Positions 1-41,492 of a stretch of DNA of 41,492 nt are shown here, one piece after another. Position numbers and translations under genes: made by a program. The notes under the pieces are model-generated. The model ran no database searches. It was not told where the DNA came from and saw only the letters and a program-made list of their open reading frames with translations. The stretch's first letter is position 1. Each line of letters begins with the position of its first letter. Location: assembly GCA_003599055.1 (NCBI GenBank), contig QZIM01000005.1:1-41492 (forward strand), written 5' to 3'. The stretch is from Candidatus Woesearchaeota archaeon. Its GTDB lineage: Archaea > Nanobdellota > Nanobdellia > Woesearchaeales > ARS49.

Positions 1-30
1 GGGGGGGCTTCGGGCGGCTGGTAGAAGTTC

Positions 31-1395
31 TTAGATATTGTTAACCGCAGAGCAGCCGCTGAATGAGGATACGCCGCTAACGACATTTCCGGTAATGGTA
101 CAGGCGGCTGAGCCGGTTGCATCAAGGTCTCCTTGGACAAAATTTCCCGTTATGGCAAAGCTTGACCCTGATGTGGCGTTGAGGTCGAAATTGCCGTTGA
201 TGACGTTGCCGGTGACTGCATATTCGCTTCGGCTGGCGGTCCAGATTCCGCCGTTTTCAACGACGTTTCCGTTGACGGTGAAATCGTTGCCGTTTGCCGC
301 GATTCCAAAGAAGCCGGTTTGCGGAAGGACGTGGTTGCCGGTGATTGCAACAACGCCTGATGCGTTTATTCCTTCGCCTCCTCCGACGAATGCTTCAAGC
401 CAGTTGGAACTGATGAGGACTGCAGGGTTGGTCGCGCCGCCGACTGCGCTTGCGCGGATGCCTGCGTGTGTTCCTGCGCCTTGGGACCAAAGGCGTACGG
501 TGTTGCCGACGATGGTTCCTGCGCAGGTGCAGGTGATTCCTTCGAGTTGGGATAGGATGACGACATTGTTTGAGATGTGGACTTGTGCGCCGCTCACATC
601 GATTCCCGCGCCTGTTGTGGACGTTACGTGGTTGCCGCTGATAATGCATTGTGCGGCTCCGCGAATGCCGATGCCGCCGCGAACGTCATTGTTGCTGATT
701 TCGGAATGGCCCTGACAGTCAATGGCGTCGGAGACTGTGCCGTTGACCACGTTTTGGGTGACTATCACATTCGCGCCGGGGATGTCGCTGCCGCCGGACA
801 CTACGATGCCGTCGGTTCCGGTGGAGACGATGGTGTTGCGCCGGATGACCGTGGTCATGGGGCTTGGGATGATGGTGCGCGTGACGCTAATCGAGCGCCC
901 TTGGATACCGGAGATGTCAAGTCCTTCGATAAGGCCGGTGACGTCGGTGAAGACAACGCCGTCAAGCCCGGTTGCGCTTCCGGGTCGGATGGCAAAGTCC
1001 TGAAGGCGGACGTTAACAAGGAGTGCTGCGCTGTTTTCAGTAATGATGTCTATGCTGTTCGTCGTCGCCTGAAGGATTGTTCCGGAGCCCTGGCCGATGA
1101 GGGAAATGTTGCTGGTGAGGTTGATTGGTCCTGCGATGGTGTACGTTCCTGCGTGCATAAGGACGGTTCCTCCGCCAAGGACTGCTGCTTCGTCAATTGC
1201 GGTTTGAATGGCTGTTTCCGTGGTTCCCTGAACGACAATGACGGGCCCAACTCCGCTTATTTCCCCTCTGCTGTGGCCGACGAGCGAAGGGTTGTTTCCG
1301 CCAAAGGCGACGGTAAGGAGTGCGCCGGTGATGAGTATGCTAAGAGTGATGAGGAAGTAGAGTGCGCGTTTGGTAATGCTGAATTGCAGTATCAC
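31..1395 (-). CDS. Secreted/anchored parallel beta-helix repeat protein
   Basis: Predicted 454-residue surface protein of the pectate-lyase-like, right-handed beta-helix type. After a short basic N-terminus there is one hydrophobic segment (about residues 9-30, ALYFLITLSILITGALL), a signal peptide or anchor. The rest is a ladder of N/G/V/I-rich rungs of about 22-25 residues (for example ISGNHVTSTT, ITQNVV-like and ITGNVV turns), the usual signature of such a helix. No lyase catalytic site is recognisable, so the ligand is unknown. I chose GTG 1395: a TATA-like box (1426-1434) lies about 35 nt upstream, and the longer reading frame to 1491 would run through the divergent lemA promoter. It ends 30 nt from the window edge. 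It is divergent from lemA. Confidence 0.75.
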   Translation of the reverse strand: MILQFSITKRALYFLITLSILITGALLTVAFGGNNPSLVGHSRGEISGVGPVIVVQGTTETAIQTAIDEAAVLGGGTVLMHAGTYTIAGPINLTSNISLIGQGSGTILQATTNSIDIITENSAALLVNVRLQDFAIRPGSATGLDGVVFTDVTGLIEGLDISGIQGRSISVTRTIIPSPMTTVIRRNTIVSTGTDGIVVSGGSDIPGANVIVTQNVVNGTVSDAIDCQGHSEISNNDVRGGIGIRGAAQCIISGNHVTSTTGAGIDVSGAQVHISNNVVILSQLEGITCTCAGTIVGNTVRLWSQGAGTHAGIRASAVGGATNPAVLISSNWLEAFVGGGEGINASGVVAITGNHVLPQTGFFGIAANGNDFTVNGNVVENGGIWTASRSEYAVTGNVINGNFDLNATSGSSFAITGNFVQGDLDATGSAACTITGNVVSGVSSFSGCSAVNNI

Positions 1396-1425
1396 GTCTT
1401 TTCGTGCCTGTTTTTGGAAAGACCG

Positions 1426-1457
1426 AATATAAATCTTTCGAGAGCAAAGCTTATAAG
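1426..1457. promoter_or_regulatory. Divergent TATA boxes between beta-helix gene and lemA
   Basis: Reading rightward, CTTATAAG at 1450-1457 is centred about 26 nt before the lemA ATG at 1479, implying a leaderless transcript. Reading leftward, ATTTATATT (complement of 1426-1434) is centred about 35 nt before the GTG at 1395. The two core promoters are about 20 bp apart, so polymerase loading may be mutually exclusive. The assignment rests on spacing and composition only. Confidence 0.6.
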
Positions 1458-1478
1458 CAGGGAAAAAACAGCAAGAGT

Positions 1479-2063
1479 ATGGCAAAATCAAAGACCGGTC
1501 TTTATGTGGGCGTTGGCATTGTTGCAGTCATTCTTCTTGTGCTCCTCTGGGTTGGCGGGACGTATAACAGTCTTGTTTCTCTTGATGAGACGGTTGATGC
1601 GAAGTGGGGGAATGTGCAGACGGCGTATCAGCGAAGGGCTGACTTGATTCCGAATCTTGTGGCAACAGTGAAGGAGTATACGGACTATGAGGGCCCTGTC
1701 CTTGAAGAAATTACTGCGGCACGGGCAAGTGTTGGGAGGGCTTCATCGCCTGCGCAGTTGCAATCCGCAGGGAACGAAATGAATTCAGCATTGTCTCGCT
1801 TGTTGGTGGTGGTTGAGAACTATCCGAACCTGAAGGCAAATGAGCAGTTCTTGGACTTGCAGGTTCAGTTGGAAGGAACTGAAAATCGAATTAAGGTTGA
1901 GCGCGATAACTACAACGGCGCAGTGCGTGACTTAAACGTGAAGGTGCGCAGGTTCCCGGCAAACATTGTTGCGGGAATGTTCGGATTCGAGCAAAAGGAA
2001 TACTTTGAGGCTGATGAGGGTGCAGCGGCTGCGCCAAACGTTGGCGGCTTGTTTGATGCTTAA
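1479..2063 (+). CDS. lemA: LemA family membrane protein
   Basis: 194-residue LemA-family protein, the usual length. One N-terminal transmembrane helix (about residues 9-27) is followed by the conserved LemA helical domain: YNSLVSLDETVDAKWGNVQ, then RRADLIPNLVATVK, then YPNLKANEQFLDLQ, then LEGTENRIKVERDNYN. All are hallmark blocks. The function of LemA is poorly defined; the family is widespread in bacteria and found in some archaea as an anchored helical bundle. ATG 1479 is preferred over an upstream TTG because the TATA box at 1450-1457 is spaced for a leaderless start there. Its stop codon overlaps the convergent membrane-protein gene by 4 nt. Confidence 0.92.
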   Translation: MAKSKTGLYVGVGIVAVILLVLLWVGGTYNSLVSLDETVDAKWGNVQTAYQRRADLIPNLVATVKEYTDYEGPVLEEITAARASVGRASSPAQLQSAGNEMNSALSRLLVVVENYPNLKANEQFLDLQVQLEGTENRIKVERDNYNGAVRDLNVKVRRFPANIVAGMFGFEQKEYFEADEGAAAAPNVGGLFDA

Positions 2064-2434
2064 GGAAGGAGTGCAAGGCTGAGTGCGGCGCTGGCAAGGC
2101 CAAGGAGCGTGCTGAGCGCAAGTGTTCCTGCAGGGATTTTTCTGGTTGTTTTTTGTCCGAAGAGGAGTGCGAGGAAGACGAGCGCGGTGAATCCGAAGAA
2201 CCAGCTGCTTTTGTAGTATGTGCTGATGAGAAGAAGGAGTGTTGCGCCAAGGAGCGCGGGGCGGTTTATGGGGATGGTGAGCGCGCGCAGGGTGAAGAAA
2301 AGAGTGGTGTTGAAAAGCCCTGCAAGGGCGAGCAGGTAAAAGAATGGGATAATGCCGATGAGTGTTCTTGCCATGACGAGTGCGTAAAAGAGCGGGGAGG
2401 CAAGCGCTTCGAGGTCGCGGAGGAATTCGTTCAT
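2060..2434 (-). CDS. Small integral membrane protein, unknown
   Basis: 124-residue protein with about four hydrophobic segments (LFYALVMARTLIGIIPFFYL, FNTTLFFTLRAL, LGATLLLLISTYY, FFGFTALVFLALLFG, then a hydrophobic C-terminus). No catalytic motif is visible and I do not recognise the family. Its ATG overlaps the stop of the upstream cation exchanger (2431-2434), so the two are almost certainly translationally coupled. An accessory role to the exchanger is possible but unproven. Its 3' end overlaps the lemA stop in convergent orientation. Confidence 0.7.
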   Translation of the reverse strand: MNEFLRDLEALASPLFYALVMARTLIGIIPFFYLLALAGLFNTTLFFTLRALTIPINRPALLGATLLLLISTYYKSSWFFGFTALVFLALLFGQKTTRKIPAGTLALSTLLGLASAALSLALLP

Positions 2435-3357
2435 GTGATAAACACCTGTACCATCACGAACGCGATATAGAACAGCACGAGTGCAAGCCCTTCATTTTTG
2501 GTGACTGTTTCATCTGTTCTCATAAAGATGAGGGCAAAGACTGCGGCAAATGCGGTAAAGACGCCGATGAGGGCAACGAGTGATTTCTCAACGGCAATTG
2601 GCGTGATGAGTGCGATGAATCCGATGACAAGGGTCGCATCAACGACGACAACGCCAAGGAGGTCGCCGACGGCAAGGGAGTCGTGGCCTTTGCGGATGCT
2701 TTGAAGGGAGAAGGTGAATTCGGGAAGGGTTGTTCCGAGCGCGACCAAAATAAGGCCGATGATGAGGTCGGGAATGCCGATGGTGAGGGCGAGCGCTTCT
2801 GCTGATGTGACGATGAAGTGGGCGGAGGCGAGCATAATGGTGATGCCTGCGGTAAAGAGGGCGAATTGTTTGAGGGCGTGGTTGCCGTTTTGGTAGGGTT
2901 TGTGAAAGGAGGCGCGTTCGGAGAGGAGGACAAGGAGGAAGACGGTTCCGCTGATGAGGAGGATTGCGGCGTCGATTCTGCCGATTTTGCCGTCGAGGGC
3001 AAGGAGGATGGGGAGGAGGGCAAGGAGGCAGAAGAAGAGGTCTTTGCGGACAATGCTGCTGTGAATGCGGAGTGTTTTTCCTCCGGCAAGGGCAACGAGT
3101 CCTAAGATGAGGGTGAGGTCGGCAATGTTGCCGCCAAGGAGGGTGCCAAGGCCAAGGGCGGGTTCTCCGCGAAATGCGCTGATGAGCGCGATGAATGTCT
3201 CGGGGAGGGCTGAGACGATGGCAACGACGATGAAGGAGGTGACGAATTCGGTGAGGCGGAAGTGGCGTGCAAGGTGGCTGATGGAGGTGACGGTGTAGCC
3301 TGAACTTTTGACAAGGGCAAGGCAGGCGAGAAGGAAGATGAGCACATCAAGTATCAT
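2431..3357 (-). CDS. CaCA-family cation exchanger with atypical ion site
   Basis: 308-residue exchanger of the Ca2+/cation antiporter (YrbG-like) family: two homologous halves of about five transmembrane helices each, joined by a short loop near residues 145-160. The first alpha-repeat reads VSALPE ... GTLLGGNIAD, the second GTTLPE ... GDLLGVVVVD. In canonical members these are GTSLPE and GN(I/V)xGSNxxN. The two acidic Glu residues are kept, but the helix-3 and helix-8 Ser positions are Gly and Val, and both the N81 and D240 equivalents of NCX_Mj are Asp. The exchanger at 19688 in this window has the standard residues. Altered ion selectivity or proton coupling is therefore likely (inference). 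It is first in an operon with the 124-residue membrane protein. Confidence 0.85.
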   Translation of the reverse strand: MILDVLIFLLACLALVKSSGYTVTSISHLARHFRLTEFVTSFIVVAIVSALPETFIALISAFRGEPALGLGTLLGGNIADLTLILGLVALAGGKTLRIHSSIVRKDLFFCLLALLPILLALDGKIGRIDAAILLISGTVFLLVLLSERASFHKPYQNGNHALKQFALFTAGITIMLASAHFIVTSAEALALTIGIPDLIIGLILVALGTTLPEFTFSLQSIRKGHDSLAVGDLLGVVVVDATLVIGFIALITPIAVEKSLVALIGVFTAFAAVFALIFMRTDETVTKNEGLALVLFYIAFVMVQVFIT

Positions 3358-3401
3358 AAGTGTGGGCGGTTTCTTTGGTTAAAAAGGGTGGTGGCGAGGT
3401 T

Positions 3402-3417
3402 GTACGGCGTGCCGTAC
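3402..3417. promoter_or_regulatory. 16-bp inverted repeat GTACGGC-GT-GCCGTAC
   Basis: Two perfect 7-nt arms separated by GT, in the 185-bp intergenic region between the divergent exchanger and GGDEF genes. It is G/C-rich within an A/T-rich spacer and has no following T-run, so an operator fits better than a terminator. The regulator is unknown. Confidence 0.4.
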
Positions 3418-3457
3418 TGAAGAATTAAATATACAAAAAGCCAGTCTGGTTGTGTCA

Positions 3458-3470
3458 ATAGTGACACTAT
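3458..3470. promoter_or_regulatory. 13-bp palindrome ATAGTG-A-CACTAT upstream of GGDEF gene
   Basis: A perfect inverted repeat with a one-base centre. It lies about 45 bp upstream of the TATA-like box (AATATATAAAT, 3503-3513) that should drive the GGDEF gene. The position suits an activator or repressor site; no binding protein can be named. Confidence 0.4.
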
Positions 3471-3542
3471 TTAGCGAGCCGGGAACACATATATTTAAAA
3501 AGAAATATATAAATTGCATAAAATCAAAAAAGTTGGTGTCTG

Positions 3543-4577
3543 ATGATTGAACAGGAAACAAGCGCGGTTAACCGGTTGGAGCGAATTGTTGAGTCAGCGC
3601 CGCAAGTGATTCAGGTTGTCTATGCTCTTCCGCCGTCAAGGGACGCTCCGTACACGCAGCATTGCGCGCGGGATGTGCCCAAATCGTTTCTGGGGCGCGG
3701 GCCGGATGGTGTTTTTATTGATGACCGCATCGCGCCGAATGCCGCATTGTATTTGCCAAGGGCAGAGGGCGATGTTTTTGGGTATACGACGTCAATGAGT
3801 GATGCGGGCGGGCGTCGCCGTCTTTTGATTTTATCGGACACGCAGATTCCTCTTGACCCCGAGCAGGATTCATTGCCGCCGGAGTTCAGGCGGTTCTATG
3901 AGCGGTTCATTGATGCGGACCAGGGGTTGTCTCCGCTTCCGGTAATTGAGGGTAGGCAGCCGGAGTATTGGGAAGTGATGGAAGAGGCGATGCGGGAAAA
4001 GTCGCGTCAGCTCAAGCAGTCACGGCGTCAGTTGCAGGCGACAACGCGCCGGTTCCGAAGGCTTGCGTATATGGATGATAATACGGAGTTGCCGAACCGC
4101 CGCGCGTACTGGGGAGATATGGCAAGGAATGTGGAAGAGGCGATTGCGTACGGGAAAAAAATGCACGTGCTTGCGCTTGACGCGATAGGGTTCAAGAAGA
4201 TTAATGATGAGTACGGGCAGGTGGAAGGCGATGGTGTTATCAGGCAGCTTGGTGAGATTTTGAAGCGCGTCACGCGTGCCGAGGATAAGGTGTACCGCAT
4301 TGGCGGGGATGAGTTTCGCGTGGTGACTGATGCTGACCCGTATATGCTCAAGGCGCGGTTTGAGAAGGTGGTGCCGGTTGCGACGATGAGTGTAACGGGC
4401 CCGGGCGGAACAGGTGAGGAAGTTTATCTGCAGGGCGTGTATGTTGGCATTGCAAGTTTTGATGGGGCTCGCTCGGGAGTGTTGACGGAAGAGGAGCGTC
4501 GGGCAATTTTTGTCGGTCTTGAGAAGAAAGCGGATGCGGCAATGCAGGAAGTGAAGGCCGCGCGCAAAACACGGTAA
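3543..4577 (+). CDS. GGDEF-domain protein, predicted diguanylate cyclase
   Basis: 344-residue soluble protein. Residues 1-150 form an uncharacterised N-terminal domain. A basic helical linker (EKSRQLKQSRRQLQ) precedes a GGDEF domain at about 170-330. The domain shows YMDDNTELPNRRAYW (compare the family's DxLTgLPNRR), then LALDAIGFKKINDEYG with the Asp, Phe-Lys, Asn-Asp pattern, EGD, and an intact active-site loop RIGGDEF. Known members make cyclic di-GMP from two GTP, so activity is plausible. No RxxD inhibitory site is obvious. GGDEF proteins are rare in archaea. The ATG at 3543 follows a TATA-like box at 3503-3513. The next gene may be a degenerate paralogue. Confidence 0.88.
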   Translation: MIEQETSAVNRLERIVESAPQVIQVVYALPPSRDAPYTQHCARDVPKSFLGRGPDGVFIDDRIAPNAALYLPRAEGDVFGYTTSMSDAGGRRRLLILSDTQIPLDPEQDSLPPEFRRFYERFIDADQGLSPLPVIEGRQPEYWEVMEEAMREKSRQLKQSRRQLQATTRRFRRLAYMDDNTELPNRRAYWGDMARNVEEAIAYGKKMHVLALDAIGFKKINDEYGQVEGDGVIRQLGEILKRVTRAEDKVYRIGGDEFRVVTDADPYMLKARFEKVVPVATMSVTGPGGTGEEVYLQGVYVGIASFDGARSGVLTEEERRAIFVGLEKKADAAMQEVKAARKTR

Positions 4578-4629
4578 GTACGGCAATCAGTACCATATTC
4601 TTTTGAGTTGTTTTTCATACTGCGGGCGT

Positions 4630-5343
4630 ATGCAAACATTCGACCCGGTGCGTTCTCGTCTTGAAGAGATGGTTGAGGCAGGCGAGTTTTCTGTAAAAAA
4701 GTTGGTGAATGAAACGGCAAGAGCGCAGGTTCTTTGTGTTATCACGATTCCGTATGAGAAACAGCAGGCGGATTCGCTAAAATTGCTGCGGGCGGTTTCA
4801 GGCGCGGTAAGAAAGACGGATTATGTTCGCTGCGCGTTTGGCGCGGTGCAGGTGATTGGCTGGACGTCAAGAGAGGGCGCGTATCGTCTTTTGGGAAAAG
4901 TGCGAAGGGTCGCGAAAGGTAAGGAACTGTATTGCACAACGTTGGAGAAAGGCGCGGAACTGCTGAAGGAAAGTCAGGTTGCGCGAATCGCAATTGGTCT
5001 TGAGCAGCCGGGCAGCGCGCCGTATTTGTCGGAAAAATTGCTTTCACAGGAGGAGATAAGGCAGTATGCAGGTCTTGTTCGTGCGATTCATCCGAATGTT
5101 CTTGAGAAGTTGCGCGTGATTATTGCAAGGTCGTATGATTTTTATGACCGGCTTGATTGGACGAGAACACCAAGAGGCGAGGGTTTTGTCGCGCACAAAG
5201 GCGCGGCGCACGAGGGCGAGTTGAAATATTTTGACCGGCCGGGTGAGTTCGTGGTCGGGCTTGAGCATCCGGGGGAGTCGGTGCGGTATGATGAAAAGAA
5301 AAGTATGCTTGTTCGTGAGGAGAAAGGTTATAAAGTCCCTTGA
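4630..5343 (+). CDS. Unknown protein, possible degenerate GGDEF-fold
   Basis: 237-residue soluble protein from ATG 4630; an in-frame TTG at 4603 is less likely. Residues about 30-125 have the layout of a nucleotide-cyclase (GGDEF) fold without its catalytic residues: a hydrophobic strand VLCVITIPYEK where VLAIDIDxFK is expected, then LLRAVSGAVRKTDYVRCAFG (compare the family's LLRxVAxxLRxxDxVxRxGGDEF), VQVIGW, a helix AYRLLGKVRR and a final strand ARIAIG. The C-terminal half is unrecognised. Its location directly after an intact GGDEF gene supports a receptor or inactive-partner role, but homology is my inference by eye. The TATA box of the following ATPase gene lies inside its last codons. 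Confidence 0.6.
   Translation: MQTFDPVRSRLEEMVEAGEFSVKKLVNETARAQVLCVITIPYEKQQADSLKLLRAVSGAVRKTDYVRCAFGAVQVIGWTSREGAYRLLGKVRRVAKGKELYCTTLEKGAELLKESQVARIAIGLEQPGSAPYLSEKLLSQEEIRQYAGLVRAIHPNVLEKLRVIIARSYDFYDRLDWTRTPRGEGFVAHKGAAHEGELKYFDRPGEFVVGLEHPGESVRYDEKKSMLVREEKGYKVP
5326..5335 (+). promoter_or_regulatory. TATA box of the copper-type ATPase gene
   Basis: GGTTATAAAG lies within the final codons of the upstream gene and is centred about 26 nt before ATG 5357. This predicts an independent, leaderless ATPase transcript and favours ATG 5357 over the GTG at 5354. Confidence 0.6.
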
Positions 5344-5356
5344 TTATCCGTAAGTG

Positions 5357-7921
5357 ATGGTAAAGGACCCGTCTTGCGGTATGGATGTGAATCCGGTTAC
5401 GGCGAGGTTTAAGCTGCAAAAAGAGGGCCAAACGTTTTATTTCTGCAGTAAGGATTGTGAGGACAAGTTTGCGGGCGCGGGTAAGAAAGTGCAAATCCCG
5501 ATAAGTGGGATGCGCTGTGCGAGTTGTGTGCAAAAGATTGAGGGCGCGTTAAGAAAGGTTGGAGGCGTGAAGAGTGCAAGTGTGAATTTTGCCGCAAGCA
5601 AGGCGTTTGTCGAGTTTGACCCGCAGCTGGTTTCTGAGGAAATGCTGAAAGGTGCAATTAAGCAGTCAGGGTATGAGACGGAAGCGCACGCAAAAGAGGC
5701 AAAAGGGAAAGTTACGCTTGCAATTTCGGGGATGGAGAGCGCGCATTGCCAAAATATTGTTGAGCAATCGTTGCAAAGAGTGCCGGGTGTTGCGTCGGTG
5801 AAGGTGAATTTGGCAACTGCGCGTGCGGAAGTTTCAGGTGAGGTTTCTGCGGATGCGCTTATCGCGGCAGTGAAGGCGGCAGGGTATGGTGCCGCGCTTG
5901 CGGATACTGAGCGGGATGTGCGTGAGGCAGAGGTTCGGTATTGGAAGGTGCGCACGCTTGTTGCGGGAGTGTTTGGTGTTCCGTTGCTTTATCTTGCAAT
6001 GGGGCATATGGTGGGCTTGCCGCTTCCGCATTTGGGTGAAAAGCTGGTCGCGTTTTTGCAGTTTGCGCTTGCAACGCCGATTGTGCTTGCGGGCGGTTCT
6101 TTTTACACAAACGGCCTTCGCGCGCTGGTCAACCGTTTGCCGAATATGGATAGTTTGGTGGCAATAGGAACAGGAGCGGCGTATGTCTATAGTTTATTTG
6201 TTGCCGTGATGCTTGTTTTTGGGGCAAAAGGGTATGCTGCGGATATGTTGTATTTTGAGATTGCGGGGCTTATTGTCGCGTTCATCCTCCTTGGAAAGCT
6301 GCTTGAGGCGGTTGCAAAGGGTAAGACGTCGGAGGCGGTAAAGAAGCTGCTGAAGTTGCAGGCAAAGACCGCAATTGTTCTGAGGGGAAAGGAAGAAGTG
6401 GAGATTCCAATTGAGGAAGTAAAGGCAGGAGATGTGCTGGTGGTAAAGCCGGGGATGAAAGTTCCGGTGGATGGGGTTGTTCTTTCGGGCGCATCAAGTG
6501 TTGATGAGAGTATGATGACCGGGGAAAGTATTCCGGTTGAGAAGGTGGCCGGGGCAAAGGTGATTGGCGGAACGGTGAATAAGACGGGGTCGTTTACGTT
6601 TCGGGCAACAAAGGTAGGGAGCGAGACGGTTCTTGCGCAGATTGTGCGGATGGTGGAGGAGGCGCAGGGGAGCAAGGCGCCGATTCAGGATTTGGCGGAT
6701 AAGATTGCGTATTATTTTGTGCCTGCGGTGATGCTGATTGCTGCTGCCGCGTTTGTGTCGTGGTGGGCGTTTGGCAGCACGATGCTTGCGCTGACGGCGT
6801 TTATTGCCGTGTTAATCATTGCGTGCCCGTGCGCGCTTGGGCTTGCAACGCCGACGGCAATTATGGTGGGGACGGGGCGGGCGGCCGAGTTTGGTATTTT
6901 GTTTAAGGATGCGGAGAGCGTGCAAAAGGTGCGTGATGTGCAGGCGGTTATTTTTGATAAGACGGGTACGCTGACCAAAGGCAAGCCGGAAGTGACGGAT
7001 GTGGTGCCGGTTGGGAAGGCAAAGGAGGATGGTGTTCTGCAGCTTGCGGCGATTGTGGAGAAGCGAAGTGAGCACCCGCTTGCGGATGCGATTGTGCGCA
7101 GGGCAAAAGAGAAGGGGCTTGCTGTTCCGCAAGCGGCGCATTTTGAGTCGTTCACCGGGGAAGGTGTTTCGGCAAGGTATGCGGCAAAGACGATTTTGCT
7201 GGGGAATCGGAAATTGATGGAATCGCACAAAATTGTGACGGAAAAATGTGAAGGCAGGATGCAGCAGCTTGAGGCGGAAGGGAAGACCGTGGTTTTTGTT
7301 GCGGCATCAAGGCAGGTCGTTGGGCTTATTGCGGTTCGTGATGAGCTTAAGCCCTTTGCAAAGGAAGCGGTGGCTGCGCTCAAAAAGTCAGGGAAGAAGG
7401 TGTTTATGATGACGGGCGATAATGAGCGGACGGCAGAGGCGATTGCAAAAGAGGCAGGAATTGAGAATGTGTTTGCGCAAGTGTTGCCGAATCAGAAGGC
7501 AGACAAGGTGAAGGAGCTGCAGCAAAAGGGGCTGAAGGTTGCAATGGTGGGCGATGGGATTAATGATGCTCCTGCGCTGACGCAGGCGGATGTGGGGATT
7601 GCGATTGGGAGCGGGACGGATATTGCAATTGAGGCGGGAAATGTAGTGTTGGTAAAAAATGATGTTCGTGATGTTGTGGCTTCAATTGAGCTGAGCCAAA
7701 GGACGATGCGCAAGATTAAGCAGAACTTGTTTTGGGCGTTTGCGTATAATGTGATTTTGATTCCGGTTGCGGCAGGCGCGCTGTACCCCTTGACGGGCTG
7801 GCTGTTAAGTCCCGTGCTTGCCGGCGTCGCAATGGCGCTCTCAAGTGTAAGCGTGGTGTCGAACAGCCTGCTGCTCAAAAGATATAAGCCAAAGCTGGCA
7901 AAGGCAGTGCCGATGCCTTGA
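5357..7921 (+). CDS. copA: P1B-type copper-transporting ATPase with YHS and two HMA domains
   Basis: 854-residue heavy-metal P-type ATPase. Domain order: an N-terminal YHS domain (DPSCGMDV ... [12 protein letters not shown], residues 4-40), HMA1 (GMRCASC, about 52-110), HMA2 (about 117-180), then the transporter core. HMA2 has GMESAHC where GMxCxxC is expected, so one metal-binding cysteine is missing. The core has the metal-site CPC ([14 protein letters not shown]), phosphorylated Asp in [13 protein letters not shown] actuator motif, SEHPLADAI nucleotide-binding motif and [10 protein letters not shown] hinge. This is a Cu+ exporter by family; the YHS domain may sense or deliver metal. It is transcribed from its own TATA box, and the downstream HicBA system is separate. 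Confidence 0.95.
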
Positions 7922-8011
7922 ATTTCCGATTCAACCCGGAAAGTTTTCTGATTTTTCATCGATATGCACTTAAAGGAAGTTTTTTATATTATGAACTGGT
8001 GATTGGACGTG

Positions 8012-8248
8012 ATGGCAAAATTCCTGAAATTGACCTGCATTGTAAGCAAGGACGGCAGCGAGTACATTGCGCTTTGTCCCGAACTTGATGTGGCAAGTGA
8101 AGGGAAAACGCCAAAGGAAGCGCTGCGGAATTTGCGTGAGGCAGTCGAGGGCCACGTGCAGGTTGCGCAGGAGGAAGGCATTCTGGACGAGCTTCTTGCA
8201 AGGCGCAAGGCAAAGGTAACTGAATTGACCATCCCGCTTTCCGCATAG
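8012..8248 (+). CDS. hicB: HicB-type antitoxin
   Basis: 78-residue HicB-like protein consisting of the partial RNase-H-like fold only: KLTCIVSKDGSEYIALCPELDVASEGKTP, then the conserved helix EALRNLREAVEG, then a C-terminal helix and strand. It has no added DNA-binding domain. HicB proteins neutralise the HicA mRNA interferase. ATG 8012 sits 26 nt after the centre of TTTATATT (7983-7990), so the transcript is leaderless. The hicA start codon (GTG 8249) follows the TAG directly, in the less common antitoxin-first order. Confidence 0.85.
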   Translation: MAKFLKLTCIVSKDGSEYIALCPELDVASEGKTPKEALRNLREAVEGHVQVAQEEGILDELLARRKAKVTELTIPLSA

Positions 8249-8628
8249 GTGAAGCTGCCGCGAGTATCCGGAAGGGAAGTTGTTTGTGCACTGCTCAAAG
8301 AAGGGTTCTTCATACGAAATCAGCGCGGTTCACACGCGCAGTTGCTCGGGGAAGTAAATGGCTTGAAGCGGCTGGTAACGGTTCCGCTACACGGAAATAC
8401 TGATGTCAAAAACCACCGGCAGTCCCTCACTTCGGCTCACTCAACACCGATGGCGTGAGTGACCAGTGGTTTTTGAGCACACCAAGAATCCACCCAACTG
8501 TGGTTTGCGCACAGCAAGCCACCGATCATAAATCGGTGGATTCTTGTTGTTTGAAGATGAAAACGCTTCTGAGTATCATCAGGCAATCAGGATTCACCAA
8601 GGAAGAGTTTGTAAAACTTTTTAAATAA
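8249..8628 (+). pseudogene. hicA: HicA toxin gene interrupted by a 146-bp insertion
   Basis: The first 52 codons (GTG 8249 to 8404) encode a good HicA double-stranded-RNA-binding-like toxin: LPRVSGREVVCALLKEGF, then the catalytic-His block RGSHAQL, then VTVPLHGNTD. The frame then enters unrelated hairpin DNA and stops at 8458. The missing C-terminus (LKMKTLLSIIRQSGFTKEEF ...) reappears in frame at 8551-8628. Removing 8405-8550 restores one uninterrupted 77-codon gene whose junction reads GNTD-LKMKTLL, exactly as HicA families do. The toxin is therefore presently truncated but looks repairable by precise excision. Confidence 0.85.
8405..8550. mobile_element. 146-bp non-autonomous hairpin element (IS200/IS605-like MITE)
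   Basis: The boundaries are set by the reconstructed hicA frame. The left part forms a stem between 8406-8419 and 8463-8476 (13 of 14 pairs). The right part has a perfect 12-bp stem 8483-8494/8535-8546 and an alternative 8-bp hairpin 8519-8526/8532-8539 that shares its 3' arm. There are no terminal inverted repeats and no target duplication. Insertion after CTGAT, with subterminal hairpins, resembles IS200/IS605 ends, which target short sequences such as TTGAT and excise precisely. The element encodes no transposase. Family assignment is inference; the insertion itself is well supported. Confidence 0.7.
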
Positions 8629-8644
8629 GCGAGTAAAAGGATGA

Positions 8645-9337
8645 ATGATGCAAAAAGAGGGGCACGGCAGCAGTGCGTGGCTGCGCGACTTGATTTTGGG
8701 CGGACAGGACGGCTTGGTGAACGTGTTGGGAATAGTTCTCGCCGTCGCGGAAGCGACGGGCGCGCGAAGTATGGTATTAATCGCAGGTCTTGCGGCGACG
8801 TTTGCCGAATCAATTAGCATGGGCGCGGTTGCGTATACGAGCAGCAAGGCATCAAAGGAGTATTATCAAAAGCAGCTTGAGCTCGAGTACGAGGAAATTA
8901 AAACAAAGCCTGATGAGGAGCGAAGGGAGGTGCGCGAGATTTACCGCGCGCGGGGATTCTCAGGGAAATTGCTTGAGGATATTGTGAAAAAGATTACAAG
9001 CAATAAGAAAGTGTGGGTGGAGACGATGATGCGTGATGAGTTGAAGCTGAGTGAGACCGAGTTTGCGCATCCCGTGCGTGATGCCGTAATCGTGGGTTTT
9101 GCCGCGATTGCGGGAAGTTTGGTGCCGCTTGTGCCGTTCATTTTCCTGCCGGTCGAGGTTGCCGTTATTGTAACGCTTGGCTTCTCAACGGTTGTTCTTT
9201 TTGCATCAGGCGCGATAAAGGGCCAATGGACGGCGGTGCACCCGTTCAAGTCAGGGCTTGAGATGGCCGTTGTGGGGATGACCGCGGCGATTGCGGGCTA
9301 TCTGATTGGAAAAGTGCTTGGCGTGACGATTGTGTAG
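8645..9337 (+). CDS. VIT1/CCC1-family iron/manganese transporter
   Basis: 230-residue member of the VIT1/CCC1 (DUF125) family, which moves Fe2+ or Mn2+ across membranes. Visible features: the N-terminal block WLRDLILGGQDGLVNVLGIV, with the conserved Asp and Gly residues; helix 2 LAATFAESISMGAVAYTSS, with the family Glu and Met; a charged, Glu-rich cytoplasmic metal-binding helical region (LELEYEEIKTKPDEERREV); and three C-terminal helices. Length is normal. Starts at 8645 and 8648 are equivalent, with TTTTTAAATAAG at the end of hicA as the TATA element. It may work with the copper ATPase in metal handling, but the two are transcribed separately. Confidence 0.9.
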   Translation: MMQKEGHGSSAWLRDLILGGQDGLVNVLGIVLAVAEATGARSMVLIAGLAATFAESISMGAVAYTSSKASKEYYQKQLELEYEEIKTKPDEERREVREIYRARGFSGKLLEDIVKKITSNKKVWVETMMRDELKLSETEFAHPVRDAVIVGFAAIAGSLVPLVPFIFLPVEVAVIVTLGFSTVVLFASGAIKGQWTAVHPFKSGLEMAVVGMTAAIAGYLIGKVLGVTIV

Positions 9338-9378
9338 GACAGGTATTCTTTTATATCAAGCGCTGAAAAAGGGCAGGT

Positions 9379-10248
9379 ATGCCAAGAAAGATTGTCGTGA
9401 TTGATGAGGGGATGAGCGCGGTTGAGAATCTTGCGCGAAACGAGGCGTGTTTTGAATCGGTAAGGGCGCGGGAGTTTGAGGAGATTGTGCGGGTTTATTC
9501 ATTTAAGCAGCCGGGAGTTATTTTGGCAAAGAACCAGTCTGCTTGGGACGTGCAGGATGCAGCGTGGGATTTGTTGGAAGTGACGAGGCGCAAGTCAGGG
9601 GGAGGGGCGGTGTATGTGGATGAGAACACGCTTGGCTACAGTGTGTTTGGGCGAATTGAGGGGGTGCACGGGGCGGTTGCGAATCCGACGCATATTCCGT
9701 ATCAGCGGATGCGTTTTGCCGTGATGGAGGTATTACGGAGTTTTGGCTTGCAGCCAAGGGAAGAGCGGCATTGGGGTGTTCGCGTGGAGGGTGGTGTTGT
9801 TGCCGGGCACGCACAAAGGTATGAGAATGGGGCGTACGAGGTTCACGGTTTGGTTCGTTTGAGGAAGTGGAATTTGGAGGCGGTTGCGGGTGCGCTGAAG
9901 TTGCGAAAGTGCGGAGTGTTTGAGAATGCGCAGTATTTGGTTGCGGCAAATGAGGTGTACTCATCGGAGAGGGTGCAAAGTGCGGTTTCCGCGGGTGCGG
10001 TTCGGGTTGTTCGTGATGAGCAGGAGGAATTGAGGGGGACTCCGGGGCTTGATGAGTTGGGCGTGCATCGGGAATTGTTTGTTGAGCGTCTTGTAAAGTA
10101 TTTGTCGTCGGGTGAAGAGTGTGGTTTGCCGGCAGGGCTTTTACAAAAGGCAAAGGAGTATCAGGCGCGCTATGCGGATGCCGCGTTTGTGCGGGGAAGT
10201 GTGGAGCACAGGCGTTGTTTGGGCCATTGTTTTGTTGATTTGGAGTAA
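9379..10248 (+). CDS. Lipoate-protein ligase A-like (BPL/LplA domain)
   Basis: 289-residue member of the biotin/lipoate ligase fold. The lipoyl-adenylate motif is present (RRKSGGGAVYVDENTLGYSV, about residues 71-90), as is the later motif GHAQR ... YEVHGL, equivalent to the GNAQR ... HHGTLL of LplA (about 147-165). The C-terminal part (about 230-289) resembles the accessory domain. Such enzymes attach lipoate or octanoate to a lysine of 2-oxoacid dehydrogenase E2 or glycine-cleavage H proteins; no acceptor protein is encoded in this window. The ATG is 26 nt downstream of the centre of CTTTTATATC (9348-9357). Confidence 0.8.
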   Translation: MPRKIVVIDEGMSAVENLARNEACFESVRAREFEEIVRVYSFKQPGVILAKNQSAWDVQDAAWDLLEVTRRKSGGGAVYVDENTLGYSVFGRIEGVHGAVANPTHIPYQRMRFAVMEVLRSFGLQPREERHWGVRVEGGVVAGHAQRYENGAYEVHGLVRLRKWNLEAVAGALKLRKCGVFENAQYLVAANEVYSSERVQSAVSAGAVRVVRDEQEELRGTPGLDELGVHRELFVERLVKYLSSGEECGLPAGLLQKAKEYQARYADAAFVRGSVEHRRCLGHCFVDLE

Positions 10249-10300
10249 GTACGACAATCCATACACAGTAGTTTTAAAGCAGAAGGGATTCTTGGAAAGT

Positions 10301-11236
10301 ATGGGCGCTATGAGTTGGTTGAGTAATAAGTATTCTGATTATCGGAAGCGTTCTTTTGAGAATTGGCAGGAAAGGCTGGTTTTGGGCAATAGGGAGGTTC
10401 AGCAGGTGCAAAGGGATGCTGCGGCAATGATTGCGCTGGTTGAGCATCACAAGCAAATGGTTGCGGGGCTTGACAAGTTCAAAAATCTTATAGCGCTTGC
10501 GGGAGTGGCAAGGGATTCCCGGTATCACCGTGTTGCGCGCCTCATTTTGTGGGAGGTTTTGTACGGAACGCCGGACACAAGAGTATATGCGCGGGTTTCG
10601 CCGTTGGTTGTTGAGATTCGTAGGACAAGGCCGAATTATCGGGGGCTGGTTGAGGAGTATGTGACTTTTCTTAAGTCTGCGCTGAAGGGTGATGACGCTG
10701 CACGGCCAAGGGTAAGTGTTCGTGACAAGGTTGCGCGAAAGGAGCTTCCGGTTCTCGCAAAGGGACTTGAGGCTGCCGGGCGTCGTTTTGTTGAGCTTAT
10801 TGAGGCAGAAGTGCAGGAAGGGACGAAGCTTGCGGCAAGGTACGAGGCGTCGCGGATTTTTATTGGTGCTGCGCAGCAGATAAAGCGGCAGCTTGACGCG
10901 GAGACGCATCCGCTTGCGCAAAGGGATTTGGCGCGCAGGTTGTATGCGATGATGCAGCAGCGGTTGGTTTTGCCGATTGCAAAGCTTGAGCCGTTTTATC
11001 CGAACTGGCACGATCGCCACGGGAAGTCATACACGGTTGACGACCCCGAGGTGCTCATTCGCAACTGGCACGCGTACGCGGATGAATTAAGGCAGGGCCA
11101 TAACACGCTTGATGTGCTGAAAAAAACGGAAGTGTTGATTCAGGAACGGGCGCAAGAGGAGATGGAAAAGTTGCGCAAGATGATACGCGGGAGGGGCGTG
11201 GTTCTGCAAATGCCAAGGCGCAGCAGGGTTGCGTGA
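10301..11236 (+). CDS. Unknown helical protein
   Basis: 311-residue, very basic, predicted all-alpha protein without membrane segments or recognised motifs. Long amphipathic helices are evident (GNREVQQVQRDAAAMIALVE, LEAAGRRFVELIEAEVQEG, LKKTEVLIQERAQEEMEKLR) with a Trp/His/Tyr cluster near 235-260 (FYPNWHDRHGKSYTV). I do not recognise the family. ATG 10301 fits a leaderless start from GTTTTAAAG (10271-10279); ATG 10310 is an alternative. It is followed by the tRNA-Ala(GGC) gene. Confidence 0.7.
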   Translation: MGAMSWLSNKYSDYRKRSFENWQERLVLGNREVQQVQRDAAAMIALVEHHKQMVAGLDKFKNLIALAGVARDSRYHRVARLILWEVLYGTPDTRVYARVSPLVVEIRRTRPNYRGLVEEYVTFLKSALKGDDAARPRVSVRDKVARKELPVLAKGLEAAGRRFVELIEAEVQEGTKLAARYEASRIFIGAAQQIKRQLDAETHPLAQRDLARRLYAMMQQRLVLPIAKLEPFYPNWHDRHGKSYTVDDPEVLIRNWHAYADELRQGHNTLDVLKKTEVLIQERAQEEMEKLRKMIRGRGVVLQMPRRSRVA

Positions 11237-11277
11237 GCAAAACGTTTTTAAACAGTTCTTGAGGCAGCGGGTATTAA

Positions 11278-11351
11278 GGGCAAGTAGTTCAACCCGGTAG
11301 AACGCCCCGCTGGCAGCGGGGAGGCTGTGGGTTCAAATCCCGCCTTGTCCA
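11278..11351 (+). tRNA. tRNA-Ala (anticodon GGC)
   Basis: Full cloverleaf: acceptor GGGCAAG pairing with CTTGTCC, including the alanine-specific G3-U70 wobble; D-arm GTTC ... GAAC; anticodon stem CCCCG/CGGGG with loop CTGGCAG (anticodon GGC); T-arm GTGGG-TTCAAAT-CCCGC; discriminator A at 11351. No CCA is encoded. A TATA-like TTTTTAAAC (about 11245-11253) lies upstream. Directly downstream are a terminator-like hairpin and a second copy of the tRNA 3' end. Confidence 0.97.
11331..11351 (+). repeat. 21-nt direct repeat, copy 1 (tRNA-Ala(GGC) 3' end)
   Basis: The T-loop-to-discriminator part of the tRNA (starts GTTCAAATC, ends TTGTCCA). It is repeated without mismatch at 11429-11449, 98 bp downstream, like the core of an attachment site. 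Confidence 0.9.
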
Positions 11352-11359
11352 TAAAGTTT

Positions 11360-11378
11360 AAAACGCGAAGCGTTTTTT
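11360..11378 (+). terminator. Hairpin plus T-run after tRNA-Ala(GGC)
   Basis: A perfect 7-bp stem AAAACGC/GCGTTTT with a GAA triloop, followed by extra T residues. It lies 8 nt after the discriminator base. Probably a 3' end signal for the tRNA; archaeal termination needs the T-run, and the hairpin may be incidental. Confidence 0.55.
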
Positions 11379-11428
11379 CTGAAATATGAACTGAGGGTTT
11401 GAACTTCCGACAATCGCAATTGTCGAGA

Positions 11429-11449
11429 GTTCAAATCCCGCCTTGTCCA
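11429..11449 (+). repeat. 21-nt direct repeat, copy 2 (displaced tRNA 3' end)
   Basis: Exact copy of 11331-11351 with no tRNA 5' half. The 5' side is a hairpin, CGACAAT-CGCA-ATTGTCG (about 11407-11424). A GGGTTTGAACT just upstream can pair with the repeated T-arm sequence, so the whole 11394-11440 stretch can fold into one long stem. Confidence 0.9.
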
Positions 11450-11521
11450 CTGAGCAGATTCCGTAAACCTTCCAATCTTCTCTCCCATATATTTATTAAG
11501 AGAAAATACGTGTTCTCAGTT

Positions 11522-11734
11522 ATGGCATTACAGAGCGTACACGTGGCAAGGGCAACTGATTCGTTCATCTTGGAGTTGATTCGTGAAACGATTGCGAAAT
11601 ATAAGCTGCAGGGAAAAAGGGAGGTTGACGCACTTGATTTGTATGTAGATACACGTTTGCCGGTGGAGCGAATATCCTGGGCGCTTGAAGTGTTGAGGAA
11701 AAAGGGCGTGATTTCTGATGGCAGAAGTTCTTGA
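11522..11734 (+). CDS. Small winged-helix-like protein, unknown
   Basis: 70-residue basic protein. The pattern REVDALDLYVDTRLPVERIS, then WALEVLRKKGVI is that of a small winged-helix DNA- or RNA-binding unit (helix, recognition helix, wing start), but no family can be named. ATG 11522 is centred 28 nt after ATATTTATTA (11489-11498). It overlaps the next gene by 17 nt and begins a three-gene unit ending in endonuclease III. Confidence 0.65.
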   Translation: MALQSVHVARATDSFILELIRETIAKYKLQGKREVDALDLYVDTRLPVERISWALEVLRKKGVISDGRSS

Positions 11735-11927
11735 TATGCCGATTCCAATAGTGATAGATAAGGGACGGAAATGGCTGTTGCTTAACGTCCTTGGAGACAC
11801 GGGGAATCTGAGAGCTGCTTGCATAAGTAAGGCGCGGCGCGTCTTGGAAGATGATGGGCACCATTGCGATGAAGTAAATGCAAAAGGCAGTGTCAAATAT
11901 TGGCCTAAGAAGTTTTTCATCAACTAG
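11718..11927 (+). CDS. Small protein, unknown
   Basis: 69 residues: MAEVLDMPIPIVIDKGRKW, then LLLNVLGDTGNLRAACISKA, then a basic/aromatic tail YWPKKFF. It is lysine/arginine-rich. The segment LRAACISKARRVLEDDGHHC could be a helix-turn-helix but is not diagnostic. It overlaps the upstream winged-helix-like gene by 17 nt and ends 5 nt before nth, so co-transcription is very likely. I do not recognise it. Confidence 0.6.
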   Translation: MAEVLDMPIPIVIDKGRKWLLLNVLGDTGNLRAACISKARRVLEDDGHHCDEVNAKGSVKYWPKKFFIN

Positions 11928-11932
11928 CAGCT

Positions 11933-12568
11933 ATGGAAAAAGCGTTGACCGTACTCAAAGAGCTCAAAAGGTCTTATCCGAACGCCAAATACTATCTCAA
12001 TTTCAAAACTCCGCTTGATTTGCTTGTCGCGGCAATTCTTTCCGCTCAAGTAAGGGATGAAGTGGTAAATGATGTCACGCCTGCGCTTTTTGCAAAGTAC
12101 AGGACTGCGAAAGACTATGCGAATGCGTCGGTTGATGATTTGCTGAAATATGTCGGCAAGGTGACGTTTGCAGGGAACAAGGCGAAGAATATTATTGCGG
12201 CGTGCAGAATTATTGAAGAAAAGCATTCAGGTAAAGTGCCAAAGGATATTGATGCGCTCGTTGAGCTGCCGGGTATCGGCAGGAAGACCGCACTCGTCAT
12301 CCTCGCGAATGGATTCGACATCGTGCAGGGTGTTGTGTGCGACACCCACGTCATCCGCGTCTCTTATCGTTTGGGCTGGACGAAGAACACGAATCCGGAA
12401 AAGATTGAAAAGGACCTCAATGCGTTAATTCCAAAGGACCATTGGAAGGAAACCCAGTGGCTCTTAAAGGCGCACGGGAGAGCGGTTTGCAAGGCGCCAA
12501 CGCCGGTGTGCAGCGCGTGCCCCGTGCAGAAATGGTGTCTGAAAGCAGGAGTGAAGAAATACATTTAA
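11933..12568 (+). CDS. nth: Endonuclease III
   Basis: 211-residue DNA glycosylase/AP lyase for oxidised pyrimidines, of normal length. The helix-hairpin-helix motif LPGIGRKTA contains the catalytic lysine (about residue 120). The catalytic aspartate lies in CDTHVIRVSYRLG (about 138). The C-terminal iron-sulfur loop C-x6-C-x2-C-x5-C is intact (CKAPTPVCSACPVQKWC, about 187-203). It is the last gene of the short operon with the two small proteins. Confidence 0.97.
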   Translation: MEKALTVLKELKRSYPNAKYYLNFKTPLDLLVAAILSAQVRDEVVNDVTPALFAKYRTAKDYANASVDDLLKYVGKVTFAGNKAKNIIAACRIIEEKHSGKVPKDIDALVELPGIGRKTALVILANGFDIVQGVVCDTHVIRVSYRLGWTKNTNPEKIEKDLNALIPKDHWKETQWLLKAHGRAVCKAPTPVCSACPVQKWCLKAGVKKYI

Positions 12569-12590
12569 AGGTTAAATTCAGCCATACTAT

Positions 12591-13391
12591 ATGTACTTGA
12601 AATGGTTGATCTTCTATGTTCTCTTGATGATAGCCATCATCATTAATGTACTTTCATTTTTTGACCGGCAAAGAGCAAAAAAAGCAAAAAAGTTCTTAGT
12701 TGGACGTATGGAAATGAAGAGCAACGGTCCTCACAGCGCAATCGTGATTGTTGACAAATTCAATCACAAGAATCCAAAAATTAATCAAGCACTGAACTGG
12801 CACAATGAACTCATATACTCAGTAGGAATAGATCATCTTGTGAAGTGGCACAGAAAGAAAGGAATGCCTTACAAGGTTTACGCACATATTACAAAAGAAG
12901 ACTTTCGAAAAATTGTAGGTTCTATCGAAATCAAGAATATTCATATTTTTGGACACGGAAAGAAGACAAAACTCAGATTCAATCGTCGACCTGACGATTA
13001 TCTGAACTACAGCGAGTTCATCGGATATCCAAAAAAGAAAATAATCAATCAATTCCACTGTAACGGAGGTAATAATCTCCTACTTGATTTATTGAGGGTA
13101 CACTACGACAGAGGTATTTCGTTAACCTCAATTCTTGGAGCCAAAGGGTTTCAAAAGGAAGGATTGTTGTTCAGTGCAGACATACGAAAATACATCGAAA
13201 AAAAAATATCCACTCAAGTAGGCAACATTTCCACTACCTTTATAAACATCTTCTCAACGGTTGCCGTTCATGGGCGCGTAGCTCAGCCTGGTAGAGCACG
13301 TCGTTCGCAACGACGGGGCCCCGAGTTCAAATCTCGGCGCGTCCACTTGACAAGTGCAAAGGACAAACGCATCGATACTTCTCAGATTTGA
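12591..13391 (+). CDS. Membrane-anchored caspase/CHAT-like protein; ORF runs into tRNA
   Basis: 266-codon frame, clearly A/T-richer than its neighbours. One N-terminal transmembrane helix (residues 4-23) precedes a soluble alpha/beta domain. The pattern of a caspase-hemoglobinase fold is visible: strand plus His in KNIHIFGHGKKTKLRF (about 120-135), then strand plus Cys in KKIINQFHCNGGNNLLLD (about 148-166), giving a His-Cys dyad as in CHAT or metacaspase-like peptidases. This assignment is by motif only. About residue 228 onward is translated tRNA-Ala(CGC) (the signature RVAQPGRARR), and the stop at 13391 lies beyond the tRNA. The true protein either lost its stop codon or ends by other means, so the 3' end is doubtful. 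Confidence 0.6.
   Translation: MYLKWLIFYVLLMIAIIINVLSFFDRQRAKKAKKFLVGRMEMKSNGPHSAIVIVDKFNHKNPKINQALNWHNELIYSVGIDHLVKWHRKKGMPYKVYAHITKEDFRKIVGSIEIKNIHIFGHGKKTKLRFNRRPDDYLNYSEFIGYPKKKIINQFHCNGGNNLLLDLLRVHYDRGISLTSILGAKGFQKEGLLFSADIRKYIEKKISTQVGNISTTFINIFSTVAVHGRVAQPGRARRSQRRGPEFKSRRVHLTSAKDKRIDTSQI
13272..13345 (+). tRNA. tRNA-Ala (anticodon CGC)
   Basis: Cloverleaf: acceptor GGGCGCG/CGCGTCC with the G3-U70 alanine identity pair; D-arm GCTC ... GAGC; anticodon stem CGTCG/CGACG with loop TTCGCAA (anticodon CGC); T-arm CCGAG-TTCAAAT-CTCGG; discriminator A at 13345. No CCA is encoded. It lies inside the 3' part of the caspase-like frame and is followed by a displaced copy of its own 3' end. Confidence 0.97.
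13330..13349 (+). repeat. 20-nt direct repeat, copy 1 (tRNA-Ala(CGC) 3' end)
   Basis: Runs from the T-loop through the discriminator and 4 nt beyond (begins AATCTCGG, ends CCACTTG). The exact copy lies at 13468-13487, 138 bp away. The end of this copy is also the left arm of a palindrome, CACTTG-A-CAAGTG (13344-13356). Confidence 0.88.
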
Positions 13392-13467
13392 ACGCAGTTC
13401 ATCTCGCCTGAGCAAAGCGAAGGTGAGAACTCGGCAATGCGAATCGCAAGATGAAGTATTGCCGCGT

Positions 13468-13487
13468 AATCTCGGCGCGTCCACTTG
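13468..13487 (+). repeat. 20-nt direct repeat, copy 2 (displaced tRNA 3' end)
   Basis: Exact copy of 13330-13349 without a tRNA body. It is preceded by an inverted repeat CGGCAAT ... ATTGCCG (about 13432-13464), which is analogous to the hairpin before the displaced tRNA-Ala(GGC) end. AGATTTGAAC near 13383 is the reverse complement of the T-arm. Confidence 0.88.
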
Positions 13488-13629
13488 GCGGCTGCGCTTT
13501 ACACTTTTCAGGCCATCTTCAGAGAGCGTGCAGGAGCACAATAGGGAGCATCTTGTTTTGTAAGAAGCTCCGCAACCATAAAAATAATATGTCATCATCA
13601 TTTTAAATGAAGAAGTATTGTTTTCGTGT

Positions 13630-13821
13630 ATGCCGAAAAAAGAGAGAACCCGTTTTATCCCGTTCTTTGGTGGTGGTCGTGCGCTTGAGCGGATGCTTGA
13701 TGATTTTCGCTGGGAGTGTGCGATGGAAGAGGTTGAGGAGCAAATGAAAAATAAAGACAATTACTCTATTGCAAAGCCGGAAGAAGTGTACAAGAAAGAA
13801 GAAAAGTACAAAACAGGATGA
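13630..13821 (+). CDS. Small charged protein, unknown
   Basis: 63 residues: MPKKERTRFIPFFGGGRALE, a helix RMLDDFRWECAMEEVEEQ, and a Lys/Glu-rich tail. No family is recognised. ATG 13630 is preferred because ATTTTAAATGA (about 13600-13610) is spaced as a TATA box for a leaderless start; the TTG at 13618 is less likely. Its stop abuts the convergent glutaredoxin-like gene. Confidence 0.55.
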   Translation: MPKKERTRFIPFFGGGRALERMLDDFRWECAMEEVEEQMKNKDNYSIAKPEEVYKKEEKYKTG

Positions 13822-14079
13822 TTACTTGATTTTGAGCGCTTTTTTCATCGCGTCTTTGTCAAAGCCGACGATGATGGTTCCGTTGATGTCGATGACGGGA
13901 ACGCCCATTTGTCCGCTTTTTTCTATCATATCCTGTGCGGCGTCCTGGTCTTTGGAAACGTCGATGTCTTCAAAGTCAATCTTGTTCTCTTTCAGGAAGT
14001 CTTTTGCTGCGTGGCAGTACGGGCAGGTTGGTGTTGAGTAAACTTTGACTTTTGATTTTGATGCGGTTTTTGTTGGCAT
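13822..14079 (-). CDS. Glutaredoxin-like thiol oxidoreductase
   Basis: 85-residue glutaredoxin/thioredoxin-fold protein. The active site CPYC lies in VYSTPTCPYCHAAKDFL (about residues 17-24). The cis-proline motif is GVPVIDING, and the GFD turn precedes the C-terminal helix. There is no signal sequence, so it is cytoplasmic. It reduces disulfides or mixed thiols by family; the natural electron donor is not evident. A GAGGTG Shine-Dalgarno-like sequence precedes the ATG. It is the only cytoplasmic member among the many thiol-redox proteins in this window. Confidence 0.92.
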   Translation of the reverse strand: MPTKTASKSKVKVYSTPTCPYCHAAKDFLKENKIDFEDIDVSKDQDAAQDMIEKSGQMGVPVIDINGTIIVGFDKDAMKKALKIK

Positions 14080-14176
14080 GGTACACCTCGTTTGGGGAGC
14101 TTGCCGCGATGACGGTATTTAAAGTTTGTGAATGGGCACAATAATCGTTATAAATGGGTGCGCGGAGCGTTTTTGT

Positions 14177-15358
14177 ATGGATGAGGGAAACGGCGCGGAG
14201 TATGTTCTTTCAGGCAGTGATATTGCGCGGGTGCTGGGCGGCTCTGCGCGCGAGTATCACGGAAGGTTGTTGGGAAAGTATCGGCACGGGAAATGCGGGT
14301 TGCGGGATGGGAAGTACCGTGTGGGTGAGGTGCTTCTTGAGGAAGTGGTGGGAAAGGGCGGGCTTGAACAGTTGCGAAGTTTTCAGGATGGAAACGGCGG
14401 CGTGTTGCCAAGCGCGGTCAGCGTGAATGCTGAGCAAGAGTCTGAAACGGTTGATTATTCTTCTGCGGGCTTGTATCGCGTGACTGCGCGTTTGCTGGCA
14501 GAGGTTGCGGGTGGCGATGGAAGAAAATACGGGAAGATGCTCGGGCGCGTTGCAACAGTAATGGAGAGAAAGTGCAGGGGAAGGGAGTATGTGGTGACAA
14601 GGGCTGTGCTTGAGCGCGTGGTTCCGGGTTATGCGGATGAGGTCATTGTGCGGGCGAATGAGGGTAAGCGCTGCCAGGAGAAATCATTGTCCGAATTGAA
14701 CGGGAAGGCAGATGGAGAAAATAAAGAAGGGTATGGTCTGGTTGAGTCGTTGCAGGCGCGGGTTCGGGAATTGGAAGCGAAACTCGCAATTGCAGAAAGT
14801 GCAACTATTGGTTCTGCTGAGTTTGATGATTTGTGCAGCAGGGCAGAGGAGTTTGAGCATTTGGAACAGTATGTGCGCTCACTTGAGGCTCAGCTTGAGC
14901 GCCTGCCTGATGATGAGGGAATCAGGCTGACGGGCAGGGTGCACTATCACGGGGGCTCGGAAAAAGTTCCGCCGGTGAGGGGGTTGTATCGTGTGCGCGA
15001 GGTGCTTGAGGCGTATCGGGACAGGGACGTGCTTTCGCGTGATGAGATTTGTGCGGTATTGAGGCAGGGCGGGGCAAAAGAAATATCCGCACTGAGGGCA
15101 TTTGAGCGGTTCAAGGAAAAGCTAAGGAAGAGTCTTGGGATTCCGTTTGAGATTATCGTTGACAAAGAATCGTATTTGCGGATTCCGAATGCGTCGTATT
15201 GGAAGGCGCGCGTGGATGACTTGATAAGCGTAAGTGAGATTTATCAGAGTAGGGAGTGGAAGCGTGTTGCGTATGCCGCGGCAAGAAGGGGTCTTGGGCA
15301 GGTTGAGTTGTTTGTGCCGCTGCCGGAGTGGGCTGAGCGCAGAAAGCCTTTTAAATAA
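14177..15358 (+). CDS. Unknown protein with duplicated HTH-like module and coiled coil
   Basis: 393 residues. Two tandem modules of about 50 residues are alignable by eye: SDIARVLGGSAREYHGRLLG ... YRVGEVLLEEVV (about 12-60) and LLAEVAGGDGRKYGKMLGRV ... YVVTRAVLERVV (about 105-155). Both look like helix-turn-helix units. A coiled-coil stretch follows (about 190-255, LVESLQARVRELEAKLAIAE). The C-terminal region (about 275-380) is predicted helical with a winged-helix appearance (VLSRDEICAVLRQGG). It could be a DNA-binding or chromosome-associated protein; this is inference and no family is recognised. ATG 14177 follows CGTTATAAATGG (about 14145-14156), supporting a leaderless start. Confidence 0.7.
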   Translation: MDEGNGAEYVLSGSDIARVLGGSAREYHGRLLGKYRHGKCGLRDGKYRVGEVLLEEVVGKGGLEQLRSFQDGNGGVLPSAVSVNAEQESETVDYSSAGLYRVTARLLAEVAGGDGRKYGKMLGRVATVMERKCRGREYVVTRAVLERVVPGYADEVIVRANEGKRCQEKSLSELNGKADGENKEGYGLVESLQARVRELEAKLAIAESATIGSAEFDDLCSRAEEFEHLEQYVRSLEAQLERLPDDEGIRLTGRVHYHGGSEKVPPVRGLYRVREVLEAYRDRDVLSRDEICAVLRQGGAKEISALRAFERFKEKLRKSLGIPFEIIVDKESYLRIPNASYWKARVDDLISVSEIYQSREWKRVAYAAARRGLGQVELFVPLPEWAERRKPFK

Positions 15359-15377
15359 CTCCTGTTAAGTGGTTACT

Positions 15378-16268
15378 ATGTCTGATGAAACAGTTATGTT
15401 CTATTTTTGGCATCACGGGGCGAGGTTAGGGGAGCCGCATTTTCGTGTAAATATTGCTGAATTGAGGACGCCGCAATTTGAGCAGTTGGCAGCAAGGGCG
15501 GATGTTCTTTTTGAAGAGTTGGTGATGGAGCGGGAAAGGGATGCGGACGAGTTTGAGGAACTAATGAATCGCTCGTTTAAGGGCGAGAGAATCAAAAATG
15601 ATGCGCTGCCGATTTATTACGATGAGGAGAAGCAGGAATATTTGTCACGGGTTTTTCAGGGGAAGAAGTACGTGGTTGAGCGGACGTTTGCCCCGCAAAG
15701 GGATTTGCTCGCAATGCAGAATGCAGACAGGATAACGTATTTGCGGCTGATTGCGGGCCCGATTGATGATGCGTTACGGGCGCGTGAGACCGTGCTGCGT
15801 ATTGATGCGCGGGTTCAGGCCGAGCGCGAGGAGAGGGTTGCGCGTCAGATTGGTGCAGTGCCCGGCAGGGTTCTCGTACTTTTTGGCGGCGGTCATCGGG
15901 AGCTTGCAGGGATTGTGGGCAAAAAGCGGCCGATAGAAGTGTATGCTCCGTTTGAGGGAACTGCGGAAACGTATGAAACGCTGCTGCGAAGGAAGTTGCG
16001 GGAAGGGGTTTTTGATGCGGATTTGTGCTTGCGTTCGGCAGTGGAGCTTATTGTTGATGGCGCGGCAGGGCTTGATGGGCTAAAGAGGAAGCAGGTTGCG
16101 CACGCATACGCAGGAGCGTTGGAATCCGCGCAATTGCGTGATTTTCTTGAGTACGCAAATAGGGTTGCCGCAATGGGCCTCTCCGCAAGAGATATTGTCT
16201 CATCGTATATCAAGAGCAGAAATGTGCCGCTTGCAAAAGACGTGCGGGAAATGCTTACTTCACAATGA
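15378..16268 (+). CDS. Unknown protein, possibly TraB/Tiki-like
   Basis: 296 residues, soluble. A central charged region resembles the TraB/PrgY superfamily: APQRDLLAMQNADRITYLRL, then RVLVLFGGGHRELAGIVGKK, comparable with the family's ERDxxMA and VVGxGHxxG blocks. The N-terminal GxxH or E motifs of true Tiki peptidases are not obvious (there is FYFWHHGARLGEPHF near residue 8), so this is only a suggestion. The C-terminus is helical. The ATG at 15378 is 27 nt after the centre of CTTTTAAATAA (15346-15356). It overlaps the convergent lipoprotein gene by 14 nt. Confidence 0.65.
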   Translation: MSDETVMFYFWHHGARLGEPHFRVNIAELRTPQFEQLAARADVLFEELVMERERDADEFEELMNRSFKGERIKNDALPIYYDEEKQEYLSRVFQGKKYVVERTFAPQRDLLAMQNADRITYLRLIAGPIDDALRARETVLRIDARVQAEREERVARQIGAVPGRVLVLFGGGHRELAGIVGKKRPIEVYAPFEGTAETYETLLRRKLREGVFDADLCLRSAVELIVDGAAGLDGLKRKQVAHAYAGALESAQLRDFLEYANRVAAMGLSARDIVSSYIKSRNVPLAKDVREMLTSQ

Positions 16269-16683
16269 GTTTTCCTTCAAGGCCTTTGTTGCCTTCGCTG
16301 TAGAAGAGGAATGTTCCTTCGCGGTCTGCTAAGAACTCAATGTCAACATCTTCGCCGACAGGGAGTGGCTCGTCAATGCCAAAGCTTGGCATGGTGAATC
16401 GCTGGGGGATGTCTATTGCGGTGACGCGCAAGGAGACGTAGTTGCCTTTTTGGACCGTGATTTCGGATGGCAGGAAGTCTGCGCGGGTGGCTTCGATTTC
16501 GTGCTTGACCGTGGTTTGTGTGGATGTGGGTGATGTTGGCGGGGGCTCGTAGCGCGGCTTGTCGGGAAGCGGCTGCGGAACGCCAACGTCAATATTGGGA
16601 ATCGGGCGCGGGTTTGCGGGCTCGATGCGCGTGCAGGAAATGGCAAGGGCAAGGAGCAAGAGGAGTGCGATTTTTTTCATCAT
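16255..16683 (-). CDS. Lipoprotein with degenerate cupredoxin domain
   Basis: 142-residue predicted lipoprotein: a lipobox signal peptide (MMKKIALLLLLALAISC, Cys at 17), a Pro/Thr-rich linker, then a cupredoxin-like domain with the COX2/plastocyanin pattern (FLPSEITVQKGNYVSLRVTA, then IDIPQRFTMPSFGI, then REGTFLFYSEGNKGLEGKLI). At the positions where copper ligands His, Cys, His and Met would sit, the sequence has Gln, Ser, Asn/Lys and Leu. It should not bind copper and is probably a structural or scaffold variant. It follows lgt by 25 nt and has its own TATA-like CGTTTAAATACC (about 16705-16716). The domain is by visual homology. Confidence 0.75.
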   Translation of the reverse strand: MMKKIALLLLLALAISCTRIEPANPRPIPNIDVGVPQPLPDKPRYEPPPTSPTSTQTTVKHEIEATRADFLPSEITVQKGNYVSLRVTAIDIPQRFTMPSFGIDEPLPVGEDVDIEFLADREGTFLFYSEGNKGLEGKLIVK

Positions 16684-16708
16684 CTTGCAATTCCAGTTTG
16701 CTTGGTAT

Positions 16709-17467
16709 TTAAACGTTGCGCCTCTTGCGGAGCCAAAGGAAAAGGCAGATGCCGCCAAGGAGCATTGGGATGCTGAGCCATTGTCCCGTGGTGAGGGGAC
16801 CAAAGGACGGCAGGTCTTTGATGAATTCAACGCTGAATCGGAAGAGGGGGTACAGTATCAGGTACAGGGCAAAGAGGGTTCCTTCTTTGTGCTTTTTGTT
16901 GCGTTGGGAGTAGAGAATGAGGAAGATGATGACGTTGTAGAGTGCTTCGTAAATTTGGGTGGGGTGGCGCGGCTCGGATACGCCGGGGAACAAAACGCCC
17001 CAAGGGAGTGTTGTCGGGATGCCGTACAGTTCTCCGTTGACGAAATTGCCGATTCTGCCGAATGCGTTTGCAAGTGCGAGAGGAATTATGAAATGGTCTG
17101 CAAGGTTAAAGACAGTAAGGTGGTTTTTTCGTGCATACCAAATTGCAGTGAGCAGTATGGCGATAAGCCCGCCGTGAAATGATAGTCCTCCTTCCCAGAT
17201 GAAGAGTATTTTCCAGGGCTGTGCAAGAAAGTAGGAGGGGTTGTAAAAAATCGCATAAGCAAGGCGCGCGCCGATGATGAGTGCGATGACGAGTTTGCCA
17301 AGGAGGTCGTCAAGCTGGTGCTCGGTCATTTTGAGTTTGCCTGCGCGGATTTGTGCGCGGCAGTAATAGAGGACGACAAAAAAGCCGAGCAGGTACATAA
17401 TGCCGTACCAGCGGATTTCAAGGGGTCCGAGGTGAAGGAGTGTGGGGTTAAGGGTGTGCGTTATCAT
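16709..17467 (-). CDS. lgt: Prolipoprotein diacylglyceryl transferase
   Basis: 252-residue integral membrane enzyme with about seven helices. The Lgt signatures are all present: IRWYGIMYLLGF at the N-terminus, the catalytic-region GGLSFHGG (about 93-100), the Lgt signature GRIGNFVNGELYG (about 137-149) and RHPTQIYEAL (about 166-175). Lgt transfers diacylglycerol from phosphatidylglycerol to the lipobox cysteine. It lies in an operon: it overlaps the upstream membrane protein by 4 nt and is followed by a lipobox protein. Bacterial-type Lgt is uncommon in archaea, so the lipid donor is an open question. Confidence 0.95.
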   Translation of the reverse strand: MITHTLNPTLLHLGPLEIRWYGIMYLLGFFVVLYYCRAQIRAGKLKMTEHQLDDLLGKLVIALIIGARLAYAIFYNPSYFLAQPWKILFIWEGGLSFHGGLIAILLTAIWYARKNHLTVFNLADHFIIPLALANAFGRIGNFVNGELYGIPTTLPWGVLFPGVSEPRHPTQIYEALYNVIIFLILYSQRNKKHKEGTLFALYLILYPLFRFSVEFIKDLPSFGPLTTGQWLSIPMLLGGICLFLWLRKRRNV

Positions 17468-18252
17468 TTGTCAAATGCCATTTCAATGGTGTATGTCTTG
17501 ATGAGGGTGATGATGGGGAAGAGAATCACAACGCCTGCAATAAAGCCCGCTTCGAGGTGGATTTTTGCGATTTGGTTGATGCTGAAGGTTGATGCAAAGT
17601 AAAGGGTTGCGCACAGGGCGAGGTGGGCGAGCGTGTGAGTAATCTTCTTGCGAAAGAGGGCGAGTTCACGAAGGGAGGGGTAACTGTAGAGTGCAGTTAT
17701 GATAAGAAGGACAAAGAGCGCATCAAGGGCGGTGCCAAGGATGTTGATTGCGGCTGGCTCGAATTTTTTGATGAGGACAAAGCGAAGGCCGATGATTGCA
17801 TCAAGGAGTTTATAGAGGATGTAGGCGGCAATCCAGATGAGGTTGATGCGGGCGAATCCGAGAAGATATTTTTTGTAGGATACGGGTTTTTTTGCGAGGT
17901 GGCGGCAAAAGTACCACGAGCTTCCCTGAAAGATGACCCAAACAAGAAAAGTCACAATGAAGAGGATGCCTAAGAGGATGAGGAGTTTGCCGGTGAGCGG
18001 CTTGATGGGGTCCAGGATGAGGAGTTTGAGCAGTCCGGCAGTGGGGCCTGCCGCCCACGCCTTGCCAAGTTCGTTGGTGATGAGGACGCTTTGCGCGACA
18101 ATGCGGTCAAGGACGGGTGTTGTGAGAAAGCCGTAGGCGATGAAGAAGAATGCGTCGATGATGCTGGAGACAACAAGGAGGAAGGGCTGCGCGCGAATAT
18201 GGTTGAGTGCTGAAAGGAGCGCGTGGATTGGTTTTGTTTTTTCAAGGTTCAT
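17464..18252 (-). CDS. Multi-pass membrane protein, unknown
   Basis: 262 residues with about six transmembrane segments (FLLVVSSIIDAFFFIAYGFL, LLILLGILFIVTFLVWVIF, LIWIAAYILYKLLDAIIGL, LFVLLIITALY, LAHLALCATLYFASTF, AGVVILFPIITLI). No catalytic motif is visible and the family is not recognised. It sits between a 46-residue membrane peptide (ATGA overlap) and lgt (ATGA overlap), so it probably serves lipoprotein handling or envelope biogenesis. That role is inferred from context only. Confidence 0.75.
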   Translation of the reverse strand: MNLEKTKPIHALLSALNHIRAQPFLLVVSSIIDAFFFIAYGFLTTPVLDRIVAQSVLITNELGKAWAAGPTAGLLKLLILDPIKPLTGKLLILLGILFIVTFLVWVIFQGSSWYFCRHLAKKPVSYKKYLLGFARINLIWIAAYILYKLLDAIIGLRFVLIKKFEPAAINILGTALDALFVLLIITALYSYPSLRELALFRKKITHTLAHLALCATLYFASTFSINQIAKIHLEAGFIAGVVILFPIITLIKTYTIEMAFDK

Positions 18253-18389
18253 GTGGTGTTCACCGCGGTTTGGACTGCCTGCGAGACGGTTGGTGCGGGG
18301 AAGAGGTGTTCGATGTTGGCAATGAGAAGGGACAGGATGATAAGGATGATGAGCATAATGAGAATCAGTGCTGCGTCCCCCTTTTCCAT
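18249..18389 (-). CDS. 46-residue single-pass membrane peptide
   Basis: A short acidic N-terminus (MEKGDAA), one transmembrane helix (LILIMLIILIILSLLIANI, about residues 8-26), then a short polar tail. Its stop codon overlaps the ATG of the 262-residue membrane protein (ATGA, 18249-18252), and CCTTAAAAACAC (about 18411-18422) is spaced as a TATA box for ATG 18389. It is the likely first gene of the lgt operon. Confidence 0.6.
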   Translation of the reverse strand: MEKGDAALILIMLIILIILSLLIANIEHLFPAPTVSQAVQTAVNTT

Positions 18390-18460
18390 AACAGCGTGTG
18401 TAAGAGTTGTGTTTTTAAGGTTTGTGGACGAATATTTATAGGAGCGGCATTTTGAAGGGA

Positions 18461-19678
18461 ATGATGAAGCACGTTGTTATCGTGGGCGGCGGTTTTGCCG
18501 GTGTGTACGCGGCAAGGGGTTTGTTGAAGAGGCGTGATGTGAAGGTGACGCTTATCAGTAAGAGGAATTATTTTCTTTTTATTCCGATGCTGCACGAGGT
18601 GGCAACCGGCGGCCTGAGCGGGTATAATTTGGCTGAGCCGTACCGCGGTATTTTGCGGGGGAAGAATTTTTCGTTTTTGCAGGATGAGGTGCGGGAGGTT
18701 GATTTGGTCAAAAGGCGTGTTGCGTGCGCGCATGGTGAAGTTCCGTATGATTATCTTGTTTTGGCAACGGGCTCGACGACGAATTTTTTCGGGACAAAGG
18801 GGGCGGAAGAGCATTGTTTTGTGCTCAAGTCGCTTGAGGATGCGTTCCGCCTGAAAAATCAGGTGGTGAGAAAGGCCGAGGAGGCCTTTATGGCAAAGGA
18901 AAAGGATGTACAGGAGCAAAAGCTGTCCGTTGTAATTGTGGGTGCGGGCCCGACGGGTGTTGAGCTTGCGATTGAAATGCAGGAGTTGCTTGAGCAAATC
19001 TGCAAAAGCAATGCGTCATTTCACGGAAGGCCGAGTGTATACCTCATTCAGCGCGGCGACCGGGTGATTCCGCAGATTCCTCGGCTGCAAGGGGATGCGG
19101 AGCGTCAGCTCAAAAAGCACGGGGTGCACGTCCTTACCGGTGCGGGTGTGACGGAAGTGAGAAAGGACGGGGTTGTGTTGCAGGATGGAAGGATTATCGC
19201 CGCTGATACGGTGGTGTGGAGTGCGGGGGTGAAGCCAAGCATTGTGAAGACAATTCCTGATGTTGCGGGGGAGAAGCGTTGCCTTGTTGTTGATGCGTAC
19301 CTTCGTTTGCTGCAGTTTCCGGAGGTGTTTGTCATCGGGGACTGTGCAACATACATTCCGGAAGGGGAAAAAACGCCGATTCCGATGCTCGCGCAGGTCG
19401 CGACCGAACAGGGCAAGAGTGTCGGGAAGAATCTTGCTCGGCTGCTGGGCAAAAGGGAGCTTGTGCCGTTCTCATTTAAGTTAAAGGGCCAATTCATTTC
19501 ATTGGGCAAGGGGTACGGTGCGGGTTTTATCGGACCGCTGAAGCTGACCGGCTTTAAGGCGTGGTGGCTGAACCGAACGATTTATTTGTTCAAGATTCTT
19601 GGTGCGGGCAATAAGCTCAAGACTGCCTGGGAGTGGACGTTAAACCTGTTTACAAAGAGGGATGCGTGCGAGCATTGA
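18461..19678 (+). CDS. Type II NADH dehydrogenase (NDH-2)
   Basis: 405-residue FAD-dependent NADH:quinone oxidoreductase. The N-terminal FAD fold is VVIVGGGFAGVYAARGL, with the quinone-side block NYFLFIPMLHEVATGGL that NDH-2 enzymes share. The second dinucleotide fold for NADH is VVIVGAGPTGVELAIEMQE (about 160-178). The flavin-proximal VFVIGDCATY and MLAQVATEQGKSVGKNL lie further on. The C-terminus (about 365-395, KAWWLNRTIYLFKI) is the usual membrane-binding helix. It oxidises NADH without pumping. ATG 18461 follows AATATTTATAGG (about 18431-18442), supporting a leaderless start; it is 9 nt before a cation exchanger gene. Confidence 0.93.
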   Translation: MMKHVVIVGGGFAGVYAARGLLKRRDVKVTLISKRNYFLFIPMLHEVATGGLSGYNLAEPYRGILRGKNFSFLQDEVREVDLVKRRVACAHGEVPYDYLVLATGSTTNFFGTKGAEEHCFVLKSLEDAFRLKNQVVRKAEEAFMAKEKDVQEQKLSVVIVGAGPTGVELAIEMQELLEQICKSNASFHGRPSVYLIQRGDRVIPQIPRLQGDAERQLKKHGVHVLTGAGVTEVRKDGVVLQDGRIIAADTVVWSAGVKPSIVKTIPDVAGEKRCLVVDAYLRLLQFPEVFVIGDCATYIPEGEKTPIPMLAQVATEQGKSVGKNLARLLGKRELVPFSFKLKGQFISLGKGYGAGFIGPLKLTGFKAWWLNRTIYLFKILGAGNKLKTAWEWTLNLFTKRDACEH

Positions 19679-19687
19679 GGTGAAAAG

Positions 19688-20653
19688 ATGTGGGAACTGG
19701 CGTTGTTGGTTGTGGGTGTTGGGCTTTTGGTGAAGGGTGCGGACTGGCTGGTTGAGGGTTCGTCCGCGCTTGCAAAGCGTCTTGGAGTTTCATCGCTCGT
19801 GATTGGGCTTACCGTGGTTGCGTTTGGGACTTCAACGCCCGAGCTTGTGGTTAACGTGGTTTCCGCATTGGCAGGAAAGGGCGATGTGGCGTTTGGGAAT
19901 ATTGTGGGGAGCAACATTGCGAATATTCTCTTGATTTTGGGCGCGTCAGGGGTTTTGATGGCGATACGGGTTCAGCATTCAACGACGTGGAAGGAAGTTC
20001 CTTTTTCACTGCTTGCCGCGCTTGCATTGTTGTCGTTTGCCGCGCGGCCGTATTTAAACGGTGAGGGGCCGGCGCAGATAGGGCGGGCGGAGGGTTTTGT
20101 GTTCTTGCTGTTTTTCTGTATTTTCCTGTACTATGTTTTTGAGATGACGCGCACGGTGAAGGGGCAGGAGTTTGAGTCGCTTGAAGTGCATAAGTTGTCT
20201 CTTGCAAAATCGGCAGGATTTGTTGTTCTCGGGCTTGCCGCGCTGTATTTTGGCGGCAGGTGGACGGTTGATGGCGCTGTCTTTATCGCAACGCTTGCAG
20301 GCATAAGCGAGTACGTGATTGGGCTTACGATTGTGGCAGTGGGAACGTCGCTTCCTGAATTGTTTACTTCGGTTCTTGCCGCGTGGAGGGGGGATAGTGA
20401 TTTGGCGGTGGGGAACGTGGTTGGGAGTAACATTTTTAATGTGTTTCTCGTGCTTGGAACAACATCGGTTATTGCTCCGGTGAGCGTTCCAAAAGGGGGA
20501 ATTGCTGACTTGTTTGCATTGGTTGCGGCAACGCTCGCGCTGTTCTTGTGTATGTTTGTTGGGAAGAAGCACGAGCTTGAGCGTTGGCAGGCGGGTTCTT
20601 TTTTGGTGCTGTATGCCGTATTTGTTGCCTGGCTGGTTGTGCGCGGCGGCTGA
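19688..20653 (+). CDS. CaCA-family Ca2+/cation antiporter (YrbG-like)
   Basis: 321-residue exchanger with ten predicted helices in two inverted halves. Both alpha-repeats are canonical: VAFGTSTPEL ... GNIVGSNIANILLILG and VAVGTSLPEL ... GNVVGSNIFNVFLVLG, with the ion-binding Glu, Ser and Asn residues present. By family it exchanges Ca2+ for Na+ or H+. It starts 9 nt after the NDH-2 stop, so it is likely co-transcribed. Compare the atypical paralogue at 2431-3357. Confidence 0.93.
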   Translation: MWELALLVVGVGLLVKGADWLVEGSSALAKRLGVSSLVIGLTVVAFGTSTPELVVNVVSALAGKGDVAFGNIVGSNIANILLILGASGVLMAIRVQHSTTWKEVPFSLLAALALLSFAARPYLNGEGPAQIGRAEGFVFLLFFCIFLYYVFEMTRTVKGQEFESLEVHKLSLAKSAGFVVLGLAALYFGGRWTVDGAVFIATLAGISEYVIGLTIVAVGTSLPELFTSVLAAWRGDSDLAVGNVVGSNIFNVFLVLGTTSVIAPVSVPKGGIADLFALVAATLALFLCMFVGKKHELERWQAGSFLVLYAVFVAWLVVRGG

Positions 20654-20692
20654 GGGCAAAAGTTATTATAGTGGGCGCGCGTGAAGAGGGCT

Positions 20693-21247
20693 ATGCAAAA
20701 AGGGGTTATTCTGCTGCTGGTACTCGTGCTTGCCGCGTGTTCTGCGCCAACTGAAGTTGCGCAAACGCCAACGCCGGTTGAAGTTCCGGCAGAGGAAGAA
20801 GTTGCGCCTCCTGTTGAGGAAGTGCAAACTCCTGAGGTTGCAGTGCCGGAAACTGTTGTTGTTTCAAATGTGTCAGAGAATGTATCTGATGTTGAAACGG
20901 AGCGTGTCCCTCAGGTTCCGGTGAAGTTGACTGCGGCAAGGCAGGCGGAGTATTTCCCTGCGGTTGAGAAGGCGGTGTTGGAGTCTCCGTGTTATCAGTT
21001 GTCGTGGGTTGATTTTGAGAGGTATGCAAACAGCAGCCCGCTTGCGGTTGAGAAGTCTGTTCGGTATGAATATCGTGAGCGTTTGCAGTGGAAGGGCTGG
21101 ATTTCGTATAAGTTGTTTCATTCGAGGAATTTGCTTGCAAGTGAGACGGTTGCGGTTATCATTGATGATGGGAACGTGAGTTGTCCGCGGGCAGGGCCGT
21201 TCACGATTGACTGGCAGGATTCGCTTGAGCGGTTGCGGAATCGGTAG
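20693..21247 (+). CDS. Lipoprotein, unknown function
   Basis: 184 residues. The signal peptide MQKGVILLLVLVLAAC carries a textbook lipobox (LAAC, Cys at 16). A Pro/Glu/Val-rich, low-complexity acidic linker of about 60 residues follows, then a globular domain (about 80-184) with two cysteines (ESPCYQL, NVSCPRA) that may form a disulfide. No family is recognised. The ATG at 20693 fits the TATA-like GTTATTATAG (about 20661-20670); the GTG at 20681 would add four residues. A likely Lgt substrate. Confidence 0.75.
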   Translation: MQKGVILLLVLVLAACSAPTEVAQTPTPVEVPAEEEVAPPVEEVQTPEVAVPETVVVSNVSENVSDVETERVPQVPVKLTAARQAEYFPAVEKAVLESPCYQLSWVDFERYANSSPLAVEKSVRYEYRERLQWKGWISYKLFHSRNLLASETVAVIIDDGNVSCPRAGPFTIDWQDSLERLRNR

Positions 21248-21294
21248 GTTGCGGTAAATGTTTATATAGCGCGGCGTGTTTGTATTCTGAAAAG

Positions 21295-22449
21295 ATGGTG
21301 CATGTTTCCGAGCGCGAGCAGCAGTTGCCTGATATTGTAATTGAGAAACTCCTTACGCTGATGGCAGAGGACAAAAGTGTCCTTTCACTTGGTCCGGGCG
21401 AGCCGGATTTTGAATTGCCAAGGCCGCTTGTTGCAGAAGGAAAGCGGCTTGCGGGTTCGGTCAATCATTATTCTCCGCCTGGGGGCCGTTTGGACTTGCG
21501 TGAGGCGATTGCGCGAAAGCTGAAAAAAGAGAACAGGATAGTGCACGACCCGGACGATATTGTGGTGACTGCCGGTTCGCAGGAGGCGCTGCTTTTGGCA
21601 TCGGCAGTTACGCTCGATGTCTCAGAGCAGGTTTTGCTTCCGGACCCGAGCTATATGGCGTTTTTGCCGACAATCGAGTTGCTCAGCGCGCAGCCAAGGT
21701 TTTTCCCCCTGACTGCCGAGAATGGTTTTGAGCCGAGTCCAGATGAGATAAAAAAGAGAATTGACCCGAAAAAGACAAAGGTCATCATCATTAACTCGCC
21801 GGCGAACCCGACGGGGAACGTCATTCGGAAGAAGGTTCTTGAGGAAATTGCAGACCTCGCAATAGAGTACGATTTGCTGGTGTTCAGTGATGAGGCGTAT
21901 GAGAAAATAGTGTATGATGGGGCAAGGCACGTGAGTATGGCAAGTTTGAACGGGATGAAGGAGAACGTGTGTACGTTCCAAACGTTCAGCAAGAGTTATG
22001 CGATGTGCGGTTTTCGGCTCGGGTATGTGGCTGCGCCAAGGAAGGTTGCTGAGGCAATCAAAAAGACGCACGTGTTCAGCACTATTTGTGCGCCTACGAT
22101 TTCGCAAAAACTTGGAATAAAGGCGCTTTCATTGCCGAAAAAGTACACTGATGCAATGGTGCGCGAGTATGACAGGAGAAGAAGGGTTATTGTGCCGCGA
22201 TTGAACGAGATGGGGCTTTCAACGCCGAATCCGAAAGGGGCGTTTTACACGTTCAGTGATATTAGTTCAGTGAGTAAGGACAGCAAGAAGTTTGCGTTTG
22301 AGCTTCTCAAGAAAGAGAAAGTTGCGGTTGTTCCGGGAATTGATTTTGGCGGCCTTGGCAAGACCTTCATTCGGTGCAGTTTTGCGACAAAATTGCCGAT
22401 AATAGAAAAGGCGCTCGATAGGCTGGAGCGTTTTGTTCGTAAGCATTAA
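21295..22449 (+). CDS. Class I/II PLP-dependent aminotransferase
   Basis: 384-residue fold-type I aminotransferase, of normal length. Substrate-entry block: LGPGEPDFELP; cofactor-proximal: VTAGSQEALLLA; NSPANPTGN (conserved Asn/Pro); SDEAYEKIVYD (Asp binding the pyridine nitrogen, and Tyr); PLP lysine in TFSKSYAMCGFRLGY (about 232-246); and the carboxylate-binding Arg in FIRCSFA near the C-terminus. Substrate is probably aspartate, alanine or an aromatic amino acid with 2-oxoglutarate; the choice cannot be made here. ATG 21295 is 30 nt after TGTTTATATAGC. The 3' end overlaps the convergent synthetase gene by 4 nt. Confidence 0.92.
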   Translation: MVHVSEREQQLPDIVIEKLLTLMAEDKSVLSLGPGEPDFELPRPLVAEGKRLAGSVNHYSPPGGRLDLREAIARKLKKENRIVHDPDDIVVTAGSQEALLLASAVTLDVSEQVLLPDPSYMAFLPTIELLSAQPRFFPLTAENGFEPSPDEIKKRIDPKKTKVIIINSPANPTGNVIRKKVLEEIADLAIEYDLLVFSDEAYEKIVYDGARHVSMASLNGMKENVCTFQTFSKSYAMCGFRLGYVAAPRKVAEAIKKTHVFSTICAPTISQKLGIKALSLPKKYTDAMVREYDRRRRVIVPRLNEMGLSTPNPKGAFYTFSDISSVSKDSKKFAFELLKKEKVAVVPGIDFGGLGKTFIRCSFATKLPIIEKALDRLERFVRKH

Positions 22450-23792
22450 TGTTTTCTGCAAAATTCAATATATCTCTTGAGCGCGTCAACCGCGTTTTCC
22501 GGATAGTCATAACAGGGGATTCCCGCGGCTTCCGCGCGCGTTTTGAAGTGTTTTGCAGCGGTTGAGCCGGTGGTGACAAGAACAAATGGCTTGCTGCTTT
22601 TTTGGTATGCTGCTGCAATGATTTTAATGAGGTTTTGGTCAAGGCGGGGGGTTTGGGGAAGGGCGATGCATACGATGGCGTCGCTGTTTGGGTCGGAAAT
22701 GGCGGCGTCGAGTGCGAGGCAGTATCGTTCGTCATCTGCATCGCCAAGGAGGTCGAGCGGGTTTGAGAGGATTGCGGTCGGCATGTGTTTCTTGAGGGAT
22801 TTTAAAGCGGCGCCTGCCGGCGCGAGAGTGAGTCCTGCGCGAAAGACTGCGTCTGCTGCAAGGATGCCGTACCCGCCTCCGTTGGTGATTATCTGGACGC
22901 GGTTTCCTGCACAACCGACGTGCAGTTTATCGAATATTTTGATGGTGTCAAAGAGTTCTTGGGTAGTTTGGGTGTAGATGATTCCTGCTTGTTTGAATGC
23001 GCCAAGGTAAACATCGGCGCTTCCTGCAAGGGAGCCGGTGTGGCTTTTTGCAGCCGAACTTCCGAATGATGTTGTTCCTCCTTTGATGAGGACTATTGGT
23101 TTTTTGCAGGTGCGCGAGGCGTCAAGGAATGCCCGGCCGTTTTGCGCTCCTTCAAGATAGATTGCGATGACTTTGGTGTATGGGTCTTTGTCAAGGTAGG
23201 AAATCAGGTCACTTTCGGAAACATTGGCCGCGTTGCCGTAGCTGATGAATTTGGCAAAGCCGAAGTCTTCGCCGGCAAGGAGGTCCAAGATGGCGGAGCC
23301 GGTGGCGCCGCTTTGTGAGACAAAGCTGATGTGGCCCGGTTTGGGACGTTTCAGTCGGTCAGATGGCAAAAAGAGCGTGTCAAGGCCGGTGTGGCAGTCA
23401 AGGACGCCAAGGCAGTTGGGGCCGATGGCAAGAATCTTGTGTGATTTAAGTTTGTCTTGGAGGTCGCGCTCAAGTTTGGTGTTGCCGGTTTCTTTGAATC
23501 CTGCGGTGATGATGACTGCGTGGTGGACTTTTTTCTTGCCAAGCTGGTCTAATATGGCAGGAACGGTTTGCGCAGGTGTTGCAATGACGGCAAGTTCGAT
23601 GGTGCCGGGAACGTCAAGGACTGAGGGGTAGCTTTTGATGCCGAGTATTTCATCAGCTGAAGGGTTCACGGCAAAGAGGGTGAAGTTTTTGCCAAGGAGC
23701 TGGCGCAGGATAACGTTGCCGATTTTGCCGTTTTCGCGGCTCGCGCCGATGATGGCGATGCGTTTGCTTTTGAAGAAGGGGTCAAGGTTCAT
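22446..23792 (-). CDS. acdA: ADP-forming acyl-CoA synthetase, alpha subunit
   Basis: 448-residue alpha subunit of the NDP-forming acetyl-CoA synthetase family, which makes ATP from acyl-CoA, ADP and phosphate. CoA-binding Rossmann domain: IAIIGASRENGKIGNVILRQ; ligase domain: ISFVSQSGATGSAILD and FISYGNAANVSESDLI; phospho-histidine loop: KSHTGSLAGSADVY (His near residue 255); third domain: ITNGGGYGILAADA. It starts inside the vapC stop (ATGA), so it seems to be expressed from the vapBC promoter. The beta subunit is encoded 4.3 kb away at 28084. Confidence 0.92.
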   Translation of the reverse strand: MNLDPFFKSKRIAIIGASRENGKIGNVILRQLLGKNFTLFAVNPSADEILGIKSYPSVLDVPGTIELAVIATPAQTVPAILDQLGKKKVHHAVIITAGFKETGNTKLERDLQDKLKSHKILAIGPNCLGVLDCHTGLDTLFLPSDRLKRPKPGHISFVSQSGATGSAILDLLAGEDFGFAKFISYGNAANVSESDLISYLDKDPYTKVIAIYLEGAQNGRAFLDASRTCKKPIVLIKGGTTSFGSSAAKSHTGSLAGSADVYLGAFKQAGIIYTQTTQELFDTIKIFDKLHVGCAGNRVQIITNGGGYGILAADAVFRAGLTLAPAGAALKSLKKHMPTAILSNPLDLLGDADDERYCLALDAAISDPNSDAIVCIALPQTPRLDQNLIKIIAAAYQKSSKPFVLVTTGSTAAKHFKTRAEAAGIPCYDYPENAVDALKRYIEFCRKH

Positions 23793-24160
23793 AGGACAGT
23801 CACCGAAAGCCCTTTGATTTTGGCAAAGTCTTTGTCAAAAGTGATTAAGTGGGCGTTGTTTGCTTTGCAGATAGCGGCGACGAGGATGTCTGTTCGGTTT
23901 ATTTTGTTGCCCGTTTTAATGAGTTCTGTTTCGACTTCTGCGCCGATGCGTGCAGAGCGTTCATCATGGGCGAGCAGCACAATTCCGCCGCAAAGTGCGT
24001 TGATTCTGAGTTGTTCTATTGGAGTGGTGGTGACGAGTACTTCGTGAAGGGCAATGGTGGTAGTGGCAAGCGGTTCGTCGCGCAGTGTTTTCACCACTGA
24101 TTCAGCGCGTTTGGCATCAGCGAGGAGTTCTATGATGGCGCTTGAGTCGAGCACGTACAT
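23789..24160 (-). CDS. vapC: VapC-type PIN-domain toxin
   Basis: 123-residue PIN-domain ribonuclease. The acidic metal-binding residues are in place: Asp in VLDSSAIIELL (residue 5), Glu in ALHEVLV (about 39), Asp in INRTDILVAAIC (about 90) and Asp in ITFDKDFAKI (about 107). Family members cleave tRNA or rRNA. It overlaps vapB by 44 nt upstream and acdA by 4 nt downstream, an arrangement that links a toxin to a core energy enzyme. Confidence 0.93.
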   Translation of the reverse strand: MYVLDSSAIIELLADAKRAESVVKTLRDEPLATTTIALHEVLVTTTPIEQLRINALCGGIVLLAHDERSARIGAEVETELIKTGNKINRTDILVAAICKANNAHLITFDKDFAKIKGLSVTVL

Positions 24161-24392
24161 CGTCTAGCCTCCGCTGCATTCCTTCGCTGAATTCTTCGCG
24201 CATCTTGCGGATTCGTTCCTGTATGTCCTCAACTTCTGCGGGCGTTTTATGGAAGATTCCGCGGATATCCTTTGCAGTGAGGGGTTTTTTGCCGATGCGC
24301 AGGAAAAGGTCTGAGAAGCTCTCTCCTTCCTGTTTCATCCAGCGTATCGCCTCGTACGCTTCCGTCGTGATAGTGATGGTTTTGACTGCCAT
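24117..24392 (-). CDS. vapB: VapB-type antitoxin
   Basis: 91-residue antitoxin. The N-terminal strand-helix VKTITITTEAYEAIRWMK is of the ribbon-helix-helix or AbrB-like DNA-binding type seen in archaeal VapB (DUF217-like). The C-terminal highly charged helix (EVEDIQERIRKMREEFSE) should wrap the toxin. The start codon lies 4 nt from a pair of overlapping palindromes that make a plausible autoregulatory operator, with TATA box CTTTATATATG on the complement of about 24415-24425. Confidence 0.85.
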   Translation of the reverse strand: MAVKTITITTEAYEAIRWMKQEGESFSDLFLRIGKKPLTAKDIRGIFHKTPAEVEDIQERIRKMREEFSEGMQRRLDDVRARLKRHHRTPR

Positions 24393-24393
24393 T

Positions 24394-24418
24394 AAACATA
24401 TGTTTATGTTTAAACATA
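24394..24418. promoter_or_regulatory. Overlapping palindromes upstream of vapBC (operator)
   Basis: AAACATATGTTT (24394-24405) and TATGTTTAAACATA (24405-24418) are both perfect palindromes built from the same half site, AAACATA. They sit between the vapB start and its TATA box, where bound VapBC would block transcription. Autoregulation is the family norm; binding is inferred. Confidence 0.7.
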
Positions 24419-24462
24419 TATAAAGGTTGCGGAGGAAGGGGCCGGGTAAGAAACCGCCCGTA

Positions 24463-25908
24463 TCAGAGAATTACAATTCCTTCAAACTTGATTTTTCCGC
24501 CTTGTAGTTTGTCAAGCGTGGTGGCAGTAAGCTTGGGCCGAATCTCGCTCGCGGTAAAGAGTTTTTCAAGTTTTGCCCGTGCAAGCGCAGGTTTGTCGCT
24601 TACGTATTTGATTTCAAGATATCTTTTTGCGCGGTGAAGGACGATTTGTACTTCGCGGACGAGAGGGACAGAAAGCGCGCGTTCGCGGTATGCCTGTAAA
24701 TTGATTTTTGCGCCTTTGAGTTTTTCTTCAACGATGCCGGTGAGGGCAAGGTTGGTTTCAATGTCTCGCGCGCGGGAGATGTGAAAGAATGTTTGGCCGG
24801 TAAAGCCGCAGTGCGTGCAGCGCCCGTGCGTGGTTCTCTCAGTCATATCACCGAGCAGGTACCCGCAAAGCTCGCTTCCACCGGGCTCAAGTGTCCACGA
24901 TGCAAGGGCACCGGAGTCTTCAAATGTGTATTCTTCGATGAAGTTTGTTTTGCCGGGTTCGAAGTGGACGGGTTGGATGATTGCAGAGAGGGGTGAGACG
25001 TGGTGGTAGCCTGAGTGCGGTGTGCATTCGGGAAGGAGTGCTGTCTTAAGTTCGCTTGCGGCAAATAAGTCAAGGACGGTGACGTGGCGCGCGCCTGCTT
25101 TTCTTGCAAGCGCTTCTACTTGCGCGCGTTCTGAATCAAGCATTTTTTGCGCGCCGGTGATAATCAGCACTTTTTCGGGTAGTTTGATTTTTTTCTGTAT
25201 CAAATGGGGCAAAAATCTGTTTCTGAAGTAGTCGTGCATTCCGCAAAGGATTGTTGGCTGTGTTTTGGATGCGAGTTGCGCGAGCCGTTCTGTGCGCATC
25301 GCTCCGCCCGCGGCAGTGCACAAGTTGAGGTCGGCGATGAGGTCAAGTCCGTGGTGGACGGCGTGCCAGCCAAGGTGCGGGGCGTAGGGGAAGAGGTTGA
25401 TGCCTGTTTTGGACGGCAGGTCAAGTTTTGGCAAGGCGAGTTCAGCGGTGCGCAAAAGGGTGTCGTGAAGGGAGTTGAATTTTTGGTTCGCAGTAAGGAT
25501 GACCGGTGCAGGGTTGTCTGTTTCTGTTCCGCCGCTGAAGATGAGCATTTTTGGCCCGTAGTGGTCTTTGAGGATTTTGCGTTTGTCGCGGGAGGTAAAG
25601 AGTGCGGCAAGTTCGGCAAATTTTCGCGCGCAAAACAGGTAATTGGCGTGTGTGCGAAAGAGTTTTGCCTTATCGGGTGTCACGATGAAGTCTTTTGGTC
25701 GTTTGAGGTATTCTGCTTTTTTGATGAGGGGGAGTCCTTCGGAACGCCAGCGTTCAAGCGATGTGATGCGCGCAGGGTCAATGCCGTACCCGCGGAAGAG
25801 TTCGGAGTAGAAGGGAACGTGGGGCAGGATGTGTGTGCACAGCGCGTGAAGGTGCCGGTCCTGCAGTTGTTTAGCGTGCCGCGGAGAGCGCGTGTGCGCG
25901 TTTTGCAA
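24463..25908 (-). CDS. Phenylacetate-CoA ligase-like (PaaK/CapK/LuxE-type) adenylating enzyme
   Basis: 481-residue ANL-superfamily-like protein. The N-terminal HILPHVPFYSELFRGYGID, then LPLIKKAEYLKRP blocks match the PaaK/CapK N-terminus. The nucleotide loop is IFSGGTETDNPAPV (compare TSGGTTGxP), mid-section ITGAQKMLDSERAQVEALAR, and a C-x2-C pair in GRCTHCGF. The C-terminal domain is small (EVQIVLHRAKRYLEIKYVSD). It probably activates a carboxylic or fatty acid as an adenylate. It overlaps the upstream acyltransferase by 38 nt, so an acyl-activation plus acyl-transfer pathway is likely (inference). Exact substrate unknown. Confidence 0.75.
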   Translation of the reverse strand: MQNAHTRSPRHAKQLQDRHLHALCTHILPHVPFYSELFRGYGIDPARITSLERWRSEGLPLIKKAEYLKRPKDFIVTPDKAKLFRTHANYLFCARKFAELAALFTSRDKRKILKDHYGPKMLIFSGGTETDNPAPVILTANQKFNSLHDTLLRTAELALPKLDLPSKTGINLFPYAPHLGWHAVHHGLDLIADLNLCTAAGGAMRTERLAQLASKTQPTILCGMHDYFRNRFLPHLIQKKIKLPEKVLIITGAQKMLDSERAQVEALARKAGARHVTVLDLFAASELKTALLPECTPHSGYHHVSPLSAIIQPVHFEPGKTNFIEEYTFEDSGALASWTLEPGGSELCGYLLGDMTERTTHGRCTHCGFTGQTFFHISRARDIETNLALTGIVEEKLKGAKINLQAYRERALSVPLVREVQIVLHRAKRYLEIKYVSDKPALARAKLEKLFTASEIRPKLTATTLDKLQGGKIKFEGIVIL

Positions 25909-26485
25909 GGTGGTTCACCTCCGTCATGATTGCGGCAATTGTGTTTTTGATGTTTTTTTCAGTGAGTTTTGCTGAGAAGCGCAGGGGTTTTCCGATGCAA
26001 ATCGTGATGGTGCGGTTAAAGCGGGGGAAATGGTCGTAGCGGTTCCAGAAGTGATAGGTGTCAATGCCAATGGGAATGATGGGCGCGCGGGTTTTGAGTG
26101 CGATGACGCCTGCTCCCGTGTGCGTGACTTTGCCTGTTTCGTGGCTGAAGCTTCGCTGGCCTTCGGGAAATATTGCAAGCGGGTGGCCTTCGCGGTATTT
26201 TGCAAGCGCTTTGGCAACTGAGCCTCCGCCGATGCGGATGCCGCCGAAGTGTTCAAAGAGCGTATCCCAGACAACACCGGTAAATTTGACGTGCGTGGCA
26301 AAGCTGTATATTTTGATGTTGCGGTGCCAGGCAAGGAGGAAGAGGATGAGCACGCCATCAAGGTAACTGTGGTGGTTGACGACGTAGATTGCGCGTTTGT
26401 CGCTCAAATACTCAAGTCCTTCTATTCGTTTGGTAAAAAGTGAAAACAGGGGCCAAAAGATGTATTTAGTAATGCAATAGACCAT
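25871..26485 (-). CDS. PlsC-type acyltransferase
   Basis: 204-residue lysophospholipid/1-acyl-glycerol-3-phosphate acyltransferase. It has an N-terminal hydrophobic segment (residues 2-17), catalytic NHHSYLD (the NHxxxxD motif, about 37-43), the GGIRIGG region (about 81-87), substrate-binding FPEGQRS (about 106-112) and the late block PIIPIGI. Such enzymes make ester-linked membrane lipids, which is unexpected for archaea, whose membranes are ether-linked. It overlaps the acyl-CoA ligase-like gene by 38 nt and is preceded by an AAGAGGAATC ribosome-binding-like sequence. Confidence 0.9.
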   Translation of the reverse strand: MVYCITKYIFWPLFSLFTKRIEGLEYLSDKRAIYVVNHHSYLDGVLILFLLAWHRNIKIYSFATHVKFTGVVWDTLFEHFGGIRIGGGSVAKALAKYREGHPLAIFPEGQRSFSHETGKVTHTGAGVIALKTRAPIIPIGIDTYHFWNRYDHFPRFNRTITICIGKPLRFSAKLTEKNIKNTIAAIMTEVNHLAKRAHALSAAR

Positions 26486-26536
26486 TGATTCCTCTTTTTA
26501 AGTGAGAAAGGGAAAAGCGGTTTTAAAAGGTTTGCT

Positions 26537-26821
26537 TCAGGCAAGAATGTTGTATACTTTGCTGATTTTGGCAAGGTAAGGCCAGAAGTTTTTGCCTGCT
26601 GCATCTGCGTCTTTGGCAACGTCCATAAGTTCTTTTCTGCAGAATGCTTCAATAAAGGGGGTTTTGTTGAATATCATAACAATCTTTTTGTCGGTAATGT
26701 AGTCAACGAGTTCTTTGCAGGCCGTGTTGAATTCCTTGTCACTTGAGTTGATGTGGTTGCGGACGTTGTTTGCAAGGGTGGTGAGTGTTTGTGCCTCTTT
26801 TGGTTTGGTTGCTGTTGCCAT
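26537..26821 (-). CDS. Small helical protein, unknown
   Basis: 94 residues, predicted all-alpha and soluble (LTTLANNVRNHINSSDKEF, CKELVDYITDKKIVMIF, CRKELMDVAKDADAAGKNFW). There is no signal peptide or known motif. ATG 26821 is preferred since TTTTAATA (complement of about 26843-26851) is spaced as its TATA box. Divergent from the MFS transporter gene. Confidence 0.65.
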   Translation of the reverse strand: MATATKPKEAQTLTTLANNVRNHINSSDKEFNTACKELVDYITDKKIVMIFNKTPFIEAFCRKELMDVAKDADAAGKNFWPYLAKISKVYNILA

Positions 26822-26842
26822 TGGGAAATGGCAGGCGGTCGC

Positions 26843-26873
26843 AGTATTAAAATCTAGCGAACGTTTAAAAAGG
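26843..26873. promoter_or_regulatory. Divergent TATA boxes, 94-aa gene and MFS gene
   Basis: Leftward box at about 26843-26851 and rightward box CGTTTAAAAAGG at about 26862-26873, each about 26 nt from its start codon. The spacing supports ATG 26894 as the transporter start. Confidence 0.55.
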
Positions 26874-26893
26874 GCGCGGGCGTATTGATGTGT

Positions 26894-28087
26894 ATGAAAC
26901 GAGGTGAAGTGTTTGCGTGGGGGATGTATGACCTTGCGAACACGATTTATTCTGCGTTGTTTGTGACGATTTTTTATCCGTTGTACATTAAGCAGTTTTT
27001 GGGCGGGAATGAGTTTCAGATTGGGCTGGTATTCGGGCTGAGTATGCTTGCAGTGGGTGTTGCTGTTCCGGTGGTTGGTGCGTGGAGTGATTTGCTTGGG
27101 AAAAGGATGCCGTTTATCGCGGTGTTTACCGTTATTTGCTGCCTGTTCACTGCGTTTGTTGCGGCGGTTCCGCTCTCGTGGGCGCTCATTGCGGGTTTTC
27201 TTGCAAACTTCTCCTATCACGCGGCGCTGACAACGTACAATGCCCTGCTTCCCAAAATAGCGACGAGAAGGGAGCGCGGGAACGTCTCGGGGATTGGGAC
27301 TGCGATGGGGTATGTGGGAACGCTGGTGTCTCTTGGGATTGCATCAATTCTCTTGATGCGCAATGGGTGGGAAACAGCAGAGGGCGCGCAATCGGTGTTT
27401 GTCGCAACTGCAGTGATGTTCTTTGTGTTCTCGTTATTCACTTTTTTTGGCGTGAAGGAAAAGTCGCTCCGTATTCGGCAAAGTGTTGCGGTGCATTTGG
27501 GAGAATCGGTTCGCGCAGTGTTTAAGACGGTGACGAATGTCTCAAGGCATCGTCCGGTGCTTTGGTTTTTGTTGTCTATGTTTTTGGTGACGAATGCCAT
27601 CAATGCAGTAATCGTGTTTCTCTTCCTGTTTGCAAGGCAGGAAATCAATTTGAGTGTGAAGGCGTTTTTTGTGGTGTACACGATTCAGAGTATCGGTGCA
27701 GTGGTGGGAAGTATTGTTGCGGGGAAAGCGACCGACCGTCTTGGTGCGCGCCGTGTTTTGCTCTGGTCGATTTGGGGGTGGGTTTTTGTTATCGTGCTGC
27801 TTTTGTTTGTGAAGGGTTTGCCGATGTTTGTTTTGGCGGGAACATTGGGCGGCGCGGCGCTTGGCGCAGTGTGGACTGCGCAGCGGCCAAAGTTGCTTGA
27901 ATTGGTTGAGGAGCAGCACGCGGGCCAGTTTTTTGGGTTTTTGGAATTGACGAATAAGTTTAGCGGGATTTTGGGCCCGATTGTGTTTGGCGCGCTTGCG
28001 GCGTTCGTGAATTATCAGGCCGCGCTTATTTCCGTGCTTGGCTTTTTCGGTCTTGGATTGTTGTTCTTGCGCGGGGTGCCGAAATGA
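26894..28087 (+). CDS. MFS transporter, UMF1/Atg22-like
   Basis: 397-residue major facilitator with 12 predicted helices. The opening block AWGMYDLANTIYSALFVTIF corresponds to the WALYDWANSAFATTxxTxxFP signature of the UMF1 (unknown MFS 1, Atg22-related) family. The intracellular loop GAWSDLLGKRMP is a standard MFS motif A, and a second copy, AGKATDRLGARRVLLW, marks the second half. Substrate unknown. The synthetase beta subunit gene follows with an ATGA overlap, so transport and acyl-CoA metabolism may be linked. Confidence 0.88.
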   Translation: MKRGEVFAWGMYDLANTIYSALFVTIFYPLYIKQFLGGNEFQIGLVFGLSMLAVGVAVPVVGAWSDLLGKRMPFIAVFTVICCLFTAFVAAVPLSWALIAGFLANFSYHAALTTYNALLPKIATRRERGNVSGIGTAMGYVGTLVSLGIASILLMRNGWETAEGAQSVFVATAVMFFVFSLFTFFGVKEKSLRIRQSVAVHLGESVRAVFKTVTNVSRHRPVLWFLLSMFLVTNAINAVIVFLFLFARQEINLSVKAFFVVYTIQSIGAVVGSIVAGKATDRLGARRVLLWSIWGWVFVIVLLLFVKGLPMFVLAGTLGGAALGAVWTAQRPKLLELVEEQHAGQFFGFLELTNKFSGILGPIVFGALAAFVNYQAALISVLGFFGLGLLFLRGVPK

Positions 28088-28680
28088 TGCTTGATGAGGC
28101 GCTCAAAAGTCTGAACGTGCCGACAGCGGATTTTCACGTGGCAAAAACGGTAAAGGACGCCGAGCGGTTTGCAAAGAAGCTGGGTTTTCCGTGTGTTCTG
28201 AAGTTGGTGTCAAAGAAGGTGAGCCATAAGACTGAGGCGGGCGGCGTTGTTATTGCGCGGGATTTGGCGCAGGTGCGTGAGGCCGCTGCAAGGTTCACAA
28301 AAGAGGGAAGTGTTCTCGTGCAGGAGTTTTGCGATGGTGTTGAGATGTTTATCGGGATTAAGAAAGACCAAACGTTTGGTCACGTGCTGTTAACGGGAAT
28401 CGGCGGTATTTTTGTTGAAGTGTACAAGGATGTGGCGTTCAGGGTTTGCCCGATTACAAAAAGGGATGCCGAGTCAATGCTTGATGAGCTGAAGGGAAAA
28501 GCGCTGCTCGCAGGCGTTCGCGGCAAAAAGCCCGTGAATAGGGCCGCACTCATTGATGCGATGGTGAAGCTCTCCGAACTGCCCAGGAAAATGCCGAATA
28601 TTGAGGAATTGGACGTGAACCCGTTCATTGTGGGCGAGAAGCAGGGTGTTGCGGTTGATGCGCGGTTTGTGTTGAAATAA
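28084..28680 (+). CDS. acdB: ADP-forming acyl-CoA synthetase, beta subunit (ATP-grasp)
   Basis: 198-residue beta subunit, slightly short of the usual 230. ATP-grasp features: FPCVLKLVSKKVSHKTEAGGVV (phosphate loop), SVLVQEFCDGVEMFIGIKKD, GHVLLTGIGGIFVE, the catalytic helix EDxxxx-like stretch and the terminal ELDVNPFIV ... VDARF block. It pairs with acdA at 22446. The last part of the gene contains a 22-nt sequence (28607-28628) that is repeated exactly at 29161-29182, downstream of a gene-free segment. Confidence 0.92.
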   Translation: MMLDEALKSLNVPTADFHVAKTVKDAERFAKKLGFPCVLKLVSKKVSHKTEAGGVVIARDLAQVREAAARFTKEGSVLVQEFCDGVEMFIGIKKDQTFGHVLLTGIGGIFVEVYKDVAFRVCPITKRDAESMLDELKGKALLAGVRGKKPVNRAALIDAMVKLSELPRKMPNIEELDVNPFIVGEKQGVAVDARFVLK

Positions 28681-28691
28681 AGAAATTGCCT

Positions 28692-28742
28692 AAAAATCCG
28701 CTACCCACCGGAGCAGAGCTCAGGAGTATTCGCGGATTTTTT
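28692..28742 (+). terminator. Terminator-like hairpin after acdB
   Basis: A 10-bp perfect stem (AAAAATCCGC/GCGGATTTTT) beginning 12 nt after the acdB stop and ending in a T-run. The complement also ends in a T-run, so it could act in both directions. Confidence 0.5.
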
Positions 28743-29013
28743 CCTTCGGACCGGAAATTTCTGTCTTTCCTTTTGGGCTCAGCTTCCGAAGCAGAGCTTC
28801 GGGGTATTAGACCCAAAAGGAAATAAAAGAACGGCGGCGCGGGGAGATTCAATCCCCGGTCCAGACCGAAAGATATTTGAATCTCGGTAAATCCGCATAA
28901 TTCATCAATATTTCTGCGGATTTCCGATGAAATTAAAAATCGAAGATTTTTTATTCCCCGAAGTCCTTTCGGACACCAGGGTCTCAGCCTGGCGAGCGAC
29001 CAAGTTGCTCATC

Positions 29014-29045
29014 GCCGCCGTTGCCGGTTTCCCGGCGGCTTTTTC
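29014..29045 (+). terminator. Terminator-like hairpin closing the structured segment
   Basis: Stem GCCGCCG (29014-29020) with CGGCGGC (29033-29039), 12-nt loop, then TTTTTCTTTT. The most terminator-like element of the segment; it would define the 3' end of a transcript of about 350 nt. Confidence 0.5.
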
Positions 29046-29160
29046 TTTTGATTTCTGCTTCAAAAGCGTGGCGAACGCAGCTGTCCGGTGTCAAAATATA
29101 CCGACGGGAAATAATTCCAAGATGTCCAGTATTCTTTCCATTGTAAAACAGTAAGCTACA

Positions 29161-29236
29161 AATTGGACGTGAACCCGTTCATAATTGATGCTAACAAGGC
29201 GTTGCTGTTGATGTAAGGGTTGTTCTGAAGAATTAG
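29161..29236 (+). pseudogene. Displaced, frameshifted 3' end of an acdB-like gene
   Basis: The first 22 nt are identical to 28607-28628 of acdB (coding for LDVNPF). Beyond that, the sequence diverges but still encodes a family-like C-terminus: LDVNPFIIDANK, then after a one-nucleotide deletion VAVDVRVVLKN and a stop at 29236. It has no upstream coding part. It is either the original gene end, displaced by an insertion that supplied a new 3' end, or the relic of a second copy. It overlaps the relE stop. Confidence 0.75.
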
Positions 29237-29484
29237 TTGTAACTGTTCTTTCTGTGTCCAATCTTGATGACCAGAATTTGAAGTTGTTCTTTTTCCAAGT
29301 CAAAGATGATGCGATAGTCCCCAACTCGAAAGCGATATCCGCTCATCCCGACGATTTTTTTGATGTCGCACGATTCCGGCCTGATGCGCAGTCGTTCAAG
29401 GGCGATAATGATTCTTTTGCGCTCTGCAGAACCTAACTGTTCAAGCGCTTTGAGGGCGGCGGGCGAATAAATCAAGACATACAT
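29233..29484 (-). CDS. relE: RelE/ParE-family toxin
   Basis: 83-residue RelE-superfamily toxin: the helical N-terminus AALKALEQLGSAERKRIIIA, the block LRIRPESCDIKKIVG, and the RelE-specific MSGYRFRVGDYRIIFDLEKE, then IKIGHRKNSY with the basic/His/Tyr residues typical of ribosome-dependent mRNA cleavage. Its ATG follows the antitoxin TAA directly. The transcript would read toward the displaced acdB fragment. Confidence 0.93.
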   Translation of the reverse strand: MYVLIYSPAALKALEQLGSAERKRIIIALERLRIRPESCDIKKIVGMSGYRFRVGDYRIIFDLEKEQLQILVIKIGHRKNSYN

Positions 29485-29703
29485 TTACAGGCCGAGCCTC
29501 TGCTTGACTTGTTCGTGGGTGTAGAATTTGCCGGATGTGATGTCTGCGCGGGCTTTTTCAATTTCTTGCCTTGTCTCTTTGTTGACTTCCTGGGAGTCTT
29601 CGATAAGATCCCAGATGACTTCTTCATAACTTTCCTTGTCGTACTGTTTGCGTTCTTTGAGCGTTGATAGCAGGTTCGCGCTGATTTGAATCGTTGTTGC
29701 CAT
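29485..29703 (-). CDS. Antitoxin of the RelE-type pair
   Basis: 72 residues: the N-terminal strand MATTIQISANLLSTLKERKQ, then ESYEEVIWDLIEDSQEVNKE, of the archaeal ribbon-helix-helix-like (VapB/RelB) class, then an acidic and basic tail SGKFYTHEQVKQRLGL. The ATG at 29703 fits TATA-like CTTAAATAC about 25 nt upstream; the longer frame to 29853 crosses that promoter. Antitoxin first, toxin second, with no intergenic gap. Confidence 0.85.
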   Translation of the reverse strand: MATTIQISANLLSTLKERKQYDKESYEEVIWDLIEDSQEVNKETRQEIEKARADITSGKFYTHEQVKQRLGL

Positions 29704-29827
29704 AACGACTATATAAGCAGCAATAGTATTTAAGGTTTGTGCGTGGCAAGCGTTCCAAAACCCGCAAATCCAAATCAGCCATAAGCGTTCAAAAAAACAA
29801 TACAACGTAATTAAGTTTTTCGATGAA

Positions 29828-30448
29828 TCAAACAACCGCAATCTTCTTCGCATACATCAAATCAGCGCTTTGCAGGTTGCCGCAGTCCGGGTAAAAGTCG
29901 GGCGTGTTTCTGTCGATGAGGAAGAGGTAGAGTGTGTCGAATCCTTCCGGATAGTCCGTGACGGGCGTTGATTCTCCGGGAATTGGTGCAGGAACGGGTT
30001 TCTGCGGGACTGCGGGAGAGGATGGTTGGCGCTGCCAGCGGACGAACTGGTCAATGGTTAACTCGACCGTGCGGGTTTCTCGTCCGAGTTGGACGACGGC
30101 GTCGCCGGAGTTAAAGTCGCTCACTTTTGATTCGAGCGAGCTGATTTGCCAGTGCGCGTTTGCCCAAGCGCCCTGTCGTGTTTTGCTGTTGTAAAGGCAG
30201 GCGTTTGCGCGCGGGAGCGGGACTTGGCGGGGAAGCCAGGTGTTGGTGAAAGTGATGCGGTGGACGACCGGTCCGGGCGTGGTGCCGCTATATCCTTTTG
30301 TTTCATCGCGCACCGGCGTGATTAATTCTGCGGGAACAGAGATTGCGGTTTCTTCTGTTTTTGAAAAGCCGAAAGGAAGTGCGGAAAGGAGGGTGATTAT
30401 TGCAATGAGTGCTATGCAGAGAATTGCAAGGGAGAGGTTTTTGTTCAT
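29828..30448 (-). CDS. Membrane-anchored secreted protein, unknown
   Basis: 206 residues: an N-terminal transmembrane or signal helix (LSLAILCIALIAIITLLSAL, about 5-24), then an extracytoplasmic domain with a probable beta-rich core (VVHRITFTNTWLPRQVPLPR; TVELTIDQFVRWQRQ), a Pro-rich linker (about 142-165) and a C-terminal block with one Cys (FYPDCGNLQSADLMYAKKI). The family is not recognised. It starts inside the stop of the 88-residue membrane protein (ATGA), the last gene of a three-gene membrane operon. Confidence 0.75.
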   Translation of the reverse strand: MNKNLSLAILCIALIAIITLLSALPFGFSKTEETAISVPAELITPVRDETKGYSGTTPGPVVHRITFTNTWLPRQVPLPRANACLYNSKTRQGAWANAHWQISSLESKVSDFNSGDAVVQLGRETRTVELTIDQFVRWQRQPSSPAVPQKPVPAPIPGESTPVTDYPEGFDTLYLFLIDRNTPDFYPDCGNLQSADLMYAKKIAVV

Positions 30449-30711
30449 CGTTTTTTCCTTTTGTGCGGCGTGGTGACTTTGTGGAAGTGGTAGCCGACAA
30501 GCATCATAAGGAGTGCGCTGAAGGCAAGGAGTCCGAGAATCGCGTTGCGTCCGAGGTCGTACGCGTCAATGCAGTACATAATGAGCATCGAGTACGTAAA
30601 GACGGAAAGGATGTACATTATCTTGTACAGCCGTCGTGAGCGTGCGTACACGACTAAGCTCAGGATGAGTAATGGTACAATGAGTATCCAAAAGACGACT
30701 TCGACCCACAT
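30445..30711 (-). CDS. Small membrane protein, unknown
   Basis: 88 residues with three hydrophobic helices (VVFWILIVPLLILSLVVYA, IMYILSVFTYSMLIMYCI, AILGLLAFSALLMMLVGY) and a basic tail. It is linked by TAATG to the 58-residue gene upstream and by ATGA to the 206-residue secreted protein downstream. No family is recognised. Confidence 0.7.
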   Translation of the reverse strand: MWVEVVFWILIVPLLILSLVVYARSRRLYKIMYILSVFTYSMLIMYCIDAYDLGRNAILGLLAFSALLMMLVGYHFHKVTTPHKRKKR

Positions 30712-30887
30712 TAGACATCACGCTCGCGAAGGTAGTTTGCAAGGAACCAAAAGAATAGGGTGAGCAAGATGAGCGCGATGACTTTGAATGAGCGTGCAAG
30801 GTCAAAGAGGTATTCCCAGGTGAAGTAGAGAATTGTGGCAATGGCAAAGATGATGCCGACCGTGTAAAAGATGTATTCTGTTTTCAT
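30711..30887 (-). CDS. 58-residue two-helix membrane protein
   Basis: Short frame from ATG 30887: MKTEYIFYTVGIIFAIATIL, then YFTWEYLFDLARSF, then VIALILLTLFFWFLANYL and a charged end RERDV. Two transmembrane helices are predicted. Its TAA shares one base with the ATG of the next gene (TAATG), which strongly supports it as a real, coupled gene. Confidence 0.7.
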   Translation of the reverse strand: MKTEYIFYTVGIIFAIATILYFTWEYLFDLARSFKVIALILLTLFFWFLANYLRERDV

Positions 30888-30936
30888 TGCTCTTCTCTTT
30901 TTTACTACAAACTACCGACTACTAACTACAAGCCGC

Positions 30937-31143
30937 TTACCCCTCATTACTATTTAAGTCTTGCGTGCAGAGTTTTGCATCAATGGTGGCGTCACCGCAC
31001 ACGCACACGGCGTCATCGCACGTGCAGGGTTTGTTGTTGAGGGTGCAGGTGACTGCGGCAGTGGGTGTTGGCGGCTCATAAAATACGGCAACGCCGATGA
31101 GAAGGCCAAGGAAGAAGGCAGTGATGAGGATGCGCGGGTTCAT
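30937..31143 (-). CDS. Small secreted cysteine-rich protein
   Basis: 68 residues: an N-terminal anchor or signal helix (ILITAFFLGLLIGVAVFY, about 5-22), a Pro/Thr linker, then a compact Cys-rich tail with seven cysteines (CTLNNKPCTCDDAVCVCG ... KLC). Possible metal- or disulfide-bonded knot. Its ATG overlaps the stop of the thioredoxin-like gene upstream (ATGA), implying that the thioredoxin-like protein handles its disulfides (inference). Confidence 0.72.
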   Translation of the reverse strand: MNPRILITAFFLGLLIGVAVFYEPPTPTAAVTCTLNNKPCTCDDAVCVCGDATIDAKLCTQDLNSNEG

Positions 31144-31490
31144 TGAATCACCCGGGCAAGGCGCTCTGCGCTTTGGTATCCGTACAGCACGGTTCCGTTG
31201 ATGATGAAGCTGGGGGTTCCCATAATGCGGTTCGGTGCTGCGGCAAACGCGCAAAAGTCTGCGTTGTATTCTTCAATAAGGAAGGTGTTGCCGTGTGTTC
31301 GCGCAAGTTCTTCGAGTGCGGGTTTTTGTCCCCAGCACGCAACGCACAGGGGTGAGCTGAAGTATGTGATGGTGTTTGAGGAGTTGCTGCCATACGTGCG
31401 CGAGGGGCATTCTGCTGCGGCAATGGCGGGAAGATAGGTGAGCGCAAGGACGAGCGCGATGAGGAGTCCGAAGGCGAGGAAGAAGTGCAT
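31140..31490 (-). CDS. Secreted thioredoxin-like protein
   Basis: 116 residues: a signal helix (FFLAFGLLIALVLALTYL), then a thioredoxin-like domain with active site CVAC in ITYFSSPLCVACWGQKPALE (about 53-58), two further cysteines and a cis-proline block MGTPSFIINGTVLYGY. Extracytoplasmic disulfide chemistry is likely. ATG 31490 follows TATA-like CATTTATTAG (complement of about 31510-31519), which lies back-to-back with the purO promoter. Co-transcribed with the Cys-rich 68-residue protein. Confidence 0.85.
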   Translation of the reverse strand: MHFFLAFGLLIALVLALTYLPAIAAAECPSRTYGSNSSNTITYFSSPLCVACWGQKPALEELARTHGNTFLIEEYNADFCAFAAAPNRIMGTPSFIINGTVLYGYQSAERLARVIQ

Positions 31491-31570
31491 GAAGAGGATT
31501 GAACCGCGGGGGGCTAATAAATGTTTTGGAGAACCATAATGAATAAAAACATGAAAAGCAGACAAAAAGT

Positions 31571-32302
31571 ATGTCTCTTGAAGCCCTCGCCGAAATGGAA
31601 TATCCGGGCAGGTTTATTATTCTTGGGCGCGATAAGAGGAATGAGTGTAATGTGGCGATTTACGGGCTTACGGGACGGAGTCCTGCGTCTCAGGCGCGAA
31701 AGATAGTATATAATGCAGTGAAGAAAGAGGTTCAAGTTGAGCCAACGGAGCCGGATGTGCTAAGGACGGGCGACCCTGCCTTGCTGATTTATCCCGCAAT
31801 GATGATGGGATACGAGTTTGCCGTAAGTAATGGTGCTCAGACAAAATCTGTGGCAAATCAGTTACATGCACCGTCTGCACCCGTACATGTTTTGATGTTG
31901 GCGCACAGTCAATGGAGTTTTGAGCCGGACGCGCCGCATTATACTCCGCGTATCAGCGGGTGTTTTGTGCGCGAGGAAGGCGGGCTGATTGTGCATAAGC
32001 GTGCAGAGAATGGTTCGGCAGTCAAGCACATTTTTGAGGTGCCGATGATTCCGGGCAGGGGTTCGCTTATTGCAACGTATGATGGCGCAAACAGGAATCC
32101 GCTTCCTTCGTTTTCAGGTGAGCCACGGCTGGTTTCAATCGAAGGCAATAGTGCAGAGGATATGGCAGAGCAAGTGTACGCCACGATTGCGCCAAAGGAT
32201 GGCTGCCCTGATTTTCGCGTTGCGGTTGCTGCGGCATACGTGAACACGCGCAGGGGCGGAAAGGATGTGGGAATTGTTAATCGTCAGGAGGGTGGCAAAT
32301 GA
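31571..32302 (+). CDS. purO: IMP cyclohydrolase (PurO-like family)
   Basis: 243-residue enzyme closing FAICAR to IMP, the last step of purine synthesis. The conserved blocks are those of the IMP cyclohydrolase family: YPGRFIILGRDKRNE, then YGLTGRSPASQARKI, a central VSNGAQT, EPDAPHYTPRISGC, and NPLPSFSGEPRLVS. The last two are very close to the form common in clostridia. The AICAR transformylase gene follows with ATGA overlap, so both final steps are encoded as separate, coupled proteins. No other purine gene is seen in the window. Confidence 0.88.
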   Translation: MSLEALAEMEYPGRFIILGRDKRNECNVAIYGLTGRSPASQARKIVYNAVKKEVQVEPTEPDVLRTGDPALLIYPAMMMGYEFAVSNGAQTKSVANQLHAPSAPVHVLMLAHSQWSFEPDAPHYTPRISGCFVREEGGLIVHKRAENGSAVKHIFEVPMIPGRGSLIATYDGANRNPLPSFSGEPRLVSIEGNSAEDMAEQVYATIAPKDGCPDFRVAVAAAYVNTRRGGKDVGIVNRQEGGK

Positions 32303-33345
32303 AGCGCGATGATTATCGAAAATCACAAGAGGAAGATTTTCCGGAAGAGTTGATTGTTGGAGGGGTTTCTTTTGGGAAGGAGCGTGGTTTGCGCTATGGG
32401 TGGAATCCCGGCCAGCCTGCGGCGTTTTATCGTGAAATCGGGGCGCATGGACCAACGCTTGGCAATATGCGCATACTTCAGGAGAATCCAAACAAGCGGC
32501 TTGGATACATCAATATGGAGGATGCGAGCGCGGCGCTCAGTATTGTCCATCAATTGCACCAACTGTATGGCAATAAGGAAAAAATTGTTGCAGTTATGAA
32601 GCACGTGATTCCAAGTGGTGTTGGGAAGGGGTCTTCAGTGACGCAAGCATTTGAGCGTGCGTGGAAGTGTAATAGCCTTTCTGCGTTTGGGGGCGTCGTA
32701 GGCGTGAGTGATGTTGTCGATGAAAGTCTTGCGCGATTGCTTGGTTCGAAAGAGTATTTTGTGGAGGCAATTGTTGCCCCTGGGTATTCGGATAGTGCGC
32801 GTGAACTGCTTGCGCAAAAGAAGGATTTGCGGGTGCTTGAAGTGGGCGCGCTTGAAGAGATTGTTGAGAGTCCGGTTGAGTACAAGAGGGTACGCGGCGG
32901 TTTGCTGGTGCAGGAGCGTTATCAGACAAAAGTACGGGGACCTAATGATTTGAAGGTCGTATCCGCGCGGCAGCCAACGCAAGAAGAGCTTGATACTGCG
33001 GTGTTTTTGTGGAACGTGTGCGGATTTGTGCGCTCAAACGCGATTGTAATCGGGGACAGCGTGCAAACAATAGGTATCGGTTCAGGCCAGCAGAGCAGAA
33101 TTGACAGTTTTGACCTTGCAGTACGGTATGCACAGACAAGAAGTGGTCTTGGTTGCAGGGGAAAGGTTGCTGCATCTGATGCGTTTTTCCCGAAAGCAGA
33201 CTGTGTGGAGCTTGCCGCAAGGGAGGGAATTTCTGCAATTGTGTACACATTAGGGTCAATTGAGGACAAGAGCAGTATTGCGGTTGCAAACGAGCACGGG
33301 ATTGCCTTGCTTGACGCAAGCGAACGGTGTTTTACACACGGATAA
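32299..33345 (+). CDS. AICAR transformylase (free-standing)
   Basis: 348-residue protein equal to the transformylase half of PurH. LRYGWNPGQPAAFYRE at the start, GYINMEDASAALSIVHQL, the catalytic MKHVIPSGVG (Lys-His), SLSAFGGVVGVSDVVD, FVEAIVAPGYS, VRSNAIVIGD, and SGQQSRIDSFDLAV, then SDAFFPKADCVELAA near the C-terminus. It formylates AICAR using 10-formyltetrahydrofolate. There is no cyclohydrolase domain; that is supplied by the overlapping purO upstream. Confidence 0.9.
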   Translation: MKRDDYRKSQEEDFPEELIVGGVSFGKERGLRYGWNPGQPAAFYREIGAHGPTLGNMRILQENPNKRLGYINMEDASAALSIVHQLHQLYGNKEKIVAVMKHVIPSGVGKGSSVTQAFERAWKCNSLSAFGGVVGVSDVVDESLARLLGSKEYFVEAIVAPGYSDSARELLAQKKDLRVLEVGALEEIVESPVEYKRVRGGLLVQERYQTKVRGPNDLKVVSARQPTQEELDTAVFLWNVCGFVRSNAIVIGDSVQTIGIGSGQQSRIDSFDLAVRYAQTRSGLGCRGKVAASDAFFPKADCVELAAREGISAIVYTLGSIEDKSSIAVANEHGIALLDASERCFTHG

Positions 33346-33445
33346 TGCTCCTTTTAAAAGCTAATTCATTTATAAATGAACGCCGGTTTATCGTCGATGG
33401 AAGAAAAGCTTTAAATAGGATGAGGGGGAGAAAAGGGTTGTAGGG

Positions 33446-33598
33446 ATGATGGATATGAAAAAGAAGTTTCGGTGCGGAGCGTGCAATTGGCGGTTCTCAA
33501 GAGCGCACGCTCCAAAGATGTGCCCGTATTGCGGAAAGGAAAAGGTCGAAGAGGACAAGACGCAGGCCGCAGATGACTTGTTAAGGGAGCTTGAGTAA
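33446..33598 (+). CDS. Small zinc-ribbon protein
   Basis: 50 residues with two CxxC knuckles (FRCGACNWRF and MCPYCGKEK), a rubredoxin- or zinc-ribbon-like fold, followed by an acidic helix. It probably binds zinc or iron; the nucleic-acid or protein partner is unknown. The ATG codons at 33446, 33449 and 33455 are in the same frame. A TATA-like CTTTAAATAGG (about 33409-33419) supports the start. The following gene begins after a strong ribosome-binding site. Confidence 0.78.
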   Translation: MMDMKKKFRCGACNWRFSRAHAPKMCPYCGKEKVEEDKTQAADDLLRELE

Positions 33599-33605
33599 GG
33601 TTTTC

Positions 33606-33614
33606 AGGAGGTGA
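33606..33614 (+). promoter_or_regulatory. Perfect Shine-Dalgarno AGGAGGTGA
   Basis: Matches the 16S 3' end along nine bases and lies 5 nt upstream of ATG 33620, deciding that start over the GTG at 33611. It contrasts with the leaderless first genes: internal operon genes appear to use Shine-Dalgarno initiation. Confidence 0.8.
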
Positions 33615-33619
33615 CGGGA

Positions 33620-34102
33620 ATGGACCGAAGTGAGGTGTTACGGATTCTTTTGACTGATGAGCGGGTTTCTCACGCGTACGCGTCCGGTGTTGCAGGGCAG
33701 GGTGTTTCCCTGATTGCAGGGAAGGGGCTGCAGCCGGGGCACGTTGAGTCACAGATTGTGTATTGCGGGAATAGGCCGCTTGAGCAAAAGGATTATTGGT
33801 GCCGGTTGCACGTTTCGCGCTCAATGAAGCGCAGTATGCTGTTCTTCACGTCAGTGTCAGCGGTCACTGTTTCGCTTATTTATCCGAAAAATGCAGGCGC
33901 GCGCAGGAGTGTCGGGGGGTATGGGGTGCACGTTCCTACGTCGGACGCGCAGGTAATTGAACAGGCGGTTATGGGCGACCCGACGATTTTGCTCACGCTC
34001 TTTGAACAGGTGTTTCCAAAGGAATTCGCAAAAGAGAATAAGGGGCATCCGTTACAGATGGACCCGAATTGGGATAAGAACGTCAGCGTGAAAGTTTTTT
34101 AA
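33620..34102 (+). CDS. Unknown soluble protein
   Basis: 160 residues from ATG 33620. No membrane helix, signal or recognised motif. Alternating hydrophobic stretches (QIVYCGNRPLEQKDYWCRLH, SMLFFTSVSAVTVSLIY) suggest an alpha/beta protein. Co-transcribed with the zinc-ribbon gene, 21 nt apart. Function unknown. Confidence 0.7.
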   Translation: MDRSEVLRILLTDERVSHAYASGVAGQGVSLIAGKGLQPGHVESQIVYCGNRPLEQKDYWCRLHVSRSMKRSMLFFTSVSAVTVSLIYPKNAGARRSVGGYGVHVPTSDAQVIEQAVMGDPTILLTLFEQVFPKEFAKENKGHPLQMDPNWDKNVSVKVF

Positions 34103-34115
34103 AAAAAGGAAAAAA

Positions 34116-35267
34116 TTATTCTTCAACGGTCGGCGCGCTTATTTCCGCTTCTTCCTGCGGAATTGAGCTCACCATAATCTCGCCGGAAGTAAGGTTGCGG
34201 TAGGATATGGGTGTTCCAAGGGCGCGTTCGATAACGGCGATGTTTCGTGCAACGAGTGCGCCGTCTTTTTCGACAGTGCCGATTTGGTTCCAGACTTGGG
34301 CAACAACAGGGTAGATGTTGGCGTCACTGCTGGCAACGACCGTGGGCACAAGCTCGATTGCGTATTTTTTGATGAGTAGTTTGCCGCGTGCGCTGGTGAC
34401 ATCAACGGTTTTGGCGTCGCGGAGTTTCATGTTAAGGCCGACCGCAAAGAGTTCTTCAAGGATGCTTGCGTTGTAGCATTCAGTGCATTTTTCGTCGGTG
34501 ATGAGTGTTAAGTCGACAAGCCCTTCGGTTTTGCCGGAGGTGACGTTCACGTACGGCGGGTAGACGGAGCGCAAAACGAGCTTGCCGTCGTTTTCAACCG
34601 TTCCGACCTCAGCCCAAATGTCAGAGATGAGCGGGTATTCGAGCGAGTCGTTGCTCATAATGAGGGTTGGCAGGCGTTCAATGGTGTATTTGGCGATGAG
34701 TGCCTTGCCTTCTTCGCTTTGTGATGAGACTGTTTTTTGTGAGGTGACGGCGATGCCGTTTTCTTTGAATTGGTCAAGGACTTGGGTGAGGTTAAAGCAG
34801 TCCGGGCAGTTGGGGGCGGAAAGGACGGTGAGCGTGACTTGGCCGCGGGTTTTTTTGGTCGCAACGTCATAGTACGGCGCGGGTGCCTGGTCGAACACGA
34901 GTGCGTCTTGGCGTTTGTCAAAATTGTCAATGGTGAGGTTGTCTGTTTCGCCAAGGACAAGGACTGCAGGGTATCGCGCAACTGCGTAGGTTGCGGCAAG
35001 TTCTTCGCTTTCCGCGATGGTTTTGTTTTCAACAGAAGTGATGTTGACGCTTGGCTGTCCTGCAAGGAATGCAAGTGCTGCTTGGGGGTTCCAGCAGTCG
35101 GTGCAGTCTGAGCCAAGAACCAGGATGCGCAGCTCAAGGAGTTCGGGTGCAGCGGGTGCTTGGGGTGTTGGGACAGAGAGGGTAAGATACAGGCTGACGC
35201 CCATAACGATAAGGAGGAGTGCGATGAGGTAGGTGTTGATGTCTTTGAGCGCGTGTTTCTTTTTCAT
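34116..35267 (-). CDS. Membrane-anchored protein with three tandem thioredoxin-like domains
   Basis: 383 residues: a basic start, one transmembrane helix (about 11-31), then three repeated thioredoxin-like units facing the outside. Each has a CxxC active site, CTDCWN (Cys 55/58), CPDCFN (154/157) and CTECYN (261/264), and each a proline-containing partner block: ARYPAVLV, ERLPTLIM, ELVPTVVA. Linkers also repeat (WAEVGTVENDGKLVLRS and WNQIGTVEKDGALVARN). The repetition shows internal duplication. Likely a multi-site disulfide carrier. It ends the transcript that starts at 36371. A GGAGGG ribosome-binding-like site precedes the ATG. Confidence 0.85.
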   Translation of the reverse strand: MKKKHALKDINTYLIALLLIVMGVSLYLTLSVPTPQAPAAPELLELRILVLGSDCTDCWNPQAALAFLAGQPSVNITSVENKTIAESEELAATYAVARYPAVLVLGETDNLTIDNFDKRQDALVFDQAPAPYYDVATKKTRGQVTLTVLSAPNCPDCFNLTQVLDQFKENGIAVTSQKTVSSQSEEGKALIAKYTIERLPTLIMSNDSLEYPLISDIWAEVGTVENDGKLVLRSVYPPYVNVTSGKTEGLVDLTLITDEKCTECYNASILEELFAVGLNMKLRDAKTVDVTSARGKLLIKKYAIELVPTVVASSDANIYPVVAQVWNQIGTVEKDGALVARNIAVIERALGTPISYRNLTSGEIMVSSIPQEEAEISAPTVEE

Positions 35268-35356
35268 AAGTGTCAGCCCTCCGGGAAGGGGTATTTATGC
35301 TTTTAGATTCTTGCCAATACCCAATTACAAATAACAAAAAAGCCAAAAACTGTTTC

Positions 35357-35563
35357 TCAACACCCGCCGACCATGGATGGCAGGTTTTGCAGGTTGCTGG
35401 GCAGTTGCGGGTTGCTTGCGCCGGTTCCCGCCTGTGCGGTTGCCGTGGTGCTGTATTGGCCTTGTGCCAGTGTGTTCTTAAGGGAGAACAGCTGGAACGC
35501 CTGGACTCCTGCGATGAGCACGAGTGCGCCGAGCACGATTGCAATGACAACGTTCTTGTTCAT
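35357..35563 (-). CDS. Small anchored protein ending in MVGGC
   Basis: 68 residues: one N-terminal transmembrane helix (VVIAIVLGALVLIAGVQAF), a short stretch resembling the neighbour's (QAFQLFSLK), an Ala/Thr/Gly/Gln-rich linker, and the C-terminus NLPSMVGGC. The same last five residues end the next protein (35643-36371). The only cysteine is the last residue. It is preceded by a GGAGGT ribosome-binding site (about 35567-35573). Function unknown; the shared C-terminal cysteine suggests processing or redox capture. Confidence 0.78.
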   Translation of the reverse strand: MNKNVVIAIVLGALVLIAGVQAFQLFSLKNTLAQGQYSTTATAQAGTGASNPQLPSNLQNLPSMVGGC

Positions 35564-35642
35564 GGGATACCTCCGTATGATTTTTTGTAAATGGAACCAA
35601 CCACTATCTACTAACTACTAACTACCAACCGCCAATAACCGC

Positions 35643-36371
35643 TTAGCATCCTCCGACCATTGCCGGGGCGTCTGCAAGGACGCTTGCGTCTCCGCCGACG
35701 AGTTTCACGCCGATTTCAACCATGTTTTTGGGGAACCAGAGTGTTTTCCAGCGGAGTGCTTCGCGAAGGACTTCCGCATCGGTCATGTCGGTGTTTTTCA
35801 TAAGGTAGAGGGTGATTGCGTGGATTGCGGGCGCGTGTGAGCAGCCGCAGGTGAGTTGGCCTTGGTTTGTTATTGAGACCGGTCCGACGCCGCAGCAGTA
35901 TTCGCAGCTGATGCCGACGGGCTTGGTTGCAAGGTTGATATAGCGTTGCCAGACGTCGGGGTTGTTTTGCTGGACGTCCTGCTTGATTGCAGGGTAGAGT
36001 TTGTATGCGAGGAACTGGAGTGCGGTGACCGGGTCATCGTAGCTGATGCCAAGGTCCTTGCCGTAGTCAGGGGTTCCCTGGGGTATCATTGCATCGATGA
36101 CGCCTTGGGCGTCTTTTGCTTCGGAGAGGTCGATGACTGCGGCGACGCTTTGTGCGGAGCTTTTGATGCTGTTGATGTCAACCGAGCTAAGGTCGGGATT
36201 GGAAAGGACGGCAACCCTGCTCGTGGTTCCGCCAAGTGTGGTTGGCGCGCCAAGGGACGAGCTGAGTTGGAAGAGCTGGATTTGGTTGAAGAGGATGAGG
36301 ACTGCTGCAATGGCAATGACCCAGACCATCGGGCCGCTGAACGTGTCGTCGTTTTGGTTTTGTTTTTTCAT
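35643..36371 (-). CDS. Anchored Cys/His-rich protein ending in MVGGC
   Basis: 242 residues: a transmembrane helix (about 15-35), an extracytoplasmic helical region, then a Cys/His cluster: Cys 156, 159, 160 (ISCEYCCG), Cys 175 and 177 (TCGCSHA), and His 179 and 184. This resembles PCYCGC-type metal- or disulfide-binding segments. A helical block TDMTDAEVLREALRWKTLWF follows. The final residues are PAMVGGC, shared with the neighbouring 68-residue protein. The function is unknown; membership of an envelope thiol system is inferred from neighbours. TATA-like CCTTAAATATTAAAG lies about 40 nt upstream. Confidence 0.78.
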   Translation of the reverse strand: MKKQNQNDDTFSGPMVWVIAIAAVLILFNQIQLFQLSSSLGAPTTLGGTTSRVAVLSNPDLSSVDINSIKSSAQSVAAVIDLSEAKDAQGVIDAMIPQGTPDYGKDLGISYDDPVTALQFLAYKLYPAIKQDVQQNNPDVWQRYINLATKPVGISCEYCCGVGPVSITNQGQLTCGCSHAPAIHAITLYLMKNTDMTDAEVLREALRWKTLWFPKNMVEIGVKLVGGDASVLADAPAMVGGC

Positions 36372-36415
36372 AGGGGAACACCCGAACTTTTACATTTGGT
36401 GAAATGCTTTAATAT

Positions 36416-37405
36416 TTAAGGTTTATGGATGCGTGAGTCGGAAAAGTATGCGCGGTAAATTGAGCGTACCATAATGAAGAGGAGGGTAAGGGCGATGGCT
36501 GCACCGATGAGGTTTGCCGTCGTGCCGGTCCAAAATGTGCTTGCGACAACGGATTCATTGATGCGGGTGAAAAAGCTCATGGTCCAGGGAATGTATTTGG
36601 GAATTTCATTCATAAAGACGCGGGTTCCTGCAAATGCAACCATAACGATTCCGACAAGTGCAAGGATGATTCCGCCGATGATGCCGTAAAGGTGGGTGTG
36701 GATGGTGTGGCGAAAGAGGGTGAATTGGACGTGCCTGCTGGTGATGTATTTGCTGAAGTCATAGCGGTCGGAAAAGTACGAGACGATGAGAAGGGGAAGC
36801 GTGACGCCAAGGGCGTAGCTGCCGAAAAGGAGGGTTGCGGATAGGACGTTTGCCGTGTTTGCGGCAAGGAGGAGGACGCCGCCAAGGATAGGACCAACAC
36901 ACGGGGTCCAGCCGATGGCAAAGAAGAATCCCAAAAGAAGCGAGCCAAGCCCGTCTTTTGGCTGGTGCTTGATGCGAAAGTCAACAAAGCCAAAGCCGGT
37001 GTTAAGGGCGAGCATAATGCCGAACAGGATGAGGACGAGTCCGGAAAGTGTTGCGAAGAATTCTTTGTAAATGTTAAAGAAGTCGCCGACGAGCCCTGCG
37101 ATAATGCCGAAAATGACGAATGCAATAATCATGCCAAGCGAGAAGAGTGAGGTCATAAGGAATGCGCGTTTGCGTTCTTTGAAGAGGTAGCTAAAGAATG
37201 TGGGGATGACGACAAATCCGCACGGGGAGGTGAAGGTGAGGATGCCGCCAAGGAATGCGATAAGAAGGGTGATGGAGTGGGCGAGTTGGTCTTGGTATTC
37301 CTGAAGTTTGATGATGCCGGGAGGGAAGACGACGTCCTGTGCGGCAGCGGTTGTAGCAAGGAGAATGCCAAAAACCAAGAACCAACCGCCAACAACGCGT
37401 CTCAT
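36416..37405 (-). CDS. CcdA/DsbD-family transmembrane thiol reductant transporter
   Basis: 329-residue membrane protein. An N-terminal signal (to about 22) precedes a CcdA-like core of about six helices with the two reactive-Cys motifs: TFTSPCGFVVIPTF (about 55-68) and AIGWTPCVGPILGG (about 168-181). Typically such a protein passes electrons from cytoplasmic thioredoxin to extracytoplasmic thiol proteins. Two further helices near the C-terminus are extra. It starts inside the stop of the small Cys-rich lipoprotein gene (ATGA). Confidence 0.9.
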   Translation of the reverse strand: MRRVVGGWFLVFGILLATTAAAQDVVFPPGIIKLQEYQDQLAHSITLLIAFLGGILTFTSPCGFVVIPTFFSYLFKERKRAFLMTSLFSLGMIIAFVIFGIIAGLVGDFFNIYKEFFATLSGLVLILFGIMLALNTGFGFVDFRIKHQPKDGLGSLLLGFFFAIGWTPCVGPILGGVLLLAANTANVLSATLLFGSYALGVTLPLLIVSYFSDRYDFSKYITSRHVQFTLFRHTIHTHLYGIIGGIILALVGIVMVAFAGTRVFMNEIPKYIPWTMSFFTRINESVVASTFWTGTTANLIGAAIALTLLFIMVRSIYRAYFSDSRIHKP

Positions 37406-37626
37406 GCGAACGTTTTATACTCCTCCCGCGTGCAAATATGGTTTCGTTCGTTTGGCATACAGCCATAGCAGGATGGCCCGATTATTTTTCCGTCTTTCAT
37501 TTCGTTCATGAGCATCCAGGGATTGTTGTCTTGGTCGCAGAGCGATTTATATTCTTGCTGTTCGGAAGTGAGCTGTTCTTCTGCGCAGGCGGCAAGGATG
37601 AGCAGCAAAAGGGCAACCCGTTTCAT
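37402..37626 (-). CDS. Small cysteine-rich lipoprotein
   Basis: 74 residues: a lipobox signal peptide (MKRVALLLLILAAC, Cys 14) and a mature part with four further cysteines (SLCDQDNN, SCYGC, NHIC). ATG 37626 is chosen because it begins exactly at a lipoprotein signal peptide; the longer frame adds a basic leader. Likely metal- or disulfide-bound. Coupled to the CcdA-like gene by an ATGA overlap, so a redox partner role is plausible. Confidence 0.75.
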   Translation of the reverse strand: MKRVALLLLILAACAEEQLTSEQQEYKSLCDQDNNPWMLMNEMKDGKIIGPSCYGCMPNERNHICTREEYKTFA

Positions 37627-37689
37627 ATTTGTGTCAGCGAATCTTCTCTTTTTATGTCTTGTGAACAAAGTTTTACAAAAAGTGTAAAA

Positions 37690-38223
37690 TTATGTCTTTC
37701 GTCTCCAAAGGAAGGACAAAAGAAGGATGAGCGCAAAGGCGGTGAATGCCATAAGCGGGATGGTGACGAATCCGAATTGGACGAATTCCGTGCTCATACA
37801 GGATACGCCGTTTGCCGCACAAGCATCAGAAACATTCACTCTTGCCATGCCAAGGACGTGGAGACCATAATGGTATGCGGAAATGCTGCCGCCGATGATG
37901 CTGAGGGGAATGGTAAAGAGGGTTGCGTCTTTCATTTTGCGCAAGGCAGCGATGCCGAGGATAAGTGCTTGCGGGTACATAAAGATGCGCTGGTACCAGC
38001 AGAGCCTGCAGGGGAAGAATCCGCTGTACTCGTAGAGAAAGAGGGAGCCGAGTGTTGCGGTTGCGGCGACGATGAATGCAAGGGTTCCCGCGCGCGGTCC
38101 GAAAAAGCGCAAGATGCGCTCACGTTTAAGTGCCCAGCTTGCAATGCCGAAGAGAAGGCACGCAATGCCGATAAGGGTGAGCGAGCTGAATATCCAAATG
38201 CCGATGGTGGTGATTGTTGTCAT
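37690..38223 (-). CDS. dsbB: DsbB-family disulfide oxidoreductase
   Basis: 177-residue, four-helix membrane protein. The first pair FFPCRLCWYQRIFMYP is the DsbB signature (CxxCWxQR). The second pair DACAANGVSC is in the second loop. DsbB oxidises thiol oxidoreductases such as DsbA, passing electrons to quinone; NDH-2 in this window uses the same pool. ATG 38223 overlaps the stop of the thioredoxin lipoprotein gene (ATGA). Opposite in direction of electron flow to the CcdA-like protein next door. Confidence 0.93.
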   Translation of the reverse strand: MTTITTIGIWIFSSLTLIGIACLLFGIASWALKRERILRFFGPRAGTLAFIVAATATLGSLFLYEYSGFFPCRLCWYQRIFMYPQALILGIAALRKMKDATLFTIPLSIIGGSISAYHYGLHVLGMARVNVSDACAANGVSCMSTEFVQFGFVTIPLMAFTAFALILLLSFLWRRKT

Positions 38224-38558
38224 GCGGGGAGTTGGCACCCTGTTTTTTGTGCAAGGGTTGCAAGCTGTTGTGTTCCGGTGACGCGCGAGCCGTCGGCGAA
38301 TACCCAGGTCGGATAATTGGTGATGTTCATGCTGTTGCAAACAGCGGTCTGTCCGCTGCGGTCAGGAAGGGAACACTCAACATAATCAATGTTTTTGATG
38401 CTTGAGCCAAAGAGCTGTTTTTGGTTGGCGCAGTGCGGGCACCAGAACGCGCCGTAGAAGGTTGCGCCGGAGTCAGTGACGCATTGCGCGAACGGGTCGA
38501 GTTTGCTCGAGCACGCGGCAAGGAAGAGGAGCAGCATAAGTCCGATTGTTTTTTTCAT
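38220..38558 (-). CDS. Thioredoxin-like lipoprotein (VKOR-associated type)
   Basis: 112 residues: a lipobox signal peptide (MKKTIGLMLLLFLAAC), then a thioredoxin fold with active site CPHC in FYGAFWCPHCANQKQLFG (about 40-43) and the form seen in domains fused to VKOR: YVECSLPD ... C, then ITNYPTWVF, then a C-terminal GC. Probably the DsbA-like partner of the DsbB encoded by the next gene, and anchored by a lipid. Coupled on both sides by ATGA overlaps. Confidence 0.9.
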   Translation of the reverse strand: MKKTIGLMLLLFLAACSSKLDPFAQCVTDSGATFYGAFWCPHCANQKQLFGSSIKNIDYVECSLPDRSGQTAVCNSMNITNYPTWVFADGSRVTGTQQLATLAQKTGCQLPA

Positions 38559-38785
38559 CGTTTCACCCCTGCAATGGTTATGGCAAGACCGGTAAGAGCA
38601 ATGGCAAGGCCCACGGTTTGGTGTGTGTCGTGGCTGCCGTGTGTATCGTGTCCGTGGTCGTGTGCATCAGCCGTTTCGTGGACAAAATAGCCAAGGGCTG
38701 CGTTGTGGGAGTCGTGCGGGAGCAGGCTGAATGCAAGTCCGCCAAAAAGCAATACTGCGCCGATTGCAAGGAGTATTTTGTTCAT
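38555..38785 (-). CDS. Small membrane protein with His-rich loop
   Basis: 76 residues with two transmembrane helices (LLAIGAVLLFGGLAFSLL and LAIALTGLAITIAGV) flanking an extracytoplasmic His/Asp-rich loop (HETADAHDHGHDTHGSHDTH) that should bind transition metal ions such as Zn, Cu or Ni. First gene of the thioredoxin-lipoprotein/DsbB operon. Two 15-bp inverted repeats (38800-38814, 38858-38872) lie upstream, between it and the BlaI-like repressor gene. Confidence 0.8.
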   Translation of the reverse strand: MNKILLAIGAVLLFGGLAFSLLPHDSHNAALGYFVHETADAHDHGHDTHGSHDTHQTVGLAIALTGLAITIAGVKR

Positions 38786-38799
38786 GGTATTGAATTAAG

Positions 38800-38814
38800 T
38801 TACAACCGGTGTAA
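38800..38814. promoter_or_regulatory. 15-bp inverted repeat TTACA-ACCGG-TGTAA
   Basis: Perfect 5-bp arms with TTAC ... GTAA ends. BlaI/MecI/CopY-type repressors recognise TACA ... TGTA-type repeats. This copy is 14 bp from the start codon of the His-rich-loop gene, and would block its transcription. Confidence 0.55.
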
Positions 38815-38857
38815 TGGACAGATATTTAAGTGTTGCGAACGTGCAAAAAAGCAGGCG

Positions 38858-38872
38858 TTACATAATTCGTAA
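38858..38872. promoter_or_regulatory. 15-bp inverted repeat TTAC-ATAATTC-GTAA
   Basis: Same TTAC-N7-GTAA layout as the site at 38800-38814. It abuts the TATA-like GAATTTAAG (38874-38882) of the BlaI-like gene, so autoregulation is expected (inference). Confidence 0.5.
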
Positions 38873-38905
38873 AGAATTTAAGTGCGGCACTCTTTCTGTG
38901 CGGGT

Positions 38906-39250
38906 ATGAAAGAAACCGTTGCCGATTTTGATGCGCTTCTCTCTCCGCTTGAGGGAGATGTTCTGTCAGTGCTCTGGCCGAATCGGAAGCTTCGCGTTCG
39001 GGAGATTCATCAAAGGCTCAAAAGAAAGGTTGCCGTGAGCAGTGTTGCGGTGATTTTGGACCGGCTGCACGATAAGGGGGTTGTGGGCAGGAGTGAGGAG
39101 ACGGCAAGGGGCGGTGTTCGGTATGTGTATTTCCCGCTGCAGGACCGCCAGTCGTTTGAAAAGTCTGTTGTGGAAAAGACGGTCAATAAGCTCATTGATG
39201 CGTTTGGGCACTCGGCAGTTTCCTATTTTAACGAACGGTTTAAGAGGTGA
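38906..39250 (+). CDS. BlaI/MecI/CopY-family winged-helix repressor
   Basis: 114 residues, family length. The N-terminal winged helix is typical: LSPLEGDVLSVLWPNRKLRV, then REIHQRLKRKVAVSSVAVIL, then DRLHDKGVVGRSEE, then the wing RYVYFPL. A C-terminal dimerisation helix follows (about 80-114). Such repressors are inactivated by cleavage or metal binding. ATG 38906 is 28 nt after the centre of GAATTTAAG. The start codon of the M56-like protease overlaps its stop (ATGA-like, 39247-39250). Confidence 0.87.
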   Translation: MKETVADFDALLSPLEGDVLSVLWPNRKLRVREIHQRLKRKVAVSSVAVILDRLHDKGVVGRSEETARGGVRYVYFPLQDRQSFEKSVVEKTVNKLIDAFGHSAVSYFNERFKR

Positions 39251-39948
39251 ATATGGTTGCGTTTGCAGGCGCGTTGGCATTTTTGGCTGACCCGCAAAAG
39301 ATGTTGGTGGTGACGAGTTCGGCGATTGTTGCAGTGCTCTTGCTGCTCGCGTGGAGGCGGTTTGAGAGGCCGGCAATTTTGTACGCGCACGTTTTTTTTG
39401 TCCTCTCGCCGCTGTTTTATTTTGCCCTGTCCGTTAATTGCAGTTTTGGGGTGCTGAACGGTTTTCTTTCGTGGTGTACGGCGCTGTTTGCAAAGTTTGT
39501 GCTGTACGGCATTCCGCCTGTTCTTGCACTCTCAATCATTTGCGGGTATTTGGTGCTTCCGCAGGTGCACCGTCTTGCCGCGCGGCCGATGAAAACAGGG
39601 ATGTTTGCAAAATTGTGTAAGAGGACGAATATTCGGGCAGGCCTGTTTGTTCGAAAGAGCGGGATTCCTGAGGCATTCACAATCGGAAGGGATATTTTTG
39701 TGAGCGTGGGCCTTTTTGATGTGCTCACGGCAAAGGAAGTGGAGGCGGTTTTGCTGCACGAACTGTATCACGTGAGGTCAGGCGCGTCGGCAAGGAAGTG
39801 GAGTGTGCTGACTGCGCGGGTGTTCTCGCCGATTGCGTGGTTTGGCGCGGCGCTGTCGGAAGAAGAGGAGCGGAATGCCGATGCGTTTGCGGCGATGGTG
39901 CAGCGCTCATCAAGGTATGTGAAGTCTGCGCGCGCGAAACTTTCTTAA
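39247..39948 (+). CDS. M56/M48-like membrane metalloprotease (BlaR1-like)
   Basis: 233 residues: about four N-terminal transmembrane helices, then a metalloprotease domain with HELYH (HExxH, about 176-180 in AVLLHELYHVRS) and a downstream EEERNADAFA that supplies the third ligand, as in BlaR1/HtpX-type enzymes. It lacks a sensor domain. It is encoded with the BlaI-like repressor, so by analogy to BlaR1/BlaI it may cleave the repressor upon a surface signal. Unusual in archaea. Confidence 0.85.
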   Translation: MNMVAFAGALAFLADPQKMLVVTSSAIVAVLLLLAWRRFERPAILYAHVFFVLSPLFYFALSVNCSFGVLNGFLSWCTALFAKFVLYGIPPVLALSIICGYLVLPQVHRLAARPMKTGMFAKLCKRTNIRAGLFVRKSGIPEAFTIGRDIFVSVGLFDVLTAKEVEAVLLHELYHVRSGASARKWSVLTARVFSPIAWFGAALSEEEERNADAFAAMVQRSSRYVKSARAKLS

Positions 39949-39970
39949 ATGATGTGGGCATAGCGGTCGT

Positions 39971-40255
39971 ATGCTTGACTGGTTCGTCTTAACCACGTTT
40001 GCCGGCTGGATTGGTGCTGCGTGTATTTTGCTTGCGTTTTGGCTTTTGACGCATAAGGTTGCGCACTCGCACTCGTATATTTATTTGGGGCTGAACCTGG
40101 TTGGCGGGTTTTTGCTTGCAATTGAAACGTACGTGCACGATTCTTACGCATCGTTTGCCCTGAACTCAGTTTGGGTTATTATTGCAATTTACGGCCTTGG
40201 CTGGGCGCACCGGAGAAGGGAGCCGAAAAAGCATCAGTTGATGGGCAAGCGATAG
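39971..40255 (+). CDS. Small membrane protein, CBU_0592-like family
   Basis: 94 residues with three transmembrane segments (GWIGAACILLAFWLLTH, YIYLGLNLVGGFLLAIETY, FALNSVWVIIAIYGL) followed by a basic tail. The pattern G-x-x-G-A ... A-L-N ... G-G-x-x-L-A is typical of the CBU_0592-like small membrane family, which has no assigned function. It follows the M56-like gene by 22 nt; a link is possible but unproven. Confidence 0.72.
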   Translation: MLDWFVLTTFAGWIGAACILLAFWLLTHKVAHSHSYIYLGLNLVGGFLLAIETYVHDSYASFALNSVWVIIAIYGLGWAHRRREPKKHQLMGKR

Positions 40256-40287
40256 ATTTTATATAGTGATTCTGAAAGATTGCATCT

Positions 40288-41492
40288 ATGGACGACCTTG
40301 CTTTGTTTATTCGCAAATTTGCATTGGACAATGCCCGCAGGTATAATGGCGTTCCGAATCAGGGCTCGGTAGTTGGAAAAATCTTGGCAGAGCGTCCCGA
40401 GTTAAAGCAAAAGTTAAAGGAAGTGATGCCGCAAATCAGGGCGGTTTGTGATGAAGTGAAGCTCTTGCCGGTTGAAAAGCAGGTGGAAGAACTGCAAAAG
40501 ATAGCGCCCGAACTGCTTGAAGACAGGAAAATTGTGGAAGAAAAAAAGCTCAAGCCGCTCAAGAACGCCGAAAAAGGGAAGGTTGTGATGCGTCTTGCGC
40601 CGTCTCCGAGCGGGATGCAGCATATTGGGCACGGGGTTGTGTTCTCGCTCAGTCATTTGTACTGTAAGGAGTATGAGGGAAAGCTGATTTTGCGTCTTGA
40701 GGACACGAATCCTGAGGAAATTTATGAGCCGGCGTATGTCGCAACGCCAAATGATTTGGGCTGGTTGTGTGAGGGGAAAATTCACGAGACGGTGCGGCAA
40801 AGCGCGCGGCTCGAGAAGTATTATGATTATGCGGAAAAGCTGGTTGCAATGGGAAAGGCGTATGTCTGCACGTGCAATGCGGATGTGTTCCGCGATTTGT
40901 CGGTAAAGCAAAAGGCGTGCCCGTGCCGTGGCCTGCCGGTAAAGGAGCAGCACGCAAGATGGGATAAGATGTTTGTTGGGTACGAGCCCGGGGAGGCGGT
41001 GCTCAGGATCAAGACGGACCTTATGGACCCGAATCCTGCGATGCGGGATTGGCCTGCAATGCGGATTAACCATCACGTGCATCCGAAGACGGGTGATAAG
41101 TACAAGGTGTGGCCGCTGATGAATTTCGCGGTTGCAATTGACGACCACGAGATGGGTGTGACACACACGGTGCGGGGCAAGGACCATTTGGATAATGCAA
41201 AGCGCCAGCAGCACATTTATGATGCCTTTGGCTGGAAGGCGCCCGAGCACGCGTATATTGGCAAGATTAATTTTGAAGGGATTGAGGTCAGTAAGAGAAA
41301 AATCAAGTTGGAAATTGAGCGCGGCGCGTTTGATGACTGGGATGATATCCGCCTGCCGTTCCTTGCGGCATTGAGGCGAAGGGGTTTTCAGCCGCAGGCG
41401 TTCCATCGTTTTGCGATGGATATGGGTATTGGGCTCAATGACAAGACGGTTCCCGCGGAGGATTTTTTCAAGAGTTTGGAGGCGCACAATCG
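40288..41492 (+). CDS. gltX: Glutamyl-tRNA synthetase, archaeal type (3' truncated by window)
   Basis: First 401 codons of a class I synthetase of the archaeal/eukaryotic GluRS/GlnRS type. A 100-residue N-terminal extension is followed by the HIGH motif region MRLAPSPSGMQHIGHG (about 101-116), RLEDTNPEEI, a zinc-like cluster in CTCNAD ... CPCRG, VTHTVRGKDHLDN, and the KMSKS-equivalent VSKRK (about 332-336). ATG 40288 is 26 nt from TTTATATAG (40258-40266). It loads tRNA-Glu with glutamate. The stop codon lies beyond the window. Confidence 0.96.
   Translation, partial: MDDLALFIRKFALDNARRYNGVPNQGSVVGKILAERPELKQKLKEVMPQIRAVCDEVKLLPVEKQVEELQKIAPELLEDRKIVEEKKLKPLKNAEKGKVVMRLAPSPSGMQHIGHGVVFSLSHLYCKEYEGKLILRLEDTNPEEIYEPAYVATPNDLGWLCEGKIHETVRQSARLEKYYDYAEKLVAMGKAYVCTCNADVFRDLSVKQKACPCRGLPVKEQHARWDKMFVGYEPGEAVLRIKTDLMDPNPAMRDWPAMRINHHVHPKTGDKYKVWPLMNFAVAIDDHEMGVTHTVRGKDHLDNAKRQQHIYDAFGWKAPEHAYIGKINFEGIEVSKRKIKLEIERGAFDDWDDIRLPFLAALRRRGFQPQAFHRFAMDMGIGLNDKTVPAEDFFKSLEAHN

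Follow-up and report, generated by a model that had tools for sequence, protein, structure and literature searches.

Why would two membrane-anchored proteins, encoded side by side in a cluster of thiol-redox genes, end in exactly the same five residues, MVGGC? The locus that raises this question lies in a 41,492-nucleotide stretch of a Candidatus Woesearchaeota genome (contig QZIM01000005.1; hereafter the window). Here, we show by genome comparison, profile searches and structure prediction that the two proteins, LONG and SHORT, are two undescribed families and that MVGGC is an undescribed C-terminal motif, which a literature search for "MVGGC" found only in unrelated papers.

The cluster was initially annotated as eight adjacent minus-strand genes, and all eight hold up, coordinates included. 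The product of the gene at 34116–35267, here called TRX3, is anchored and carries three thioredoxin-like repeats (CTDC, CPDC and CTEC); two of the repeats match Thioredoxin_3 and Thioredoxin_2 (PF13098, PF13192) above cut-off, and the CTEC repeat was recognized by eye alone. SHORT (35357–35563, 68 aa) consists of an N-terminal transmembrane anchor, a variable linker and the tail LPSMVGGC, with the MVGGC codons at 35360–35374, and LONG (35643–36371, 242 aa) of an anchor, a helical domain and the tail APAMVGGC, with the MVGGC codons at 35646–35660. The anchors, claimed from the outset together with the endings, are borne out by hydropathy values of 2.2 and 2.7. A CcdA/DsbD transmembrane domain protein of the reducing branch (36416–37405; PF02683, 46.5 bits, cut-off 27.1) adjoins a small cysteine-rich lipoprotein with the lipobox LAAC (37402–37626), which has homologues in related loci (cluster 26). 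The oxidizing branch is represented by DsbB/BdbC (37690–38223; PF02600, 42.3 bits, cut-off 22.1; below cut-off for NF002849, at 120.5 against 124), so that both branches of the envelope disulfide pathway proposed for this cluster are indeed encoded, each above its Pfam cut-off. A thioredoxin-like lipoprotein with a lipobox and a CPHC motif (38220–38558), weakly matching PF00085 (19.8 bits, cut-off 23.5), is the probable partner of DsbB. The last of the eight genes encodes a small His-rich membrane protein (38555–38785), and similar proteins adjoin MerT-HMA genes in other loci (clusters 29 and 30). On the plus strand, divergent from the operon, lie a BlaI/CopY-type repressor (38882–39250; PF03965, 59.5 bits; CopY model, 29.9 bits against a cut-off of 122), possibly the regulator of the operon, and, paired with it, an M48/M56-type membrane protease (39247–39948; PF01435, 29.4 bits).

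Is the shared ending real, and how widely is it used? MVGGC followed by a stop occurs in 25 of 57 relatives, where the reversed control pattern occurs in none, and in 99 of 371 genomes of the phylum, where the control occurs in 3; these controls rule out a chance origin, and the enrichment in relatives, whose absence the initial annotation had named as refuting, is present. All 53 MVGGC sites in the relatives close with a true stop, although the search pattern also permitted TGG. LONG is encoded in 102 of the 371 genomes, among them all 99 with MVGGC-stop, and the motif terminates only LONG and SHORT, in LONG-encoding genomes; in the relatives the sites are nearly always adjacent within one LONG/SHORT locus. 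Both proteins carry the tail in 106 of 119 distinct LONG loci, 12 combine a tailless LONG with a tailed SHORT, and one, at a contig edge, has a tailed LONG without SHORT. The pair is found in about a quarter of the sampled phylum genomes, and also in several DPANN groups. Together, these data support MVGGC as a true functional signal.

LONG and SHORT had been described as differing in length and sequence. The lengths do differ; the sequences, however, are related in their anchors, which match by profile comparison (hhalign 96%, E 5e-9, 32 columns), and in a common tail that exceeds five residues and reads approximately L-x-x-L-P-x-M-V-G-G-C. Across 60 homologues of SHORT, conservation is limited to the anchor and LP(x)MVGGC. 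In three separate lineages (L194; L229, in the same genome as L201; and L231), the nearest relatives of each of which carry MVGGC, the ending has become QVGGC, each time in LONG and SHORT together, and no mixed M/Q pair was seen among the LONG/SHORT pairs. The replacement of Met by Gln speaks against this residue being an obligatory metal ligand, a role that we had considered for it. These concerted changes also constitute a natural experiment, as any binding partner of the tail has to tolerate either ending.

Several readings of the tail have to be weighed. That LONG and SHORT are simply paralogues keeping an ancestral tail of no common function would fit the matching anchors and the approximately 11 matching tail residues, but the tail is near invariant where the remainder of the two proteins averages 33–35% column identity, and the joint changes from Met to Gln are hard to reconcile with it; we regard this reading as very improbable, although descent may explain the origin of the common tail, if not its maintenance. 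The terminal cysteine had further been proposed to be a processing, lipid-attachment or disulfide-capture signal. One dedicated enzyme that reads the C-terminus for processing, lipidation or surface attachment would also account for the same ending changing in concert on two exported proteins. However, a tail used by this pair only, on proteins that already have a transmembrane anchor, makes a sorting or lipid signal unlikely; restriction to the pair rules out a general sorting signal, and no enzyme was found tracking the motif. An archaeosortase-type signal is rejected because the cysteine is the last residue, the C-terminal transmembrane segment and basic cluster found in sortase signals are absent and the pair alone is concerned, and CaaX prenylation, with its cysteine four residues from the C-terminus, because cysteine is terminal in 154 of 154 listed tails. 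Neither window protein has a cysteine at its N-terminal transmembrane segment as a lipoprotein would. We therefore consider the signal reading improbable, whereas disulfide capture leads to a more serious rival.

This rival is a pure thiol-disulfide relay, in which the tail cysteine carries electrons or is a substrate thiol, forming mixed disulfides with TRX3 or LONG, while CcdA supplies electrons, DsbB is the oxidant and metals are merely adjacent. A flexible single-cysteine tail suits mixed-disulfide chemistry, CcdA, DsbB and the small thioredoxin lie within the operon, and the link between MVGGC and thioredoxin/CcdA genes anticipated in the initial annotation is found: TRX3 is the most constant neighbour of LONG (67 of ~88 loci), always on the same strand and at a median distance of two genes, and CcdA is present in 56 of ~88; the gene order LONG-SHORT-TRX3-CcdA is conserved. 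TRX3 is likely to be the thiol reductase of the module. On the other hand, a lone cysteine cannot carry a dithiol, some tail-bearing relatives lack TRX3 and CcdA hits, and both the metal-like site of LONG and the recurrence of copper genes described below, with CopG in tail-bearing relatives only, speak for metal. On balance, a relay without metal seems to us rather unlikely, if clearly better placed than the two readings above. A TRX3 residue co-varying with the M/Q change, which might have marked TRX3 as the tail receptor, was sought in two lineages and no candidate column emerged.

LONG looks like a metal-site protein, judged by five invariant cysteines and one invariant histidine (C156, C159, C160, C175, C177 and H179) in the pattern C-x2-CC...CGC-x-H. 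It has no Pfam or NCBIfam match and no PDB sequence relative, and its AlphaFold2 model, all-helical with pLDDT 87, has no fold match in the PDB. The tail is disordered in this model (pLDDT below 50), with no docking onto LONG's own domain. The N-tails of LONG are His-rich (8.3% His vs 0.8%). A resemblance of LONG to PCYCGC proteins is not borne out, PF13798 being absent from the matches of 25 LONG members, and the same 25 give no PF04214 match at E ≤ 10 that would identify LONG as CopG/DUF411. Six LONG proteins are fused to a membrane domain from a family in which the GCPxC cysteines are invariant; the model of this domain is of low confidence around the GCPxC region, and no usable PDB match was obtained. 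Elsewhere this membrane protein is encoded between genes for a Cu-ATPase and a cupredoxin (G000:C14, G004:C46); it occurs in only 14 of 57 genomes, some without the pair, and is not an obligate partner.

The copper context of these loci had not been noticed in the initial annotation. Among the ~88 loci, cupredoxins are found in 22, CopG in 18 and a Cu-ATPase in 14; the BlaI/CopY-type repressor, never on LONG's strand, and the M48/M56-type protease, divergent in all cases, are each found in 17. Genome-wide, CopG is present in 14 of 57 relatives, all 14 tail-bearing (Fisher p = 5.8e-7), and a Cu-ATPase scores above cut-off in 22 of 25 tail-bearing versus 16 of 32 other relatives (p 0.004); Cu-ATPases are common in relatives without the pair too. 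A CuA-type motif is present in 19 of 25 cupredoxins of LONG/SHORT loci; in the window's own cupredoxin, the cysteines and histidine of CuA have been lost. Across whole genomes, cupredoxins show no tie to the pair; not being co-extensive with it, they are not obligate partners. MerT-like genes among the neighbours make mercury or another soft metal possible.

How does the cluster relate to known systems? In the bacterial suppressor of copper sensitivity (ScsB/ScsC/ScsD), a DsbD/CcdA-kind membrane electron carrier and reduced envelope thioredoxin-fold proteins are tied to copper tolerance, with ScsB maintaining the Cu(I)-binding protein ScsC in its reduced state (PMC8900818). The archaeal operons, in which CcdA and TRX3 are arranged together with copper genes, resemble this system in their way of working, and we do not claim that they belong to it: Scs lacks both a counterpart of LONG or SHORT and a common C-terminal cysteine tail, and the archaeal CcdA and TRX3 are separate proteins. 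CopG (DUF411), a thioredoxin-fold copper-cluster protein (PMC7558416), is likewise a Cys-rich envelope protein, and its gene shares operons with the pair (order LONG-CopG-SHORT-TRX3 in L195, L200 and L202); LONG differs from it in its helical fold and its site. CutF-like proteins of multicopper oxidase operons are, like SHORT, small, exported and next to copper genes, and CutF needs its conserved C-terminus for function (PMC8456105), but it has a CXXXC and a proline-rich end where SHORT has a single terminal cysteine. Archaeosortase and sortase signals are also conserved C-terminal motifs on exported archaeal proteins, differing in the features discussed above and in not being confined to two families. 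The CuA "nosZ-like" proteins of DPANN from oxygen-deficient zones (PMC10936187) resemble the cupredoxins of many LONG/SHORT loci; they are not homologous to LONG or SHORT and would relate to the module as clients or partners. The pair, lying among thiol-reducing and copper-handling genes, points to a surface module that is undescribed so far.

With about even confidence, we propose that LONG and SHORT lie at the centre of a module of DPANN archaea that handles thiols and a soft metal outside the cytoplasm, the metal most likely being copper, in which the tails present a terminal thiol at a shared site, likely for passing Cu(I). Each protein would be tethered by its N-terminal helix, facing outward, and would extend a flexible arm with the shared recognition tail, (L)PxMVGGC, at its end. 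From the concerted changes of a tail private to the pair we infer that the tails meet a common partner, in one site of which the cysteine thiolate would be offered; the leading candidates for this partner are the core of LONG itself and TRX3. Cu(I) might then pass between SHORT's single-cysteine arm, the Cys/His site of LONG and neighbouring proteins, for instance CopG or a CuA cupredoxin. TRX3 and CcdA would meanwhile keep the thiols reduced, and DsbB and the thioredoxin lipoprotein would serve oxidation. Somewhat more tentatively, the identical tail could be a private docking-and-transfer peptide for one partner, evolving in concert across DPANN phyla as a new form of metal/thiol routing, with LONG as a metal-site protein of new fold.

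In conclusion, the LONG/SHORT module points to a conserved surface function in DPANN archaea, a group regarded as poor in envelope systems. If copper is handled, the module may account for the way in which the CuA "nosZ-like" proteins reported from oxygen-deficient waters are matured in DPANN.

All genes of the eight-gene minus-strand cluster described in the initial annotation (34116-38785) were found in place, and the MVGGC terminus shared by two anchored proteins, LONG (242 residues, 35643-36371, minus strand) and SHORT (68 residues, 35357-35563, minus strand), is confirmed. CcdA and DsbB are confirmed by Pfam, as are two thioredoxin-like repeats of the triple-repeat anchored protein TRX3 (34116-35267, minus strand); its remaining repeat and the small lipoproteins are assigned from sequence. 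Neither LONG nor SHORT matched a Pfam or NCBIfam family, and no convincing family emerged for 25 LONG homologues. The pair and its motif fit none of the known families or motif classes testable here. In the AlphaFold2 model of LONG, a helical domain is predicted with confidence (mean pLDDT 87) and the tail is disordered; LONG has no match in the PDB by sequence (best E 1.8) or by fold (best E 2.3). Six residues are invariant (C156, C159, C160, C175, C177 and H179, window numbering), and the N-terminal tails of LONG proteins are rich in histidine, 15 of 65 having at least four.

A LONG homologue is encoded in 25 of 57 related genomes, and the identical 25 carry MVGGC-stop sites, while the reversed control motif gave 0 matches. 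All 53 sites terminate in TAA, TAG or TGA, under a search pattern that also permitted TGG. The sites adjoin each other within one locus; the few solitary ones are contig ends or loci whose LONG is tail-less. Across 371 genomes of the phylum, MVGGC-stop occurs in 99, versus 3 matches for the reversed control, and LONG is encoded in 102, including all 99. Among the other three, G063 and G339 have QVGGC on both proteins and G120 holds one divergent protein ending in LPSIVGEC. Searching contigs gave 80 loci with the labels Woesearchaeota, Pacearchaeota, Aenigmatarchaeota, Micrarchaeota, Altiarchaeota, Diapherotrites, Nanoarchaeota and Nanohaloarchaeota, plus three with a bacterial label, possibly through misbinning. 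The label Patescibacteria or bacterium on the contigs of LONG loci L204, L228 and L181 may be due to misbinning of DPANN sequence or to transfer; the genomes are mostly metagenome-assembled. At L005 (G004:C28:7488 and 7988), a second out-of-frame stretch that terminates in SLVGGC-stop lies downstream of each MVGGC stop, possibly a local duplication.

Nearly all LONG proteins terminate in LPxMVGGC, as does SHORT. Both tails are present in 106 of 119 distinct LONG loci; 12 pair a tail-less LONG with a tailed SHORT, and one, at a contig edge, has a tailed LONG without SHORT. The constant part of the pair is the tail of SHORT, a protein made up of an anchor, a variable linker, the tail and little more. 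Since profile comparison relates the two anchors, LONG and SHORT may have arisen as paralogues, either by insertion of a domain into LONG or by its loss from SHORT.

The strongest evidence that the two tails share a partner is their joint change from M to Q in three lineages. QVGGC ends both proteins at L194 (Micrarchaeum), L201 and L229 (one genome) and L231. The LONG tree requires two separate changes for L194 and L201; the closest relatives of L229 and L194 carry MVGGC, as do those of both LONG and SHORT at L231, one within the same genus. No mixed M/Q pair was seen; L233 combines MVGAC on LONG with MVGGC on SHORT. Because the change is concerted in three lineages and mixed M/Q pairs were not found, we propose that both tails meet one common partner. 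No TRX3 residue co-varies with the M/Q state. The initial reading of the terminal cysteine as a processing, lipid-attachment or disulfide-capture signal is partly supported; a lipid or sorting role is unlikely.

TRX3 is present at 67 of about 88 loci, in every case on the same strand as LONG, and CcdA at 56; the most common order is LONG-SHORT-TRX3-CcdA. Among copper genes, cupredoxins (22 loci), CopG/DUF411 (18) and Cu-ATPases (14) recur. CxxxCGxxHxxM is found in 19 of 25 cupredoxin proteins of LONG loci, G054 has a multicopper oxidase gene, and CopG sits between LONG and SHORT at L195, L200 and L202. CopG is present in 14 of the 57 relatives, every one tail-bearing (Fisher 5.8e-7); TRX3 (p 1.2e-5), CcdA (p 0.001) and Cu-ATPase (p 0.004) are likewise associated with tail-bearing relatives, all four values ignoring genome kinship. 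Six LONG proteins (L184, L187, L196, L200, L202 and L211) carry a fused polytopic membrane domain; its family, as yet undescribed, has two invariant cysteines within a GCPxC motif. The domain is also fused to tail-less LONG proteins, and family members in G000 and G004 lie between a Cu-ATPase and a cupredoxin. Standalone members adjoin Cu-ATPase genes. A membrane protein of ~580 residues with a sensor-like look (L164:7930-9669) adjoins LONG in 13 loci. A mercury role for LONG loci is conceivable, as MerT-HMA fusion genes lie close to L105, L106, L109 and L173.

Divergent to the LONG operon in the window are a BlaI/CopY-type repressor and an M48/M56-type protease (38882-39948); this pair is divergent in 17 related loci and on the same strand in none, and is probably the operon's regulator. 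The window also encodes a Cu-type P-ATPase (5357-7921, plus strand; 643.5 bits, above the TIGR01511 cut-off) with an N-terminal YHS-like stretch, and, at 30937-31490 (minus strand), a small Cys-rich anchored protein adjoining a thioredoxin-like protein (CVAC), whose place downstream of TRX3 is conserved among close relatives. A reading frame for a cupredoxin-like lipoprotein (16255-16671, minus strand) is related to CuA proteins, its CuA cysteines and histidine lost; CuA "nosZ-like" proteins are present in DPANN (PMC10936187).

CopG has a thioredoxin fold, on which it holds four copper ions as a tetranuclear cluster (PMC7558416), and ScsC, kept reduced by ScsB, binds Cu(I) with subpicomolar affinity (PMC8900818). 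The module around LONG and SHORT resembles such Scs-kind copper/thiol systems. The pair, its motif, the joint tail changes and the gene context are directly observed; we infer the metal, the docking site and the direction of hand-over. On the analogy of those systems, TRX3 and CcdA would hold thiols reduced, and the flexible arms of LONG and SHORT would offer their terminal thiolate to a common site, where copper may be handed over.
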